Shown: positions 1-64,000, counted from the stretch's first letter. The stretch is DNA of 64,000 nucleotides from Planctomycetota bacterium (GCA_019456195.1 VRUK01000006.1:1-64000), one strand, 5' to 3'. The notes: generated by a model from the sequence alone, not told the origin. Numbers and translations are program-made.

Positions 1-776
1 GTAAGAGCACGGTCAACAGCAAGAACACCTTCGGTGCGGACAGACCAGACGGGACCTTCACCCCGCTTAAGACCCAGACGGCGGGCAAGAATCGAAAAAT
101 CGTCATAAGGATAGGTAAGAGGTATCTCAACCATCTTGACCGATGCGTAACCACGTATATGATTGCGAATCAGATTCGCAAACTCCGACTTAATGTCGGG
201 CATTACCAGATATATAGGCTGATATTCCAAAAGAGACTGTAACTGCTCGAGACCGCGAGTGAAATTCAAAAGACGATTGTGAAGCTGGGCATCGCCTCTG
301 GCGGAAAAAGGCTCCAGACTTAAAGTAGATGCGATAATCGCCTGCGGACTGCCAAGAGGGTCAGGCAGCGAGCCGCTGTAGGCGTCATAGAAAAACTGCC
401 ATGCGCCTAAGGTCAGTAACCTGTAACGCTTGATACCGGATGCACCCATCTCCTGAGCTATGTGAGGTAAATCCTCGTCATCTATTTCGGCTCGCTCGGC
501 AAGACGGGCCACGTCCTCAAGGACGATATGACCTTCGCGTTCGTTCAGACGGACACGCCCGGCACGAGGGGCAAGGAGTGGAACTGAATAATTGTCCAGG
601 TCCTTGGCTAGAACATCGCCGCCGTTTACCTGCTGACCTTCCTCGACACAAAGCTCACCAAACGAAAAACGCCGGCTGCGTAAAGGAAGATAAAGGACTT
701 CCGGCTCCGGCATTAACTTTATCATGCCATCAGGACGCCCCTGAAGTAATATGTTATGACCACCACGAAATTTCAT
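1..776 (-). CDS. nqrA: NqrA-like Na+-translocating NADH:quinone reductase subunit A (3' end outside window)
   Basis: An open frame runs without a stop from an ATG at 776 leftward off the window edge, giving about 258 residues. The N-terminus (MKFRGGHNILLQGRPDG) followed by a lipoyl/biotinyl-like barrel-sandwich segment (VEEGQQVNGGDVLAKD, then APRAGRVRLNE) has the layout of NqrA, which resembles RnfC at this end. Further on, a stretch with LNFTRGLEQLQSLLEYQPIYL and a late VWSVRTEGVLAVDRAL segment match the NqrA core better than RnfC, and no RnfC-type ferredoxin cysteines are seen in the visible part. NqrA is the cytoplasmic subunit of the sodium-pumping NADH:quinone oxidoreductase. The remaining nqr genes should lie to the left. 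An RnfC-like relative is the main alternative. Confidence 0.68.
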   Translation of the reverse strand, partial: MKFRGGHNILLQGRPDGMIKLMPEPEVLYLPLRSRRFSFGELCVEEGQQVNGGDVLAKDLDNYSVPLLAPRAGRVRLNEREGHIVLEDVARLAERAEIDDEDLPHIAQEMGASGIKRYRLLTLGAWQFFYDAYSGSLPDPLGSPQAIIASTLSLEPFSARGDAQLHNRLLNFTRGLEQLQSLLEYQPIYLVMPDIKSEFANLIRNHIRGYASVKMVEIPLTYPYDDFSILARRLGLKRGEGPVWSVRTEGVLAVDRAL

Positions 777-1013
777 ATTATTGCTCTGTCACTTCCAGTC
801 TCTACTAAAGATATTTAGAAAATTCATAATATCACAATAAACTCAGTTGTTCAATCAAATGTTAAGCCCTAAGGAAGCTTAAACCAATAGAAAAAGGGCG
901 TTTTCCCAGATGCGAGAATTTTTGGAGGTCAGTTGCTTTTCAAAAAGTCGCAGACAATTATCGCATTTTTTAAGACAAATTTTATCAATGCTGAAAAAAT
1001 GCAATTCTTGATA

Positions 1014-1472
1014 TTAATGTACTACCTTGAACCTGGCATTGAGCTTAAACAGATGCTTCATAGGTAAATTAAGGACTTGTGAAGGCTCAAGTGATAAGGA
1101 CGTGCGTATCTGCTCAAGAATACATTCGATCCTTTCTTCGTCAATCGCAATTAAGGTAAACCAAATATTGAAATTATCATTACGAAGATAACTATGGGTT
1201 ACTTCAGGAAATTGTCCTATTATTTTGGCGGCTTGCTCGATAACATCCGCCTGGCAATTGACCGCAACTAAGGTGCTGCAGAAACCGAGCTTGCGTGAAT
1301 CAAGACTTGCTCCAATCCGGCGAACTACCCCTTCGCTTATCAATTTCTGGATCCTGTCCCAAAGCTCGTCACAGGGAATTTGTAACCTCTGCGCTATGAT
1401 TTCATAAGGCCTTTCGCTTAAAGGAAAATTATTTTGAAGTGCGTCCAGTATCCGGCAATTCTGTTCATCCAT
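1014..1472 (-). CDS. ahbA: Siroheme decarboxylase subunit, AhbA/AhbB (NirD/L/G/H) family
   Basis: This 152-residue protein has an Lrp/AsnC-type layout: an N-terminal winged helix (residues about 5-55, ending ISEGVVRRIGA) and a C-terminal ligand-binding fold with VTHSYLRNDNFNIWFTLIA. That combination, without a DNA-binding role, is typical of the siroheme decarboxylase subunits that convert siroheme to 12,18-didecarboxysiroheme in the alternative heme pathway. The His in VTHSYLR sits in the region important for decarboxylation in the family. A paralogue lies at 12003-12503, so the pair can form the heterodimer. I call this one AhbA-like, but the A/B assignment is uncertain. A Shine-Dalgarno AAGGA sits 6 bases before the ATG. 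It is divergent from the CobA-HemD gene. Confidence 0.8.
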   Translation of the reverse strand: MDEQNCRILDALQNNFPLSERPYEIIAQRLQIPCDELWDRIQKLISEGVVRRIGASLDSRKLGFCSTLVAVNCQADVIEQAAKIIGQFPEVTHSYLRNDNFNIWFTLIAIDEERIECILEQIRTSLSLEPSQVLNLPMKHLFKLNARFKVVH

Positions 1473-1771
1473 AGAATATCCTTCGCAGTATAATAACCAT
1501 AAGCAATTTAATGGTCTATTTAGTTACTTCACTGTTTTTGTAACGTAATCGGACGTGATTTATATATTGCAACGAAGTACATAACAATCATATCTTTGCA
1601 CTTGACCCTCGTTGATCCGATTGCTATATATTGTATATATGAAAACTGTTGTAATGTAAAGCCAAAGGTTGTGAGAGATCATCAATTGCCGGCAAGTTTA
1701 TACCTCATACTCCGCCATATTTCTCGTTATTGAGAATATAAAAATATTTTTATTTTTTCTGAAGGAAGTCA
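1473..1771. other. Divergent intergenic region between ahbA-like and cobA-hemD
   Basis: About 300 bases of AT-rich sequence separate two divergently read heme-pathway genes, so promoters for both should lie here. I see no ORF with a ribosome-binding site, no riboswitch and no clear FNR-type palindrome. The right end carries GAAGGAAG just before the cobA-hemD ATG. Confidence 0.5.
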
Positions 1772-3151
1772 ATGTTAGACGGAAAAATATATCTTGTTGG
1801 TACAGGTCCAGGCGATGTGGAACTAATCACAGTTAAAGGCTATAAGTTAATATGTCAAGCCGATGTCATTTTGCATGACCATTTAATACCGTCTGAGCTA
1901 TTGAGGCTTGCTAAACCAGGTGCTGAAATAATATCTGTTGGTAAATTTGCCGGTCGGCATACAATGCCTCAGGAGCAGATTAATAAGCTCTTGATTGAAA
2001 AAGCCAGGGACAACAAAGTTGTTGTCAGACTCAAAGGTGGTGATCCGTTACTTTTTGGCAGAGGTGGCGAAGAAGCCGAAGAATGTGTTCAGGCAGGAGT
2101 GGATTTCGAATTTGTCCCAGGTGTAACAAGTGCCCTGGCGGCTCCCTGCTATGGGGGCATACCACCCACACACAGAGATTGTACATCTAATGTTGCCATT
2201 GTTACGGGGCATCGAAAGGATGAAAAGGAAATAGAAATACCCAAAGCCGGAACTATTATCTTTCTAATGGGTGTCGCAAATATTGAAAAAATCATCAAAT
2301 CACTTCTTGAAGCAGGCTGGCCGGGGCAGACAAAAATTGCAGCAATCGAAAAAGGCACCTGCTATGACCAAAGAGTTATTCAGGGAACTTTAGATGATTT
2401 TCTTGAAGTAACTCAGAAGGCACAAATGCGGACGCCGGCTATTTTTATTGTAGGTAAAGTAGTTGAGCTTCAAGAGAAACTGGACTGGTTTGGAAAAAAG
2501 CCGAGAATACTTCTACCGGGTACTCATCCGGACAAATACAGACATCTTGGAATCATTATTCACAGACCTCTGATTAAATCGGTGCCTCTCGATGATTATA
2601 CGCAAGCCGATAAGGTGCTAAAACAGCTCAATACTTTTGATTGGATAGTATTTACCAGCACCAATGGCGTAGAATTCTTTTTCCAACGCTTAAATGCTGT
2701 TGGTCTCGATACCAGGTCCATTGGCACGGTGAAAGTTGCTGCCATCGGCAAAACAACAGCTGAAAAACTCAAAACGTTTGGAGTTCTGGTGGATATGCAG
2801 CCGAACCTGGAATCAAGCACCGGTCTGCTTGAAGAGTTTAAAAAAGTTTCAGTCAAAGGCAAAAGGATTCTTCTTGTAAGACCGAAAGTTGGGTCAAGTA
2901 TGCTGTTAGATGATTTGGCTGATGCTGACGCTGCTATCGAGGCGGTGGTAGTTTATAGGAATGTTGATATAGAGTCTGAAGAAACTGATTTTGATTACAT
3001 CGACCAGATATTATTCACAAGCGGTTCAACGGTCCGAGCTTTTTTGAAGCTATATGGCTCTGTGCCTGACGGCGTCAAAGTTTATTGTCTGGGACTGCCT
3101 ACATTAAACGAGGCTAAAAAACATAATATATTTGCAGAGCTTCTGCCTTGA
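1772..3151 (+). CDS. cobA-hemD: Fused uroporphyrinogen-III C-methyltransferase / uroporphyrinogen-III synthase (CobA-HemD)
   Basis: The 459-residue protein has an N-terminal SUMT domain (about 1-245) with the family motifs VGTGPGDVELITVKG and GDPLLFGRGGEEAE, and a C-terminal HemD domain (about 245-459) with FDWIVFTSTNGVEFFF and FTSGSTVRAF. HemD cyclises hydroxymethylbilane to uroporphyrinogen III, and SUMT adds two SAM-derived methyls to give precorrin-2, the entry to siroheme and here to Ahb-type heme synthesis. There is no CysG-type dehydrogenase/ferrochelatase domain, so precorrin-2 oxidation and iron insertion need another gene. This fusion is common in anaerobes. The start is supported by GAAGGAAG immediately upstream. 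Confidence 0.93.
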   Translation: MLDGKIYLVGTGPGDVELITVKGYKLICQADVILHDHLIPSELLRLAKPGAEIISVGKFAGRHTMPQEQINKLLIEKARDNKVVVRLKGGDPLLFGRGGEEAEECVQAGVDFEFVPGVTSALAAPCYGGIPPTHRDCTSNVAIVTGHRKDEKEIEIPKAGTIIFLMGVANIEKIIKSLLEAGWPGQTKIAAIEKGTCYDQRVIQGTLDDFLEVTQKAQMRTPAIFIVGKVVELQEKLDWFGKKPRILLPGTHPDKYRHLGIIIHRPLIKSVPLDDYTQADKVLKQLNTFDWIVFTSTNGVEFFFQRLNAVGLDTRSIGTVKVAAIGKTTAEKLKTFGVLVDMQPNLESSTGLLEEFKKVSVKGKRILLVRPKVGSSMLLDDLADADAAIEAVVVYRNVDIESEETDFDYIDQILFTSGSTVRAFLKLYGSVPDGVKVYCLGLPTLNEAKKHNIFAELLP

Positions 3152-3230
3152 TGTCTGTAAATCCTCATTATTTGACAGATGGATTTCGAAGCTTGTATTG
3201 CAATGCTCTGAAAGAAATGGTTTACAGGGC

Positions 3231-3722
3231 TCATACCTTCGGTCCGTACCTTTTTCTGTTTGTTTTTTTCTTTTCAGCCTCAAGTGATTCCGGTAGGCTG
3301 TGAAAACGATGTTCCGGATGGTTCCAGGCTACTGTTGTCAGAGTTGTTTCCTCAAATAGATCACGGAGTTTTTTTGTGGCGCTGATCCACTGGGCAAAAA
3401 TATAACAGTTTTCCGGGCTTCCACCGCATTCACAGTGTTTTAACGGACAATCGTCAAACATTGATTCACCTTCGATACTGTTTATTACCTCAAGCAGGCT
3501 TATTTCCTCTGGTGGTCTGGCAAAAACGTGTCCTTTTTTGCGACCTTTTACGCCTTTGACTATATGTGCTTTTGACAGTCGTTGGAATATCTTGGCCAGG
3601 TATTCGGACGGAATTCCTTCTCCTTTTGCTATAGTATTGGTTGTAACGGGCAACTGTGTGGCGTGTCTGACCATATACATTAAAGCATGCAAAGCATAGG
3701 CGGTAGCTTTCTGAACTTTCAT
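3231..3722 (-). CDS. Rrf2-family transcriptional regulator with Fe-S-type cysteines
   Basis: The 163-residue protein begins MKVQKATAYALHALMYM and continues through the winged-helix of Rrf2 regulators (IPSEYLAKIFQRLSKAHIV). The middle carries CPLKHCECGGSPENC, a cluster of four cysteines where IscR, NsrR and RsrR bind an iron-sulfur cluster. It therefore probably senses redox state, NO or Fe-S status. It is the last gene on the minus strand behind the kinase/regulator pair (gap 54 bases), so it may be read through from them. AGGAT precedes the ATG. The C-terminus is Lys/Arg-rich. Its targets are unknown; neighbouring heme genes are a plausible guess only. Confidence 0.85.
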   Translation of the reverse strand: MKVQKATAYALHALMYMVRHATQLPVTTNTIAKGEGIPSEYLAKIFQRLSKAHIVKGVKGRKKGHVFARPPEEISLLEVINSIEGESMFDDCPLKHCECGGSPENCYIFAQWISATKKLRDLFEETTLTTVAWNHPEHRFHSLPESLEAEKKKTNRKRYGPKV

Positions 3723-3776
3723 TGGAAAATCCTATCTGATAAATATATCAAAAAAGTAAATACGATACTTTCAAAT

Positions 3777-5159
3777 TCACCCTGCTTTCCCTTTTTTTGT
3801 AGCTCTGCCAACATTGACTCCCAGTTCATCAATCTTCCTGTACAAACTTGACAACCCAACCTTCAAAGCTTTTGCTGCTTCAACTTTATTCCAATTATAC
3901 TTGTTCAGGACTCTGCATATATGTTCCCTCTCGTATATTTTGACGGCCGCCTGCAGGTTCTCGCTTGTTTCATTTGGTAACATCGCAGTCGAGCCTAAGG
4001 ATCCAATATCAGATATCTTTATAACATCGTCTTCCGCAAATATTACCGCTCTTTCTATTATATTCTGAAGTTCCCTTATGTTGCCTTTCCACTCATAATT
4101 CATAAGAAACTGCATGACATGGTCACTTACGCCCACACACTGCTTGCCCATTTCGGTATTATATTTTTTAATGAAATGCTCGACCAGCAACGGAATATCC
4201 TCTTTCCTTTCTCTTAATAAAGGAATATGGATGCCGACGACATTCATCCTGTAATATAAATCCTCTCTGAACCGTCCCAGTTTTATTTCTTCAAACAGGT
4301 CTTTATTTGTTGCCGCAATCAACCGCAAATCAATATCGACAGGTTCAGTAGAACCTACAGGTGTTATTTGTCTGTTTTCCACTGCCCGGAGTAACTTTAC
4401 CTGGCAGTTCAACGGCATATAACCAATCTCGTCTAAAAATAAAGTCCCGCCGTGAGCACTTTCAAAAAGTCCCTTCTTGTCTTTTATGGCAGAGGTAAAA
4501 CTTCCTTTTTTGTGGCCGAATAATTCACTCTCAAGCAAACCTTCAGGTATTGCGCTACAATTGACTGCAATAAAACGCCTGCCATTCTTCGATCCCAGGG
4601 AGTGTATTGCGTGAGCAACTAATTCCTTGCCGGTTCCGCTTTTTCCTGTTATCAACACGTTACTTTTGGTCCGCGCCACTTTCCGAATAATTTCAAAAAC
4701 CTGATTCATTGCCGAGGACTGGCCTATAATCTGAGTAATGTCGAACTTGCTGTTAAGCTCTTGCTTTAATTCCCGGTTTTCCTCCTGCAAATGCAGATAC
4801 TGCAAATGCTGCCGAATTTTTGTCAGTATGTCTTCAAAAATTACCGGTTTCATCACGTAATCACAAGCGCCGAGCTTGATAGCCTCCACGGCCATTTCAA
4901 TCGTTCCATAGGCCGTTATCATTATCACACGCGTCTCGGGCCTTACTTTCATTATTTCCCGCAGAACCTTTATGCCGTCTGAGCCGGGCATTTGGATGTC
5001 CAGTATCGCAACGGGATATGGATGCATCATAATGGCTTTTATTGCATCAGTTCCGTTGTCCACTGCTGTAACTTTCATTCCTTCTTCCCGAAGAACCTTT
5101 GCGAAGGTTTCTCTGAAGGTTACTTCGTCATCTGCTAATAGTATTTCGTTCATTGTCAT
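3777..5159 (-). CDS. Sigma-54-dependent response regulator (NtrC family) with variant GSFTSA loop
   Basis: A receiver domain (about 1-120, with ILLADDE, phospho-acceptor Asp in LDIQMPG, ITAYG and MKPV) is followed by an AAA+ domain (Walker A GKSGTGKELVAH, Walker B GGTLFLDEIG) and a C-terminal Fis-type helix-turn-helix (AAKALKVGLSSLYRKIDELG). The loop that contacts sigma-54 reads GSFTSA instead of the consensus GAFTGA, although its key Thr is kept. An upstream in-frame ATG exists at 5189 but lacks a ribosome-binding site; GAGAG before the ATG at 5159 fits better. The gene follows the histidine kinase by a short gap, so the two form a two-component system. Target genes cannot be read from the sequence. 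Confidence 0.9.
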   Translation of the reverse strand: MTMNEILLADDEVTFRETFAKVLREEGMKVTAVDNGTDAIKAIMMHPYPVAILDIQMPGSDGIKVLREIMKVRPETRVIMITAYGTIEMAVEAIKLGACDYVMKPVIFEDILTKIRQHLQYLHLQEENRELKQELNSKFDITQIIGQSSAMNQVFEIIRKVARTKSNVLITGKSGTGKELVAHAIHSLGSKNGRRFIAVNCSAIPEGLLESELFGHKKGSFTSAIKDKKGLFESAHGGTLFLDEIGYMPLNCQVKLLRAVENRQITPVGSTEPVDIDLRLIAATNKDLFEEIKLGRFREDLYYRMNVVGIHIPLLRERKEDIPLLVEHFIKKYNTEMGKQCVGVSDHVMQFLMNYEWKGNIRELQNIIERAVIFAEDDVIKISDIGSLGSTAMLPNETSENLQAAVKIYEREHICRVLNKYNWNKVEAAKALKVGLSSLYRKIDELGVNVGRATKKGKAG

Positions 5160-5213
5160 TTTTTTGTCTCTCATTCCAATTCTTTTCATACTGTTTGGCG
5201 GAAAACATCAAAA

Positions 5214-7070
5214 CTAAACGTCATTTTCCTTGATAGACTCCACTTTATTAGTGAAATGTTCCTCGTTATTATTGTCGCTGAATAAGTCCTTTTTGGGCCT
5301 TATCGGTATTCGGATTGTTACTGTGGTTCCCTTGCCTGGTTCGGATTCCATGGAAAGAGTGCCGTCAACTTCGGTCACAAGGTTGTAGCTTATGAAAAGC
5401 CCAAGGCCGGTGCCCTTGCCGATTTCCTTTGTTGTAAAGAACGACTCAAAAGCACGCTTACATACTTCCGGGCTCATTCCAATGCCGGTGTCACTGATGT
5501 AAATCTCAACTGTCTCGTCCCTGGATTGCCTTGTTATCTCAAGAGTGTGTTCCTTTTTGTCGGGCATGGCATTCATTGCATCCAGAGCGTTTATCAAGAT
5601 GTTGAGAAGTACCTGCTCAAGAAGCTGGGGATTCAGCCACACCATTGGCAGGTCGTTGGTGCCGACATTCTTGATAGTAATCAACTGCATACGTTTATCG
5701 AACTTAACAAGTGACAGCGTATTATCTATCAACTCATTGATATCGACCCATTTATATACAGATGTCACCGGCCGGGACAAGCTCAGCATGCGCTTCAGGA
5801 TATTGGATATCCGACTGACTTGATGACTGATAACCAGAAGATGCTCTTTTTCTTCGTGCGTATTAAGTTTTCGGCCAAGATACTGTGCCACCGAAGAAAG
5901 ACTTGCCAGGGGGTTACCTATCTCATGAGCAATGCCGGTAGCCATCTGTCCTATCGCGACCATTTTTTCACGCTGGGCCATTTCAACTCGTGACATCTTT
6001 AACATCTCGTTAATTGCGGTTATCTCCTCAGTGCGGTCTAATAAATCTTCTTCCAGCTTTTTATGAATGGTTAAGTCCTGGCCCACAATAACATGTCCCA
6101 GCTTTTGTTCATCAATGCCGATAACTGGAGAACTCTGCGCCTCAATATATTGCTGTTCCGATCCGTTTGTTTTGAACTTAATTGCCTTGTCGCCACCTGT
6201 GTCTGTTGCTATGTTGTTGTCGGTTGAAAGACCTTTAATATGCTCTGCCATGATCGGTGGGAAATCCTCTGGGAAATCTCCGCTCTTGTCTATATGACTG
6301 TTTTTAGATGTGTGTGCGTTTTTCCACAGCTTCGCAGCAGGATTGCACATTGCTATCTTGCCGTCAGGGGTAATAAATATCAGCCCCTCGGTCATTGCTC
6401 CAATAATCGCACGAAGAAGGTCATTGTTTCGTGCTGCTTCTCTCTCTTTCACAGTCATCCGGGCGATGATAATTCTTGTTAAATATTGTGTCAGAAACAC
6501 TGTGCAAACAAATGCCACAAAGGCGGCAAGAACATATACCGGATTTGTCCAAAGCCCTTCTACAGCATTTTTGATTTGCAGAGGATAATATCCCAGCCAG
6601 GTTCCTTCATTTAATTCATTTATTGCCAGTAGGCCAAATAGCAGTACGGTCGTTAATCCGACAGCGAATGAAAGATTTCTTGGCAGTATTATCGTTGCTA
6701 TGATGACATGAAATATATAAAACAGGAAAAAAGGATTAGCAACACCACCCGAAAAAAGAAGCACTGCCGTGAGGATGACTAAATCTGCCTCCACCTGAAC
6801 CATAGCCAGCACAATATCCGCTACAGCATAAGATGTTTTCTTGGTTGCTATACGGAAATAGAAATAATTACACAGTAAAAGTATCCCTGCACAGATGTAG
6901 ATTGGAGTAGGGTTTGGCAATAAAGGGTAAGGAAAGACATAACTGCCCACCAGAACAGCAGCCACTATCCCGCCTACAGCAATCCATCTGAGCCGTATTA
7001 GCCAAAGAATCTGTTCGGCAAGAACCTCCTGCGAACACCGATTCGGTTTATCTATTATCCTATCCCTCAT
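5214..7070 (-). CDS. Membrane PAS-domain histidine kinase (NtrB/ZraS-like)
   Basis: The 618-residue protein starts with about six hydrophobic segments (residues 25-205), then a PAS domain (about 215-330, EGLIFITPDGKIAMCNPAA), a HisKA dimerisation domain with the phospho-accepting His in GIAHEIGNPLASLSS, and a HATPase domain with an N box (LLNILINALDAM), G1 (ISDTGIGMS) and G2 (GKGTGLGLF). It should phosphorylate the adjacent NtrC-type regulator, whose gene follows directly. The sensory input is unknown; the membrane part has no large periplasmic loop, which suggests a signal within or near the membrane, or a cytoplasmic ligand of the PAS domain. AGAGG lies before the ATG. Confidence 0.92.
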   Translation of the reverse strand: MRDRIIDKPNRCSQEVLAEQILWLIRLRWIAVGGIVAAVLVGSYVFPYPLLPNPTPIYICAGILLLCNYFYFRIATKKTSYAVADIVLAMVQVEADLVILTAVLLFSGGVANPFFLFYIFHVIIATIILPRNLSFAVGLTTVLLFGLLAINELNEGTWLGYYPLQIKNAVEGLWTNPVYVLAAFVAFVCTVFLTQYLTRIIIARMTVKEREAARNNDLLRAIIGAMTEGLIFITPDGKIAMCNPAAKLWKNAHTSKNSHIDKSGDFPEDFPPIMAEHIKGLSTDNNIATDTGGDKAIKFKTNGSEQQYIEAQSSPVIGIDEQKLGHVIVGQDLTIHKKLEEDLLDRTEEITAINEMLKMSRVEMAQREKMVAIGQMATGIAHEIGNPLASLSSVAQYLGRKLNTHEEKEHLLVISHQVSRISNILKRMLSLSRPVTSVYKWVDINELIDNTLSLVKFDKRMQLITIKNVGTNDLPMVWLNPQLLEQVLLNILINALDAMNAMPDKKEHTLEITRQSRDETVEIYISDTGIGMSPEVCKRAFESFFTTKEIGKGTGLGLFISYNLVTEVDGTLSMESEPGKGTTVTIRIPIRPKKDLFSDNNNEEHFTNKVESIKENDV

Positions 7071-7402
7071 CCAAACCTCTAAAGTAATGCCCCATTCCTT
7101 GTGCCTTTCTGCTCAATTCTGACCCACCCCAGGATGTAGTTATCCGATTTGCACCTTTACAACATTAGTTCCTTAGGGACCCTATCATATTGATTGTTAC
7201 TAACATTTTATCACCTATGCAACAAAAATACAAGGAAAAAATCCCATTTATGAGAAATTGTTAGTTTGATATGGCTTAATGGAGTCCGAAACTTCCCATG
7301 GCCGGGAATCTATGCTGACAAACGCTGATATCAATGAAGTAAACTACCTTATAACACTGATTATGGTAAAAATAAGCTTTTCAAAAACGCACATCGTTGT
7401 GG
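7071..7402. other. Intergenic region between ahbC and the histidine kinase gene
   Basis: About 330 bases separate two minus-strand genes. It probably holds the 3' end of the heme operon and the promoter of the two-component system. I see no convincing terminator hairpin, no sigma-54 promoter I would stand by, and no coding sequence. The plus-strand open frame here runs into ahbC and lacks coding features. Confidence 0.4.
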
Positions 7403-8653
7403 TTAATCAGGAAGCTGGAAAAGCTCTCCACAACGCTTTAATTCTTCCTGTTTATTTGCATCTAAGCCGATTTCTTCATCTGTCAAATAGCATCCCGAAT
7501 CCGGCGCCCAAGGGTCATCGAAATACAAATCCGCCCGCACACGAAGACTACCGCCACATACATTAAAGAATTTGCAAAGCCTGCAGCGGCCTTTAACATA
7601 TTCCCTGCGGTTCCGCAAACCCTTAAGCAAAGGATCGCTTGTATCGAGCCAAATCTCACTAAAACGCCTTTCGTGGATATCTCCCAAATCGTAATGCCCC
7701 CAAAACTGATTTGGATGAACCTTGCCATTATAATCAATACACCCTATTCCAACTCCGCTGCTGTACATCCCCCCACCGTTCCAGAGAAGCAGTTTCCAGA
7801 CATTGGCTGCGCGCTCAGGGTCTTCCTTTAGCAATTTCAGATACAGGTAAACGCCGTCAACATGGTTGTCAACGGTCAATATATCTGTTTTTCGACCAGC
7901 TTCTTTGTATTGTTTTGTTTTAGCTAAAATTATCTCAATCGCTTCCCTGCTTTGAGCATGGCTGAGATCATCTTCTCCCATGACCTTTCCCCTGCCGCTT
8001 GGTACGAAGTGGTAAAAGCAGGCCCTCTCGACATTCTCTGCTTCGAAAAAGTCAAACAAGGCCTCCAAATCCTGAACATTCCTTTTCGTCAGAGTCAGTC
8101 TGAGACCTGTTCGCACTTCGGCATCCTGACAGTTTCTTATGCCCTGCACAGCCTTGTCAAATGCGCCGGGCACTCCCCTGAATTTGTCATTTACTTCCCC
8201 AATTCCGTCAAGACTGATGCCGACATAAGAAACTCCTTTTTGTTTAATTTTCCTGGCTACATCAGGGGTGATAAGAGTCCCGTTAGTTGAAATAACCGCC
8301 CGCATGCCCTGCTCACCTGCATATTCTATCAATTCAAACAAGTCGGGCCGAGTCAATGGTTCCCCACCGGAGAACAGTACCGACGGCACATTGAACTGGC
8401 CCAGGTCATCCAGAACGGCTTTTGCCTGGCTTGTTGTGACCTCATTACTGGCCTTGCCGATACCGCTGTCGTTATAACAATGAACACACTTCAGATTACA
8501 CGTTCTGGTTATATTCCAGACAACAATAGGCCGTCTTTCAGATGCTTTTTTCGGGATTATTTCACCCTCGCGCTCGCCTGAGCCTTTTTTACCGTAGCGA
8601 AGCCAATCGCCGGGTGTAACCTCATCACAATATAATTTACTGATATTTATCAT
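7403..8653 (-). CDS. ahbC: Radical SAM 12,18-didecarboxysiroheme deacetylase (AhbC/NirJ family)
   Basis: The 416-residue protein opens MINISKLYCDEVTPGDWLRYG, the usual AhbC/NirJ start, and carries the radical SAM cluster motif CNLKCVHC in RTCNLKCVHCYND near residue 53. The C-terminal SPASM-like part has further cysteines (CRLCKFFNVCGG and a late GCYL) for an auxiliary Fe-S cluster. AhbC removes the two acetate side chains of didecarboxysiroheme to give Fe-coproporphyrin III. It lies 33 bases after ahbD in a minus-strand heme operon, which favours AhbC over the heme d1 enzyme NirJ; no other d1 genes (nirS, nirF, nirN) are present. Confidence 0.88.
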   Translation of the reverse strand: MINISKLYCDEVTPGDWLRYGKKGSGEREGEIIPKKASERRPIVVWNITRTCNLKCVHCYNDSGIGKASNEVTTSQAKAVLDDLGQFNVPSVLFSGGEPLTRPDLFELIEYAGEQGMRAVISTNGTLITPDVARKIKQKGVSYVGISLDGIGEVNDKFRGVPGAFDKAVQGIRNCQDAEVRTGLRLTLTKRNVQDLEALFDFFEAENVERACFYHFVPSGRGKVMGEDDLSHAQSREAIEIILAKTKQYKEAGRKTDILTVDNHVDGVYLYLKLLKEDPERAANVWKLLLWNGGGMYSSGVGIGCIDYNGKVHPNQFWGHYDLGDIHERRFSEIWLDTSDPLLKGLRNRREYVKGRCRLCKFFNVCGGSLRVRADLYFDDPWAPDSGCYLTDEEIGLDANKQEELKRCGELFQLPD

Positions 8654-8686
8654 TGTTTACACTCAACCTCATATTCTAAACTATAA

Positions 8687-9796
8687 TTAATGTGTTGCTT
8701 CTGGTGGAATATACGCACAAAAAGGTTCTTCCGCCATATAATTTTCCGTCGCTGCGTATGCTCTGCCACGACAGCCACCACATACTTCTCTATAACCGCA
8801 AATACCACACTTGCCTTCGAGACTGCTGCTTGTACGCATTCGCTCAAGGTCTTTGTTGCCCTGCCATATCTCTGAAAGTGTTTGCCTGAGCACATTACCG
8901 CAATTTACCGGCAAATATCCACAGGGAAATACATCTCCCTGATGGCCAACAAAAAGCACACCAAGCCCGGCAAGACATCCGCGAGTAGGTACCCCATGTC
9001 CGGCTTTGCCCGGTACTGGGCCGCTGCTGTGCGAAGGTTTTGTACGCTCCTGATACAGGCCCTCTTGTCTGATTATACGTTCATAGTGAGGCCCGCAGGT
9101 TACTTTCATTTGTAACTCACCGCGTCTGTCCAGCCGGCATACCTCAAGCATTTTTTGTTCATATTGCTCAGGTGAAAGCATGTCAGTTTCAGCCAGGACC
9201 TGCCCGCATCCGACCGGAACCAGCATGAATATATGCACAGCTACAGCCCCCATCGACTTGGCAAGTTTGTAAACATCCTCTAATTGTCCGGCGTTGTGCT
9301 TAGTCAATGTGATATTTATCTGAACAGATAAATCTTTCTCACGAAGGTGCTTAATACCTTGAAGTGCCCTTTCAAAGGAGCCTTCCAACTGACGCAGTTT
9401 GTTGTGAACCTCGGCAGTTGCACCATCCAGACTAACCGCTATCCTAACGATTCCGCTGTCCCGTATTTTCTTGGCTACTACTGCATCTATCAATGTTCCA
9501 TTAGTCGCAAGCGCTGGTACAATCCCAGCTTCACGCGCCTGGCCGACCAGCTCGAATAAGTCATCGCGACAGAGCGGCTCGCCCCCTGAAAATACCAGGA
9601 CCGGCATCATAGGTTGTCCCCTGCCTAATTCAGCCAACTGTTCTATAAGGTTCTTCGCCTGGGCAGTTGATAAGTCCTTAAAAGCCGCTTCATCGGTTTC
9701 CAGGCGCCGACAATGTGCGCAGGTCAAATTGCATTTTATCGTAGTTTCCCAAAACAAGAGTCTCAGAATTTGATTTGGCCTTAGAGCTTTGTTCAC
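8687..9796 (-). CDS. ahbD: Radical SAM heme synthase AhbD (Fe-coproporphyrin III oxidative decarboxylase)
   Basis: The 369-residue protein has the radical SAM motif CNLTCAHC (residues about 22-29) and a C-terminal cysteine-rich tail (CGICGYREVCGGCRGRAYA, then PFCAY) typical of AhbD and SPASM proteins. AhbD decarboxylates two propionates of Fe-coproporphyrin III to the vinyls of heme b, the last step of the oxygen-independent siroheme route. Its ATG overlaps the hemA stop by four bases (ATGA), and ahbC follows 33 bases downstream, so hemA-ahbD-ahbC are likely one transcript. Distinguishing AhbD from AhbC rests on length, order and the paired presence of both. Confidence 0.86.
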   Translation of the reverse strand: MNKALRPNQILRLLFWETTIKCNLTCAHCRRLETDEAAFKDLSTAQAKNLIEQLAELGRGQPMMPVLVFSGGEPLCRDDLFELVGQAREAGIVPALATNGTLIDAVVAKKIRDSGIVRIAVSLDGATAEVHNKLRQLEGSFERALQGIKHLREKDLSVQINITLTKHNAGQLEDVYKLAKSMGAVAVHIFMLVPVGCGQVLAETDMLSPEQYEQKMLEVCRLDRRGELQMKVTCGPHYERIIRQEGLYQERTKPSHSSGPVPGKAGHGVPTRGCLAGLGVLFVGHQGDVFPCGYLPVNCGNVLRQTLSEIWQGNKDLERMRTSSSLEGKCGICGYREVCGGCRGRAYAATENYMAEEPFCAYIPPEATH

Positions 9797-11100
9797 GACT
9801 GCTCATCCTCCTTCTTATTTAGTTCCGATGATATCTGTTCGGCATGCTGTACGATACTGCCAACATATCTTGCTGCCTCAGTAGCACCATTTTCTTTAGC
9901 TATAGTGTTGACGTTCTTAATTACGCAATGAAGCAGCTTGTTGACAACACGGTTCACCATTATCTCCATGTTCTCTTTGCATGATGCCTCCTGCCTTGTT
10001 CCGACGAAGAACTGTTTAAGCTCATTTTGACTGATCCGGGCAAATTGTTCCTTCATTTGACCTATTAATGGCCCTATATCCTTGGCCCCAAGCCAATCCA
10101 TAAAATCGGCAACATTTTTCTGTACAATATGTACGCCCTTGGCGATGTCCTGTTCGCGAGCTTTGCGATTTCGTTCCACTACCTCGGAAAGGTCATCGAC
10201 GCTATAGAGGTACACATCATCCATTTTGTTTATTGATGGTTCGAAGTTTCGAGGCACTGCGATATCGATAATAAGCAGCGTTCTTCCTCGCCGGCTGTTC
10301 ATTATCTTCTTAAATGGGGCTTTCCTGAAGAGATAATCCTGCACGGCCGCCGAGGCTATCGCAATATTAGCACCTACCAACTGGTTCTCGATTTCTTCCC
10401 ATTTCTCAACAGAAATGCCATAGCGCTCGGCCATATTTTTACCACGCTCGTATGACCTGTTAACAACCGTTATGTTTTTACATCCGACATGTAGAAGATG
10501 CTGTACAAGCAGCTCCCCCATCTCGCCGGCCCCGATCACTACAACTTTTGCCGATGAAATGTCAGCAAACAGTTGCATAGCCAATTCGACCGCCACACCG
10601 GCAACGCTGACTCTGCCGGTTGATATTGAGGTGGCTGTATATATCTTCTTGCTGGTGGCAAAGGCGTAGTGAAACAGCCGGTTAAGAATTTTTCCCGTGC
10701 TCTTTGCTGTACAGGCAAGCTGATATGTTTCCTTCACCTGCGCTATTATTTGTGCTTCGCCCACCACCATACTGTCTAAGCTTGAAGCGACCGTCAGTAA
10801 ATGTCTTACGGAATCTTCATCTTCATATGCGTACAGTGATTCTTGAAATTTCTCTATTGGAATGTTGTGGAAATCAGATAAAAACTCAGCCAGGTTATCT
10901 GCGGTAACCTCTTCCGAGATTTCGCTGGCACAATACAGCTCGACACGGTTGCACGTCGACAGCAATACAAATTCCGCTTCATGAAATCTGTTTTTAAGTT
11001 CTCTGAGTGCCTTGATAGTCTGTGTCGTATCAAATGCAAGTTTCTCGCGAATTTCTATCGGAGCACTCTTATGGTTAAGACCTAAAACTACTATCTTCAT
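9793..11100 (-). CDS. hemA: Glutamyl-tRNA reductase
   Basis: The 435-residue protein shows the GluTR signature: VVLGLNHKSAPIEIREKLAF at the N-terminus, the catalytic Cys in STCNRVELY, SLDSMVVGEAQIIAQVK, and an NADPH-binding Rossmann domain with VIGAGEMGELLVQHLL. A C-terminal dimerisation helix domain follows. It reduces Glu-tRNA(Glu) to glutamate-1-semialdehyde, the first step of C5-pathway tetrapyrrole synthesis. It sits 9 bases after the HemX/CcsA-like gene and overlaps ahbD by ATGA. GSA aminomutase (hemL) and porphobilinogen synthase (hemB) are not in the window. Confidence 0.96.
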   Translation of the reverse strand: MKIVVLGLNHKSAPIEIREKLAFDTTQTIKALRELKNRFHEAEFVLLSTCNRVELYCASEISEEVTADNLAEFLSDFHNIPIEKFQESLYAYEDEDSVRHLLTVASSLDSMVVGEAQIIAQVKETYQLACTAKSTGKILNRLFHYAFATSKKIYTATSISTGRVSVAGVAVELAMQLFADISSAKVVVIGAGEMGELLVQHLLHVGCKNITVVNRSYERGKNMAERYGISVEKWEEIENQLVGANIAIASAAVQDYLFRKAPFKKIMNSRRGRTLLIIDIAVPRNFEPSINKMDDVYLYSVDDLSEVVERNRKAREQDIAKGVHIVQKNVADFMDWLGAKDIGPLIGQMKEQFARISQNELKQFFVGTRQEASCKENMEIMVNRVVNKLLHCVIKNVNTIAKENGATEAARYVGSIVQHAEQISSELNKKEDEQS

Positions 11101-11109
11101 ATTCTGTTC

Positions 11110-11991
11110 TTATTTATTCTGTTCTATAGCTTCAACGTTGCTGCCGCCGAAATCATGGCCTGAATTGCAAAACACCGAGGTTCCCACTACTGCAAATAGG
11201 ATCAGGGCAAATGTGACAAGCGTAACGTAAGCTATAATCTTTTCTCGTAATTTAACTGTGAGCCACAGTACCAGAATCAGTCCCAGAAGCAGCCAAACTA
11301 AGCCGATAAGAACGATTTTGGGATCTGTGAGCCAGTCAGAAACCGTCATATTGAGCGAGGATGAGGTGGCTGCCAGGCCAATCCCGCTCGCAAAACCGAA
11401 CGTCATCAGTACGAAGCATGCCTTTAGACCGAAAATATTCATTCGCTCGAGTTTTTCGAGGTTGGGCACTTTTCCAAGGACTTGCAGTACCTTCTTTTGT
11501 TTGAGTTTTTGCCTGCTGAACAAATAAAGCACTGCACTTGCGGTTGCCAGCATTGCTGCTGCTCCGCTAAGAATCATTGAAAAACCGTGAACAATCGCCC
11601 AGGGTGTAGAAGCCGCTATATGGGCCTCGGAGGCCGGTTTGGCAACAATCGCAGCCAGAATTATCAAGCCAAGAATTACCCAAACCATCACTGAGCCGAA
11701 CCATACCTGCTGGATAGCAATGCTGACGAATAGGTATATGAGGCCGAATACAATAGTAAGGACAATCATAGACTCAAAAATTCCTGTCAGCGGCACCGCT
11801 TTTATCGCAACAGCCCTGAATATAAGCAATACAGCTTCCAGAGTTATCGCCAGACAAACCAGAGGCAAAAGAAAGCGTTTATATTTCTCACCTCCGTTTC
11901 GTAGTTGAAGAATACCAACTATTGATGCCGCCAGATATAATGCTAATACAAATAAAAATATGATTAACTCAGGTATTGGCAGACTTAACAT
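11110..11991 (-). CDS. HemX/CcsA-like cytochrome c assembly family membrane protein
   Basis: This 293-residue protein is almost entirely hydrophobic, with about eight predicted membrane segments, and has the conserved STPWAIVHGFSMILSGAAAM region of CcsA/ResC/HemX proteins. Family members handle heme export or influence GluTR abundance. Genes of this type sit next to hemA in many bacteria, as here (9-base gap; 11 bases after the second siroheme decarboxylase gene). AAGGGAAACA before the ATG supports the start. Whether it works in cytochrome c maturation or in control of heme synthesis cannot be decided from sequence. Confidence 0.82.
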   Translation of the reverse strand: MLSLPIPELIIFLFVLALYLAASIVGILQLRNGGEKYKRFLLPLVCLAITLEAVLLIFRAVAIKAVPLTGIFESMIVLTIVFGLIYLFVSIAIQQVWFGSVMVWVILGLIILAAIVAKPASEAHIAASTPWAIVHGFSMILSGAAAMLATASAVLYLFSRQKLKQKKVLQVLGKVPNLEKLERMNIFGLKACFVLMTFGFASGIGLAATSSSLNMTVSDWLTDPKIVLIGLVWLLLGLILVLWLTVKLREKIIAYVTLVTFALILFAVVGTSVFCNSGHDFGGSNVEAIEQNK

Positions 11992-12002
11992 TGTTTCCCT
12001 TA

Positions 12003-12503
12003 TTATTCAGTACTTTTCGCATCAATTTGTGTAATATAGGTCGGCGGCACCTTTTTAAGTTCCTTTTCGGTAACCAGTATTCTGTAATTTGAAACTCCGC
12101 ACGTCTGGCTCATTCGCTGGACTGTCTGCTGAACATCTTCGCCACTTTTCCCGTGGACCATTGTATAAAGACTATATGGCCAGTTTTCATAGGTACGGCG
12201 TTCATAGGCGTGACTAACCTCTTCAAATCCGGCCAGTACCTTGCCTACTTCCTCGGTTCGTGCGGGCTCTACCTGCCAGACCACCATTGCTCCACCGCCC
12301 AGACCTACTTTGAAATGATTCACTATGGCCCCTATTCGACGAATCTTACCCTGTTGTTTCCAGCCTTTCAGTACCGCCAGCAATTGTCCTGTATCTATCC
12401 CTATCTTTTCGGACATGTCCTTAAATGGACTTTGGCTTTCCGGCAATCCGTGTTGAATAACCGCCAGAATCTTCTGTTCAATATCAGATATTTTGTTTTT
12501 CAT
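12003..12503 (-). CDS. ahbB: Siroheme decarboxylase subunit, AhbA/AhbB family (second paralogue)
   Basis: The 166-residue Lrp/AsnC-type protein has an N-terminal winged helix ending WKQQGKIRRIGAIVNHF and a C-terminal fold with VSHAYERRTYENWPYSLYTM and a following VHG. This pattern marks the partner subunit of siroheme decarboxylase, and together with the 1014-1472 product it can form the usual heterodimer. It is the first gene of the minus-strand operon that continues with the HemX-like gene, hemA, ahbD and ahbC. I assign AhbB tentatively. The ribosome-binding site is weak. Confidence 0.82.
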   Translation of the reverse strand: MKNKISDIEQKILAVIQHGLPESQSPFKDMSEKIGIDTGQLLAVLKGWKQQGKIRRIGAIVNHFKVGLGGGAMVVWQVEPARTEEVGKVLAGFEEVSHAYERRTYENWPYSLYTMVHGKSGEDVQQTVQRMSQTCGVSNYRILVTEKELKKVPPTYITQIDAKSTE

Positions 12504-12758
12504 TATTTAACAGATATTATTTACCGGAGACATCGAGTCAATAATTATTCTAACTCTTCCCAAAATCGATAAAAAAACAGGTTAATTTAATATTATAATC
12601 AGAACAGTTGGAAATTGCAAGTTAGTTATACAATGATTCTTGTAGTCATGTTATTTGTCTTTTGTTCATACCTAAAGTTCCGGAATTTCTTGAATTGGTC
12701 ACATTTTTAGTGTAAAAAGTCCAAAAACATAAAAATATGAATTGTGGAAGGCTAATAT
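12504..12758. promoter_or_regulatory. Divergent promoter region, ahbB operon / hemC
   Basis: About 255 AT-rich bases lie between two divergently transcribed heme genes, so both promoters must be here by position. GGAAGG lies 8 bases before the hemC ATG. No operator or riboswitch could be identified with confidence. Confidence 0.45.
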
Positions 12759-13694
12759 ATGAGGTCCCTAAAAATAGCGAGCCGTGCTAGTAAGCTGGCT
12801 TTGGTGCAATCGAACTATATCTGCAACTTATTGAAAAATCTCAGTAACAACATTGAAATTTCTATAGTAGAAATCTCGACAAAAGGCGACCGTGACAAAT
12901 CAGACTTCCTTTATAAAACCGATTCAATGGGGTTTTTCACTTCAGAAGTTGAGAATGCGATTCTTGACGGCCGGGCTGACCTTGCCGTTCACAGTCTTAA
13001 GGACCTGCCCACCGCCTGCACAGAAGGACTCGTAGTTGCCGCAATACCGATAAGGGAATCCGTTGCCGATGCCTTGATAGCCTCATCCCAGGCGGCCTCT
13101 ATCGCCGCCCTGCCGGCCGGGGCAACCGTTGGAACTTCGAGCCTCCGGCGCATCTCTCAGTTGAACAGGCTCAGAAATGACATAAAATGTGTTCCCTTAC
13201 GTGGAAATGTCGAAACAAGGGTTTCAAAGGTGGCCACTGGGAAGGTTGACGCTGCTGTTATCGCTTGTGCCGGTTTGAACAGGCTTGGCCTGGCTGATAA
13301 AATTTCTGCGATTCTGCCGCCTCAGGAGTTCCTGCCCGCCCCGGCACAGGGCGCATTGGCCATACAGATTCGCACCGATGATAATGAGCTTGACGAGCTT
13401 GTTTCAAAACTTGATGATAAAAAATCCCGGATTGCCGTCGAGGCCGAACGAGCCATACTTTCATCTATGCACGGCGGATGCAGTATTCCTCTGGGTGTAT
13501 ATTCACAGATTTCCGGTGGTAATATAACAATTGATGCAGTTATTTCTGACGTGGAAGGTGATAAATATATCAAACGCTCAAAAACCGCCAACATCAATGA
13601 TGCAAAGTCTTGTGCCGAGGAGCTTGCACAGGAACTGTTAACCGCCGGCGGGCGGGAAATTCTTGACCAAATCAGAAACAGCCGAAATGACTAA
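12759..13694 (+). CDS. hemC: Hydroxymethylbilane synthase (porphobilinogen deaminase)
   Basis: The 311-residue protein matches HemC in length and motifs: IASRASKLALVQSNYI at the start, VHSLKDLPT with the active-site Asp region, GTSSLRRISQLNR, RGNVETRVSKVATGKVDA, and the dipyrromethane-cofactor Cys in HGGCSIPLGVY. It polymerises four porphobilinogens to hydroxymethylbilane, the substrate of the HemD half of the 1772-3151 fusion. It is read divergently from the ahbB operon and is followed by 285 bases without a gene before the hdrA operon. Confidence 0.97.
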   Translation: MRSLKIASRASKLALVQSNYICNLLKNLSNNIEISIVEISTKGDRDKSDFLYKTDSMGFFTSEVENAILDGRADLAVHSLKDLPTACTEGLVVAAIPIRESVADALIASSQAASIAALPAGATVGTSSLRRISQLNRLRNDIKCVPLRGNVETRVSKVATGKVDAAVIACAGLNRLGLADKISAILPPQEFLPAPAQGALAIQIRTDDNELDELVSKLDDKKSRIAVEAERAILSSMHGGCSIPLGVYSQISGGNITIDAVISDVEGDKYIKRSKTANINDAKSCAEELAQELLTAGGREILDQIRNSRND

Positions 13695-13979
13695 GTCAAA
13701 AGTTGATGAAGGTCCGGACTCTACCGGCTGCATAAATCTTCTAAAATATTTTGTCCTTTAGACTCATTCACTATGTTAATAAAACCAGCGATAGTGGAAT
13801 TATGCTATTAATTGACAGATTATTATCATTTGATACTTTGCACATTTTATGTCCTTTGACGTAGGAGGAATATCATTTTAGAGCATATTCTTTTGAGTGA
13901 TACATTTTTGTAGTTGTAATAGTTGATACGACAATTTATAATCCACTCTTTTTAGTTAAATATTATTAGTGAAGCTTAT
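13695..13979. other. Intergenic region upstream of the hdrA operon
   Basis: About 285 AT-rich bases between hemC and the large hdrA gene, on the same strand. It should contain the promoter of the 13-kb operon. A GTAGGAGGAATAT stretch near 13860 resembles a strong ribosome-binding site but is not followed by a credible ORF. No terminator hairpin was recognised. Confidence 0.4.
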
Positions 13980-16900
13980 ATGATACAAGTCAACAAAATA
14001 GGTTCAGTAATGGTTATTGGGGGAGGTATCGCTGGCATTCAGGCTGCGTTGGATCTGGCTGATGCAGGTTTCAAGGTCTATCTCGTTGAGTCTGGAACCG
14101 CTATAGGCGGGCACATGGCACAACTGGACAAAACCTTCCCAACGAATGACTGTTCTATGTGTACCATATCTCCTCGCCTCGTTGCCGCTGGTACACACAG
14201 GAACATCGAGATAATTACAAATGCCGAGCTTGCGGAACTATCGGGTCAGCCCGGTAATTTCGATGCGAAACTTGCTATAAAACCGCACTTCGTTGACCTT
14301 GAAAAATGCACCGGATGCGGTGTTTGCGCGGAGAACTGCCCTGTCGCCCTCAAGGATGAATACAACCAGCTTCTTAACGATAGAAAGGCGATTTTCAAAG
14401 AATACCCGCAGGCCGTACCCAACAAATTCGCAATGACCAGACCCGGTGTGCCCCCGTGTCACGATAGCTGCCCCATACACGGCAATCCCTGCGGATATAT
14501 AGCCCTGGCTGCTGCCAGCAAGTACCAGGAAGCTTATGAGTCGGCTACACAAACAAATCCTTTCCCTGCAATATGTGGAAGGGTCTGTGAGCATCCCTGT
14601 GAGCAAAGTTGCAACAGGAACAATCTCGACAGTCCGGTTTCAATCGCCTACATAAAGAGGTTTCTGGCGGACTGGTACCATGAACAAGGCCATAAGCTCA
14701 CTCCTGAAGAGAAACAGGCGACGATCAAAGAAAACGGTAAGAAGGTTGCAATAGTCGGCTCCGGGCCGGCAGGTTTGTCCGCGGCGCTGGATCTGAGGAA
14801 GATGGGATATTCCGTTACTATTTTTGAAAAGCACGGAGTACTCGGCGGAATGATGAGAATAGGCATCCCCGAATACAGGCTGCCGACAGAAATTATAGAT
14901 AGAGACATTCAGAATATTCTCGATTACGGCATCGAGGTTAAATTGCACAGTCACATTCAGGGCCAAAGTGACATCGAAGAGATGTTCGATAAAGATGTTA
15001 AGGCTGTTTTCCTGTCTGTCGGCTCGCACAAAAGCATGAGAATGGGCATGGACGGAGAAGATTCTGAAAACGCCGCAAGCGGTATTGATTTTCTCCGCAA
15101 CGTCAGGCTCGGCAAAAAGATCTCCGTTAAGGAAAATGTCATAGTAATCGGCGGCGGCAACGTTGCGATGGACTGTGCCCGAACGGCGCTGCGGCTTGGC
15201 GCTAAAAACGTCTCTCTCGTGTGCCTCGAAAGCCGGGATAAAATGCCGGCCTATCCATGGGAAGTCGAATGGGCCGAAGAGGAGGGTGTTGCTGTCAGAG
15301 CTGCCAAGGCGACAAAGAAAATTGTCGTTGAAGAAGGCAAATTCACCGCCCTGGAATTAATTGATGTAAAAAGCATGGCTTTCGTCGAGGGCAAGCTGGA
15401 ACTTGAAACAATCTCCGGCACTGATGAGGTCCTCACTGCAGATGAGCTAATAGTGGCTATCGGCCAGAAACCCGAACTCGGTCTTTTAGGAGAGTGCGGA
15501 AAGATAAAGCTCACGAAACGCGGCACGGTTGAGGTCGATGAAAATAATGGTATGACTTCATGGGAAGGAGTCTTTGTCGGTGGTGATGTAATTCGTGGCG
15601 CCGCAAGTGTAGTTCAGGCCACAGCAGACGGTCAGTTCGCTGCTAAGGCCATAGATGCCTATATAAAAGGTGAGAAGTTCGAGCCGGAAGAATGCGATCA
15701 GCCGGTCGTGGAGATTACCGCCGAGGAATTGAAAGAGCGAAAAGAAAAACTTATCCAAAGGCAGGAGATGCCCACCATCGGACTTGATAGACGGCGCTCT
15801 TTTGAAGAAGTTGATTTGGGATTCACCGAAGTGATGGCCCGGGCTGAGGCCGACAGGTGTTTATTCTGTTCCGTGTGTTCCTGGTGTGGATTGTGCGAAA
15901 AGGTATGCGAAGCCGAAGCAATTCTTTATAACGACACACCTAAGGAAAGATCGCTCGGTGTAGGCGCAATTATCCTGACACCCGGCTTTGACCTGTACGA
16001 CGCAGAGAAAAAGGCCGAGTACGGATACAGGCGTTTCCCCAACGTGGTCAGCGGTATGGATTATGAAAGAATCTTAAGCGCATCAGGTCCTTACGATGGA
16101 CATATCCAAAGGCCTTCCGATGGCGTTGAACCCAAAAAAATCGCCTTTATACAATGTGTCGGTTCGCGAGACCAGGACAATCCCTACTGCTCTACGGTTT
16201 GCTGTATGTATGCGACAAAGCAGGCGATTGTAACTAAAGAGCACATACTTGATGTCGATTGTAAAGTATTTGTTATGGACGTCAGGGCTTTCGGCAAAGG
16301 GTTCGATGAATACTACGAAAGAGCTAAGGATAAATACGGCGTTCAGTATATCTATACAAGACCCTCGGCCGTCAGACAGAATTTCAAAACAAATAACCTT
16401 TCACTCGAGTTCACCGAGGACGGCAGAAAGTGGGTTGAAGAGGAATTCGACATGGTTATATTGTCCAGCGGTCTTTGTGCGAAAGCCGAAGCGACAAAAC
16501 TGGCCGAAGTCTGCCAAATAGAGCTGAATCAATATAACTTTGCTCAATCGGCCATGTTTACCCCGACCGCCTCATCGAGGGAAGGGATTTATCTTGCCGG
16601 CTCGTTTGAAAGCCCCAAAGACATCCCCGAGAGCGTAACGCAGGCCAGTGGTGCTGCCGCCCTGGCTATGGAACTTCTGGCGGACGTCAGGGGAACACAA
16701 ATCAAGCAGGAAGAATATCCACTCGAAAAAGACATCTCAAAAGCCGAAACGCGGGTAGGAGTTTTTGTGTGTCACTGTGGCTCGAATATAGGCGGTGTTA
16801 TAAACTGCGAAGAAGTCGCTAACTACGCCAAAAATCTAAAGGACGTCAAATTCTCAACCGATTTAATGTACAGCTGCTCTCCGGATGGACTTAAAACAAT

Positions 16901-18440
16901 AAAAGAACAGATTGAAGAGCATGATTTGAACAGAATAGTAGTTGCCTCCTGCACCCCGAGGACTCACGAACCCCTGTTCCAGAAAACAATCAGAGAAGGC
17001 GGGCTGAATCCATATCTGTTTGAGATGGCAAACATCCGTGACCAGTGTACCTGGGTCCATACCCGCCTCGGCGAAGTCACCGAAAAAAAAGCAATAGACC
17101 TTGTAAGGATGGCGGTTGGAAGAGCAAGAACTATCGAACCGCTTGCCACCTCTACCTATGTTCCGAAAAGAAGCGCGCTTGTCGTCGGCGGCGGTGTTGC
17201 CGGTATGACAACATCGCTTTCAATAGCGAATCAGGGTTTTGATGTGCATCTGGTTGAAAAATCCGACAAGCTCGGCGGCAATTTGTCCAAAATCAAAACA
17301 ACAGTAGAGGGATTCAAGCCCCCGGAACTTTTGAAGCAATTGGAATCGAAGATTACAGGCAACGATAAAATAACTGTTTACAAAAATTCCACGGTTAAGC
17401 ATTGTAAAGGTTTCGCGGGCAATTTCAAAAGCCTCATAAACAAAAACGGCACCGACGTGGAAATAGAGCATGGAGCGGCCATAATAGCTATCGGCGCCCA
17501 TGAATCAAAACAGGATGAATACCTCTATGGCAAAAACAAGAAAGTCCACACTCAGTTAGAGCTTGAGGAGCTGATTGAAAAAGACCCGGACTTTGCCAAA
17601 TCTCTGAATGAAGTCGTTATGATTCAGTGTGTTGGCTCAAGAGAGCCGGATAATATGATGTGCAGCAGGGTTTGCTGTACCGAAGCGATTAAAAACGCAA
17701 TAGCCATAAAACAAGCCAATCCGAAAGCCAACGTCGCCATTCTCTACCGGGACGTTAGGACTTACGGCTTCAAGGAACAATACTACAACAAAGCGAGAGA
17801 GCTCGGCGTGTTATTCTTTAGATATGACCTGGACGGCAAAGCCGTTGTCTCTCAGAATAGCTCGGGTGACCTTGATGTTCGTATCCAGGACCTGAATTCC
17901 GGATTGAATATGAATTTCAATCCCGATGCTCTTGTCCTCACAACAGCAATAGTTCCTTCCGAAGAAAATGATAAGGTCGGAACGGCTTTCAAAATTCCTT
18001 TGACCCTCGAATGTTTCTTCCTCGAAGCGCACATGAAGCTCAAACCAGTTGACTTTGCCTCTGATGGTATTTTCTTATGTGGCGCCTGTCACACTCCCAA
18101 GTTCATTGACGAAAGTGTCGCCCAGGCCCAGGCCACCGCCGGCAGGGCTGTGAGAATCCTATCGGCGGACGTTATGGAAATAAGCGGCGTTGTCTCGGTT
18201 GTTGACCCGGACAAATGCGCTGCGTGTCTTACCTGTGTCCGGACCTGCCCCTACGATGTACCTGTAATAAACGAAGAAGGCGTTGCCGAGATTGAAACCG
18301 CTATGTGTCACGGCTGCGGCATCTGCACTTCCGAGTGCCCGGCAAAGGCGATTCAATTAATGCACTACAAAGATGTTCAGGTTATTGCCAAAACCAGAGC
18401 GCTTCTTAATGAAACAAATGAATTGGTGGCAAATGAGTGA
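13980..18440 (+). CDS. hdrA: HdrA-GltD-HdrA fusion: triple-flavin electron-bifurcating heterodisulfide reductase A-like subunit
   Basis: This 1486-residue protein joins three flavoprotein modules. Residues 1-150 are the start of an HdrA (FAD motif VIGGGIAGIQAALDL, then CTGCGVCAENCP). A GltD-like NAD(P)H dehydrogenase module is inserted at about 154-570, with CHDSCPIHGNPCGYI and CGRVCEHPCEQSCN iron-sulfur ligands, FAD motif VGSGPAGLSAALDL and NAD(P) motif VIGGGNVAMDCA. HdrA sequence then resumes (CLFCSVCSWCGLCEKVC near 629; IQCVGSRDQDNPYC). A second, nearly complete HdrA starts near 926 (VFVCHCGSNIGG) with its own FAD motif VVGGGVAGMTTSLSI near 1068, and ends in a two-cluster ferredoxin (CAACLTCVRTCP, CHGCGICTSECP). 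HdrA is the bifurcating flavin subunit. The inserted module suggests direct NAD(P)H use. It heads a nine-gene operon. Confidence 0.9.
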   Translation: MIQVNKIGSVMVIGGGIAGIQAALDLADAGFKVYLVESGTAIGGHMAQLDKTFPTNDCSMCTISPRLVAAGTHRNIEIITNAELAELSGQPGNFDAKLAIKPHFVDLEKCTGCGVCAENCPVALKDEYNQLLNDRKAIFKEYPQAVPNKFAMTRPGVPPCHDSCPIHGNPCGYIALAAASKYQEAYESATQTNPFPAICGRVCEHPCEQSCNRNNLDSPVSIAYIKRFLADWYHEQGHKLTPEEKQATIKENGKKVAIVGSGPAGLSAALDLRKMGYSVTIFEKHGVLGGMMRIGIPEYRLPTEIIDRDIQNILDYGIEVKLHSHIQGQSDIEEMFDKDVKAVFLSVGSHKSMRMGMDGEDSENAASGIDFLRNVRLGKKISVKENVIVIGGGNVAMDCARTALRLGAKNVSLVCLESRDKMPAYPWEVEWAEEEGVAVRAAKATKKIVVEEGKFTALELIDVKSMAFVEGKLELETISGTDEVLTADELIVAIGQKPELGLLGECGKIKLTKRGTVEVDENNGMTSWEGVFVGGDVIRGAASVVQATADGQFAAKAIDAYIKGEKFEPEECDQPVVEITAEELKERKEKLIQRQEMPTIGLDRRRSFEEVDLGFTEVMARAEADRCLFCSVCSWCGLCEKVCEAEAILYNDTPKERSLGVGAIILTPGFDLYDAEKKAEYGYRRFPNVVSGMDYERILSASGPYDGHIQRPSDGVEPKKIAFIQCVGSRDQDNPYCSTVCCMYATKQAIVTKEHILDVDCKVFVMDVRAFGKGFDEYYERAKDKYGVQYIYTRPSAVRQNFKTNNLSLEFTEDGRKWVEEEFDMVILSSGLCAKAEATKLAEVCQIELNQYNFAQSAMFTPTASSREGIYLAGSFESPKDIPESVTQASGAAALAMELLADVRGTQIKQEEYPLEKDISKAETRVGVFVCHCGSNIGGVINCEEVANYAKNLKDVKFSTDLMYSCSPDGLKTIKEQIEEHDLNRIVVASCTPRTHEPLFQKTIREGGLNPYLFEMANIRDQCTWVHTRLGEVTEKKAIDLVRMAVGRARTIEPLATSTYVPKRSALVVGGGVAGMTTSLSIANQGFDVHLVEKSDKLGGNLSKIKTTVEGFKPPELLKQLESKITGNDKITVYKNSTVKHCKGFAGNFKSLINKNGTDVEIEHGAAIIAIGAHESKQDEYLYGKNKKVHTQLELEELIEKDPDFAKSLNEVVMIQCVGSREPDNMMCSRVCCTEAIKNAIAIKQANPKANVAILYRDVRTYGFKEQYYNKARELGVLFFRYDLDGKAVVSQNSSGDLDVRIQDLNSGLNMNFNPDALVLTTAIVPSEENDKVGTAFKIPLTLECFFLEAHMKLKPVDFASDGIFLCGACHTPKFIDESVAQAQATAGRAVRILSADVMEISGVVSVVDPDKCAACLTCVRTCPYDVPVINEEGVAEIETAMCHGCGICTSECPAKAIQLMHYKDVQVIAKTRALLNETNELVANE

Positions 18441-18864
18441 GTTCGAACCAAAAATAGTGGCGTATTGCTGTAACTTCTGTGCCTTCGCGGCCGCTGATTT
18501 GGCGGGTGCGATGCGCGTGCAGTACCCCCCTAACGTGAGGATTATCCGGTTGCCCTGTACCGGCAAAGTCGATGCGATACATCTTATGAAATCTTTCGAA
18601 GACGGTGCCGACGGCGTTTTCGTTGCCGGCTGTCTCGAAGGCGAATGTCACTATCTCGAGGGTAATCTCCGCGCAAGGAAACGAGTTGCGTATGTAAAGA
18701 AGCTCCTTGCCGAGGTTGGAACTGACCCGCAAAGAGTCGAAATGTTTAATCTTTCCTCTGCGATGGGTGGACAGTTTGCTGAGTACGTAGAGGAAATGAC
18801 AAAGAGAGTCAAAGAGTTAGGCCCTGCGAATGGCAATGGACAGAAGGAGCCGCAGAAGCAATGA
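18433..18864 (+). CDS. mvhD: MvhD-like [2Fe-2S] adaptor subunit
   Basis: From the ATG at 18433 this is a 143-residue protein with the MvhD/FrhD features: YCCNFCAFAAADLAG near the N-terminus, RLPCTGKVDAIHLMKSFEDG, and VAGCLEGECHYLEGN, together providing the cysteines of a [2Fe-2S] cluster. MvhD passes electrons between a partner dehydrogenase and HdrA. An upstream in-frame ATG at 18373 lies inside hdrA and is not favoured; the chosen start overlaps the hdrA stop by 8 bases and has GGTGG just before it. Its stop overlaps hdrC by ATGA. Confidence 0.9.
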   Translation: MSEFEPKIVAYCCNFCAFAAADLAGAMRVQYPPNVRIIRLPCTGKVDAIHLMKSFEDGADGVFVAGCLEGECHYLEGNLRARKRVAYVKKLLAEVGTDPQRVEMFNLSSAMGGQFAEYVEEMTKRVKELGPANGNGQKEPQKQ

Positions 18865-19421
18865 AAGTTATTAAACAGGAAAACATAAAGCTCGACGATA
18901 GTTTTGCTGAGGAAATCGCAAAACTCAGCGGCGAGAATGTTTTTCTCTGCTATCAGTGCAAAAAGTGCGCTTCCGGATGCCCGTCTCGAATGTTTATGGA
19001 CAGCACTCCGACCGAGTTGATGCGGTATGCCCAGCTCGGAATGGTCGATGAGGCAATGAAGAAAAACACCATCTGGTATTGCTTGTCCTGCCAGACCTGC
19101 TCTACAAGATGTCCGCAGGATATAGATATTGCTCATGTTATCGATACGATGAGAATCATAGGCCAGCAAAAGAAGATAAAAGCCGAGAATAACAATCTGC
19201 CCTTGTTCAACCGGCTTTGGATGACAATGATAAAGTATATGGGAAGGGCCTACGAAGCCGGTCTTGTCGCTTCACTGAATTTATTCTCAGGCAAACCCAC
19301 CAAGGATATGGTTTTGGGTATGAAAATGATGAAAAAGGGCAAACTCAAGCTGTGGCCATCGTTCAAGAAGCCGTTCGCTACGATGAAAATGTTTTCAAGG
19401 GCAAAGAAATTAAAGAAATGA
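18861..19421 (+). CDS. hdrC: HdrC-like iron-sulfur subunit
   Basis: The 186-residue protein has two [4Fe-4S] motifs, CYQCKKCASGCP and CLSCQTCSTRCP, followed by the IDIAHVIDTMR segment typical of HdrC. The C-terminal tail is Lys/Met-rich. In Hdr complexes HdrC links HdrA to the HdrB site. Both ends overlap neighbours by four bases (ATGA), so it is translationally coupled to mvhD and hdrB. Confidence 0.92.
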   Translation: MKVIKQENIKLDDSFAEEIAKLSGENVFLCYQCKKCASGCPSRMFMDSTPTELMRYAQLGMVDEAMKKNTIWYCLSCQTCSTRCPQDIDIAHVIDTMRIIGQQKKIKAENNNLPLFNRLWMTMIKYMGRAYEAGLVASLNLFSGKPTKDMVLGMKMMKKGKLKLWPSFKKPFATMKMFSRAKKLKK

Positions 19422-20290
19422 AGCTCGCATATTATCCAGGTTGTTCGCTGCATTCGAGCGGTGTCGAGTATGATATTTCGACGAGGAAAGTCTGCGCGGC
19501 TCTGGGAATTGAACTCGTGGAGGTAAAAGACTGGGTTTGCTGCGGCTCATCACCTGCGCATCAGTACGATGATTTGATGTCTGTAGCCTTGCCGGCCAAG
19601 ACCCTCGCGATGGTTCGCCAAACTGATGGTTTGAAACAGGTATGTGCACCCTGTGCCTCGTGCTATTCGAGATTGAAGGTTGCACAGCAGCGGCTCAAGG
19701 ACGATAACCTGAAAAAAGACGTCGAGAAAGTTATTGATTTGGAATATCCCGACGATATCGAAGTTTTGCATATGCTCGACGTGGTTGTCGAAAAAGCGGG
19801 TACTGAAACTATCAAAGAAAAGGTCGTAAAAAACCTTGCAGGTATGAAAGTGGCTTGTTACTACGGCTGTCTTATGACAAGGCCCCCGAAAGTAACCGGT
19901 AAAAAGCAATTTGAGAATCCGACTCAGATGGAGTCTCTCGTCGAAGCTCTCGGCGCCGAAACCGTTGACTGGAATATGAAGACCTTCTGCTGCGGCGCTG
20001 CGTTTGCATTAACAAAAACCGATGTTGTCCTTGAGCTGACAAAGAAAATCCTGACCGATGCTGAGTCATCAGGAGCCGATGCCATTTCGGTTGGGTGTCC
20101 GCTCTGCCATGCCAATCTCGACGGCAGACAGACACAGATTAACAGTAAATTCAAAACGAATTTTCACCTACCTATATTTTATTTTACCGAGCTTATGGGT
20201 CTGGCACTGGGAATCGAAGCCAAAGAGCTCGGCATATTAAAGCATCTTACGGATGCCAAAAAGTTTCTCAATGAAAGGGCGCTGGTATGA
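19418..20290 (+). CDS. hdrB: HdrB-like subunit with two CCG domains
   Basis: The 290-residue protein starts MKLAYYPGCSLHSSG at the ATGA overlap with hdrC. A longer frame from 19217 lies over hdrC and is not used. Two CCG domains are seen: the first with PGCS, WVCCGSS and CAPCASC, the second with YYGCLM, TFCCGAA and GCPLCHANLD. In methanogens these bind the noncubane clusters that reduce heterodisulfide. In bacterial MetFV-Hdr complexes the same subunit passes electrons toward or from methylene-THF reductase. The next gene, metV, starts in its stop codon. Confidence 0.93.
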   Translation: MKLAYYPGCSLHSSGVEYDISTRKVCAALGIELVEVKDWVCCGSSPAHQYDDLMSVALPAKTLAMVRQTDGLKQVCAPCASCYSRLKVAQQRLKDDNLKKDVEKVIDLEYPDDIEVLHMLDVVVEKAGTETIKEKVVKNLAGMKVACYYGCLMTRPPKVTGKKQFENPTQMESLVEALGAETVDWNMKTFCCGAAFALTKTDVVLELTKKILTDAESSGADAISVGCPLCHANLDGRQTQINSKFKTNFHLPIFYFTELMGLALGIEAKELGILKHLTDAKKFLNERALV

Positions 20291-20955
20291 TTGTAGCTGA
20301 CAGAAAACCCCTGGATGAAATAATCAATTCAATAAAGGATTACAAAAAGATCATATTGATGGGTTGCGGTGGATGTGTCACTATATGCTTTTCCGGTGGC
20401 GCAAAAGCTGTCGAGCTTCTGGCGTCACAGATAAAAATGGCACGAAAGAAACAAGGCAATGAGATAGAGATAATCGAATGCACACCCGAAAGACAGTGTG
20501 AATATGAATTCATCGATGAACTTAAAAAAGAGCTTGAAACGGTCGAGGCGGTTCTCTCCATAGCCTGCGGTGTAGGAGTTCAGGCTATGACCGAGCGGCA
20601 TCCTGAATCGATAACAATCCCGGGCCTGAATACGAAATTTATGGGCTATCCTGTGGAGCACGCAGTCTGGGATGAAAGATGTGCCGGCTGCGGAGACTGT
20701 GTTCTCGAATGGACCGGCGGTGTATGTCCTATCGCCCGTTGCGCAAAGAAACTGCTGAACGGGCCTTGCGGCGGTTCCGCTGACGGAAAGTGTGAAGTCG
20801 ATAAGGATACCGAATGTGCCTGGCAGTTGATTTATGAACGGCTAAAAAAACTGGGCAAACTCGATAATCTCACCGTCGTTAGAGAGCCTAAAGACTGGCG
20901 CACGAGCACTAACGCGGGACAACGAAAAACAAAGTTCGAAGAGGCCATGCTATGA
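20287..20955 (+). CDS. metV: MetV-like zinc/iron-sulfur partner of methylene-THF reductase
   Basis: The 222-residue protein has an N-terminal half of about 125 residues with MGCGGCVTICFSGGAKAVELL and a C-terminal cysteine-rich half with CAGCGDCVLEWTGGVCPIA and LLNGPCGGSADGKCEV. The second part is the MetV-type domain seen in acetogens next to MetF. It overlaps hdrB and metF by ATGA at each end, supporting a tight MetVF complex. The function is inferred from family and context: electron transfer into the MetF flavin. Confidence 0.88.
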   Translation: MIVADRKPLDEIINSIKDYKKIILMGCGGCVTICFSGGAKAVELLASQIKMARKKQGNEIEIIECTPERQCEYEFIDELKKELETVEAVLSIACGVGVQAMTERHPESITIPGLNTKFMGYPVEHAVWDERCAGCGDCVLEWTGGVCPIARCAKKLLNGPCGGSADGKCEVDKDTECAWQLIYERLKKLGKLDNLTVVREPKDWRTSTNAGQRKTKFEEAML

Positions 20956-21872
20956 AATCAGGCAGCAGACTCGAAAAAGTTCTAACAGCAGGGAAATTCG
21001 CGGTTACCGCCGAGCTCGGCCCGCCCCAGAACGCCAACCCCGAAGCTGTAAAAAAGAAAGCTCAGCATTGCCTTGGAAACGTCGAAGGTGCCAATGTAAC
21101 GGACAACCAGACGGCGATTGTGAGAATGTCAAGTATAGCCGCCGCCGCTATCGCGATATCCTGCGGCGTTGAGCCGGTTGTGCAAATGGTCTGCAGAGAC
21201 AGGAACAGAATTGCAATGCAAAGTGACATCCTCGGAGCAGCCGCCCTTGGAGCTAAGAACCTTCTTTGCCTCTCAGGAGACCACCAGAAATTCGGAAATC
21301 ACCCACAGGCGGCAAATGTCTTTGATATCGATTCGGTGCAGTTGATTGCGATGGTAAAGAGGATGAGGGACGACAGGCAATTCATTTCAGGCAACCCCAT
21401 AAAGGAGTACGAGCCGAGATTATTTATCGGTGCCGTAGCAAATCCGTTTGCCGACCCGTTTGAATTCAGGGTGGCGCGCCTGGCCAAAAAAATCAACGCC
21501 GGAGCCGATTTCATCCAGACCCAGTGTGTCTTTGACCTTGACAAATTCAGCCGCTGGATGGAACTTGTTGTCAAAGAAGGTCTGCACAAGAAGGTATATA
21601 TCCTTGCGGGACTGATGCCTGTCCGTTCTCACAAAGCCCTTAAATATATGAAAAGTGAAGTTGCGGGAATGAGCATACCCGATGAGCTTATAACGAGAAT
21701 GGAGTCCGCAGAGGACGCCAAAGAAGAAGGAATTAAAATTTGTCTTGAGATGATAGAAAAGATAAAGAATATCGAGGGGGTTTCCGGTATTCATCTTATG
21801 CCTATTGGCTGGGAGAGTATTACGCCTGTCATCCTGGAGCGTGCCGGTTTATTGCCGCGACCACAGGTTTGA
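20952..21872 (+). CDS. metF: Methylenetetrahydrofolate reductase
   Basis: The 306-residue protein is a MetF-type TIM barrel: KFAVTAELGPPQNANPEAV at the start, NVTDNQTAIVRMSS, LGAKNLLCLSGDH and a C-terminal GIHLMPIGWESITPVILE. It reduces 5,10-methylene-THF to 5-methyl-THF with bound flavin. Together with metV and the hdrABC-mvhD set this is the arrangement of the Moorella-type methylene-THF reductase complex, where reduction with NAD(P)H may be coupled to another electron carrier. A 99-base gap follows before the formate dehydrogenase part. Confidence 0.95.
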   Translation: MKSGSRLEKVLTAGKFAVTAELGPPQNANPEAVKKKAQHCLGNVEGANVTDNQTAIVRMSSIAAAAIAISCGVEPVVQMVCRDRNRIAMQSDILGAAALGAKNLLCLSGDHQKFGNHPQAANVFDIDSVQLIAMVKRMRDDRQFISGNPIKEYEPRLFIGAVANPFADPFEFRVARLAKKINAGADFIQTQCVFDLDKFSRWMELVVKEGLHKKVYILAGLMPVRSHKALKYMKSEVAGMSIPDELITRMESAEDAKEEGIKICLEMIEKIKNIEGVSGIHLMPIGWESITPVILERAGLLPRPQV

Positions 21873-21971
21873 TCGCTTGGGAATACAGGACGATATTTTT
21901 TGTTGCAATCGTCGGGACGGGCTTATACAATTCTCGAACTTTAAGTTAGCAATTATTTTTTAGGCAGTTCA

Positions 21972-22457
21972 ATGAGTGTAAACGTCAGCAATACAGCTTG
22001 TTTAGATACCGAACCACTGGACAAGATTCTCGACTCAATGCACAACGCTGGCCCAAACGACCTCGTACCGATTTTGCAGCAAGTGCAAAAGGCCTATGGC
22101 TACCTGCCGAAATCCATTCTGATGGCTGTAAGCGACCGAACGGGTATTTCAGCCAGCCAAATCTATGGTGTTGCAACATTCTATGAGCAGTTCTATCTGG
22201 AACCACACGGCCGCCATACAGTGCGATGCTGCCGTGGCACCGCCTGTCACGTCAAGGGCAGCCCGAATATCATCAATGCAATACAGCAAAATCTGGGCAT
22301 TGAACCGAATGAAACGACCGAAGATATGCGCTACACCTTTGAAACAGTTGCCTGTCTTGGAACATGTTTTCTTGCGCCTGTTATGATGATCAACAATGAT
22401 TATTACGGCCACCTTAATGCCAGAAAGATTAAAAGCATTCTCGAAAGGTACGCTTAG
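21972..22457 (+). CDS. NuoE/HydC-type [2Fe-2S] subunit
   Basis: The 161-residue protein has the thioredoxin-like NuoE fold with cluster ligands in CCRGTACHVKGSPN and CLGTCFLAPVMMINNDYYG, and the conserved YGVATFYEQFYLEPHGRH region. It is the 24-kDa-type subunit that pairs with a NuoF-like flavoprotein in NADH-linked formate dehydrogenases and bifurcating hydrogenases. The NuoF-like gene follows after 5 bases. AGG before the ATG is a modest ribosome-binding site. Confidence 0.94.
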   Translation: MSVNVSNTACLDTEPLDKILDSMHNAGPNDLVPILQQVQKAYGYLPKSILMAVSDRTGISASQIYGVATFYEQFYLEPHGRHTVRCCRGTACHVKGSPNIINAIQQNLGIEPNETTEDMRYTFETVACLGTCFLAPVMMINNDYYGHLNARKIKSILERYA

Positions 22458-22462
22458 AAGCA

Positions 22463-24307
22463 ATGGCCCCCAAAAAAATACAATCACTGCAGGAAATTGA
22501 GAAGCTCCACCAGCAGCTTTTAAGCAGCCGCCAAAACCTTAAAGCCAGGGTACTTATCTGCATGACCGGCTGTCGGGCCCTTGGCGCTCAGGATGTCTGC
22601 ACTGAATTCCGTAAGCAGTTAAAGCAGCTTTCTCTTGATGAGCAGGTTACTGTTGTCGAGACCGGCTGTATCGGTATGTGTGCCGGCGCGCCCGTGGTAC
22701 TCATCGAACCCTATCAATACTTCTACGGCGGCGTTACTCCTGAGGATGTCGAAGAAATAATCTCTACGACAATTCAAGAGGCAAAACCCATCGAGCGCCT
22801 TGCTGTGGTACAGGATGGCAAGCCAGTCGTCAAGGTCAGCGATATTGCCTTCTACAAAAGACAAGATAGAAAGGTACTTAAAAACTGCGGTCGAATCGAT
22901 CCAAGACGTATTGAAGATGCTATTGAACGCGGTGGCTACGTTACCGCTATTCGCGTTCTGACTGAAAAAAAGCCCCGGCAGATCATTGACGAGGTCACCG
23001 ATTCTGGCCTCAGAGGCCGCGGGGGTGCAGGATTTCCGACCGGTGTCAAATGGAACTTCGCTCGAAAATCGCCCGGCGAAGAAAAATATCTCATTTGTAA
23101 CGCCGACGAAGGTGACCCAGGTGCCTTTATGGACAGGGCCTTGCTCGAAGGCGACCCACACCGTGTCATTGAGGGTATGATTATCGCAGCCTATGCAATC
23201 GGGGCTGGTCACGGTTTCATATATGTCCGCGCCGAATACCCAATTGCTGTCGAGCACATTAATATCGCGATCGAAAAGGCAAGAGCTCTCGGCCTGCTCG
23301 GTGAAAACATTGCAGGGACTGGCTTTGGTTTCGACATTCAGGTTCGCATGGGTGCCGGTGCATTTGTTTGCGGGGAAGAAACCGCCCTGATTGCATCGCT
23401 CGAAGGTAAACGCGGCATGCCAACACCGCGTCCGCCGTTCCCCGCCGTAAAAGGTTACCAGGGAAAACCGACAAATATCAACAATGTTGAGACATTTGCG
23501 AATGTTCCTCTGATTGTTAGCAATGGGGCCCATTGGTATAGCAAGATCGGGACGGACAAAAGCAAAGGGACCAAGATCTTCGCGCTGGCAGGGAAGGTCA
23601 ATAATACCGGCCTTGTCGAAGTGCCGATGGGTACAACGCTTCGCGAGATTATCTTTGATATCGGCGGGGGCATCCCGGGAGGGCGCGAATTCAAGGCTGC
23701 CCAGATGGGTGGGCCTTCAGGCGGATGTATCCCGGCGGTTTATCTCGATACCAAGATAGATTATGACAGCGTCCAGCAAATCGGGGCTATCATGGGTTCC
23801 GGTGGTCTTATCGTAATGGACGAGAATACTTGCATGGTTGATATTGCAAGGTATTTCCTCGAATTTGTACAGTCCGAATCCTGCGGCAAATGCACACCCT
23901 GCAGAGTCGGAACGAACAAAATGCTGCAAATTCTTCAGGCAATCTGTCGAGGCGATGCAAAACTTCAAGACCTTGACAAGCTGAAGGAGCTTGCAGAAAA
24001 TATCAGCAAAGCTTCCCTGTGCGGGCTCGGACAGACCGCACCTAATCCGGTCCTCAGTACGTTAGGGAACTTCAAAGATGAATATGTTAAGCATATTGTG
24101 GACAAGAAGTGTCCCGCGGGTATATGCACGAATTTGCTAACGTATGAGATTCTGGAAGTCTGCACCGGCTGCGGAGCATGTAGAAAGGTCTGTCCTGTTG
24201 GGGCTATAAGCGGCGAAAAGAAAGAACAGCACGTAATTGATCAAAACAAATGCATTAAATGTGATCAGTGTTTCGAGACGTGTAAATTCCAGGCGATAAC
24301 AAAATAA
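22463..24307 (+). CDS. NuoF/HydB-type NADH-binding flavoprotein with extra Fe-S domains
   Basis: The 614-residue protein is longer than plain NuoF (about 430). Residues 1-115 form a thioredoxin-like [2Fe-2S] domain (MTGCRALGAQDVC, ETGCIGMCAGAP). The central FMN/NADH domain has RGRGGAGFPTGVKW, CNADEGDPGAFMDRALLEGD and GAGAFVCGEETALIASLEG. The [4Fe-4S] site is ESCGKCTPCRVG. The tail carries a two-cluster ferredoxin (CTGCGACRKVCP, CIKCDQCFETCK). This build is typical of HydB and of electron-bifurcating formate dehydrogenases, where NAD(H), ferredoxin and the catalytic subunit exchange electrons. The fdhA gene follows after 7 bases. Confidence 0.95.
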   Translation: MAPKKIQSLQEIEKLHQQLLSSRQNLKARVLICMTGCRALGAQDVCTEFRKQLKQLSLDEQVTVVETGCIGMCAGAPVVLIEPYQYFYGGVTPEDVEEIISTTIQEAKPIERLAVVQDGKPVVKVSDIAFYKRQDRKVLKNCGRIDPRRIEDAIERGGYVTAIRVLTEKKPRQIIDEVTDSGLRGRGGAGFPTGVKWNFARKSPGEEKYLICNADEGDPGAFMDRALLEGDPHRVIEGMIIAAYAIGAGHGFIYVRAEYPIAVEHINIAIEKARALGLLGENIAGTGFGFDIQVRMGAGAFVCGEETALIASLEGKRGMPTPRPPFPAVKGYQGKPTNINNVETFANVPLIVSNGAHWYSKIGTDKSKGTKIFALAGKVNNTGLVEVPMGTTLREIIFDIGGGIPGGREFKAAQMGGPSGGCIPAVYLDTKIDYDSVQQIGAIMGSGGLIVMDENTCMVDIARYFLEFVQSESCGKCTPCRVGTNKMLQILQAICRGDAKLQDLDKLKELAENISKASLCGLGQTAPNPVLSTLGNFKDEYVKHIVDKKCPAGICTNLLTYEILEVCTGCGACRKVCPVGAISGEKKEQHVIDQNKCIKCDQCFETCKFQAITK

Positions 24308-24314
24308 GAGAAAA

Positions 24315-27020
24315 ATGAGCGATATACAGACGATTACAATAAACGGCAAAGAGTTTACTGCAAGAGCGGGACAGACTATTCTTGATGTTGCAATCGAAAA
24401 TGGAATCGAAATTCCTAACCTTTGTCACGATGCTCGTCTCAAGCCTTCAGGTTCATGCAGACTGTGTCTGGTAGAGGTAGAGGGACAGAAACAACCGGTT
24501 ACGGCCTGCACCTTTGAGGTATCTGAGGGCTTAGTCGTCAAAACGGAGACCGATTTTATTCGCCGTTTGCGGAAGACCGTATTGGAACTGTTGTTTTATG
24601 AGCATCGGGGTGTATGTACGACCTGTGATGAAAACGGGGACTGTAAACTCCAGCGTTATGCCTATGAGTATCAGCTCGATGATGACGTATTCCAGACTTC
24701 CAGCATAAGCGCTGCACAGGAGAACTACACCACAGGCAATGAGGCGATAGAATATGATCTGGACAAATGCATTCGTTGCGGCAGGTGTATAAGAATATGC
24801 GAAGAGGTTCAGATGGACAGCGCCCTGACCTTCAAAGAGCGGGCCGCAGGCGTTGAAGTAACAACCGCCTTTGATATTCCATTGAACGAGTCCACCTGTG
24901 AACTCTGCGGCCAGTGCATCTCCACCTGCCCTACCGGCGCCCTGTATGAGCGCTCTGCCAAAGGCAAAGGCCAGTGCAAAGACCTCCTTCGTACAAGAAC
25001 AACCTGTCCGTACTGTGGTGTCGGCTGCCAGATCGACCTCAATGTCAACCCGAAGGCAAACGAGATTGTCCGTGTAACCAGTCCTGTCGGCTGCATCCCA
25101 AATGACGGCAATCTCTGCGTTAAGGGCAGATTCGGCATAGAGTTCGTCGGCCATGAAAAACGTCTCACGACACCACTCATCAAGCGAAACGGCACATTCG
25201 AAGCGGCGACATGGGACCAGGCAACGAATTTTATCGCAGAACGTCTGGCCAAAATAAAAAAGCAGAACGGCCCGAATAGTATCGCGGGGCTTTCGTCCGC
25301 CAAATGCACTAATGAAGAGAACTACATCTTCCAGAAGTTCTTTCGCGCCGTCATAGGCACAAACAACGTTGACCATTGTGCCCGGCTCTGTCACGCCTCG
25401 ACCGTCACCGGCCTTGTAAGAGCTTTCGGCAGTGGTGCCATGACCAACTCAATAGATGAGTTTAAGAACGCCGCTTGCATATTTATCATTGGCTCGAACA
25501 CCTCTGAGGCCCATCCCGTCATAGCTCTCGACATAAAAGAGGCCGTAATCAAAAACGGCGCCAGGCTTATTGTGGCAGACCCACGACAAATCGACATTAC
25601 CCGATTCGCCGAATTACACCTTGCTCAAAAACCCGGCACGGACGTCGCCCTGATAAACGCAATGATAAACGTTATCATAAATGAAAATATCCTTGATTCC
25701 GGCTTCGTAAAAGAACGCACCGAAGGCTTCAAAGAGCTGGCGGAGGCCGTAAAGGATTTCACGCCCGAAAAGGCTGAGGAAATCACGACCGTCCCCGCCG
25801 AACAAATTCGCCAGGCCGCCAGGATTTATGCCGGTGCCTCAACTTCCAGTATAATTTACAGCATGGGAATCACCCAGCACACTACCGGCACCGACAACGT
25901 CCTGTCACTTGCCAATCTCTCAATGCTTACAGGCAACGTCGGCAAAGAATCAACCGGCGTAAATCCCCTCAGAGGCCAAAACAATGTCCAGGGTGCCTGC
26001 GACCTTGGAGCTTTGCCAAATGTCTATCCCGGCTATCAATCGGTCGAGGATTCTAAAATCCGGGCCAAATTTGAAAAAGCCTGGTCAAAAAAGCTTTCTC
26101 CGAACAAAGGGCTTACTGTTGTCGAGATATTTCACGCAGTCGAGACAGGCGACATTAAAGCGATTTACATAGTGGGAGAAAATCCCGCGCTTTCCGACCC
26201 GAACCTTAACAGAACGCGAAAGGCCCTGGATATGGTCGATTTTCTTGTTGTGCAGGATATCTTCCTCTCCGAGACTGCCGAATACGCTGATGTAGTCCTG
26301 CCCTCCGCCTGTTTCGCCGAAAAGAACGGCACATTCACAAACACCGAACGCCGTGTCCAGCGAATCCGCACCGCTGTCCCCCCGCCCGGCCAGTCCCGAA
26401 GTGACTGGGAAATAATCTGTGATCTCTCGACCAAACTCGGCTATGAAATGAGTTACGATTCCGCCGGACATATTATGGACGAAATAGCCTCAATTACACC
26501 CATCTATGGTGGCATGTCTTATGAACGGATTGATTCGGTCGGCTTGCAATGGCCCTGCCCGGATAAGGACCATCCCGGAACAAAGTATCTGCACAAGGGA
26601 AAATTTACTAGAGGAAAGGGAAAATTCCACACTGTATCATTCAAGGCTCCTGCCGAGTCACCCGGAAAAAAATTCCCATTTGTACTCACTACCGGCAGGC
26701 AGTTATATCAATTTCACACCGGTACTATGACCAGAAAATCAGCCGCTATCAACCAGGTTTCACCGACAGGCTACGTCGAAATTCACCTTGAAGATGCCGG
26801 CAAACTCGGCATTGCCGATGGTGATACTGTCGAAGTATCAAGCATCCGGGGCAAGGTTTCCACACTGGCAAAGGTCACTAAAAATATTGAAAAAGGCTGG
26901 CTGTTCATGCCCTTCCATTTCCACGAAGGTCCCGCCAATATGCTTACAATAGACGCCCTGGACCCTTTGGCCAAGATACCGGAATACAAAGTCTGTGCAG
27001 CGACGATAAAAAAATCGTAG
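24315..27020 (+). CDS. fdhA: Formate dehydrogenase catalytic subunit, Cys-type, with NuoG-like N-terminus
   Basis: The 901-residue protein starts with a NuoG-like [2Fe-2S] domain (CHDARLKPSGSCRLC), a Cys-rich CTTCDENGDC segment, and a double [4Fe-4S] ferredoxin (CIRCGRCIRIC, CELCGQCISTCP). From about residue 230 it is a bis-MGD molybdenum/tungsten oxidoreductase (CPYCGVGC cluster motif). The active-site residue is Cys359 in CARLCHASTVTGLV, where many formate dehydrogenases have selenocysteine; the following His is kept. The C-terminal dinucleotide-binding domain has FVLTTGRQLYQFHTGTMTRK. It interconverts formate and CO2. With the two preceding subunits it forms an NAD-linked, possibly ferredoxin-bifurcating, enzyme. 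Confidence 0.93.
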   Translation: MSDIQTITINGKEFTARAGQTILDVAIENGIEIPNLCHDARLKPSGSCRLCLVEVEGQKQPVTACTFEVSEGLVVKTETDFIRRLRKTVLELLFYEHRGVCTTCDENGDCKLQRYAYEYQLDDDVFQTSSISAAQENYTTGNEAIEYDLDKCIRCGRCIRICEEVQMDSALTFKERAAGVEVTTAFDIPLNESTCELCGQCISTCPTGALYERSAKGKGQCKDLLRTRTTCPYCGVGCQIDLNVNPKANEIVRVTSPVGCIPNDGNLCVKGRFGIEFVGHEKRLTTPLIKRNGTFEAATWDQATNFIAERLAKIKKQNGPNSIAGLSSAKCTNEENYIFQKFFRAVIGTNNVDHCARLCHASTVTGLVRAFGSGAMTNSIDEFKNAACIFIIGSNTSEAHPVIALDIKEAVIKNGARLIVADPRQIDITRFAELHLAQKPGTDVALINAMINVIINENILDSGFVKERTEGFKELAEAVKDFTPEKAEEITTVPAEQIRQAARIYAGASTSSIIYSMGITQHTTGTDNVLSLANLSMLTGNVGKESTGVNPLRGQNNVQGACDLGALPNVYPGYQSVEDSKIRAKFEKAWSKKLSPNKGLTVVEIFHAVETGDIKAIYIVGENPALSDPNLNRTRKALDMVDFLVVQDIFLSETAEYADVVLPSACFAEKNGTFTNTERRVQRIRTAVPPPGQSRSDWEIICDLSTKLGYEMSYDSAGHIMDEIASITPIYGGMSYERIDSVGLQWPCPDKDHPGTKYLHKGKFTRGKGKFHTVSFKAPAESPGKKFPFVLTTGRQLYQFHTGTMTRKSAAINQVSPTGYVEIHLEDAGKLGIADGDTVEVSSIRGKVSTLAKVTKNIEKGWLFMPFHFHEGPANMLTIDALDPLAKIPEYKVCAATIKKS

Positions 27021-27086
27021 CTTAATATTCCGCCTGTACCCTTCTCATCTGTAGTCTCATCAAGGCTCACTGTCCTTTTAATTTTA

Positions 27087-28892
27087 TCAATGAGGCTCAG
27101 CACTACTGTCGTCTTCAGGCAGATATTGGTACCAAGTGTATTTTAGAGCTGTTATTGCTGTAACTGCCAGTAAAAGGCATATCACTGAATATAAATACCA
27201 ATGTCCCACAAGATACATAGGGAATAAATACATGCCCGTAATCGCAAACATGGCAAGCACAACATTCAGAATTGTCCGCGGTAGGTTTTCAGATTTGGAT
27301 GACAACTCTTCTGCTGATAAATCCGCCTTTATCGCTATCGGCTTCCACATACCGAAGGGCCGGATGGATTTATAAAAGCGAACAAGAATATCGCAATCAG
27401 TAGGTTGGCTCATCAGAGAGGCGGCAATACACACGAGCAAAGAGGCTGTGCATATCAAAGGAAATACGTAGTATGGAGGTATATCGGGAAAAAATAAACT
27501 CACCAATGACAATAATATTCCGCCCAACATCCCAAACGAATAGCCCCAGCCGTTCATTCGCCACCAGTACCATCTGAGCACATTAGGTATGACAACGCCG
27601 GCGCCTAATGCCATCATTGCCCAGCTCCATATTTGAGCGATTGACTTGGCCTGAAAACCAATTCCAATGCCGGCCAGAACCAGACCAAGAGTGGCCAGAT
27701 GGCTGAATCGCAGAGCTTGCTCGGTGGTGGGGTTGGGGCGAAAATAAGCCTGCCAGATGTCACGGACAATAAAAGAGGCGCCACTATTGACCGTTGCACT
27801 GAATGTTGACATAAATGCCGCTAACAACCCGGCAATAACAATCCCTCTGATTCCAACAGGCAGAAATTCCATCAGTACTATAGGCATCACTGTCTCAGGA
27901 TCTGTGATGCCGGCCACTCCAACCAGTGCCAGCAGTGCGATTCCGGTAGCCATGCCCCAGCGAACAATCAGGAAAAAGCTCCAGGCCGCTCCGAGCTTGG
28001 CGGCGTCACGTGCGTTACGCGATGCCAAAAATATCTGAAAATCGAACATCTGTGCCGGCCCGCCTGCATTCAGCAGTAATCCCTTTAGCACCCAGACAAT
28101 TACAAGGGCGCCGAAAAGCTCGAAGGTAGCGTTGTCCGTCCCTGCTAATTCCTCGATACGCCACGGAATCCTAAGCGAAGTCCAGTCATGAGGCAGCTTC
28201 GACAACAACTCCGGCGTCAGTCTTGACCATGCTATATAAGCAATAACAATGCTGCCGAGGGTCAGAACGGCAGTCTGAATAACATTGGTTATCACCACGC
28301 TGTAGAGTCCGCCTAAAATAACATAGAGCGTCGTTATGCTGATAACTAATATCGCCAGAACAGTGGCTTCGTGTACTGTCACCAACGTCTTTATCCGGGG
28401 AATAGAAGTGTATTGCCCAAGGGATTCGAGCGGTATATAGACAGAAGCGAACTTGCCGATTCCCTGGAATGCATAGCCGATAAAACTGGCTAAAGTAAGC
28501 ACCGCCATAAGTGCATAAGTGGTTCGAGCAAACCTACCCCCCGAATCATCGCCAAAACGGGTCTTCATCCACTCTGCCGCCGTCATCACATTTGATCGCC
28601 TGACCCATTTGCCCATATAGGCCATGAAAAATGCGCCCATATAAAATCCCCACATCCAGTGGTGCCACATGGATTTCATTCCCAGAATATAAAGGATAGA
28701 AACAATCCACATCGTTCCCGTGATATCGAAAGTGGCCACAGAGCCGGACATCGCCAGAGGCAGCCAGTGCATGTTCTTGCCCCCAAGAAAGTAGGCGCCT
28801 AAGCTCTTTGATGCCCTTTTCTGATACCAGAAGCCCAGTCCTATCACAACAGCGAAATATAAGACAATTATCCCGTAATCAACTGAATTCAT
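27087..28892 (-). CDS. Sodium:solute symporter (SSS family)
   Basis: The 601-residue protein has about 13-14 hydrophobic segments and SSS-family features: an N-terminal YGIIVLYFAVVIGLGFWY helix, a YFLGGKNMHWLPLAMS segment, and STFSATVNSGASFIVRDIW in the core. It imports a small organic solute with Na+. The substrate is unknown; the neighbours (UroD-fold protein, GH38-like enzyme) suggest a sugar or sugar derivative released by the secreted enzymes. It is the last gene of the minus-strand carbohydrate operon (24-base gap after the UroD-like gene). AAAGGA precedes the ATG. It converges with fdhA over 66 bases with no strong terminator seen. Confidence 0.92.
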   Translation of the reverse strand: MNSVDYGIIVLYFAVVIGLGFWYQKRASKSLGAYFLGGKNMHWLPLAMSGSVATFDITGTMWIVSILYILGMKSMWHHWMWGFYMGAFFMAYMGKWVRRSNVMTAAEWMKTRFGDDSGGRFARTTYALMAVLTLASFIGYAFQGIGKFASVYIPLESLGQYTSIPRIKTLVTVHEATVLAILVISITTLYVILGGLYSVVITNVIQTAVLTLGSIVIAYIAWSRLTPELLSKLPHDWTSLRIPWRIEELAGTDNATFELFGALVIVWVLKGLLLNAGGPAQMFDFQIFLASRNARDAAKLGAAWSFFLIVRWGMATGIALLALVGVAGITDPETVMPIVLMEFLPVGIRGIVIAGLLAAFMSTFSATVNSGASFIVRDIWQAYFRPNPTTEQALRFSHLATLGLVLAGIGIGFQAKSIAQIWSWAMMALGAGVVIPNVLRWYWWRMNGWGYSFGMLGGILLSLVSLFFPDIPPYYVFPLICTASLLVCIAASLMSQPTDCDILVRFYKSIRPFGMWKPIAIKADLSAEELSSKSENLPRTILNVVLAMFAITGMYLFPMYLVGHWYLYSVICLLLAVTAITALKYTWYQYLPEDDSSAEPH

Positions 28893-28916
28893 GAATCCTT
28901 TCTCTCCGGTATAAAA

Positions 28917-30125
28917 TTAAGCATTTACGGCATCAAACATCGCGACAATATTTTCCGCAGTCACATTTGCCAGAATGTTATGCACTTGCTGAAAAACAAA
29001 ACCCCCATTAGTTTTAAGTATCTCAACCTGCTCTTTGACATGTTCAGCCACCTGCTCAGGTGTACCGTTTGGCAGGATGTCCCTGGTATCGCAGCCGCCG
29101 CCCCAGAAAGTAAGTTCCCTGCCGAACTCTGCCTTTAGCTCTGACGCATTCATTCCTGAACAGCTAATCTGTACCGGATTAATTGCATCGAGACCGGCTT
29201 CGATTAAATGTCCAAGCAATTCACGGACTCCGCCGCAGCAGTGAAGCATAACTTTCACGTCGGCTAATTCTTTTGCCCGGTTCCACAGCAATTTATGACG
29301 CTCCTTGAAGAACTCGCAATACATCGCTGGTGAAATCATCGCCCCTGTCTGCATCCCGAGGTCGTCTCCGAAAAGAATGATATCGATATGTTCACCTGCG
29401 GCCCCTAAGAATCTTTCGAGGTTGGTTAAATGAATTTCAACTAATTTATCGAGGAACTGGTGAGCACGTTGCGGTTCACCGGCAAGCAGCATCATAAACT
29501 GGTCGTTGCGATAAAGAAACTGACCGATTTCAAAAAGATTACCTCCGAACAAACCTATAATGGCACGGTCGGTATTATTTCTTAATTGCCTCGCACCTTC
29601 GCAAAGTGCCTCGTTATCAATCGGGCCGGGCGGACTCGCAACAGCAGTCCACATACATTCATCAAGGGTATCGCCGATAGCGTTAAGATCATCTTCCTTG
29701 AGAAAAGGAAAATAAGTCTGCTCAAAATACAGCGCCCCGTCCGGCATGTGGGCCAGCACCCTGCCGCTTTTAGAATGAATCACCCACCTGCCTTCTTCTC
29801 GCTCGAACCGAGTCCATGCGGGCACAAAACATTCTGTACCGTCCGGCAGCGTCCAGGGCGACCATGATTTCTCGTCTAATGCAAACCCCCTGCCCAGCTC
29901 GATAGTGTCAACTCCGAATCTGTCTAAAACATCCTCATCGACAATGGCCAACTGCTGGATAACATCATAAACGCGAATCGGCTTGGCTGCCAGACCCAGA
30001 TACTTTCGCAGCTTCGGATATGCAATTGCCGCAATCCCCGAAGACCGGTGCCCGGAAAAGTCAACGGCAGCACGGTCGGTTTCTCGATGCTCCAGCGCCG
30101 CTAAAACCCGCTCTCGTGAGTTCAT
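28917..30125 (-). CDS. Uroporphyrinogen decarboxylase-fold protein (likely methyltransferase-like, not heme enzyme)
   Basis: The 402-residue protein begins MNSRERVLAALEHRETDRAAVD and has HCCGGVRELLGHLIEAGLDA and NPVQ, the pattern of the UroD/MtaA/CmuA superfamily in which His and Cys bind zinc. Members of this group are frequent in planctomycete sugar-degradation loci and are not classical HemE. The gene lies 10 bases after the GH38-like gene and 24 bases before the symporter, so it belongs to that operon. The heme pathway in this window goes through siroheme and needs no UroD. The precise substrate is unknown. Confidence 0.82.
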   Translation of the reverse strand: MNSRERVLAALEHRETDRAAVDFSGHRSSGIAAIAYPKLRKYLGLAAKPIRVYDVIQQLAIVDEDVLDRFGVDTIELGRGFALDEKSWSPWTLPDGTECFVPAWTRFEREEGRWVIHSKSGRVLAHMPDGALYFEQTYFPFLKEDDLNAIGDTLDECMWTAVASPPGPIDNEALCEGARQLRNNTDRAIIGLFGGNLFEIGQFLYRNDQFMMLLAGEPQRAHQFLDKLVEIHLTNLERFLGAAGEHIDIILFGDDLGMQTGAMISPAMYCEFFKERHKLLWNRAKELADVKVMLHCCGGVRELLGHLIEAGLDAINPVQISCSGMNASELKAEFGRELTFWGGGCDTRDILPNGTPEQVAEHVKEQVEILKTNGGFVFQQVHNILANVTAENIVAMFDAVNA

Positions 30126-30135
30126 ATTTTATTCC

Positions 30136-33100
30136 TTACATACTTGGTAGTGGTATTCGCAATGTGACAATTTCGTATGCAGCCATCTCAATAGGCCTGG
30201 TTATTTTGGAAACCCTTTCTTCCGCCAGATTGCTCAGCCATACTGTTTTAGGTGTCGGCTTCGCCCAAGTGAGTCTGGCTTTTTCAGATTTTCCGCCAGC
30301 ATTAAACAAACGCACGACCCGGGCTGTGCCGTCCTCGCTGGGCTTAAAAGCGGTTACGATTATCCCTGCGGGTTTAACGCTCAGAATAGATTGCTGAACA
30401 GCGGCCTTTCTATCAACCGGCACGGCTATAAGCGGCTGACTACTCTCTATGCCGAACCTTGCCGCCCTGCCGGAATCGAACCGACGGTGGGGCTTGATTG
30501 AATAACGGAACGTCGTCGGGCCTTCCTGCCCTGCTTTGTAGTTGGTTTCCCAGTAGTTATTCATCACATACGAATATAGTGTCGTTGATGGTTCGATATG
30601 TTTAAGCCATCCTACAGTTTTGCCCCTCGGGTCGGATGTAATGTCACCGACCTCAATCAGCGGCACATCAACCGTCGCCCAGGTAACGCCGTAATTCTCG
30701 TTGGATACATCCACCCATCGTTGAACTGTGAAATAATTCTTACAAGCGCCGGGCAGTTGGTCCACCTCTGGCTGAACTACAGCCCACGGAGTGTCCATTC
30801 GCATAATGCCGTTGGGCACGTTAAAAGCAAAAGCCAGATGCACCCCTTCCTGTGTGTAAATTTTCTCTTTATCAATAATGTTGATGATATCCACACGGTT
30901 GATGCCGTCGATGATACGCACCTCACGAGAGAGCTTATTGCAGCCCGGCGCATCGGATTCTATCAGTAGCGAGGCAACCAAGGGCCCCCGCTCCTTAACA
31001 CGAACTTTTACCGGCCCGTTACGCTTCGGGTCACTCGGCTCTCTTCCGGCTACGTAGAAATAATCGTTAAGCCCCAGCCCGCTCTCCGGATTCACAAGTT
31101 CGATATTATTTCCCTTCAACTTCAAACTGCTTATAGCACCGGTCTTTTCATCGACTTTCAAAACAATTCTTCTGTTGCTAAGTTCCGCCCCTTGTGCTTT
31201 GGCATTGCCTGACCTGTGAACCTTGTCGGCCTGTAATGTGAAGCGTTTGGCAGAAAAAGGCGCTATCTCTTGAGCAAGAAATGCTAATTCTCCTGTTGAT
31301 AGCCGTTGTGATTTCACGGATTTACCGTCAGGACCCTTGACAAGTTCGCCGGCTGATATCATATCTTTTGGCAGCACAACCAAGTCCGTTCTCACCCATG
31401 AGGATGTATTGAAAACGTCCACTGCCGTAACTGTTGTTGTATCTTTCCGATGCCCTGCTAATGAGTCCTTCAAAAGCTTACGCGACTTGCCCTCGGCATC
31501 AATTGCGAACGCCTGCTTGATTTTCCACTGTGCCTTCGTGAAATCACTATCAGGCTGGCTTATACTACAGTGAGCACCCCATGTATGCTCGTCGTAAAGT
31601 ATCACTTCACGCCACGCATCATAAAACTTATCAGCAGGATAACCAGTTGGATTGAGCATCGCCCATAACGTCTCTGCCTGAACTAATCGCTCGGCGGCAT
31701 CCCGGTTAATCGAAGTCTCGCGTGCCGATGAGCCCGCCCCATCTTCCCAGTACGGCGTAAAATCTCCACGGGCTTTCGGTACCTTATTACCATAGCGGCG
31801 TTCAAACTCATCGAACATCTCACTGGTAGTCGCCACAACTAACTTGGGATAAGCGTACTTTTCATTCCAGTCTTTAACATATTCGCTGAGCTTCGGGTCG
31901 GGCGGGCCGTTATCACCGCCAATCGAATAGCGAAGCTGGACCATATCGTAAGGATACTCCGAGTCACCGAGCCGTTTCAGATAGCCGAAAAGCTTGCTGG
32001 AATCAAGACGCCCGCTGTGAAAAAAGGAATATCCCTCACCCGCCACCCAGCAGAGTATATCTTCTTTGCCGGAAGGTGACTCCCAATAAAATGGCTTATC
32101 GCCCCATGTCGATAACGTATAGCCGATTCTATGCCCGCGGTTTGGCCCTACCGAGAAGTATTTTACCCCGCTCTGGGCAAGGACAGGAACTATACCCCAT
32201 GTGTAGCCTGGCACATCCGTAATCATCGCCGAATTAATCGTCAAATCATAACGATTCCGTAGCTTCTGCGCATAATCCACTAACCGAATAAGCTCTTCTG
32301 AACGGCACAAAGCTGTCAATTCATTGCCATACAAAGCATCCAGACCTATCCAGCCTTTCTTGACCGCATCGACAAAAGCTCTGCGTTCATTCGGTGTGGC
32401 CTGTTCCAAATAACTGTCCACCGCCCAAAGCACTTCGACGTTCCATTTGAAACGTGCTCCTTCCGGATAATCCGCCGACTCGCGGGCTAATTCAATGACC
32501 TGCTTAAAATATTCCCAATGCTTGCGTACAACTTCAGTCTGCACGTGCGTGTAACCGATATCAACATGCGAGTGATGCAGCACATAAATCTCCCACTTAC
32601 GGACGGGCTTTATAGCCAGGCTTTGCTTTCCTATAGATTTACCCGCCACTTTTACATCAACCTCAATTGAAGTTGGTTTGTTAACGGCCGGCGCAAATCC
32701 TTCGATAACCTTAAAGCCCGGCTCAAGTTTTTGTCCGGCCGATTCCAAACCTTTAATACTGACTGTTGCCTCGACGGGTTCGCCAATATGCATTACCGAT
32801 GCCAATACAGGCTGATACAGCTTGCCCCCTTTCTTCTTAACCAAAAAAGGTTCACTATAAACATCAAGAAGCCTTGTAGAAGGTTTGAGTGACTCTGTTT
32901 GGACACCTCTCGGTGTTCTCAGAGTTACATAGTCGTAAAGTACCCAACTGCCCTCTAATGATTTGATGCTAATCTCGTTATTGCCCGTCTTAAGTGCACG
33001 CACAGGAAAATCAATAATCAGTTTATGTTCACGTCCTTTCTCAACCTGACCATGGGCCGAGGCGTCACCGGCTCCGCGGGATATTTTGCGGATAAAAGAC

Positions 33101-33498
33101 TCATCATTGATTTTGATTTGTATTTTTGGCGGACTGGAACTGTGTGTATCCACAAAGTCTATGGCAAGTGTACATTTACCTGACCTCGGTGTGGATTTCA
33201 AACCGAACAAAATCGTAAACGTATGACTCTTACTGCCTGCCCACGAATCCGCCGGCCCCGGCTGAATATAGGACCAGTCCTTCTTTGCATCGGATTGCCC
33301 GGCCACGAACAGTACATCATGAGGGAACCTGCCAGAATACAAATTGCTCCTGTCCGGACCTAATGCGAACTCGGCGGTATTATTGTCGGCTGTACCAATC
33401 TGCCAAAGAATTTTATCGCCCTCAGCACCCAGCCCGTTCATACACGAACAAAACAAAAGCACTAACGCTGTAATTTTTATTAGTTTAGTATTTTTCAT
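30136..33498 (-). CDS. Secreted GH38-like alpha-mannosidase-type glycoside hydrolase with PL4-like N-terminal domain
   Basis: This roughly 1120-residue protein starts with a hydrophobic signal segment (ITALVLLFCSCMNGLG), possibly with a lipobox. Residues about 30-200 resemble the beta-sandwich domain III of rhamnogalacturonan lyases (FVDTHSSSPPKIQIKIND, VLYDYVTLRTP). The catalytic GH38-type barrel begins near 305 with LHHSHVDIGYT and includes ITDVPGYTWG, whose Asp fits the nucleophile position. C-terminal beta-domains follow. GH38 enzymes cleave alpha-mannosides, but divergent members may act on other sugars, so the substrate is open. The in-frame GTG nine bases upstream is less likely than the ATG at 33498. 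It is first in an operon with the UroD-like gene and symporter; 238 bases upstream hold its promoter. Confidence 0.85.
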   Translation of the reverse strand: MKNTKLIKITALVLLFCSCMNGLGAEGDKILWQIGTADNNTAEFALGPDRSNLYSGRFPHDVLFVAGQSDAKKDWSYIQPGPADSWAGSKSHTFTILFGLKSTPRSGKCTLAIDFVDTHSSSPPKIQIKINDESFIRKISRGAGDASAHGQVEKGREHKLIIDFPVRALKTGNNEISIKSLEGSWVLYDYVTLRTPRGVQTESLKPSTRLLDVYSEPFLVKKKGGKLYQPVLASVMHIGEPVEATVSIKGLESAGQKLEPGFKVIEGFAPAVNKPTSIEVDVKVAGKSIGKQSLAIKPVRKWEIYVLHHSHVDIGYTHVQTEVVRKHWEYFKQVIELARESADYPEGARFKWNVEVLWAVDSYLEQATPNERRAFVDAVKKGWIGLDALYGNELTALCRSEELIRLVDYAQKLRNRYDLTINSAMITDVPGYTWGIVPVLAQSGVKYFSVGPNRGHRIGYTLSTWGDKPFYWESPSGKEDILCWVAGEGYSFFHSGRLDSSKLFGYLKRLGDSEYPYDMVQLRYSIGGDNGPPDPKLSEYVKDWNEKYAYPKLVVATTSEMFDEFERRYGNKVPKARGDFTPYWEDGAGSSARETSINRDAAERLVQAETLWAMLNPTGYPADKFYDAWREVILYDEHTWGAHCSISQPDSDFTKAQWKIKQAFAIDAEGKSRKLLKDSLAGHRKDTTTVTAVDVFNTSSWVRTDLVVLPKDMISAGELVKGPDGKSVKSQRLSTGELAFLAQEIAPFSAKRFTLQADKVHRSGNAKAQGAELSNRRIVLKVDEKTGAISSLKLKGNNIELVNPESGLGLNDYFYVAGREPSDPKRNGPVKVRVKERGPLVASLLIESDAPGCNKLSREVRIIDGINRVDIINIIDKEKIYTQEGVHLAFAFNVPNGIMRMDTPWAVVQPEVDQLPGACKNYFTVQRWVDVSNENYGVTWATVDVPLIEVGDITSDPRGKTVGWLKHIEPSTTLYSYVMNNYWETNYKAGQEGPTTFRYSIKPHRRFDSGRAARFGIESSQPLIAVPVDRKAAVQQSILSVKPAGIIVTAFKPSEDGTARVVRLFNAGGKSEKARLTWAKPTPKTVWLSNLAEERVSKITRPIEMAAYEIVTLRIPLPSM

Positions 33499-33736
33499 CT
33501 TACACACCCCTTTTTACTATCTGTATCTTTGCAGGTTAAAACACGCTTTTTTGATATCAGAGTATTTCTATCTGCTATCTTGGTTTCGGCTTGCTATTTT
33601 ATCGATGTCGTTCATTCTTTTCCAGCATATTATGCGATTGATGTTAAACCCCATCAGACTTTGTCAGCAGTTATCCCCTCTTTCTGTTTTCAATATTATG
33701 TCACTATATATTTATAGAAATAATCTTTTAGTCTTT

Positions 33737-35131
33737 TTATCTATTTCTCCATGTAATAGATTTTATCTCGATATAATCACTTTCTTGGCCCGTTGTTACC
33801 GGGTCAAGACGAAGCCCTGTAATAGCTCCTTGATAATGCTGACAAGAGCTTAAGTCGATTTCGTAAATATGATATTGCCCATCGGAACGAAGATTAAAAG
33901 ATACGCTTTTGTTATTCGTAAAACGATTTTCCTCAAGCGTTTTCCAGTATAGTCGTGCTTTTGTATCGTATGTGCGGCAGGCGGCGTGGATAAAGATTCT
34001 CGGCACATCTCTTGCAAGCCAAAAACCGGTTGGACCAATTAACTGTGGATCGTTTCTTTCGAGCTTGACATGCAGTTTCCCCTTTATAGGCCAGCCGGTA
34101 TCGACGGCATTGCGATAGACCCAATGTTGCCTGTCCTTCTCAAATCGATAATCCGGCAAAGATTTTTCCGCAGAATGTTCATAAGCATACCGTCGTATCT
34201 CATCCAGTGTGCCAAGGATGAGTCTGTATTCATATTCGTACTGAATATTGTGGTCGAGAATTTCAGCCTGAATAGGCGATATGTACCCCGTCGGTCCATC
34301 TTTACTTCCACCTTTACCCGGCACGCCGAAAAAACCTCCTTTGAATGAATACGTGTCAGGCTTAAAGACACCGAGCCCCCGGTTATTATCATCGACAAGA
34401 GCTGCCCAGTTCTCCGTAGCTAACCAGTTCTCCCACGGATCACCATCAACATCTGCAAAGCTTGTCCATGTTTTTCTAAAGCGGGAGAGTTTACCTCCCG
34501 TAAATGGTTTGTCACCCGTATAACTCATCAAACGATACCAAGGCCCGTTGGTGTAAACTGCAGGAAGTTCTTGGCCGCGTCCCCTGTATTGTGTTTTATC
34601 CGAGCGTTTGTTGTTAATACGGCTTCGCACCAGCACAGTATTTTTATCTAATCGAATCCATGTTTCAAAGCTGCATTCCCCCGGCTCATTATCTAACGGC
34701 CATTGCATGGGAACACATTTAACGTAGAGAACTTTCCCGTCGTTACGGTGCTCAACTACACCAGATCGATTCCCGGCATAATCACCGGACTGAATAGGAT
34801 TCCAGCCCAGACCGGCCCACGTTTTGGAGGGTTGTTTGCCGTTCGGTGTAAAAGGGTTGGGACCGGAGTAAAAAGACATTTGAATCTGTCGTCCCCAGTC
34901 GTGATTATTGATGATATTTATCTTTTCCTTTGCGTCGGCCAGGTACGTAATCGAACCGCCGAGGTCAAGGTTCATTCCCACACGAATATTACCGTTGTCG
35001 AGATAGCTCATCTTTTCACGAACAGGCTTATTGGAACTCCGGCCGGCATAACTCGGATGCATAATTATCGCGATGATAATAGCGGCAAAAACCGGCAGAT
35101 AGATTGGGATGTGAAATTTTCTCATAATCAT
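33737..35131 (-). CDS. Secreted protein of unknown function with carbohydrate-binding-like C-terminus
   Basis: The 464-residue protein has an N-terminal signal sequence (residues about 8-29, ending SYAG). The central part (LDNGNIRVGMNLDLGGSITY, FYSGPNPFTPNGKQ, WAGLGWNPIQSGD) is a beta-rich domain that I do not recognise as a named enzyme family. The last 150 residues have a lectin-like pattern ending in GAITGLRLDPVTTGQ and IEIKSITWR, common in planctomycete and Bacteroidota carbohydrate loci. GGAGGA lies 5 bases before the ATG. It is upstream of and co-directional with the GH38-like gene, separated by 238 bases, so it probably takes part in the same glycan breakdown. No catalytic residues can be named. 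Confidence 0.75.
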   Translation of the reverse strand: MIMRKFHIPIYLPVFAAIIIAIIMHPSYAGRSSNKPVREKMSYLDNGNIRVGMNLDLGGSITYLADAKEKINIINNHDWGRQIQMSFYSGPNPFTPNGKQPSKTWAGLGWNPIQSGDYAGNRSGVVEHRNDGKVLYVKCVPMQWPLDNEPGECSFETWIRLDKNTVLVRSRINNKRSDKTQYRGRGQELPAVYTNGPWYRLMSYTGDKPFTGGKLSRFRKTWTSFADVDGDPWENWLATENWAALVDDNNRGLGVFKPDTYSFKGGFFGVPGKGGSKDGPTGYISPIQAEILDHNIQYEYEYRLILGTLDEIRRYAYEHSAEKSLPDYRFEKDRQHWVYRNAVDTGWPIKGKLHVKLERNDPQLIGPTGFWLARDVPRIFIHAACRTYDTKARLYWKTLEENRFTNNKSVSFNLRSDGQYHIYEIDLSSCQHYQGAITGLRLDPVTTGQESDYIEIKSITWRNR

Positions 35132-35738
35132 TGTCTTCCTCCGAATAAATATAGCTTAATTTTTCTCATACATACTGTTTAGAGGCATTATAGAATTTGA
35201 TAGAAATAAAACAAGTGGCAGCCCATATTTGCTAAATCAGAGTTGTTATTGTAAACCTCCTGCTAAAAAATACCTCTCTAAAAATCTAATTCTTGAGCTT
35301 TCTACAGGAGATTGCCAATATTTGTACAAATACTGCATACTACTTACCCATTTTAACAGCACAGAAGTGAAAATTTGTAAAGCTGTTAATTGTAAAGGTT
35401 TGTGGACTTTTACATCTTCTTCGCTTTGCCAAATATTAACCGATGGCAAAATAAACATAGTCATGCAACCGGATATTTCCATGTTTTGAGAGTTTTGACC
35501 TGTTTTGCAAAAGTTTTTCACTTGGCAACTTGCCGATTGTGTACTAAAATCTGTTACTTTCGTGTAAATGTTCGGCTTTAAAAAATGCGAGCTTCGAACG
35601 CGAACGTAACTCACCGGAACAGGGTTATTAATTGGTGCATACAATCCCTGGTCTGAAAATATAATTTGTAGTTTTGATATTGTCACTATGATAGATAGCA
35701 GTGTGGATGAGCAAAAAAAAGAGGAAGGAGGCTCGAAA
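35132..35738. other. Long AT-rich intergenic region before the coiled-coil gene
   Basis: About 600 bases separate two divergently oriented genes. Short open frames exist on both strands (86 and 171 codons) but they overlap each other, lack ribosome-binding sites and look like chance frames. The right end has AGGAAGGAGG, a very strong Shine-Dalgarno before the ATG at 35739. No riboswitch or repeat was recognised. Confidence 0.45.
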
Positions 35739-38705
35739 ATGACAGAAAAAATGGTTGGCACCGAAGCAAAAGAAAAATTCGTACCAACATGTCACGTATG
35801 CGGAGAAAAACATTGGCCTCACCATATGTTAATTCCGTGCTTTAATAAGAATAAAGCAAAGGCAAAAGCAAAAGCTGACAGAAAAGAAAAATCAGAAAAG
35901 AAACGAAGGGAAAAAGCCCAGGCCAAAGCAAAAGCCAAAGCTCAGGCCGAAGTAAATGCTGAGTTCGAAGCCCAGACAAGAGCCGAAAGAGAAGCCTTGG
36001 AGGACGAATTAGATGAGGTGAATGCAAAGTTAAAAGCAGCAACCGAAGGCAGGGACAAAGCACAGGAACAGGCCAGGGCGGATAAAGAAGCCAAAGCCAA
36101 AGCTCAGGAACAGGCTAAAGCATACATGGATGCTGCATCGAAGGCAGAGGAACAAGCAGCCAGTGATGATAGGGCCGCGAGTAAAGCCCAACTGCAAGTC
36201 GATTCGCTCAGTAAGACATTGAAAGAAGCTGAGCAGAAACTTCAGGGACACAATCAGGAAATAGCAAAAGTCGTAGAGCAGAGAAAGGCCGAATCTAAAT
36301 CAAGGGCCGAGACAGAGGGGCAGTTAAAAGCTGAAATCCGTGCAAGACAAATTGCCCAGGAAAAAGCAGAAGCTGAAGCACAGGAAAGGGCAAAAGCACA
36401 GGCCAAAGCCGAAAATCTGGAAAAGGCCAAAAATCAGGCTGAAGAAGAATCTCAAAGCAGAGTTAAAGCCCAGCAGCAGCTTAAAGTCGATATGAAAGAA
36501 ACCGAAAGAATCTGCGCCCAATTGCAGGCTAAGATTGAAGCTGAAGAAAATGCCAGGGCTCAGGTTGCAGAGAATACCAGGACTGAAAAACAAGCCCGAG
36601 CTGAAGCCGAGGAAAAAGCCGATTTTTATGCCGAAAAAATTCATAAGATAGAAAACAAACTTCAAGCCCAGATGCAGGCTATACTCGAAGCGCAGGAAAA
36701 GCTAAAAGCCCAGACACAGGCAAAGCAAAAAGCCGAAGAACTTGCCAAAGCGGAATCTCAAAAAAGAGCTGATATTGAAGCAGAAATGAAATCTTTAGCT
36801 AGTGGCAGAGCCAACAGAATAGCTAAAGCCCAGGAAAAGGCTGCGGCCAAAGCAAAGGCAAAAGCCGAAAAAGACGGTTATCTAAAAACTGCCGCACAAG
36901 CCGAGCAGCAGAGAGAGGCACAAGCAAAAGCAAGGGCCCAGGCAGTTGAAAAGCTGGAGGCCGAAATCCAGGCAAGGCACAGAATTCAGGAAAAGCTCGC
37001 AGCCGAAACCCAGGAAAGGGCCAGAGCACAAACCAGAGCTGATGCACTCGAAAAAGCCAAAAATGAGGCTCAGGCTCAGGCCAGAGAGGAATCACAGGCC
37101 AGGGCCCAGTCTCAGCAGCAGGCAAAAGCAGAGCTTGAAGAAAAGGCAAGGATTTGCGGTGAACTGCAGGTCAGGATTGAAACGGAAATCAAAGCAAGGA
37201 TTGAGGCACAAGATAAAGTCGAAGAAGAAAAACAAGCCCGTGCTGAAATCGAGGTCCAGGTGGACTCTTATGCCCAGACAATAACTCAGATACAAAATGA
37301 TCTTCAGGCCGAATCTCAGGCAAGGACCCAGATACAGGAAAAACTGGAAGATGAAATTCAGGCAAGACTAAGGGCACAGGACAAGGCGGAAGTCGAAGCA
37401 CAGGAAAGGGCCAGGGCCCAGGCAACTGCCCAGGCTAACGAAAAGGCTAAAGTCCAGGCCGAAGCCCAGCTACAAGCCGAAGTACAAGCCAAAGATAAAG
37501 CTGTACAGGAAGCTAAATCTGAACTTCAAGAAAAGGCAAGCCTCTGTGGCCGCCTTCAGGCCAAAACTGAGGCCGAAGAACAGGCAAGACTCGAAGCGGA
37601 AACTACTGCGATAGTGGAAAGACAAGCCCGCTCTGATGCCGAGGAAAAAACCAGAACTAATGCCGAGCAAAGAGCGGAAACCCAGAGGAAGCTTCAGGCG
37701 GAAATTCAGACAAGAGTTGAAAAGGAAAGAAAACTTGAATTGGAGGCTCAGGCAAGGGCCGAACTCGAGGAAAGGTTGGAAGTCGAGATTCAGGAAAGAC
37801 GAAAAGCCGAAGAAAAAGCCGCCGTCGAAACGCAGGAACGAATAAAAGCCCAGACAACATCCCAGGTCATGGAAAAAGCCAAAGCTGAAGCGGACCAAAG
37901 AGCCGCTTCTGAAGCTCAGGCAAGAGACAACGCCGAACAGAAAGCCAGAACTGAAATGGAAGAAAAGGCGAAGATTTGCGGCCAGTTACAGGCGATGGCT
38001 GATGCTAAGGAAAAGGCAAGGCTTGAGTCTGACGCCAAAGCCAGATCGGAAAGTCAGACCAGAGCTGAGGCTGAAGAAAAGGCCAGATCGTATGCCCAGA
38101 CAATAGAGCAGACAGAAAAAAATCTGGAGGCTGAAACTCAGGCAAGAGCCGAAGCGGAAAGAAGATTTGAGCTGGAGGCTCACGCCAGGGCCGAGCTCGA
38201 TGTGAAATTGCAAGCTGAGATTGAAGCAAGATGCAGAGCTGAAGCCGAAACCGAGGCCCAAGTCCAGAAAAAGACAGCTTTGGAAGCTCAGTTGAAAGAA
38301 ATCACCACCGGCAGGGCTGATAAAATAGCCAGAGCCGAAGAAAAGGCCGCGTCTAAGGAAAAGGCAAGAGCCGAAAGAAGAGGATATATCAAGGCCCTGG
38401 AAAAGGCCAAAGAACAAAGAAAGACCGAAACGGCGGCAAGAGCAGAGGCCGAGCAGAGGTTGAAAGCTGAATTGAAATCCAGGCGAAAAGCCGAATCCAG
38501 ACAAAAAGGATCTATCTTTGGAAACCACCGGGACAAAGAGCCTGATTTAGCTCCTCAAACAGCTCCGATAGAAATTCTATCTGTATCGGAAAATGATGAA
38601 AGCTGTGAAGGTTGCGGTAAAAGAAACTCTCCACCGGAGCATTTGGTTAAAGTGGATTCGGGCGACCTGCTTTGTCCGGATTGCATAAATGCATTAAAAG
38701 AATAA
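35739..38705 (+). CDS. Giant repeat-built coiled-coil protein with putative zinc sites at both ends
   Basis: From the ATG at 35739 (AGGAAGGAGG upstream) this is a 988-residue protein; an in-frame ATG at 35688 lacks that site. The N-terminus has CHVCGEKHWPHHMLIPC, a Cys/His cluster. The C-terminus has CEGCGKRNSPPEH and, after 16 further residues, CPDC, a zinc-ribbon pattern. Between them lie about 870 residues made almost only of Ala, Glu, Lys, Gln and Arg in an uninterrupted helical pattern with a 14-residue (two-heptad) period. No signal peptide or membrane segment is seen, so it is probably cytoplasmic and rod-like, on the order of 100 nm if fully extended. It lies 657 bases upstream of the TpsB gene on the same strand. 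The function is unknown; a scaffold or cytoskeletal role is a guess. Confidence 0.85.
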   Translation: MTEKMVGTEAKEKFVPTCHVCGEKHWPHHMLIPCFNKNKAKAKAKADRKEKSEKKRREKAQAKAKAKAQAEVNAEFEAQTRAEREALEDELDEVNAKLKAATEGRDKAQEQARADKEAKAKAQEQAKAYMDAASKAEEQAASDDRAASKAQLQVDSLSKTLKEAEQKLQGHNQEIAKVVEQRKAESKSRAETEGQLKAEIRARQIAQEKAEAEAQERAKAQAKAENLEKAKNQAEEESQSRVKAQQQLKVDMKETERICAQLQAKIEAEENARAQVAENTRTEKQARAEAEEKADFYAEKIHKIENKLQAQMQAILEAQEKLKAQTQAKQKAEELAKAESQKRADIEAEMKSLASGRANRIAKAQEKAAAKAKAKAEKDGYLKTAAQAEQQREAQAKARAQAVEKLEAEIQARHRIQEKLAAETQERARAQTRADALEKAKNEAQAQAREESQARAQSQQQAKAELEEKARICGELQVRIETEIKARIEAQDKVEEEKQARAEIEVQVDSYAQTITQIQNDLQAESQARTQIQEKLEDEIQARLRAQDKAEVEAQERARAQATAQANEKAKVQAEAQLQAEVQAKDKAVQEAKSELQEKASLCGRLQAKTEAEEQARLEAETTAIVERQARSDAEEKTRTNAEQRAETQRKLQAEIQTRVEKERKLELEAQARAELEERLEVEIQERRKAEEKAAVETQERIKAQTTSQVMEKAKAEADQRAASEAQARDNAEQKARTEMEEKAKICGQLQAMADAKEKARLESDAKARSESQTRAEAEEKARSYAQTIEQTEKNLEAETQARAEAERRFELEAHARAELDVKLQAEIEARCRAEAETEAQVQKKTALEAQLKEITTGRADKIARAEEKAASKEKARAERRGYIKALEKAKEQRKTETAARAEAEQRLKAELKSRRKAESRQKGSIFGNHRDKEPDLAPQTAPIEILSVSENDESCEGCGKRNSPPEHLVKVDSGDLLCPDCINALKE
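36320..38150 (+). repeat. Four coding super-repeats of about 125 residues within the coiled-coil gene
   Basis: Four divergent copies start near 36323, 36950, 37342 and 37774. Each runs through the same landmarks: L-x-x-E-I-Q/R-A/E-R, then Q/E-E-R-A-K-A-Q, then E-K-A-K, then an ICG-x-LQ landmark (ERICAQLQ, ARICGELQ, ASLCGRLQ, AKICGQLQ at about 36510, 37150, 37540 and 37973), then Q-A-R-A-E-A-E and Y-A-x-x-I. A second block, GRANRIAKAQEKAAAK near 36800 and GRADKIARAEEKAASK near 38310, occurs twice. The copies point to internal duplication. Confidence 0.75.
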
Positions 38706-39362
38706 AGCCGCATATACTTTCCTGAGGACTCTGTCACTCAAATCCAGCCCGTACAAGGGCCAATGGTAGCTGGTTCCTTTCCACGCATAAAAGTGCTCAT
38801 CTGCCTTACCATGTATTTACACCGCTCTCCACCGATACGCAAAAACATCCATATTTTTTCTTATAGGCACACAATGATAATATAGCTTAAGAAAAAACAC
38901 TCTTTCATTAGACGTTGATGAGTTGTTGATATAGGATTATTACAGCATTTTATTTCCTGAAAAGGCCCATATATATGTGCTGTTGTTGAAACTATAATAT
39001 AGAACAATCACATAATCCTCATTATTGATAATTATGTAATTGTATGGATAAAAAAAACGATTATTATAAGACGTTGCAGCAGAAACCAGATTATTAGTAC
39101 TGAAAACCACAAAAAAAACATAAATAAAACGGTTTTTTGTTGTTATTATCGTTGATTATTCATATAATGAGCATTCTATTAGTGGCTTTGATGGAAGGGA
39201 TTTCACAAAACACAATATCAATACGTTCTTTGATATTTTTTGGCAATTATATGCTATGTGTGGTACTATTGTACTTTTTCAGAGCATACTTTATTTGTTT
39301 CGTTCCACCCTTTCCTGTGGGTATGGATAGTACCTAAAATTGTTAATTTAAGGAGATTCACT
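38706..39362. other. Long AT-rich intergenic region upstream of the TPS operon
   Basis: About 650 bases, very AT-rich in the right half, between the coiled-coil gene and tpsB on the same strand. Several A and T tracts and the word GACGTTG at about 38911 and 39070 are seen, but no credible ORF, riboswitch or terminator hairpin. The promoter of the tpsB-tpsA operon should be here. AAGGAGA lies 6 bases before the tpsB ATG. Confidence 0.45.
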
Positions 39363-41246
39363 ATGAGTAGCACAAAAACAATAATGTGCTTTGTTCTTGT
39401 ATTTCTTTTGGGTTTAGTTTTTTGCTTTCCGGCCGATGCCTCACAGCGAAAAACCGAATACGATCCAAAGATGGAGCAAATGCGGGAGGATGCACAAAGA
39501 GCTAAGCGACAAGCTCACGAAAAAGCTAAAGCAAAGTTGGATGAGGATATCTCGGAAATTGACTTATCACAAGACACAACAAAAAAAATCACCGTAAAGG
39601 AAATTCGTATCAGCGGCAACACACTTTTAACAACCGATGAATTGTTAGATGACATGCCTCTGATTTACAACGCATCCCTCGATACATTAAAGAAGGCCGA
39701 CAGCCGTGACCTCTATGATTTCAGGGTTGTTCATGACATCATTTTAGACCCCGGCCAGGCGAGGCAGGTTTCAACAAGGACAATCAGGGCTTTCACGCAG
39801 TATCTCGTTTCTGTTTATCGCAAAAATAATTATTCCGGTATATATGTTTATGTACCCTCAGAGGCAATGATAGATGGCGAAAAACTAATAGATGACATTC
39901 TGCCGGTCGAAGTCCTCGAAGCATTGGTTTCTCAAGTCAGAGTAACACAATATGATATCGAACAAAATGCAGTTGAAAAAGGTTACCTTTCAAAAGATGC
40001 CGTTCTCGATTGGTCGCCAATAAAAGAAGGTCAGGTCGGAAATCAGAAAAAGCTCGATGATTTCGTCAACCTCTTAAACCTGAATCCCGACAGATACGTC
40101 TCCGCCGTTGTAACACAGGGAGATGAGCCTGAAACACTCACAGTCGCTTATGACATTTATGAAACTGACCCATGGCATGGCTTTATCCAGGTTGACAACT
40201 CCGGCACAAGGGACAGACAATGGACGCCGAGAATTGGCGTCATCAACACGAACGTCCTGGGTTTTGATGATAAATTTATGGCCGTTTATCAGGCCCCGCC
40301 GGAATCGGGTATTGAAGATAATTATTCGCTCTACGGCACTTATGACTTCCCCGTCATGGGCCCGAAACTGCGACTTAATGTATATGGCGGATACAGCCAG
40401 TATGATATTAACCCCGAGGGCGGTAATATTAACTTTATTGGTAATGGTTCGTTCATCGGCTCCATATTACGATACAACGCACTTCAGATGGATGGTTGGT
40501 TCTTCGATATCCTCGGTTCGATGAGCTACGAACGCAGTAGAATTACGCCATCCTTATTCCCGCAGTTTTTGGGAAGCAGTATAAGAATGGGTATATGGGG
40601 TATAGGTCTTGACGTTCATCGCTCGACCGACATGACAAATTCATCTGTCACATTTAACCGGCACGATAATTTTGACGGCTCAGACAGCGGCGATTTTAAT
40701 ACGGCACGAACCGGTGCGGATAAAGATTTTACTATCTACACCACAACCGCCGCTCACAGCCATTTTCTTGATACTAATAAAGTACAGCGCCTCGGCGCCT
40801 CTTTACGCTGGATAACTTCGGTCGAAAGACTTATCCCCGCTAAAATGACCACCTTTGGCGGAATGTACTCGGTAAGGGGCTACGACGAATACGAAATCGT
40901 TGCTGACGGCGGTATCCTCGGATCACTTCAATATGAGTTTGACCTTATCAAATACGACCAGGTCATGAATCCCTCCGAAGACCAGCCCGAACAAGCAGCG
41001 GTTAATAAATATGAACTCAAAAAGCTGGCCCCACTGGTATTTCTTGATGTCGGCCGCACAACAGTACAACATCCCGTTGCAGGAGAAGAGAGGCATCAAA
41101 CTCTCTTTTCCGCCGGTGCAGGTGCGATTTTTGAAATTGGTGATAATTTTAGTGGAGGAGTCTATTACGGCTTCCCCCTAAAGAAAACTCCTGACACAAG
41201 GAAAGGCAAAGGCAGAATCAATGTCGGCTTCTTGTTAAGATGGTAA
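39363..41246 (+). CDS. TpsB-type outer-membrane transporter (ShlB/FhaC family)
   Basis: From the ATG at 39363 (AAGGAGATTCACT upstream) the protein has 627 residues. A longer frame from 39240 has no ribosome-binding site. A signal peptide (FVLVFLLGLVFCFPADA) is followed by a charged helical stretch (MEQMREDAQRAKRQAHEKAK), a POTRA domain (ITVKEIRISGNTLLTTDELL), a second POTRA-like region, and a C-terminal 16-strand-type beta-barrel with the family motif in FGGMYSVRGYDEYEIV and a final aromatic residue (VGFLLRW). It moves the TpsA exoprotein across the outer membrane. The tpsA gene starts 101 bases downstream. Confidence 0.9.
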   Translation: MSSTKTIMCFVLVFLLGLVFCFPADASQRKTEYDPKMEQMREDAQRAKRQAHEKAKAKLDEDISEIDLSQDTTKKITVKEIRISGNTLLTTDELLDDMPLIYNASLDTLKKADSRDLYDFRVVHDIILDPGQARQVSTRTIRAFTQYLVSVYRKNNYSGIYVYVPSEAMIDGEKLIDDILPVEVLEALVSQVRVTQYDIEQNAVEKGYLSKDAVLDWSPIKEGQVGNQKKLDDFVNLLNLNPDRYVSAVVTQGDEPETLTVAYDIYETDPWHGFIQVDNSGTRDRQWTPRIGVINTNVLGFDDKFMAVYQAPPESGIEDNYSLYGTYDFPVMGPKLRLNVYGGYSQYDINPEGGNINFIGNGSFIGSILRYNALQMDGWFFDILGSMSYERSRITPSLFPQFLGSSIRMGIWGIGLDVHRSTDMTNSSVTFNRHDNFDGSDSGDFNTARTGADKDFTIYTTTAAHSHFLDTNKVQRLGASLRWITSVERLIPAKMTTFGGMYSVRGYDEYEIVADGGILGSLQYEFDLIKYDQVMNPSEDQPEQAAVNKYELKKLAPLVFLDVGRTTVQHPVAGEERHQTLFSAGAGAIFEIGDNFSGGVYYGFPLKKTPDTRKGKGRINVGFLLRW

Positions 41247-41347
41247 ACATTAAAACCGGTTGTGTAGTCGCCGGACCAATAGGAATGATATATAGCGTTA
41301 AGAGGGAGCTATAAAAGAAATAGGGTGTTTTACTAAAGGGAAAAACA

Positions 41348-44300
41348 ATGGAAAAGGTAAGAAAAGTTGTTAAAAAGTATTATCTAAGACAAATTATGAC
41401 ATATTGGCTCGCATGCTGGATGTTCTTCGGCCTGCCCGCACAAGTCGCTATGGCCGTATCGCCAACGCCTACTTGGACTGATCCTGGTACTGCCACAATC
41501 ACACAAGGAGCTGATTGGACAAATGTATTAGTGGATCAAGCACAAACTATCATTAAGTGGGATAATTTTAACACCTTTAATGGTGAACTGATGGAATTTG
41601 AACAAGGTGCCCTACTCAATTCTGCAGTCCTGAACAGGATTTCAGGGCCTGGAACAACGTTTAACGGTGACCTCACTGGTGCAGGTATGCGGATATTTAT
41701 GGTTAATCCTGCCGGTATCATCTTCGGCTCCACTGCAACTGTAAATGTTGCCCAGTTGGTCGCTTCTGGTCTCGGAATGACTAACCAGGCTTTCCTTGAT
41801 GCAACTGATTTGACCCAAAATCTCAAGATGGATTTCACCGACGGCGGTGCTGGTGATGTGATCAACAATGGTACAATCACTGCTTCCGATAGTGTCTATC
41901 TTGTTGGTATAAACGTTACAAACAACGGTTCCATTGTTTCTACGAACGGAATGGTGGTAATGGCTGCCGGCGATTCGGTTAAACTCGGTCAGCCCGGCAG
42001 TTCCGTCATTGTCGATATGGCCACTAGCGACTATATTGGTGATACCGATAACGATATTAATAGCGGCGGCAGCAGTGGTTCGATTACAGCGAAGAATGTA
42101 GTCCTCGCTGCCGGTGATATCTGGTCGGGTGCCATGAACGTCGAGACTTTAAGGGCAGAAGCAGTCGGTGATGTCGAAATCGACGGCAGTATATTAGCAA
42201 ATGCGAATGCAGCTTCTGACGCCATTGCGGAAATTGATATTATCGCGGGTAGTGATGTTTATATCAACGATAATGTAACCGCACAAAGTTATTCAGACAC
42301 AGGTGTTTCGACAGACGATGCTATCTCAACTATAAACATTGATGCAGGTGGAGATGCAAATATCAATAACACGGTTTATGCATATTCTGAGTCTCGAAAT
42401 GCGTCAGGTAATGCACAGTCAACCGTTAAAATTGACGGTGATGATACTGTGAATATTGGCGGTTGGGTTGAGGCTTTTGCCAAGGCCAAATATAGTTCAT
42501 TGGATGCCAGTGCTACTGTTGATATTGACGCCGGTTTAAATGTGAATGTTGATAATATAGTCAAGGCATACGCAAGAACCCAGTATGATGCAGGTAATTC
42601 TACTGCTCTTGTTGATATAGCAGGTAATCATGTGGATGTTGAGAGTATCGTTGAATCCTGGGCGACGGTAAAAGATGGTTCAGGCAATGCAATGGCCGAT
42701 GTTCAGATTTACTCAGTTGGGGATGTTGATGTTGGGGGAGGCAATGCCCTCGTTAAGAGTTGGGCCAGAACCAGCGATAATGCAGGTAATGCCACCGCAA
42801 AGACTCTTATTGATGCCGGTGGTAGTGTGTATATAGAAGGTGGCTCCGTTGAAGCCTGGGCTGTAACTGAAGATGGGTGGCCCGAAACTACCAGTCCCGA
42901 TCTGACTGCAACTGTCGATATTGACGCTGTTGAAGAGGTTGCTGTAGGCGACGATGGAGATCCCGGATTCGTACTGGCTGTGGCCAGGACCGGCGCTGGT
43001 GCTACCGGCGAAATCGGAAATATAACTGCAAATGTCGATATCGATGCCGGTTTAGTTAATATACTCGACGGCACTGTTGCTGCTGTGGCCAAAACCGGTT
43101 TCCAGTCCTACGTTAATGCAGGTGATATAACCGCGACGGTTGACATTGACGCTATCGGTTATGATGATGAAGTCGATGTTGACGGTGATATAACTGTGGA
43201 TTCTTCCGATTATTTCGATCAAGGGTTGGGTCTTACTTTGAGTCCCGTAGAAGCCCATGCTGAGGCCGGAAGCGGAATAGCCGGTACCGCAGGTAATATT
43301 ACTGCAACGGTCAACATTAAGCCCGCTAATTATCTCAATGTATATAGCGGAATTATGGCTGAAGCTTTGGTTGGCTATGAAAATCCTGCTCAAGCCGGTA
43401 ATCTAAGCGCAACTGTTGATATTCTTTCCGCTGATAGCGTTTACGTCAATCGTGGCTACATAGAGGCTTTCGCTGGTCCGATTGGTAAGTCCCCCGCTAC
43501 TTTTGGCGATGCGACTGCAAAAGTTAAGATTGTTGCCGACGATAGTATTGAAATAGAAGATGCAGAAGTAAGGGCTGTGGCTTATGAGGGTGCTACCAGC
43601 ACCGCTACTGTTGAGATTACCGCTACCCAGGGCAATGTTGATGTGAAAAGCACTTCTGAATGGACGAAAATTCATGCTCTGGCTGATAATGGTACTACAA
43701 ATAATGCTGCTATTGAAATTGACGCTGGCGGTTATGTTAAGGTGCAGGCCAATGGTATTGCTTGGGATGATAATGTTTATATAGACGCTGAGGCTCGCGA
43801 TGGGGACGATAACAATTCCGATATTACGATTATCGCCGGTGGTAATGTTGAGGTATCAGCATCCGGCAACGGCCCCGATGCCCATATATTGTCTCGAGCA
43901 CATAGAGGTGGTGACAATACTGCCAATCTAATGATTGACGCCGGTGGCGATCTCACGGCAATAGCCAGCAATGGCGCCAACGTTGAAATAGAAGCTCAGA
44001 CTGACGCCGGCTCAACTAACTCCGCTACTACGACTATTTTAACCGATGGTGGAGTTCTGGTACAATCCGACTCGAACAACAATAGTAATGCTAGGATAAG
44101 AGCTGAAGCCGAGAGCGCCGATGTTTCCAATACGGCCAATATTAATATTACGGCTATTGACGATGTTGTTGTAACAAGTAACGACAATACTGCTGAAATA
44201 TATGCTTTTGCCGGATCTGCCGAAACCGACAATGTCGTTAATAATGCTGGTATTAATATAACGGCTCGAAGTGTTCAGGTAAAAACACAAAGTGGTACTG

Positions 44301-47300
44301 CTGAAATAACAGCATATACTAATGATGGCGCTACCAATAACTCCAGCGTTACGATTAACGCCATAGGTAAGGAAATAATCGAAGACGATGTAGTTGTTGG
44401 CATAGAAGGCGGAAATGTAAAAGTAAAAAGCGATCCTGGCGAAGGTGACCCAGGCTATGCTGGAATAATGGCTCTTGCCGAGGGTGGGGATGAACCCGCC
44501 GGGAATACAGCCAATGTTAAAATCGATGCCGCCGGTGATGTTGAGGTAATTGCAAGAGGTGGCGGCGAAGCTGAAATTCTGGCTGAGGCTGTAAATGGGC
44601 TTTATATTGGTGACGAAGGGGATGATACTTTCTCTCAGGTGCTTAACACTGCTGGTGTTGATATCGACGCCGGTGGCCGTGTTTTAGTAAAAGCCCAGGA
44701 CGATTGGTATGACTATGACTATAGTGAGTGGATACCCAGTTCTGCTGGAATAGAAGCCCAAGCTCATAATTTCTTTGAGGCTGAGGATGAAGGTACAATA
44801 AATGTTTCTCTCAATGACCTTACGAACACGGCAACTGTTGATATTGACGCCGCTAAAGTTGAGGTACTTTCCTATGAAGGCGCTGAAGCTGTAATATTAG
44901 CAGAGGCCGCCAATATTCTGGACTGGAATTTTGAGGACTATGGACCTCCTCCTTTCTCTTTAGCTTTAACAGGCGACAACATAAATAACACCGCCAATGT
45001 TAATATTAAAACAGTGGCTCCTGAACCGGTAATTGGTGATGGCGACGGAGATGGTGACGGTGATGTTAAAGTAAAATCCGATGGCGGCCAATATGCCGGA
45101 ATAAGTGCTGATGCTTATAACGGGATTATGGATATTGTAGAAGCCGAATCTGCCGATGACATCCCGGCTAATATGAATAACAATGCATCTGTGATGATTG
45201 ACGCCGCTGGTGAAGTTAAGGTGGCAGGCTATAGCGGCGAGGCTGCTGTAACAGCTTTAACTCAGTATGCCAGAAACAACACCTCCACTGTTGATATTAC
45301 CACTAATGGCGATCTTAAAGTGGAAGGTAACGACGGTGATGCTTTCATAGAAGCTATTGCTGAAGATGGTGTTGATAACACCGCCACTGTAGTTATCGAT
45401 GCCGTTGGTGGCGATGTTAAGGTAATCGACATAGGTGAAGGCGGCGTTGACTCAGCGGGAATATTGGCCACTGCACAGTATGCCGGATTAAGTAATTCAG
45501 CCGATATTCAGATAGATGCCACTGCCACTACCACCACAGTTGAGGACGAAGGTCAAGTTTACGAAGAAGTAGAAGGTGGTGATGTAAAGGTCGTTGCCAA
45601 AGACGGCGGCCATGCTGAAATAATAGCTTACGCTGCTAATGCTGAGGCTGAAGAGGGGGCGGATCCTGCCTCCAACACTGCCAATGTTACGATTAACGCC
45701 ACTGGCGCCGATGTAACCGAGTCTGTTATAGTTGATGAAATAGTTACATATGATGAGCATGACGTACCAACGATAGAATATGTATATGAAGACGTAACTT
45801 ATACCGAAGGCGGAAATGTAACGGTCAAAGCCGAAAACGGCGGCGAAGCTGTAATACTTGCCCAGGCTGCCAGCAGCGATGAAAACACCTCCGATGTCCT
45901 GATTTGTGCCGAGGGTGAGGTTGAAGTACTTGGTGGCTTTATGCAGCCGGGCCCATATAATTGGAACCTGACCACTGCTTCGATAAAGTCTCTCGCCCAG
46001 TTCGGCAACATTAACGATGCCTATACCGGGATTAGTGCCGATGAAGGCGTTAGCGTAATAGCCGGTCACGGCAGCGGCGAAGCTTCGATTAGTTCGGATG
46101 CCTCATGGGGCGGGACCAATACCGCCCTTACTTCAATTTGCACCGATGGCGATGTTCTCGTAATAGACCTCTGTCGCAGCGGCGGCCCGGCTTCGATAAC
46201 AGCCGACGCTCTATATGGTGTTGATAATACCTCCACTGTCGGCGTTCATGCCGAAGGTGATGTTCTGGTAGCCGCAGGCCTCGATGATATGGGCGGTACC
46301 GCTCTGATAAAAGCTAAAGCGGATGCGAGCATTGGCGACGGTGATGGCGATGGTGATGGAGACGGTGATTCGGTATCTACGGCAACCGCCAATACTACGG
46401 TTATCTCCCAGAAGGGTGGTGTTGGTGTAATAGACAGACAAGACGGAAGAAGCCCCACCACAGCTTTAATTGAAGCTGAGGCTGTTAATGCTGACGAGAA
46501 CAATGCCTATGTTGGTGTTGTTGCAGGAGCCGACCTTTCACCTTCAGATTTAGTCGAACCTGTAACCAATGGCCATATTGAGCTTCCACCCATAGATCAG
46601 TGGTTGGAAAACATCCGACCAGGAAATGTGAATGTAGAAAGCTACGGATCCAGCGGTCATGCTTACATATCAGCCAAAGCTTACAATGGCGGTAAGAACA
46701 CTGCTGAAACAGTAGTTGCTGCCCCCGGAGAAGTGTTGGTACAGGAACAGGATGATGGCGGCATAGCCTATATAAGTTCGCTTGCTGACACAACTGATGC
46801 GGAAAATAGCGCAACTACCAGGGTTTACGCCAGTGAAGTTGCTGTATCTGAATTCGCTTACATAGAGGCATTGGGAGCAGTAGAAGAAATATCTGAAACC
46901 GATTACATCTTAACCGAAGATGGTGAAGTAGTTGACGAAGGCGATGTAGATGCCACATTAATAATTCAGGGTTATAGTGAACGCACCGATCTCCCGGCTT
47001 TACCGGAGTGCCCGATATGTGAAGATTCGATAATCGAAACAATACCGTTTGGACCTCCGGCACCATTAGGCGTAGCTCCGCTTCCGGGATTGCAGGAGAT
47101 ACTGTTCGGTCAGGGCGGTTGTCCTGCATTAATGGAATGGCTGGCTGCTGAAGTTGGTGTTGCCGTGGATGTACAGGTCTTTGTAGCGAACGCCTTTGTC
47201 TCTTCTACCGATTGCCAGCCCTGTGAGACCGCTGCAAAGCTCAAGCGTGCCGCTACGGTTTTGGCCGACGAAGATGGTTCCGCAATGACTGCCATGCTAC

Positions 47301-47563
47301 AGGTATTTAATCCTAATGTGCCGTTCACACCGGAAATGGCCAACTCGATTGCTACTGATCCCGGAGCACAGTACGCTGCGGCAAGAGGCTACATTGATGC
47401 TTTCGTTCAGTATATCGCTATCCTGAACACTGAAATGGGCTCTCCGGTAGCTGATTCTGTCGCTTATGTCATGGAAAAATACGGCTCAGACGTATCTGGA
47501 AATGATGACATGGCTGGTTTCCTTGCGACACGTATCCAAAGCGGCGAAACTTACGCTCAGTAA
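41348..47563 (+). CDS. TpsA-type filamentous hemagglutinin-like exoprotein with cysteine-bearing C-terminal domain
   Basis: The 2071-residue protein starts with an extended signal region (MTYWLACWMFFGLPAQVAMA). It continues with a TPS secretion domain (about 35-190) containing IIKWDNFNTFNG and the conserved MVNPAGIIFGSTATVNVAQL. Residues about 265-1835 are some 30 beta-helix repeats of the form T-A-x-V-x-I-D-A-x-G-x-V-x-V. Two Gly-Asp runs (10 and 12 residues) sit inside loops. The last 230 residues form a distinct domain with CPICED, GGCPALMEWLAAEVGV and CQPCETAAKLKRAATVLADE. TpsB next door should export it as a surface or secreted fibre. The exact role (adhesion, matrix, predation) is unknown. 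AAAGGG precedes the ATG, and a terminator follows. Confidence 0.9.
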   Translation: MEKVRKVVKKYYLRQIMTYWLACWMFFGLPAQVAMAVSPTPTWTDPGTATITQGADWTNVLVDQAQTIIKWDNFNTFNGELMEFEQGALLNSAVLNRISGPGTTFNGDLTGAGMRIFMVNPAGIIFGSTATVNVAQLVASGLGMTNQAFLDATDLTQNLKMDFTDGGAGDVINNGTITASDSVYLVGINVTNNGSIVSTNGMVVMAAGDSVKLGQPGSSVIVDMATSDYIGDTDNDINSGGSSGSITAKNVVLAAGDIWSGAMNVETLRAEAVGDVEIDGSILANANAASDAIAEIDIIAGSDVYINDNVTAQSYSDTGVSTDDAISTINIDAGGDANINNTVYAYSESRNASGNAQSTVKIDGDDTVNIGGWVEAFAKAKYSSLDASATVDIDAGLNVNVDNIVKAYARTQYDAGNSTALVDIAGNHVDVESIVESWATVKDGSGNAMADVQIYSVGDVDVGGGNALVKSWARTSDNAGNATAKTLIDAGGSVYIEGGSVEAWAVTEDGWPETTSPDLTATVDIDAVEEVAVGDDGDPGFVLAVARTGAGATGEIGNITANVDIDAGLVNILDGTVAAVAKTGFQSYVNAGDITATVDIDAIGYDDEVDVDGDITVDSSDYFDQGLGLTLSPVEAHAEAGSGIAGTAGNITATVNIKPANYLNVYSGIMAEALVGYENPAQAGNLSATVDILSADSVYVNRGYIEAFAGPIGKSPATFGDATAKVKIVADDSIEIEDAEVRAVAYEGATSTATVEITATQGNVDVKSTSEWTKIHALADNGTTNNAAIEIDAGGYVKVQANGIAWDDNVYIDAEARDGDDNNSDITIIAGGNVEVSASGNGPDAHILSRAHRGGDNTANLMIDAGGDLTAIASNGANVEIEAQTDAGSTNSATTTILTDGGVLVQSDSNNNSNARIRAEAESADVSNTANINITAIDDVVVTSNDNTAEIYAFAGSAETDNVVNNAGINITARSVQVKTQSGTAEITAYTNDGATNNSSVTINAIGKEIIEDDVVVGIEGGNVKVKSDPGEGDPGYAGIMALAEGGDEPAGNTANVKIDAAGDVEVIARGGGEAEILAEAVNGLYIGDEGDDTFSQVLNTAGVDIDAGGRVLVKAQDDWYDYDYSEWIPSSAGIEAQAHNFFEAEDEGTINVSLNDLTNTATVDIDAAKVEVLSYEGAEAVILAEAANILDWNFEDYGPPPFSLALTGDNINNTANVNIKTVAPEPVIGDGDGDGDGDVKVKSDGGQYAGISADAYNGIMDIVEAESADDIPANMNNNASVMIDAAGEVKVAGYSGEAAVTALTQYARNNTSTVDITTNGDLKVEGNDGDAFIEAIAEDGVDNTATVVIDAVGGDVKVIDIGEGGVDSAGILATAQYAGLSNSADIQIDATATTTTVEDEGQVYEEVEGGDVKVVAKDGGHAEIIAYAANAEAEEGADPASNTANVTINATGADVTESVIVDEIVTYDEHDVPTIEYVYEDVTYTEGGNVTVKAENGGEAVILAQAASSDENTSDVLICAEGEVEVLGGFMQPGPYNWNLTTASIKSLAQFGNINDAYTGISADEGVSVIAGHGSGEASISSDASWGGTNTALTSICTDGDVLVIDLCRSGGPASITADALYGVDNTSTVGVHAEGDVLVAAGLDDMGGTALIKAKADASIGDGDGDGDGDGDSVSTATANTTVISQKGGVGVIDRQDGRSPTTALIEAEAVNADENNAYVGVVAGADLSPSDLVEPVTNGHIELPPIDQWLENIRPGNVNVESYGSSGHAYISAKAYNGGKNTAETVVAAPGEVLVQEQDDGGIAYISSLADTTDAENSATTRVYASEVAVSEFAYIEALGAVEEISETDYILTEDGEVVDEGDVDATLIIQGYSERTDLPALPECPICEDSIIETIPFGPPAPLGVAPLPGLQEILFGQGGCPALMEWLAAEVGVAVDVQVFVANAFVSSTDCQPCETAAKLKRAATVLADEDGSAMTAMLQVFNPNVPFTPEMANSIATDPGAQYAAARGYIDAFVQYIAILNTEMGSPVADSVAYVMEKYGSDVSGNDDMAGFLATRIQSGETYAQ
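42150..46870 (+). repeat. About 30 degenerate beta-helix repeats in the TpsA exoprotein
   Basis: Units of roughly 40-60 residues recur with a core such as TATVDIDA, TANVKIDAAGDVEV, TAGVDIDAGGRVLV or TSTVDITTNGDLKV followed by a GEAEI-x-A-x-A strand. Spacing is irregular and units are diverged at DNA level, so this is a protein-level repeat, not a DNA satellite. Gly-Asp runs lie at 45035-45064 and 46334-46369. Confidence 0.8.
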
Positions 47564-47612
47564 TTCTCTATTAGAGAATTAAAACAAACGGTTTATTGAT
47601 TGTCTTAAAAAT

Positions 47613-47645
47613 AAGCCCGTCCCTCTTGGGGCGGGCTTATTCTTT
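47613..47645 (+). terminator. Rho-independent terminator of the TPS operon
   Basis: An 11-base-pair stem, AAGCCCGTCCC and GGGGCGGGCTT with one G-U pair and a TCTT loop, is followed by a T-rich stretch (ATTCTTT). It lies about 50 bases after the tpsA stop. The stem is symmetrical enough that it may also serve the convergent lipoprotein gene. Confidence 0.85.
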
Positions 47646-47748
47646 CGAGAACGTTACCATAGATTGCGAACCTAACAGCGCATAACTGAGAGATTATCCT
47701 TGACGGAAATGTGGGTGATTTCAGCAGGAAGTATGCTCATATATCTTC

Positions 47749-49410
47749 TCAGCGGTTACCACCGGCAGCATCTTCCTGACGTGTCACGATAGGCACGTAG
47801 CCAACTTCCAGATCCTTCGGAGGCCTCACAATCAGAGCAGGATCGAGTCTCGCCAGAGTCCCGCTGCTCGGCGGTGCCATGTAGTCCCTGTCAATGGGCC
47901 AGTTGGCGTGTATTTTTTCGATAAAGGACTGCAATTTCGCCTTCTTGCCATCACTCCACTCATATTGCTGGAAAGACGGCTGATCGACAAAACGATACCA
48001 GCAGTAGGTCACCAAAGATCCATCGGCGAGCCTCACCGTCAGCGGTCCGCGCTCCGGCCCGGGATTCGTCCAGGCTCCGCTGGCCGGTGACGTATAGGGC
48101 TTACCCCGCCCCGCTAATTTGAATTCCTTACTAAGAAGTTTCGTCTCTGCCGGCACATCCGCAGCCGATACCGCCACACGCTCATCTCCCACATGTTTGT
48201 AATATTGCGGAAAATAGCCATTGGCGCCGGCAGTGCCATCGTACCACTCCAGCCCCCACACATTTGATTCGAAGACCTTAGTATTAAACACCTTCTCGAT
48301 ACCGGTCATCACCTTACCGGCCTGATCGAAACGCGTTGTACGTGTCGTCAGTTTCGACTTCCAGGCCCCCTTCTCGTCGAACCGTCCGGAGCAGGCCGCC
48401 CCGCCGTCCCGCCATGCCTTGAAGGCCTCATACAAAGCCGCCTTCGAGTAATACGTAACGTCTTGCACAAGCAGCGTTCTTCCCTGCTCGTCAACCGGGA
48501 ACTGCAATTTCGGCAGCTTCGAATAGATAGCACCCTCGGCGTCCTGAGCATCGAAACGCGGCACAGTGTTAATCTCCATCGCCCCGCCGCCCATTCTCCC
48601 CGGCCGCGCATCGAGTCCCCGTCCATAGATAAAAGGATAATTGAACAGCTTACCTGTTTTGCTCCAGGTCTCCGGGATATAGTAGGCCATCGGTCCCTTG
48701 AAATTGGCCGCACTCAGAAAACATGTCCAGGCCTGATCGCCGGTCGGTGGGTCCCCGGTTGTGGCTTTGGTAAAGGGCAATGCCATGTATGTATAACCAA
48801 GGAACTTCCCTTTAGGATTACCCTCGAAAGGCAGTGCATCCGGCGGAATAAGCAGTCGGTTGCTCAGTTGGGCAATGCCAAGTCGATTGTCCGGCAGGGC
48901 TGTGCTGCTATAGAAAAACGACCACCCGGGCGAGCCGACCTCATAGTCGTAACATTGCGGCGTGGCATTCATACTGAATTTCGGCGGGCCGTATCGAAAT
49001 CGATTGCGCGCCCAATAGCCAAGACCACCTTCCACGGTCTGAAAAACGCTCCCCCAGGTAGGCCCCCGCTCCGGCCAGTTGTCTCTGGCGTATGTACCAA
49101 TCGGAGCAAGCGGAGTATCTTTATTGTCCGAGTTGTCCGGCGTGATCCAGGCGCTGGGTAGGCCTATCTGAAAGTTGGCAATAGGCTTATCAATCAGCGG
49201 CCACACAGCAGAATAAAACCCCATACCCGCACTATATAGCGCACGGTCCACCGGACGAGATGCGCTGTAGCCAATGTACCCATGAAGCCCACGAGAATGA
49301 GCCGTAACAACTCCCGCTCTTGCACTCTCGCCGTTGGCTACCTTTTCATTACCTTCACACGCCCCGCCTAAAACCAAAAACGCAAAAATAATAACTAACA
49401 AATTTCTCAT
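47749..49410 (-). CDS. Lipoprotein of unknown function
   Basis: From the ATG at 49410 (TTGGAGAG upstream) the protein has 553 residues; an ATG four codons earlier overlaps that ribosome-binding site. It begins with a signal peptide ending in the lipobox LGGAC, so it should be anchored in a membrane facing the periplasm or surface. The mature part is rich in Gly, Pro, Trp and Tyr (for example RNRFRYGPPKFSMNATPQCY), with no domain I recognise. It lies 84 bases downstream of another lipoprotein gene on the same strand. Confidence 0.7.
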   Translation of the reverse strand: MRNLLVIIFAFLVLGGACEGNEKVANGESARAGVVTAHSRGLHGYIGYSASRPVDRALYSAGMGFYSAVWPLIDKPIANFQIGLPSAWITPDNSDNKDTPLAPIGTYARDNWPERGPTWGSVFQTVEGGLGYWARNRFRYGPPKFSMNATPQCYDYEVGSPGWSFFYSSTALPDNRLGIAQLSNRLLIPPDALPFEGNPKGKFLGYTYMALPFTKATTGDPPTGDQAWTCFLSAANFKGPMAYYIPETWSKTGKLFNYPFIYGRGLDARPGRMGGGAMEINTVPRFDAQDAEGAIYSKLPKLQFPVDEQGRTLLVQDVTYYSKAALYEAFKAWRDGGAACSGRFDEKGAWKSKLTTRTTRFDQAGKVMTGIEKVFNTKVFESNVWGLEWYDGTAGANGYFPQYYKHVGDERVAVSAADVPAETKLLSKEFKLAGRGKPYTSPASGAWTNPGPERGPLTVRLADGSLVTYCWYRFVDQPSFQQYEWSDGKKAKLQSFIEKIHANWPIDRDYMAPPSSGTLARLDPALIVRPPKDLEVGYVPIVTRQEDAAGGNR

Positions 49411-49494
49411 AATACTCTCCAATCCTAAAGCATAAAATCAGACATCCCCACCGTCCCTATTTTTTAAAAGAAGGGTGCATCCATAGCACCCTCC

Positions 49495-50001
49495 CTACTC
49501 CGCCTTCCAGGGCGTTAGTATATAGGGCCAAGCTTGAGGATGAGCTATAGTGACAGAGATAGAATACCATTTACCCGGGACAGGTTTGAATGTTTCCGAT
49601 GGCGGCGGAACTACTTGCCTGAACCTCTTCGGGACTTGCCCAGCTACAACATCCCCAATGCCTTTCGCGCGAACCGGGGGAACAGCAACCACCTCCCAAC
49701 AGAGTGGCCCAGGCGGTCGAGTAAAAATGCTACCGCTACCGCCCTCGCCCTTAAATACTTCTATCTTCTTAACGTGTTCCCTCGGGTCGAGAAGACCCGG
49801 CTCCAGCACTTTCAGGCGAAAAGCGTTTGCGCGACCAGAGATTTTCTGGAAATGAGATGGATACTTGTGATGGTATCCACAGCCAAACATGAAAGGCATT
49901 GCCGCCAGCACATAAAGCCACAAAAGGGATCCTCGCACACGTGATTGAGGCTTCTCTGTACGAATTGTGGACTTAGGGTTTGTAGTTCCAGTCGATTCCA
50001 T
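49495..50001 (-). CDS. Small lipoprotein of unknown function
   Basis: The ATG at 50001 has GAGGAGA 6 bases upstream and gives 168 residues; the in-frame start at 50097 lacks such a site. An Arg-rich N-region ([20 protein letters not shown]) leads to a lipobox-like FMFGC. The rest, ending in [19 protein letters not shown], is not recognised. It is probably co-transcribed with the larger lipoprotein gene that follows. Confidence 0.6.
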
Positions 50002-50313
50002 AATATTCTCCTCGATTCCATGCTTTTTGTTCAAACCAACCTTCTTAGAAAAAACTAGGGACAACGGGGCTGGTGAAAAAGCCCAACTTCCCAACAAAGG
50101 GTGGTACGGCCAAACTTGTTTGACCGTGTTCTGCCTCCAAGATTCAGACTTTACCCTCTAAGACAATCATTGCTGTTTGTTTTTCAACAGTCCCAACGTC
50201 TCTAGTATTCAGTAATAGGATATATGAATATCAACGAAATCCAACAATAATCTCCTGATAAGGTTGAAACGAGTGCATGGCCATAGTTTGTGCCCCATTT
50301 TTTCAGTGACACG
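50002..50313. other. Intergenic region, nothing identified
   Basis: About 310 bases between two minus-strand genes at the left edge of an AT-rich islet. I see no ORF with a ribosome-binding site, no repeat and no strong hairpin. Confidence 0.4.
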
Positions 50314-51225
50314 TTATATTTGAGAAAAAGTAAGGGCAAATTTATCGCTACATTTGCTCCCCTGAAAAAATAGTACTTTAGGATTTACTTCTCTGGCTAG
50401 ATTCATGATTTCCGTACGGTTTTGCTCGGATGTTCTGCATCCAAAGTATACAGCCTCTATCTCCTCGGGATATAATCTGTTATAATTGTATAGGTTTTTT
50501 TCTCTTTTAGGTAACATATCCCATACTCGCCATTCTTGTTCATATGACCAAATGTCGCTCTTAATATACGCATACTCCCAATATAGCTTCGTATGATCGA
50601 TTTCTCTGATACTGATAATCTCATCAATCCAATCTTTCATTGAAAAGAACAGAGGTGGTTTTTCTCTATAGATCACAGGACCTGCGGCACACAAGAGGTT
50701 ACCAAGTTTGGGCAGAACTCTTAGTTTTAACACAACGCCTTCGTGCTTATTTGAGTAGTGCGCCCACATCAAGATATTGTCGTTTATTTCACTCACGCTG
50801 AAAACTCTAATCCGTGGCAGAAAATCTTGCCACCATTTATTGTAATCGGACCTTGTCTTCTCCATAACGTCAGTAAGGGCCTTGATAGATGGAACAGTAG
50901 TAGATTTGGCGCATTCTCTGCTATAACCATACTCCTCAACTTTAGCTTTCAATAACGAGATTGCTTGGCCCCATTCATCTTTGAGATTCAACTTTACGGT
51001 TTTTTTACCCAGAATAATCTTTTCAATTTCTTCAAATACCAATTCTGGGAACAACTTTTTATCGAAATCGAATAGCAACTCAGTCTGTATATCGAAAGGA
51101 TCGTTAAAAAGGATAGGGGAGCTATATCGAAAATTCCTATTTCGCAAAATTAGAAAGGCCGTCTCCGCAGACATATATTTGTAAAAATGCGTCTTGTCAT
51201 GTGCTGGATATTTTTCTGGTTGCAT
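50314..51225 (-). CDS. DUF2971 family protein
   Basis: The 303-residue protein has the DUF2971 pattern: HFYKYMSAETAFLILRNRNF and SSPILFNDPFDIQ at the N-terminus, ILMWAHYSNKHEGVVLKLRV in the middle, and SYEQEWRVWD near residue 225. DUF2971 proteins have no settled function and are often found in accessory or defence-type islands. The gene is AT-rich compared with the metabolic operons. It is the last of three co-directional accessory genes, 170 bases after the HEPN-like gene. The ribosome-binding site is weak. Confidence 0.78.
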   Translation of the reverse strand: MQPEKYPAHDKTHFYKYMSAETAFLILRNRNFRYSSPILFNDPFDIQTELLFDFDKKLFPELVFEEIEKIILGKKTVKLNLKDEWGQAISLLKAKVEEYGYSRECAKSTTVPSIKALTDVMEKTRSDYNKWWQDFLPRIRVFSVSEINDNILMWAHYSNKHEGVVLKLRVLPKLGNLLCAAGPVIYREKPPLFFSMKDWIDEIISIREIDHTKLYWEYAYIKSDIWSYEQEWRVWDMLPKREKNLYNYNRLYPEEIEAVYFGCRTSEQNRTEIMNLAREVNPKVLFFQGSKCSDKFALTFSQI

Positions 51226-51395
51226 GATTCACAGTTTAATAGGCATGTTTACCTATTTATGCTACCCTATTCAGGTCTTTTACTTTTGTTTATTTACAGC
51301 TTCAGCCTACTTTTTCTTCTTTGCACGACCTACTGATCATGAACGAAGCCTAAAAATAGTAAACGTCCTAATCATTTTCGTGTTGATTTGCCATG

Positions 51396-52160
51396 TTAGG
51401 CATTTTGGTATAGTTCAGGATTTCTATCTCTATAATCCCAATCCTTGAGGAACTCATATGCAAGCCTCTTTATAATTGGTAATTCTTGAGTAATTCTCTT
51501 TAAGGTTTCAATATCAACACTAATAAATCCGTGAGCGATTCCATTTCTAAGTTCATGAAATTCATTCACCTTATCTACCTGATTTGGAATCACCTTCCAT
51601 GAATCACAAGAATTCCATATCTGGTCAAAACAATCACATATTTTGTTAATAATTCCATTTTGAGTTCGCGGATTGTCTTGGGCGAACTTTGAACCGAGAC
51701 TTTCTAATGATGACCAATATGATAAAAATGAATCTATAGGATTTTCGCTAACCATGGCCTTTCTATACCAACTAATAGACCTAGAAAATGTTCTTCTTTC
51801 AAGTCCTATTTCTCTGGATTGTTGAAAACAGTTTTCCCAATCATTTTTTCTTAATATTCGCTTAACATTGTCATTTACTGGTCTAAATTGAGTCCCGGAT
51901 AAGCTGACATAAAGAGGTAGATTTATTAATAAACATAAATAGTCTAATGCTTGACCCACAAAATATAGAGCAGCTTCATTTGCGTCCTCTTGATTATCAG
52001 CTCTAGCCACTAGCTCAATTTTCACACCATGCTGGGCAGCAGTTACTTGAATTTTTGTCCAAAACGGATTTTCACTTCCTTTTTTTGCATTGAATGTTGT
52101 TCTTTGCTCTACTGTTATTGGCCCAGAAACTGCCAAAGTTACTTTCCATTCAATTGGCAT
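51396..52160 (-). CDS. HEPN-like protein related to MauJ
   Basis: From the ATG at 52160 (AGGAGA upstream) the protein has 254 residues; an upstream ATG at 52184 lacks a site. The N-terminal third is beta-rich. The C-terminal half is helical with WYRKAMVSENPIDSFLSYWS and the motif RNGIAH within FHELRNGIAHGF, matching the R-x4-H signature of HEPN domains, many of which are RNases in toxin or abortive-infection systems. The overall layout resembles proteins annotated as MauJ, but there is no methylamine gene nearby. Nuclease activity is inference only. Confidence 0.6.
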   Translation of the reverse strand: MPIEWKVTLAVSGPITVEQRTTFNAKKGSENPFWTKIQVTAAQHGVKIELVARADNQEDANEAALYFVGQALDYLCLLINLPLYVSLSGTQFRPVNDNVKRILRKNDWENCFQQSREIGLERRTFSRSISWYRKAMVSENPIDSFLSYWSSLESLGSKFAQDNPRTQNGIINKICDCFDQIWNSCDSWKVIPNQVDKVNEFHELRNGIAHGFISVDIETLKRITQELPIIKRLAYEFLKDWDYRDRNPELYQNA

Positions 52161-52271
52161 TGTGTCTCCTTTTTTTGAATGCATAACTATGTATATATAG
52201 TTTCCATATCATGAAAAAGCGTACCGTCTCTTCGAAGCCGTTGGCAAAGTCGGGTGTAGTGCAGCAATTTG

Positions 52272-52934
52272 TTACGCAGATTTATCAATATATGATTTCC
52301 TTTTATGTGCGAGGAACCTGTGTGGGTCTAAAGATGCTTTACCTAAAAATAAAAATCCTATACAAGTAAGAAAGGATAATCCAATAACAACCACATATTC
52401 CCAATTTATAGTGCCTTCAAGCCTAAATCCCGGTAGCGTTTTATACAGAAGAAAAATCCATAAAAAAGTTACATATAAACTGATCATCTGGTTAATCTTT
52501 GATACAGAAAACTCATATGGCCCTGTTATTAAACGATAAATCGATTCTTTAATGCCCTTAGGTTTATGGCGTCCGAGTACCACTTTATACAGTGGGCCAG
52601 TTACATCATCTTCCAGCAGATCTACATGGTTTTCCCAGTTCTCATGCCATTTTTTACTTCCTTTATTCACGCAAAACCAGCCAAAAGAGAATACTATTCC
52701 CAAGCATGCGAGAATAACAGAAAGCTCATTTTTTGTTTCTATAGATGAAGCTTGAATGGCACCGTATCCCGCCAGAGTAGCGCCGATAAAAGCCCAAAAA
52801 TACGTGGCTCTTTTCCAATAAAGCTCAATCTCAAATTTTCGTATACCAAGAGCGTGCTCTAGTGCAGCAGTATATTTCTTTTTATCGTCCTTAAAATCCT
52901 TATTGTATTGTTCTTGTGAATAATTCTGACTCAT
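52272..52934 (-). CDS. RipA-family octameric membrane protein-like
   Basis: From the ATG at 52934 (AGAAGGA upstream) the protein has 220 residues. It has a charged N-terminal helix (YNKDFKDDKKKYTAALEHAL), a pair of membrane segments (ATYFWAFIGATLAGYGAI and LSVILACLGIVFSFGWFCV), a soluble loop with KKWHENWENHVDLLED, and a second pair (LYVTFLWIFLLYKTLPG and VVVIGLSFLTCIGFLFLG). This 2+2 layout and the WHENWE-type loop are what I recall of the RipA family of octameric membrane proteins. It heads the accessory trio. Confidence 0.6.
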   Translation of the reverse strand: MSQNYSQEQYNKDFKDDKKKYTAALEHALGIRKFEIELYWKRATYFWAFIGATLAGYGAIQASSIETKNELSVILACLGIVFSFGWFCVNKGSKKWHENWENHVDLLEDDVTGPLYKVVLGRHKPKGIKESIYRLITGPYEFSVSKINQMISLYVTFLWIFLLYKTLPGFRLEGTINWEYVVVIGLSFLTCIGFLFLGKASLDPHRFLAHKRKSYIDKSA

Positions 52935-53206
52935 ACGATCCTTCTCTTTCGCACAATTAATCATTATATGCTCTCCGTATAAAAATTCATAGCCATTTCG
53001 CAGTCTTCATAACACGCCAAATTGTTTTACACATAGTCATATCTCTCGCAACAAATCCAAGATGCCTCGCTCGCAAATCTAAAGAATAATTACACTATTA
53101 ACGTGAAGTTGTCAAGAACAACAGCTCATTCTTTAGCAGTTTTTCTTTGCTTTTTCGGGCTAAAAATGTTATAATACGTAAATATTAGCCAAAAGACTAA
53201 CACAAA
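52935..53206. other. Intergenic region upstream of the accessory islet
   Basis: About 270 very AT-rich bases containing, by position, the promoter of the RipA-like gene on the minus strand. Nothing else was recognised before the repeat cluster begins. Confidence 0.4.
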
Positions 53207-53759
53207 TCGTCGTTATGCGACGAAAAATAGACATTTTCAGTTTGCCTTTTTTACAAACTGCTTAAGCACCCCGGCCAGAAGGCCAAGACCACAGGGTCAG
53301 CAGACCCAGATTCGTAAATTCTAAATCATCTGTCGTCCGTATTCAGTCGTCAATTGTAAATTTGGAACGATACGCAAAATCCTTAGGGGCCTTACCAGCC
53401 ATGAGCATCGAGAATCCAACTTTAGCTCACTTTAGGCACTTTAGTCACTTTAGGCAATCTTTCAATTATAACATATTTCCAGATACACTCTTTTATGCAA
53501 AACAAACCCAATTTCAAAAGGAGTCAAATGAGCGTAACCTCTATGATAACAACGAGATATGCAAATATGGACACTTGGTTATTCAGACAAACAAAGCCAA
53601 AACAAACCCAATTCAAACCCAATTTAACCCAAAACAAACCCAATTTAAGCCAATTTCAAAGCCAATCAAACCCAATTCAAAGCCTGTCCTGAGCGCAGCC
53701 TGCACTGAGCTTTGTCGAAGTGTCGAATGGGCCAATTTTAGGCCATTAAATTCAACATT
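53207..53759. repeat. Non-coding repeat cluster: hairpins, CACTTTAG tandem words and CAAACCCAATT low-complexity tract
   Basis: The segment starts with a 6-bp hairpin (TCGTCG/CGACGA, 53207-53223) and a second one (GGGTC/GACCC, 53294-53307). The word CACTTTAG recurs every 9-18 bases at 53427-53457. From 53499 to 53680 the words AACCCAATT(T/C) and AAACAAAGCCAA repeat many times. A frame from 53495 reads MQNKPNFKRSQMSVTSMITT and continues with Lys/Pro/Asn/Gln-rich residues. I recall near-identical short ORFs in many Phycisphaerae assemblies, so I treat this as a dispersed element and not a gene. It directly abuts the stop codon of the CNT transporter gene. Confidence 0.6.
53683..53732. repeat. 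REP-like palindromic element
   Basis: The words CCTGTCCTGAGCGCAGCC, CTGAGCTTTGTCGAAG and TGTCGAATGGG form the type of dispersed imperfect palindrome (CTTCGACAAAGCTCAG read on the other strand) that recurs between genes in many bacterial genomes. Only one copy is in this window. Confidence 0.5.
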
Positions 53760-55019
53760 TCAAATCAAAATTCCAACAATACACGCGGTCGTAAAACCGG
53801 CTAACGTACCGCCGACCATAGAGCGCAGAGAAAGTTGTGCAATGTCATCCCGGCGGGATGGGACAATCGCGCCGATTCCGCCTATTTGTATGGCGACGGA
53901 GCCGAAGTTGGCGAATCCGCATAACGCGTATGTAGCAATAGTGAACGAGCGTTCACTCAACTGGTCTTGCAGTTTTACAAGGTCCATATATGCGATAAAC
54001 TCATTGAGCACAGTTTTTTCACCAAGTAAAGATGAGACCTTGAGCACATCCTCAGTGCGAATGCCCATGACCCAGGCGAATGGACAGAATATCCATCCCA
54101 TGATTCTCTCGAATGTCAGCGGCGCCGACACAGTTATCTCCTCAGCGGCCTCAGCACCGCGCGAAAGGTACATCACAAGGAACTGCCCTCGCTCCAGGCC
54201 CCAATTTATCAGGGCAATAAGACACACAAAAGCCAGCACCATAGCGCCGACATTAAGAGCCAGTTTCAAACCTACTGATGCGCCGTTGCAGGCCGCATCG
54301 ATGACATTTCGGCCCTGGCGCGGCACTTCCACTCGAACCTGTCCCTTAGTTGGCGAAATCTCTCGTTCAGGCACCATAATCTTGGCGATCACAAGCGAGG
54401 CCGGCGCAGACATAATCGACGCGGCTAACAGATGCCCTGCATCAATACCAAGACCGACATACGCCGCCATAACACTGCCCGCAATGGTGGCCATACCTCC
54501 TGTAAGCATGGCCATAAGTTCAGAGCGAGTCATAGATTCCAGATATGGACGAACCATTAGTGGGGCCTCGGTATGTCCGAGGAAAACATTAGCAGCCGCA
54601 GCCAGTGACTCTGAGCCGGATACGTCCATCACACGCACCATGGCCCAGGCCAATACTTTGACAATCTTTTGAATTACGCCCCAATGAAAAAGAACGGCTG
54701 TCAGACATGAAAAGAAAATGATTAAAGGCAATACGGAAAACGCAAAATAATGTTCTCGAAATCCGTCTCCAAACAAAAAGGCCGACCCCTCGTTTCCACA
54801 AGCAATAATTCCATTTACAAATCGCTTCAGCCCATCAAAGACCATGCGCCCGGGAGCTGTCTTCAGGATAAGCAATGCAAAGACAAACTGAAACATCATC
54901 CCCGTTACGATTAGCCGCACATGAACGCTCTTGCGGTTTTCCGATAGCGCCCATGCCAGGCCCAACATCACCCACAGTCCTAAGAAGCTAATCAGTTTGG
55001 GCGTTATATCCTGCATCAT
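53760..55019 (-). CDS. nupC: Concentrative nucleoside transporter (CNT/NupC family)
   Basis: The roughly 419-residue membrane protein has the CNT core: FSVLPLIIFFSCLTAVLFHW, VFLGHTEAPLMVRPYLESM and MLTGGMATIAGSVMAAYVGLG, where the polar residues bind nucleoside and Na+ or H+. The start is either of two adjacent ATGs (55019 or 55016) behind AGAGGTGA; longer in-frame starts lack a site. It imports nucleosides. The divergent uridine kinase and the following PfkB kinase complete a salvage cluster. Its 3' end runs into the repeat cluster. Confidence 0.92.
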   Translation of the reverse strand: MMQDITPKLISFLGLWVMLGLAWALSENRKSVHVRLIVTGMMFQFVFALLILKTAPGRMVFDGLKRFVNGIIACGNEGSAFLFGDGFREHYFAFSVLPLIIFFSCLTAVLFHWGVIQKIVKVLAWAMVRVMDVSGSESLAAAANVFLGHTEAPLMVRPYLESMTRSELMAMLTGGMATIAGSVMAAYVGLGIDAGHLLAASIMSAPASLVIAKIMVPEREISPTKGQVRVEVPRQGRNVIDAACNGASVGLKLALNVGAMVLAFVCLIALINWGLERGQFLVMYLSRGAEAAEEITVSAPLTFERIMGWIFCPFAWVMGIRTEDVLKVSSLLGEKTVLNEFIAYMDLVKLQDQLSERSFTIATYALCGFANFGSVAIQIGGIGAIVPSRRDDIAQLSLRSMVGGTLAGFTTACIVGILI

Positions 55020-55276
55020 TTCACCTCTTTGCATAAGTCGCCGCGTGACACGGTTCAAAGTAATCTCGTAGTCATTTGTTATTAAAAACGAGTTTTATCA
55101 AAAAGGCAATATTAAAAGGAAAAGATTAGTCGATAGAGAGATGGAAACTACGAATCTGTAAAATCCGGAGGTGATGTGTCTGGCAATTGACGCATCGCCA
55201 TAAACATAGAAATCCTTTGCTCGCACACGTCATATATATTACACTTCCTGCAGCAACAGAATTTTCGGGGCAAAGT

Positions 55277-55906
55277 ATGAAGAAAGGAATACTAATAGGC
55301 ATCGCAGGCGCCTCCGGTTCAGGTAAAACATTTGTTGCTAACAGCATCATTGAAAACCTTGGATCAGATAAGGCGGTGATAATTCAGGAGGATTCATATT
55401 ACAAGGATCTGTCTGATGTACTATATGAGGAGAGAGAGCGCAGAAACTTCGACCATCCCGATTCATTTGATCACGATCTCCTGGCCAAACATTTATTGCA
55501 ACTGTTGAATGGTGAGATTATTTCGCATCCCATTTATGATTATAAGCTCCACACCCGCTCGAAAGAAACAAAAACTGTAGAACCATGCGGCTTGATTATT
55601 TTGGAGGGAATTTTGATTCTTAACAACGCGAGACTGCGAGAGCTAATGGATTATAGAGTATTTATCGACACGGCTCTGGATATCTGTTTTGTTCGTCGCT
55701 TGAAACGGGACATAGAAGAAAGAGAACGGACTGTGGATTCTGTGATTTGGCAATACACAAAAACGGTTCGACCCATGTATCTTCAGTTTATCGAACCTTC
55801 AAAGCAATATGCAGATATCTTCATCTCCGGAGAAGGGATGAATTCAGAGGCTCTTGATATTTTGACCACCAGGATTAATTCTCTGCTTAATAATAGAGAC
55901 CAATAG
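55277..55906 (+). CDS. udk: Uridine kinase
   Basis: The ATG at 55277 gives 209 residues, the normal Udk size; the longer frame from 55187 adds 30 unrelated residues. It has the P-loop GIAGASGSGKTFVAN, QEDSYYKDL, NFDHPDSFDHDLL, PIYDYKLHTR and ILEGILIL, all standard for uridine/cytidine kinases. It phosphorylates uridine and cytidine with ATP or GTP. It is divergent from the CNT transporter gene by about 260 bases and 21 bases before the PfkB-type gene. Confidence 0.95.
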   Translation: MKKGILIGIAGASGSGKTFVANSIIENLGSDKAVIIQEDSYYKDLSDVLYEERERRNFDHPDSFDHDLLAKHLLQLLNGEIISHPIYDYKLHTRSKETKTVEPCGLIILEGILILNNARLRELMDYRVFIDTALDICFVRRLKRDIEERERTVDSVIWQYTKTVRPMYLQFIEPSKQYADIFISGEGMNSEALDILTTRINSLLNNRDQ

Positions 55907-55927
55907 AGAGCAAATCAGGAACACACT

Positions 55928-56962
55928 ATGGCTAACAGATTTGATGAGGAGTTTATGGAGCTTGATGTATATGCTCTTGGCAATGCTTTAGTGGATATTC
56001 AGATTCAAGTTCAAAATTCGCAGTTTGCAGAACTCGGCCTTGAAAAGGGCAACAGGTACCTCACCGATCGCTACCGTCAGGAAGAGATATTGCAAAAGCT
56101 GCTCGGGCCGGACAGCCTGGAAAGTGCGCAGAAAGCGGGTAAACTGCAGACAGCCGCAGGTGGCAGCGCGGCGAACACGATGTATGGCATTTCACAACTG
56201 GGCGGCCGGGCAGGACTCTGTGGAAAGATTGCCAACGATGGACTCGGGATTCTATATGCGGAACACATGAGGCAATGCAGTGTTGTTTTCAAAGAAAACA
56301 CGGGGCAGGGGATGACGGGGACGTGCGTTGTCCTGATCTCCGAAGACGCCCAGAGAACCATGCTTACCTGCCTTGGTGTTTCAGGTGAGATCGATTACGA
56401 AGATATTGATGAGGAACTGCTCAAGCACAGCCGGTATATCTTTCTGGAAGGATATCTTTTTGAAAGCGAATGTGCTGCCCGGACCATGCTCCGGGCGGTT
56501 GCGGTTGCCAGAAATAATGGTGTGAAGATAGCTCTGAGCGCATCCGATGCAAACTGTGTTGACCGGCACCGGGACCTGCTCGTACAACTCATTCAGAATG
56601 ATGTTGATCTGCTTTTTGCCAATACCCGGGAGGCATGGGCGCTCAGCGGCACCGATAACAACGATGCGGCTTTACGGGTGCTTTCCAGCTGGTGCGAAGG
56701 TGTTGCCGTGACCGACGGAGAGCATGGTTCAATGCTTAGCTTTAACGGTGAGGTTATGAAGAACGCGCTGTATAGTGTGTCCGCTTTGGACACTACCGGC
56801 GCCGGCGACGCGTATGCGGCCGGGCTGTTGTACGGAATCATCAGCGGCCGTAAGAGCAGGGAAAGCGGCATGATAGCAAGTTTGTTTTCTGCCAGGGTTG
56901 TCGCGCAAATCGGACCCCGCTACAACGGCGACATACAGGCGGAGTTGAAAAAACTGCTGTAA
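55928..56962 (+). CDS. PfkB-family nucleoside/sugar kinase, adenosine kinase-like
   Basis: The 344-residue protein has AAGGSAANTMYGISQLGG near residue 78, GKIANDGLGILYAEHM, and the PfkB signature DTTGAGDAYAAGLLYG near the C-terminus with the catalytic Asp. The N-terminal DVYALGNALVDIQIQV resembles adenosine kinase-type members. Location after uridine kinase and next to a nucleoside transporter favours a nucleoside substrate (adenosine or guanosine/inosine). AGGAACA lies before the chosen ATG; GAGGAG just before an internal ATG nine codons later is an alternative start. Confidence 0.87.
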   Translation: MANRFDEEFMELDVYALGNALVDIQIQVQNSQFAELGLEKGNRYLTDRYRQEEILQKLLGPDSLESAQKAGKLQTAAGGSAANTMYGISQLGGRAGLCGKIANDGLGILYAEHMRQCSVVFKENTGQGMTGTCVVLISEDAQRTMLTCLGVSGEIDYEDIDEELLKHSRYIFLEGYLFESECAARTMLRAVAVARNNGVKIALSASDANCVDRHRDLLVQLIQNDVDLLFANTREAWALSGTDNNDAALRVLSSWCEGVAVTDGEHGSMLSFNGEVMKNALYSVSALDTTGAGDAYAAGLLYGIISGRKSRESGMIASLFSARVVAQIGPRYNGDIQAELKKLL

Positions 56963-57003
56963 CGTACAGGAGTATCATACATCAGCTATTGTCTATGTTC
57001 TAA

Positions 57004-60000
57004 TCACCTCTTGAAATCAGCAATTTGCACAGTAACGGGGCCAAGCAAACCGGATTTCAATAGAGGTGATTTCATTTTACCAAAACGCTTTGTTGTAAAG
57101 GTATAACGGCCGGCCGGCCACTCTTTGCCCTCAAGTAATCCCGAAGGCCACTTTACTGTTCTGACGTTAGCGTCCGGTTCCTGCTGGTCACCGAGTAAAC
57201 GGTTAGTCCAGAGATTGGCCACCTCGATCTCCAGGTGATTATCCTTTGACCGTACTGCATTGGTAATCTTCACACGCCAGGGTGCAGTCCATATAACGCC
57301 AAGGTTTTTCCCGTTAAGGCGCAGCCTGGCCAAATGATGAACAACGCCCAAGTCAAGGTAGAGTTCACCATCTGAGGGTTGAAAGTCAGGCAGGTCGAAA
57401 GACCTCCTGTAGGTCGCGAGACCCGAGTAATATTTAATACCGCGTTCACTACGTTGCGTCCAGTCCTCAAGTTCGTTGAACTCGATATTTTTCGGGCCGC
57501 CCCACTCAGTATCAAAAGAAACATCCCAGGGGCCATTCACTACAGCTATAGGCTTGAGTCGCGGGAAGTTTGTCTCATGCAAAACATTGCTCGGCTGCTC
57601 TGCCTGCGTGCGTGAAAAGACCACAAAGAAGCTCTCGTAAGGTTCAAAACGCATAGGAATCGTGGTCCGTCCATTTTCATAATAAGAATATTGCGTAAGA
57701 CTGCGCATATCTCCTGTAACCGGAATCCACAGTTCGGGTTGGTCGCTGCCGTCCCTGAATGTGCAATCCACTTCAATTGCATCGAGGCTTTTATTGGCAA
57801 TGAAATAAATATCGTGGTTTTTTGTCTGGCGATGCGTGTAGCGGACCGGTCCGGTAGCGTTGAAATCCTCCGGCACGTCCATTTTAGCCAGCAGTTCGGC
57901 AGTAGCTTCATAGCTGGGATACAATTCGTTTTCTGACCTTGAAAATGGACCACCCCAATAAATCCGACCCTTCCCGTATTTGCGCTCCGTGAGCGTTGCG
58001 GGTGCATCTAATGAACCCCAGAGACGTCGAGCGATTTTCTGCAATTCCCGGTCACACTGTGGATAGTCCATCAGACTGGGGGACTTAAGTGGTGGATTTC
58101 CGACGATAGCAGCGCCGGCATTCACGAGTTCCTCGATTTTCCTCAGAACGGCCGGGAGCATTGTGTCAAAGCCGGACAGAACGAGCAGACTATAGGCAGT
58201 TCCCCCGGGAAATGCAATGCGTCCGTTACGCACCTGCGCCCGCTCTATCAGTATATTCGGTGAACAGCCATCAAAAGAGTAGCCTCGTTTATCAGCTAAA
58301 ACTCCATCGCCATCTAATGCGCTCATTGGGGGCTGGAAAACATGCGGCGCGCCCCCAGGAGTCAAATAAAGAACATCAGCCACAGTTATCCCTTGTCGCA
58401 GCATATAAGAACAACGGGTGATATAACGATGATAATCCGAAACCATAGGCCACCAGGTCTGACCTCTGTCCCAGTGCACGCCATAGGGGCCCATAGTCAT
58501 ACCCGGACGATGTTCTTCTCCAAGTGGTTTATGGGCAAAAGTATGATAAACAAAACGATTGATTCCCATACAAAATGCCCAATCCCCCTGATTTTTCATC
58601 GAACCGGGATACTGTTGCCAGGCTTCCTCAGACCCTGCAGTAAAAGCCTCTGCCGCCAAAATCGGACGTCCCATTGTATGCGCTACAGATGCACCTTCAA
58701 TACAACTATAAGTGGTATTAAAATAACCTTCACTCCAAAATTCGCACATCGGTACATCCGCAACAGCACCCAGATCCAAATCGGCAGTGGGATTCATATC
58801 ATAAGGCTCAATAGACAGCCCTAAACCATACTTATGTCCAAGTGACTTTAAGTGTTGCGCATGGTTTTCCAGAACCAATTCCTGCCCGGTCAGGCGCAAG
58901 TCCCACAAGAAACGTTCGGTAAGTTCAGGGCTTCCAACAATAAGCCCTGTGTAAGCCGGATAAAACACCTGTGGATCGTAGCCCCGTCGTTTGCGAAACT
59001 CATCGCGAAAATTATGTGTCCAGTTCTGTGCTCCCATTTCCCAACTATCCATATGAAGCATCGTCCATCCGGCACCAGTTTTTCTGTGGCCAACTTTCTT
59101 CAATAGTTTGCCAATATAATTTTCGAAATGGTCGTCAAAAGCCCTCTTAGAGAATTTATCACTTTCGAATCCGTAACCAGGTTGTGGTGCCGGGCGAGTA
59201 TTGGCTCCATTGTTGCGGCTGACAAATCGCATAATCGTCCAGTCACCAGCGGGCACTTCCCAATCCAATATTCCATCCGGATTAAGTCGGTTAGTTAAAT
59301 CGATAATTTTGTCCATATCTATACACGCCGACTTGGGCGCTGAAAGATACTCGGCCGGTGCCGGTAAATGAGGCTTAACTCCATGTGCTGAAGAGAAGGG
59401 CGCACGATAATAAATAGCTTTCTCGTCAATAAAATCGACCTTCACATCTGCTTTAGGCGTTGGATATGCCAGTACTGCCACTTCCTCAAAATAAGCTTCT
59501 CTTTTTTCCTGCAGCTCTTTCGTGACGGTTGGAAAGTAGGGACTGCGAGGCTCAGGAACAGGTAGTCTCTTATTAAAACGGACAGGCCCTTTAACCTCAA
59601 CGGAACCGGCCACTAAATGCTGCATTGACTGTTCCGGCTTAATCCAGGGGCCCCCACTACCGGTCCAACCGGGGCCACTGCCTAAAGTAATCTCAATACC
59701 CAACCGCTCAGCATCACGAACGGCATGGACAAAGAGATTTTGCCACTGTTCGCTCATGAAATCCACAGGACCGCGCGGCACACCAACATTGACTTCCAGG
59801 AAAACCAGATTACCAATACCGGCCTCTTTCATTGCTTCCAAATCGGCCGTCATTTCTTCTCGGTTCAGATTACCGTCCATGAAATACCAATATACACCTG
59901 GTCGGGCTGAATCCGGTGGATTTTGAAATCTTTTGGCAAGTTCATTGTGTTCGGGACTGTTTTCAGGCTTAATGAAAGCAGCTTCGCCAGATTCAATATT

Positions 60001-60087
60001 GTTCTTTTTCGATGACTCCGCCATGGCCAATTGAGCAAGTAACAAGACGCTCATTAAAATGACGTTCAACCGGATAATAATTCTCAT
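57004..60087 (-). CDS. Secreted GH106-like glycoside hydrolase (alpha-L-rhamnosidase type)
   Basis: The ATG at 60087 has GGAGG 5 bases upstream and gives 1027 residues with a signal peptide (LNVILMSVLLLAQLAMA). The family pattern follows: PGVYWYFMDGNLNREEMTAD, MKEAGIGNLVFLEVN, TLGSGPGWTGSGGPWI, then a large catalytic region with MLHMDSWEMGAQNWT and EAFTAGSEEAWQQYPG, where Glu and Asp residues can act in catalysis. The C-terminal region has a GH2-type jelly-roll (LDLGVVHHLARLRLNGKNLG). GH106 enzymes remove alpha-L-rhamnose from pectic and other glycans. The exact substrate is not proven. It is divergent from the DUF2961 gene. Confidence 0.85.
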   Translation of the reverse strand: MRIIIRLNVILMSVLLLAQLAMAESSKKNNIESGEAAFIKPENSPEHNELAKRFQNPPDSARPGVYWYFMDGNLNREEMTADLEAMKEAGIGNLVFLEVNVGVPRGPVDFMSEQWQNLFVHAVRDAERLGIEITLGSGPGWTGSGGPWIKPEQSMQHLVAGSVEVKGPVRFNKRLPVPEPRSPYFPTVTKELQEKREAYFEEVAVLAYPTPKADVKVDFIDEKAIYYRAPFSSAHGVKPHLPAPAEYLSAPKSACIDMDKIIDLTNRLNPDGILDWEVPAGDWTIMRFVSRNNGANTRPAPQPGYGFESDKFSKRAFDDHFENYIGKLLKKVGHRKTGAGWTMLHMDSWEMGAQNWTHNFRDEFRKRRGYDPQVFYPAYTGLIVGSPELTERFLWDLRLTGQELVLENHAQHLKSLGHKYGLGLSIEPYDMNPTADLDLGAVADVPMCEFWSEGYFNTTYSCIEGASVAHTMGRPILAAEAFTAGSEEAWQQYPGSMKNQGDWAFCMGINRFVYHTFAHKPLGEEHRPGMTMGPYGVHWDRGQTWWPMVSDYHRYITRCSYMLRQGITVADVLYLTPGGAPHVFQPPMSALDGDGVLADKRGYSFDGCSPNILIERAQVRNGRIAFPGGTAYSLLVLSGFDTMLPAVLRKIEELVNAGAAIVGNPPLKSPSLMDYPQCDRELQKIARRLWGSLDAPATLTERKYGKGRIYWGGPFSRSENELYPSYEATAELLAKMDVPEDFNATGPVRYTHRQTKNHDIYFIANKSLDAIEVDCTFRDGSDQPELWIPVTGDMRSLTQYSYYENGRTTIPMRFEPYESFFVVFSRTQAEQPSNVLHETNFPRLKPIAVVNGPWDVSFDTEWGGPKNIEFNELEDWTQRSERGIKYYSGLATYRRSFDLPDFQPSDGELYLDLGVVHHLARLRLNGKNLGVIWTAPWRVKITNAVRSKDNHLEIEVANLWTNRLLGDQQEPDANVRTVKWPSGLLEGKEWPAGRYTFTTKRFGKMKSPLLKSGLLGPVTVQIADFKR

Positions 60088-60375
60088 TATGTCCTCCAAA
60101 CAGATTCCTGGCACCTGGCATTAGAGCACTTACCTCAAACATAATACCCCAACTTCAGGAAACTGTCAAAATGGGAAGTGAATAACCATCAACAATTCAA
60201 TAGCTAATGATTTAATGGTATTCTCGGAGTGCCGCATCTATAAAAGTTGCAAGAATGACCGCAGAGCATTACAATAAAAATATATGTTCGACATTATGAC
60301 GAAATCAGGAATCCCGGAATTGCTGCTGCTTCGTCACGTCCGGTGATATTTCAGTCTATTTGGAAGGAGAAAGAT

Positions 60376-62382
60376 ATGAGAGTTCACGTATTGTATAGTT
60401 CAGTTCGCTTCCTTGTTATCCTGCTGTTTTCTCTGTCCGTCTGTTCAACTGAACTATCGGCGGCAGATGATTGGATCCCTGGAATTCAAGAACTGTACAG
60501 GCTCGACCGGCTCGGAGTATTAAAGGAGTCAATCAAGGTTGCATCGGTCTCCAGCTATGATCGGACAGGCGGAAATAACGATGGCTTCGGCGGACAATAT
60601 TCCTACGTGCGAAAGGAAAAGGATGGTTTGGTTCTGGCCGACTTGCAGGGACCGGGAATAATCTACAGAATCTGGACTCCAACGCCAACAGACGACATAA
60701 TCGAGTTCTACTTTGATGGTGAGAGTGAGCCGAGCATAAGTGTCAAGCTTCGTGACCTCTTCTTAGGCAAACATCCTGCCTTTATTAGGCCGTTAGTCGG
60801 ATACGGAGCTGGCGGATTTTATAGTTATGTGCCGCTCACCTATGAAAAGTCATGTAAAGTTTTCATCAGGGCTGAGCGTTTTCAATTCTACCAGATAAAT
60901 TATGCAACATATCCTGAAGGAACGGCAATAGTAAGTTCTCCGAAGCAGCCTGCAGATGAATACGGATATCATCTGGAGAAAGCCAGGAAACTTTTCGAAT
61001 CGTACGGTACGGACATCAGTTCGTATGTTGTCCCGGCCGGTGGGCGGATTGAGCGATTCAACTCCAAAGTCCGATTGAAGGGCCGAGAGGCTGTGAATAT
61101 CTTCGAAATCGATCGTCCTGGAAGAATTGTTGGAATTCGCATTTCGCCTCCGGAAGCTTTGGTTGATAAGGAGCGCAGAGTTATTCTTCGGGCATACTGG
61201 GATGGCAATGAGCAACCTGCAATACTTAGCCCTGCCGGAGATTTCTTCGGCTATGCATGGGGTAAGCCGGCAACAAAGTCTCTACTGGTGGGATCAGCCA
61301 ATGGAGTGGACTATTGTTACTTCCCGATGCCGTTCGATAAGTCCGCCAGAATCGAATTGCTTTCCGATCGGCGACTGGCTAAAGAGACAGAGCTTGAGGT
61401 AGAGGTGTTGTTTGTTCCCATTGCCCGGCGGGAAAACGAAGGCAGGTTTTACGCTATATGGCGACGCGAGAATCCTACAACCAAAGGCAAACCTTTCACA
61501 TTTGTCGAAACTACAGGTCGGGGGCATATCGTCGGACTTATCCAGCAATCGCAGGGATTCAAATCGGGCAATACTTATTTCTTTGAGGGTGACGATCAAA
61601 CAACGATAGACGGGGAGCTTGTCATCCATGGTACAGGATCGGAAGATTTGTATAACGGTGGTTGGTATGATGTCACAGGTCGATGGGACTCAAAGAGGTC
61701 ATTTCCACTGAGCGGCTGTCTCGGATATCAGAAGCATCTGGGCAGAACCGGTGGATACCGGTTTTTCTTGGGTGATGTCTATTCATATCGTAAAAGTGTA
61801 CTACAGACAATTGAACATGCTCCTGCCGAAAACGACCTTCTAAATGACTACTGCGCCGTTACGTTTCTGTATTCGCTGGACAGGCCAACCTGCGAATTTG
61901 ACCTTCCGCCAGCGGAGGAAAGGAAAGTAATCGACTTAAAGCGCATTGTCTTTGCAGCTTGGTGGAATATTCCCATTAGCGCATTTTCATACCGCGATGG
62001 ATCACTTACAAAGAAAGTGGAGAAAATCGACGATAAGAATGTCCGATTCTTTTCTCTGCGAGCTAAAGGGAACGATACTTTTGGACATCACTTTATCTGC
62101 TTTGAATGTGAGCTCCCGTCAGCCGGCAAATACAAAGTCAGCCTTGACGCAGTCAAGGGCCCGTCACAGGGAAAGGTACAGATGTTTATAGATGAAGCAC
62201 CGGTAGGGCCGGAAGTGGACTTTTATGCCGCTAAAAGAAAATGTGCATTGGACGAATATATTGCCACGCTTAATCTGGCAGAGGGGCCAAACAAATTGTT
62301 GTTCAAGCTCACAGGCAAGCACGCAGAATCTCAGGGTCTTGGTTTGGACCTAACAAATATCATTTGTGAGCGTCTGGATTAA
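60376..62382 (+). CDS. Secreted DUF2961 (GH172-type) protein
   Basis: The ATG at 60376 (AAGGAG upstream) gives 668 residues with a signal peptide (FLVILLFSLSVCSTELSA). The N-terminal jelly-roll includes GIIYRIWTPTPTDDIIEFYF, and the second one carries HGTGSEDLYNGGWYD, the DUF2961 hallmark with the likely catalytic Glu. DUF2961 includes GH172 fructofuranosidases and alpha-arabinofuranosidase-like activities, though most members are uncharacterised. A C-terminal CBM-like segment follows. It leads a plus-strand operon with the oxidoreductase gene 35 bases on. Confidence 0.87.
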   Translation: MRVHVLYSSVRFLVILLFSLSVCSTELSAADDWIPGIQELYRLDRLGVLKESIKVASVSSYDRTGGNNDGFGGQYSYVRKEKDGLVLADLQGPGIIYRIWTPTPTDDIIEFYFDGESEPSISVKLRDLFLGKHPAFIRPLVGYGAGGFYSYVPLTYEKSCKVFIRAERFQFYQINYATYPEGTAIVSSPKQPADEYGYHLEKARKLFESYGTDISSYVVPAGGRIERFNSKVRLKGREAVNIFEIDRPGRIVGIRISPPEALVDKERRVILRAYWDGNEQPAILSPAGDFFGYAWGKPATKSLLVGSANGVDYCYFPMPFDKSARIELLSDRRLAKETELEVEVLFVPIARRENEGRFYAIWRRENPTTKGKPFTFVETTGRGHIVGLIQQSQGFKSGNTYFFEGDDQTTIDGELVIHGTGSEDLYNGGWYDVTGRWDSKRSFPLSGCLGYQKHLGRTGGYRFFLGDVYSYRKSVLQTIEHAPAENDLLNDYCAVTFLYSLDRPTCEFDLPPAEERKVIDLKRIVFAAWWNIPISAFSYRDGSLTKKVEKIDDKNVRFFSLRAKGNDTFGHHFICFECELPSAGKYKVSLDAVKGPSQGKVQMFIDEAPVGPEVDFYAAKRKCALDEYIATLNLAEGPNKLLFKLTGKHAESQGLGLDLTNIICERLD

Positions 62383-62417
62383 GCAAGCTGTTTTAACGCC
62401 CGAAGAGGAATATACAG

Positions 62418-63746
62418 ATGGATCAAGGTAGAATAACTCGGCGAAGTTTCGTCAGAAATACCGCGCTCTCAATAGCAGGAATTATGGGATTTCCCTACAT
62501 CGTCCCATCATCTGTATTCGGTAGCAACCGGGCAGTCCTACCGAGCAATCGCATAACACTGGGTCTTATTGGCGCCGGTAATATCAACACACACCACCGT
62601 GAGACCTTTCTGGCTGAAAAGGACACTCGCATTGTCGCTGTCTGCGACCCAGTGGAGACCCGGCGCAAGGCCTATCAGAACCGCATCAATCAGGCCTATC
62701 AAGGCAGAGTATGTGCTGATTATCGCGACTACCGTGAGATGCTGGATCGCAAGGACTTGGATGCTGTTTGTATCGGTACACCTGACCACTGGCACGCGGT
62801 CCAGACAGTCGCGGCCATGCAGGCCGGCAAGGATGTCTATGTAGAAAAACCCCTCACGCTTACGGTGACTGAGGGCCAATGCGTTGTCGAGACAGCCATA
62901 ACGTATAACCGAATCCTTCAGAACGGCTTGCAGCGTCGGTCCCATGGAGCCTACCGTCACGCCTGTGAACTAGTTCGCAACGGCCGGATTGGGCGGCTGA
63001 CCCGGGTAGAGGTCGGCATCATTGGAATTAACAAAGGCGTAGAGGCAGGACGGAACTTCCCGATATCGCCGGTGCCCGACGGCTTTGACTACGACCTATG
63101 GTTGGGGCCGGCTCCAGAGACTCCTTTCTGTCCTCAGCGTGTCGCCCGCGGCAATGAAGTCTGCTACTGGTACTACATCTCCGATTACACCGCGGGTTTC
63201 ATTACTGGTAACGGTGTGCACTTTGTGGACATAGCTCAATGGGGTATCGGCGACGAGATAAAGCCAATTGAGGTTCATGCCCCCTCTGCCGACATCCCTG
63301 CTGACGGTTTGGTTGACGATGCAATCGCCTGGCAGTCGGAGGTCATCTATGAGAACGGAGTACGCATGAGTTACAGCAGTGAGGGCAACCCGCATCCCGA
63401 CGGTATCCGTTTCATTGGAACCGAAGGCTGGATTCACATCACTGGTGGCGGGACATTGAGTGCCAATCCTACGGACGTGCTGAAGTCCGTGATCGGCCCT
63501 AACGAGATCCATCTGTACGACAGTCCGGGGCACCATCGCAATTTCCTGGATTGTATCAAGACACGCCAACCTGCGGCGGCTTCCGCAAAAATCGGGCATC
63601 ACGCTGCTACGGCCTGTAATCTGGTGGAGATTTCCACGCGCCTGGGCCGTAAAGTAAGGTGGGACTCGCGGGTCCAGCGAATTGTTAACGATGAATTGGC
63701 CAACCGTTTGTTGTCACGAGCTATGCGGACGCCATGGCGTGTGTAA
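62418..63746 (+). CDS. Tat-exported Gfo/Idh/MocA family oxidoreductase
   Basis: The 442-residue protein has a twin-arginine signal (TRRSFVRNTALSIAGIMGF), an NAD(P)-binding Rossmann fold (LGLIGAGNINTHHR, VAVCDPVETRR), the EKPLTLTVTEG motif and the C-terminal substrate-binding beta-sheet domain. Planctomycetes have large numbers of such exported members in sugar loci, where they may oxidise or isomerise sugars with a tightly held cofactor. AGAGGA precedes the ATG. It lies between the DUF2961 gene and a partial secreted-protein gene (19-base gap), so all three are probably co-transcribed. Confidence 0.92.
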   Translation: MDQGRITRRSFVRNTALSIAGIMGFPYIVPSSVFGSNRAVLPSNRITLGLIGAGNINTHHRETFLAEKDTRIVAVCDPVETRRKAYQNRINQAYQGRVCADYRDYREMLDRKDLDAVCIGTPDHWHAVQTVAAMQAGKDVYVEKPLTLTVTEGQCVVETAITYNRILQNGLQRRSHGAYRHACELVRNGRIGRLTRVEVGIIGINKGVEAGRNFPISPVPDGFDYDLWLGPAPETPFCPQRVARGNEVCYWYYISDYTAGFITGNGVHFVDIAQWGIGDEIKPIEVHAPSADIPADGLVDDAIAWQSEVIYENGVRMSYSSEGNPHPDGIRFIGTEGWIHITGGGTLSANPTDVLKSVIGPNEIHLYDSPGHHRNFLDCIKTRQPAAASAKIGHHAATACNLVEISTRLGRKVRWDSRVQRIVNDELANRLLSRAMRTPWRV

Positions 63747-63765
63747 GTATGCTGGAAGGTGAATT

Positions 63766-64000
63766 ATGAAAATAATGCAATTTGTTCTTGGCCTGCTTGC
63801 AGTCTTTACGTCAGCAGGCAGTGCACAACCCAATCATATCGTGATAGAGAATGCACACGTGCGATATACCGTGTCTGCAGAAGGAAGGAATCTTGCATTC
63901 ATCGACCGCGCATCGGGAGTTGATTATCTCAGACACGATACACTATCAGCTTGCGCACTGGTTCGCTGTAGTGGAGTGGAATATCCCGCTACTTCGGCCG
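63766..64000 (+). CDS. Secreted protein, N-terminal fragment (cut by window edge)
   Basis: An open frame starts at the ATG at 63766 (GCTGGAAGGTG upstream) and runs off the window after 78 codons. The first 20 residues (FVLGLLAVFTSAGSA) are a clear signal peptide. The following beta-rich text (HIVIENAHVRYTVSAEGRNL, then RASGVDYLR) resembles the start of large secreted carbohydrate-active or sugar-binding proteins of this phylum. No family can be named from this fragment. Confidence 0.7.
   Translation, partial: MKIMQFVLGLLAVFTSAGSAQPNHIVIENAHVRYTVSAEGRNLAFIDRASGVDYLRHDTLSACALVRCSGVEYPATSA

Follow-up and report, generated by a model that had tools for sequence, protein, structure and literature searches.

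A 64,000-nucleotide window of a Planctomycetota bacterium genome (the whole stretch of DNA analysed here; GCA_019456195.1 VRUK01000006.1:1-64000) carries a gene for a 988-residue protein, in which a rod of ~890 residues, alternating in a single unbroken phase between small or hydrophobic and charged or polar residues, lies between two zinc-site-like caps. The overall architecture of this capped rod is well supported: the reading frame, the conserved caps, the alternation, the repeats, the basic tract and purifying selection are all demonstrated by the sequences. That the rod is helical, that the caps bind metal, that the protein is cytoplasmic and that each head has a binding function is inferred. 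The best explanation, which we favour tentatively, is a lineage-specific cytoplasmic tether with two heads. Its features, in positions of the window, are as follows.

35726-35731, plus strand: Shine-Dalgarno-like AGGAGG, 7 nt upstream of the ATG (read from the sequence; kept in the G001 relative)
35739-38705, plus strand: gene for the capped rod protein, 988 aa (stop-free translation of frame +1; full-length orthologues in same-genus genomes; rod dN/dS)
35790-35840, plus strand: N-cap, knuckle-like C18-x2-C21-x3-H25-x8-C34 (CHVCGEKHWPHHMLIPC), after a conserved FVPT (invariant ligands)
35841-35960, plus strand: conserved 40-residue basic tract adjoining the N-cap, net charge +11 (charge count; AF2 helix)
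35859-38528, plus strand: rod, residues 41-930, small/hydrophobic residues alternating with charged/polar ones, phase-locked (lag identity, parity counts, period-2 power)
36510-36527, plus strand: super-repeat landmark ICAQLQ, residue 258 (motif scan)
36804-37013, plus strand: second repeat block, copy 1, from residue 356 (29/70 identical to copy 2)
37152-37169, plus strand: super-repeat landmark ICGELQ, residue 472 (motif scan)
37542-37559, plus strand: super-repeat landmark LCGRLQ, residue 602 (motif scan)
37974-37991, plus strand: super-repeat landmark ICGQLQ, residue 746 (motif scan)
38310-38519, plus strand: second repeat block, copy 2, from residue 858 (29/70 identical to copy 1)
38520-38603, plus strand: flexible linker between the rod and the C-cap (AF2 pLDDT <50 over most of the linker)
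38604-38702, plus strand: C-cap, treble-clef-like C956-x2-C959-x19-C979-x2-C982 with a DSG motif and a terminal helix (alignment, Foldseek)

A first-pass annotation, made from the sequence alone, had placed a 988-residue protein of no known family at 35739-38705, and both statements hold. Frame +1 of the plus strand is open throughout and encodes exactly 988 residues, and no curated family match was found in Pfam, NCBIfam, PHROGs or PADLOC; neither did we find a catalytic domain in the Pfam search or a description of the family in the open-licence literature. Full-length orthologues with 90% and 87% identity occur in two genomes of the same genus. An alternative start (ATG at 35688) would add an open N-terminal extension of 17 residues, but the closest relative lacks that ATG. 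An origin in a phage, a plasmid or an anti-phage defence system was rejected, as phage, plasmid and viral collections contained no relatives and neither PHROGs nor PADLOC gave a match.

The gene stands isolated. The genes upstream, among them one for a GH38-type glycosidase, lie on the opposite strand, and a two-partner secretion pair begins >500 nt downstream, consisting of a ShlB/FhaC-like transporter (39240-41246, plus strand) and an FHA-type exoprotein of 2071 aa that contains DG-rich stretches (41348-47563, plus strand). The capped rod was considered as a secreted adhesin of this pair and the idea was dropped, as (i) no signal peptide was recognised by eye, and (ii) the pair adjoins the capped-rod gene only in a same-genus genome. 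Linkage to sigma-factor genes, seen at seven loci, was likewise set aside as evidence because ECF sigma genes are plentiful in planctomycetes. The search for neighbours conserved across genera found none that would name a partner.

The most unusual property of the rod, missed in the first-pass annotation, is its alternation. Ala occupies one parity 182 times and the other 13 times over the 890 residues; Leu, Thr, Ile, Ser, Val and Gly share the parity of Ala, and Glu, Lys, Gln, Arg and Asp prefer the opposite one. At all even lags to 60, identity within the 988-residue protein exceeds the chance level, and at all odd lags to 59 it falls short of it. The 14-residue period described in the first-pass annotation is borne out by the highest value of all, at lag 14 (z +15), and lag 7, the lag of coiled coils, ranks with the strongest depletions (z -7.0). 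The 14-residue period is superposed on a stricter period of 2, which is slip-free in the window protein: not one of the 30-residue windows of the rod has switched phase. The period-2 power of the rod is 372 (random, ~1), against 3.5 in E. coli TolA and 0-0.5 in two MukB coils. Domain II of TolA resembles the rod in being Ala-rich, charged and alpha-helical; it differs in the absence of the period-2 signal and in the membrane anchor of TolA. The rods of close relatives alternate as in the window protein, and the distant members in G110, G047 and G096 alternate locally, with slips of phase.

On this alternation, longer repeats are laid. Self-comparison of the protein supports the proposal that it was built by internal duplication, the copies having since diverged: the best 60-aa diagonals score 175, 168, 161 and 159, and 60 parity-preserving shuffles never exceeded 128. 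The diagonal at offset 502 (score 161) corresponds to the second block, which had been reported to occur twice and does so from residues 356 and 858. Four super-repeats of about 125 residues had also been proposed; the four landmarks, of the form [IL]C[AG]xLQ, are present, but they are spaced by 214, 130 and 144 residues. The spacings of the listed DNA repeats in the gene are all multiples of 6 nt. The landmark Cys was examined as a candidate metal site and rejected: it is replaced by Tyr in the L083 relative, and the landmark Cys residues, not being conserved, are therefore probably not metal ligands.

Residues were permuted within each parity in order to isolate signals that the alternation itself does not force. 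With parity held fixed in this way, the hydrophobic residues of the rod prefer lag 4 (z 5.6 in the window protein, up to 8.4 in relatives) and avoid lag 2; those in G035, G010 and G031 prefer lags 4, 14 and 18. Pairs of Glu followed by Lys/Arg at i to i+4 are enriched (z 6.0 in the window protein, up to 11.6 in relatives), as are the reverse i+4 pairs (z 3.8), and the i+4 ion pairs amount to 0.163 per residue, in line with the dense E-K/R pairing at i+3/i+4 expected of single alpha-helix (SAH) domains. The lag-4 spacing of hydrophobics and the i to i+4 ion pairs point to alpha-helical geometry, and a beta-rod is disfavoured by the same statistics. AF2 predicts an unbroken helix after the N-cap with pLDDT >90, which is weak evidence against a sheet because AF2 would miss a switch from helix to sheet. 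Judging from these features of its sequence, the rod is probably elongated and helical.

As to the kind of helix, SAH domains such as the CAF-1 KER region are likewise E/K/R-rich, contain many i to i+4 ion pairs and are used as spacers (PMC10335832), and they are defined by the absence of a hydrophobic seam (PMC5347031). The rod does have a seam, seen both in the lag-4 preference of its hydrophobics (z 5.6) and in the heptad a/d contrast (z 5.0); it also differs from SAH domains in carrying small residues, mostly Ala, at every second position, in being about ten-fold longer and in its zinc-site-like caps. The a/d contrast is weak in the window protein, albeit above the null, is strong in three relatives (z 10-13) and is absent from a CBS-type member (z -0.1), which would pass as an SAH domain in this respect. 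Thus, the rod appears to lie between an SAH domain and a coiled coil. The coiled-coil rod of the first-pass annotation accordingly survives as an elongated, probably helical one, with phase-locked alternation and a weak hydrophobic seam in place of a plain heptad.

In comparisons with the two same-genus orthologues, dN/dS is 0.24-0.27 for the rod and 0.05-0.09 for the N-cap. Within the rod, the charged parity is more constrained (0.13-0.14) than the Ala parity (0.38-0.44). The rod is under purifying selection, beyond what repeat slippage would leave. All nine rod indels relative to the more distant G002 orthologue comprise even numbers of residues (2, 8, 10, 14, 14, 14, 32, 38 and 130), which is supportive but not independent because the aligner was partly guided by the pattern.

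The Cys clusters reported at the two termini are real, with C18, C21 and C34 joined by H25 at one end and C956, C959, C979 and C982 at the other. The first-pass annotation had staked its reading on the conservation of these cysteines, which proved invariant in the alignments of relatives. In the N-cap, whose motif in relatives reads FVPTCxxCGEKHWPxH...PC, the three Cys and the His are invariant in alignments of 10 and 15 sequences. In each of the 19 reading frames examined, the 40-residue tract behind it carries a net charge between +4 and +12, and the mean charge of the rod is about 0 to -4, CBS-type members excepted. In one CBS-type relative the basic tract is not special because the whole rod is basic. 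A short C-x2-C...H...C site beside a basic tract is also found in CCHC zinc knuckles, for instance in the retroviral nucleocapsid, where the knuckle adjoins such a tract. The spacing differs, being C-x2-C-x3-H-x8-C in the N-cap and C-x2-C-x4-H-x4-C in the zf-CCHC family, and Pfam gave no match. A profile search of solved structures gave no match to the N-cap, and a Foldseek search with its model gave nothing useful. In two CBS-type proteins (L032 and L038, genomes G008 and G028), the knuckle is doubled in tandem, with shorter spacing.

The C-cap is modelled by AF2 as a C-x2-C pair, two short strands, a second C-x2-C pair and a closing helix; the pTM of the capped-rod models is low (0.34-0.47). 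Its four Cys, together with a Ser and a Gly, do not vary across an alignment of 18 sequences. As modelled, the C-cap resembles treble-clef fingers (GATA, LIM, RING) and Pfam DUF7685 in combining two C-x2-C pairs with a hairpin and a closing helix. Foldseek hits to the C-cap model were mostly treble-clef-type zinc fingers (AreA/GATA, LIM, RING, FYVE) at non-significant scores (best E 0.22), and a profile search of solved structures gave no convincing match. DUF7685 was rejected as an assignment, as the score of its partial match over residues 956-985, 15.1 bits, lies below the gathering cut-off (27). With fold matches that are non-significant for the C-cap and of no use for the N-cap, zinc binding is putative at both ends.

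Of the 161 genomes of one planctomycete order, 33 carry the N-cap, and the searches found it nowhere else: among 298 genomes sampled across the class, all 15 matches fell inside this order, and the sole other match in a phylum-wide sample aligned to the rod portion of the profile and not to the knuckle. Among the matches listed, the named relatives are Planctomycetota, mainly Phycisphaerae/Phycisphaerales with one labelled Sedimentisphaerales. The C-cap is present in 55 of the 161 genomes and, phylum-wide, in 3 of 392. Most of the relatives are known from metagenome assemblies, and contig ends truncate several of the reading frames. Every N-cap frame with a visible, unmasked 3' end terminates either in the C-cap (16 distinct frames), which answers the call in the first-pass annotation for homologues with both caps, or in a CBS-type end (four frames, with the CBS domains of L032 and L100 confirmed by Pfam). 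N-cap reading frames span 464-2860 aa, and the cap ligands are invariant though the rods of relatives differ widely in length and sequence.

Similar rods also occur with other heads. In the genome of the window (G000), L003:752-1999 encodes an alternating rod with a C-terminal CBS pair and no N-cap; L002:1087-2454 encodes a further rod-bearing protein with an unassigned N-terminal domain, a PilZ domain suggested by eye being rejected for want of support in Pfam or NCBIfam; and L004:1507-3030 encodes, alongside a rod, a transmembrane-like segment and, C-terminally, a domain resembling, by eye, the end of a ParA fusion in G012. The latter (L031:5966-13720, minus strand) is a 2585-aa frame comprising a ParA-type ATPase, an alternating rod of ~1130 aa, a transmembrane segment and eight tandem-95/cadherin-like repeats, apparently a fusion reaching from the cytoplasm to the surface. 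G022 and G023 encode related ParA fusions without the alternating rod. The C-cap is also carried by short proteins (L101, L108, L111, L115, L122 and L105) with a WWWxVxLPGE N-terminal domain and a coil. Short C-cap proteins are encoded directly 3' of a pilQ-type secretin in G036, G103, G107 and G108 (one genus) and in G029 (another), and they overlap or adjoin a ParA gene in G065, G105 and G106. The pilus operons of L143-L148, L151 and L152 include a ParA ATPase gene, with pilO-like genes on one side of it and pilP/pilQ-like genes on the other (names assigned by eye), and the genome of the window has two tandem ParA copies in a type IV pilus operon.

As a two-headed tether, the protein would work as follows. 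The knuckle-like CCHC-type finger of the N-cap and the basic helix behind it would most likely grip DNA, RNA or another polyanion; the basic tract could alternatively target a membrane or an acidic protein. The CAF-1 KER region, in which one basic single alpha-helix both binds DNA and serves as a spacer (PMC10335832), may be regarded by analogy as a precedent for a basic-helix head plus spacer. The alternating-Ala rod of ~890 residues would be an alpha-helical spacer of up to ~130 nm when fully extended (890 x 0.15 nm), and the flexible linker would carry the treble-clef-like putative zinc finger, which may dock a protein partner. The rod would lengthen or shorten by in-frame segmental duplication, mostly in even residue numbers. 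Rod length being free and the heads fixed, a tether or mesh-former is favoured over a precise ruler. In favour of the tether are the invariant cap ligands, the consistent pairing of the N-cap with a C-cap or CBS-type end, the basic tract behind the knuckle, the helix-type spacing and AF2 helix, the zinc fingers among the C-cap fold matches and the rod dN/dS; against it are the absence of a neighbour conserved across genera, the lack of convincing profile matches for either cap, the non-significant C-cap fold matches, the low pTM and the uniformly basic rod of one CBS-type relative.

One alternative is a cytoskeletal coiled-coil-rich protein: side-by-side association of its rods would give filaments or a mesh, with the zinc caps as assembly or anchoring contacts. 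FilP, Scy and crescentin are long helical rods without catalytic domains, and the capped rod likewise combines a long, coiled-coil-compatible repeat rod of variable length with the lack of a catalytic domain in the Pfam search; several relatives show the hydrophobic seam at 4/14/18 spacing. We nevertheless consider this alternative unlikely, though the least so of those discussed here: the window protein has a weak seam and only 13% large hydrophobics among its rod residues (26-27% in MukB coils), no match to an intermediate-filament family was found, and the patchy occurrence (33/161 genomes) speaks against a core cytoskeleton. The capped rod further departs from FilP, Scy and crescentin in its lack of a family match, in a phase lock at period 2 rather than a plain heptad and in its two zinc-site-like end caps. 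Alternatively, the protein may be a scaffold of a polar or envelope machine, with the C-cap docked on a type IV pilus/ParA positioning apparatus and the rod reaching towards the nucleoid or other cargo. The short C-cap proteins behind pilQ-type secretins in five genomes, those beside ParA genes in three, the presence of that ParA subfamily inside pilus operons and the fusion of ParA to a 1130-aa alternating rod in one genome are all consistent with it. Still, the long N-cap rods, including that of the window, are encoded outside pilus operons, the sole nearby secretin (L033) is separated by a gene on the opposite strand, and the shared alternating rod could reflect convergence of low-complexity sequence; we regard such a scaffold as rather improbable.

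Two further alternatives concern the rod itself. EAK16, a 16-residue peptide from yeast zuotin (AEAEAKAKAEAEAKAK) in which Ala strictly alternates with Glu/Lys, was modelled as a helix and yet forms a very stable beta-sheet (PMC2387071; PMC7889856). The rod shows the same binary pattern (182 against 13; power 372), perfectly alternating in 47 of its 875 16-mers and over 35 residues in the longest run, and it might thus be a natural giant EAK16, assembling into amphipathic beta-sheet fibres or, in some conditions, changing over from helix to sheet and back. This is very unlikely, as the hydrophobic and ion-pair spacing with parity held fixed has helix geometry, beta-branched residues are scarce and AF2 returns a helix (weak evidence); the sheet-forming peptide is 16 residues long (PMC2387071), and the rod has ~890 with helix-type spacing statistics. 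The rod could also be a junk expansion, i.e. a low-complexity ORF born of hexanucleotide repeats and devoid of specific function. The 6-nt multiples among the DNA-repeat spacings fit this origin, and similar GCN-VAR hexamer runs were detected in 40 of the 246 genomes searched in the phylum, albeit with an unspecific pattern, the reversed control being matched in several genomes. The dN/dS values of rod and N-cap relative to the two closest relatives oppose an artefact of hexamer repeats and largely refute junk expansion. The invariant cap ligands, the non-random spacing of hydrophobics and charges and the good ribosome-binding site also speak against it, and we attach hardly any credence to it.

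Alternation of polar with nonpolar residues is, by the textbook rule, what makes a beta-sheet. EAK16 illustrates that a peptide of Ala, Glu and Lys expected to be helical can still follow this rule (PMC2387071). It is attractive to speculate, as a long shot, that phase-locked alternating rods form a distinct and so far unnamed class of natural structural polypeptides, which take their register from a two-residue code and not from heptads alone, which one bacterial order has expanded in even-residue steps and reused as interchangeable spacers to separate heads for signalling or anchoring (zinc caps, CBS pairs, ParA ATPase), and which may convert between single helix, coiled coil and EAK16-like sheet. 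A natural family in which the alternation extends over hundreds to more than 1000 residues together with helix-type spacing makes the question of helix or sheet testable. The caps and the swap of the C-terminal head between C-cap and CBS provide a handle on the roles of long rods in cells of the Phycisphaerae, whose internal organisation has, to our knowledge, been little studied.
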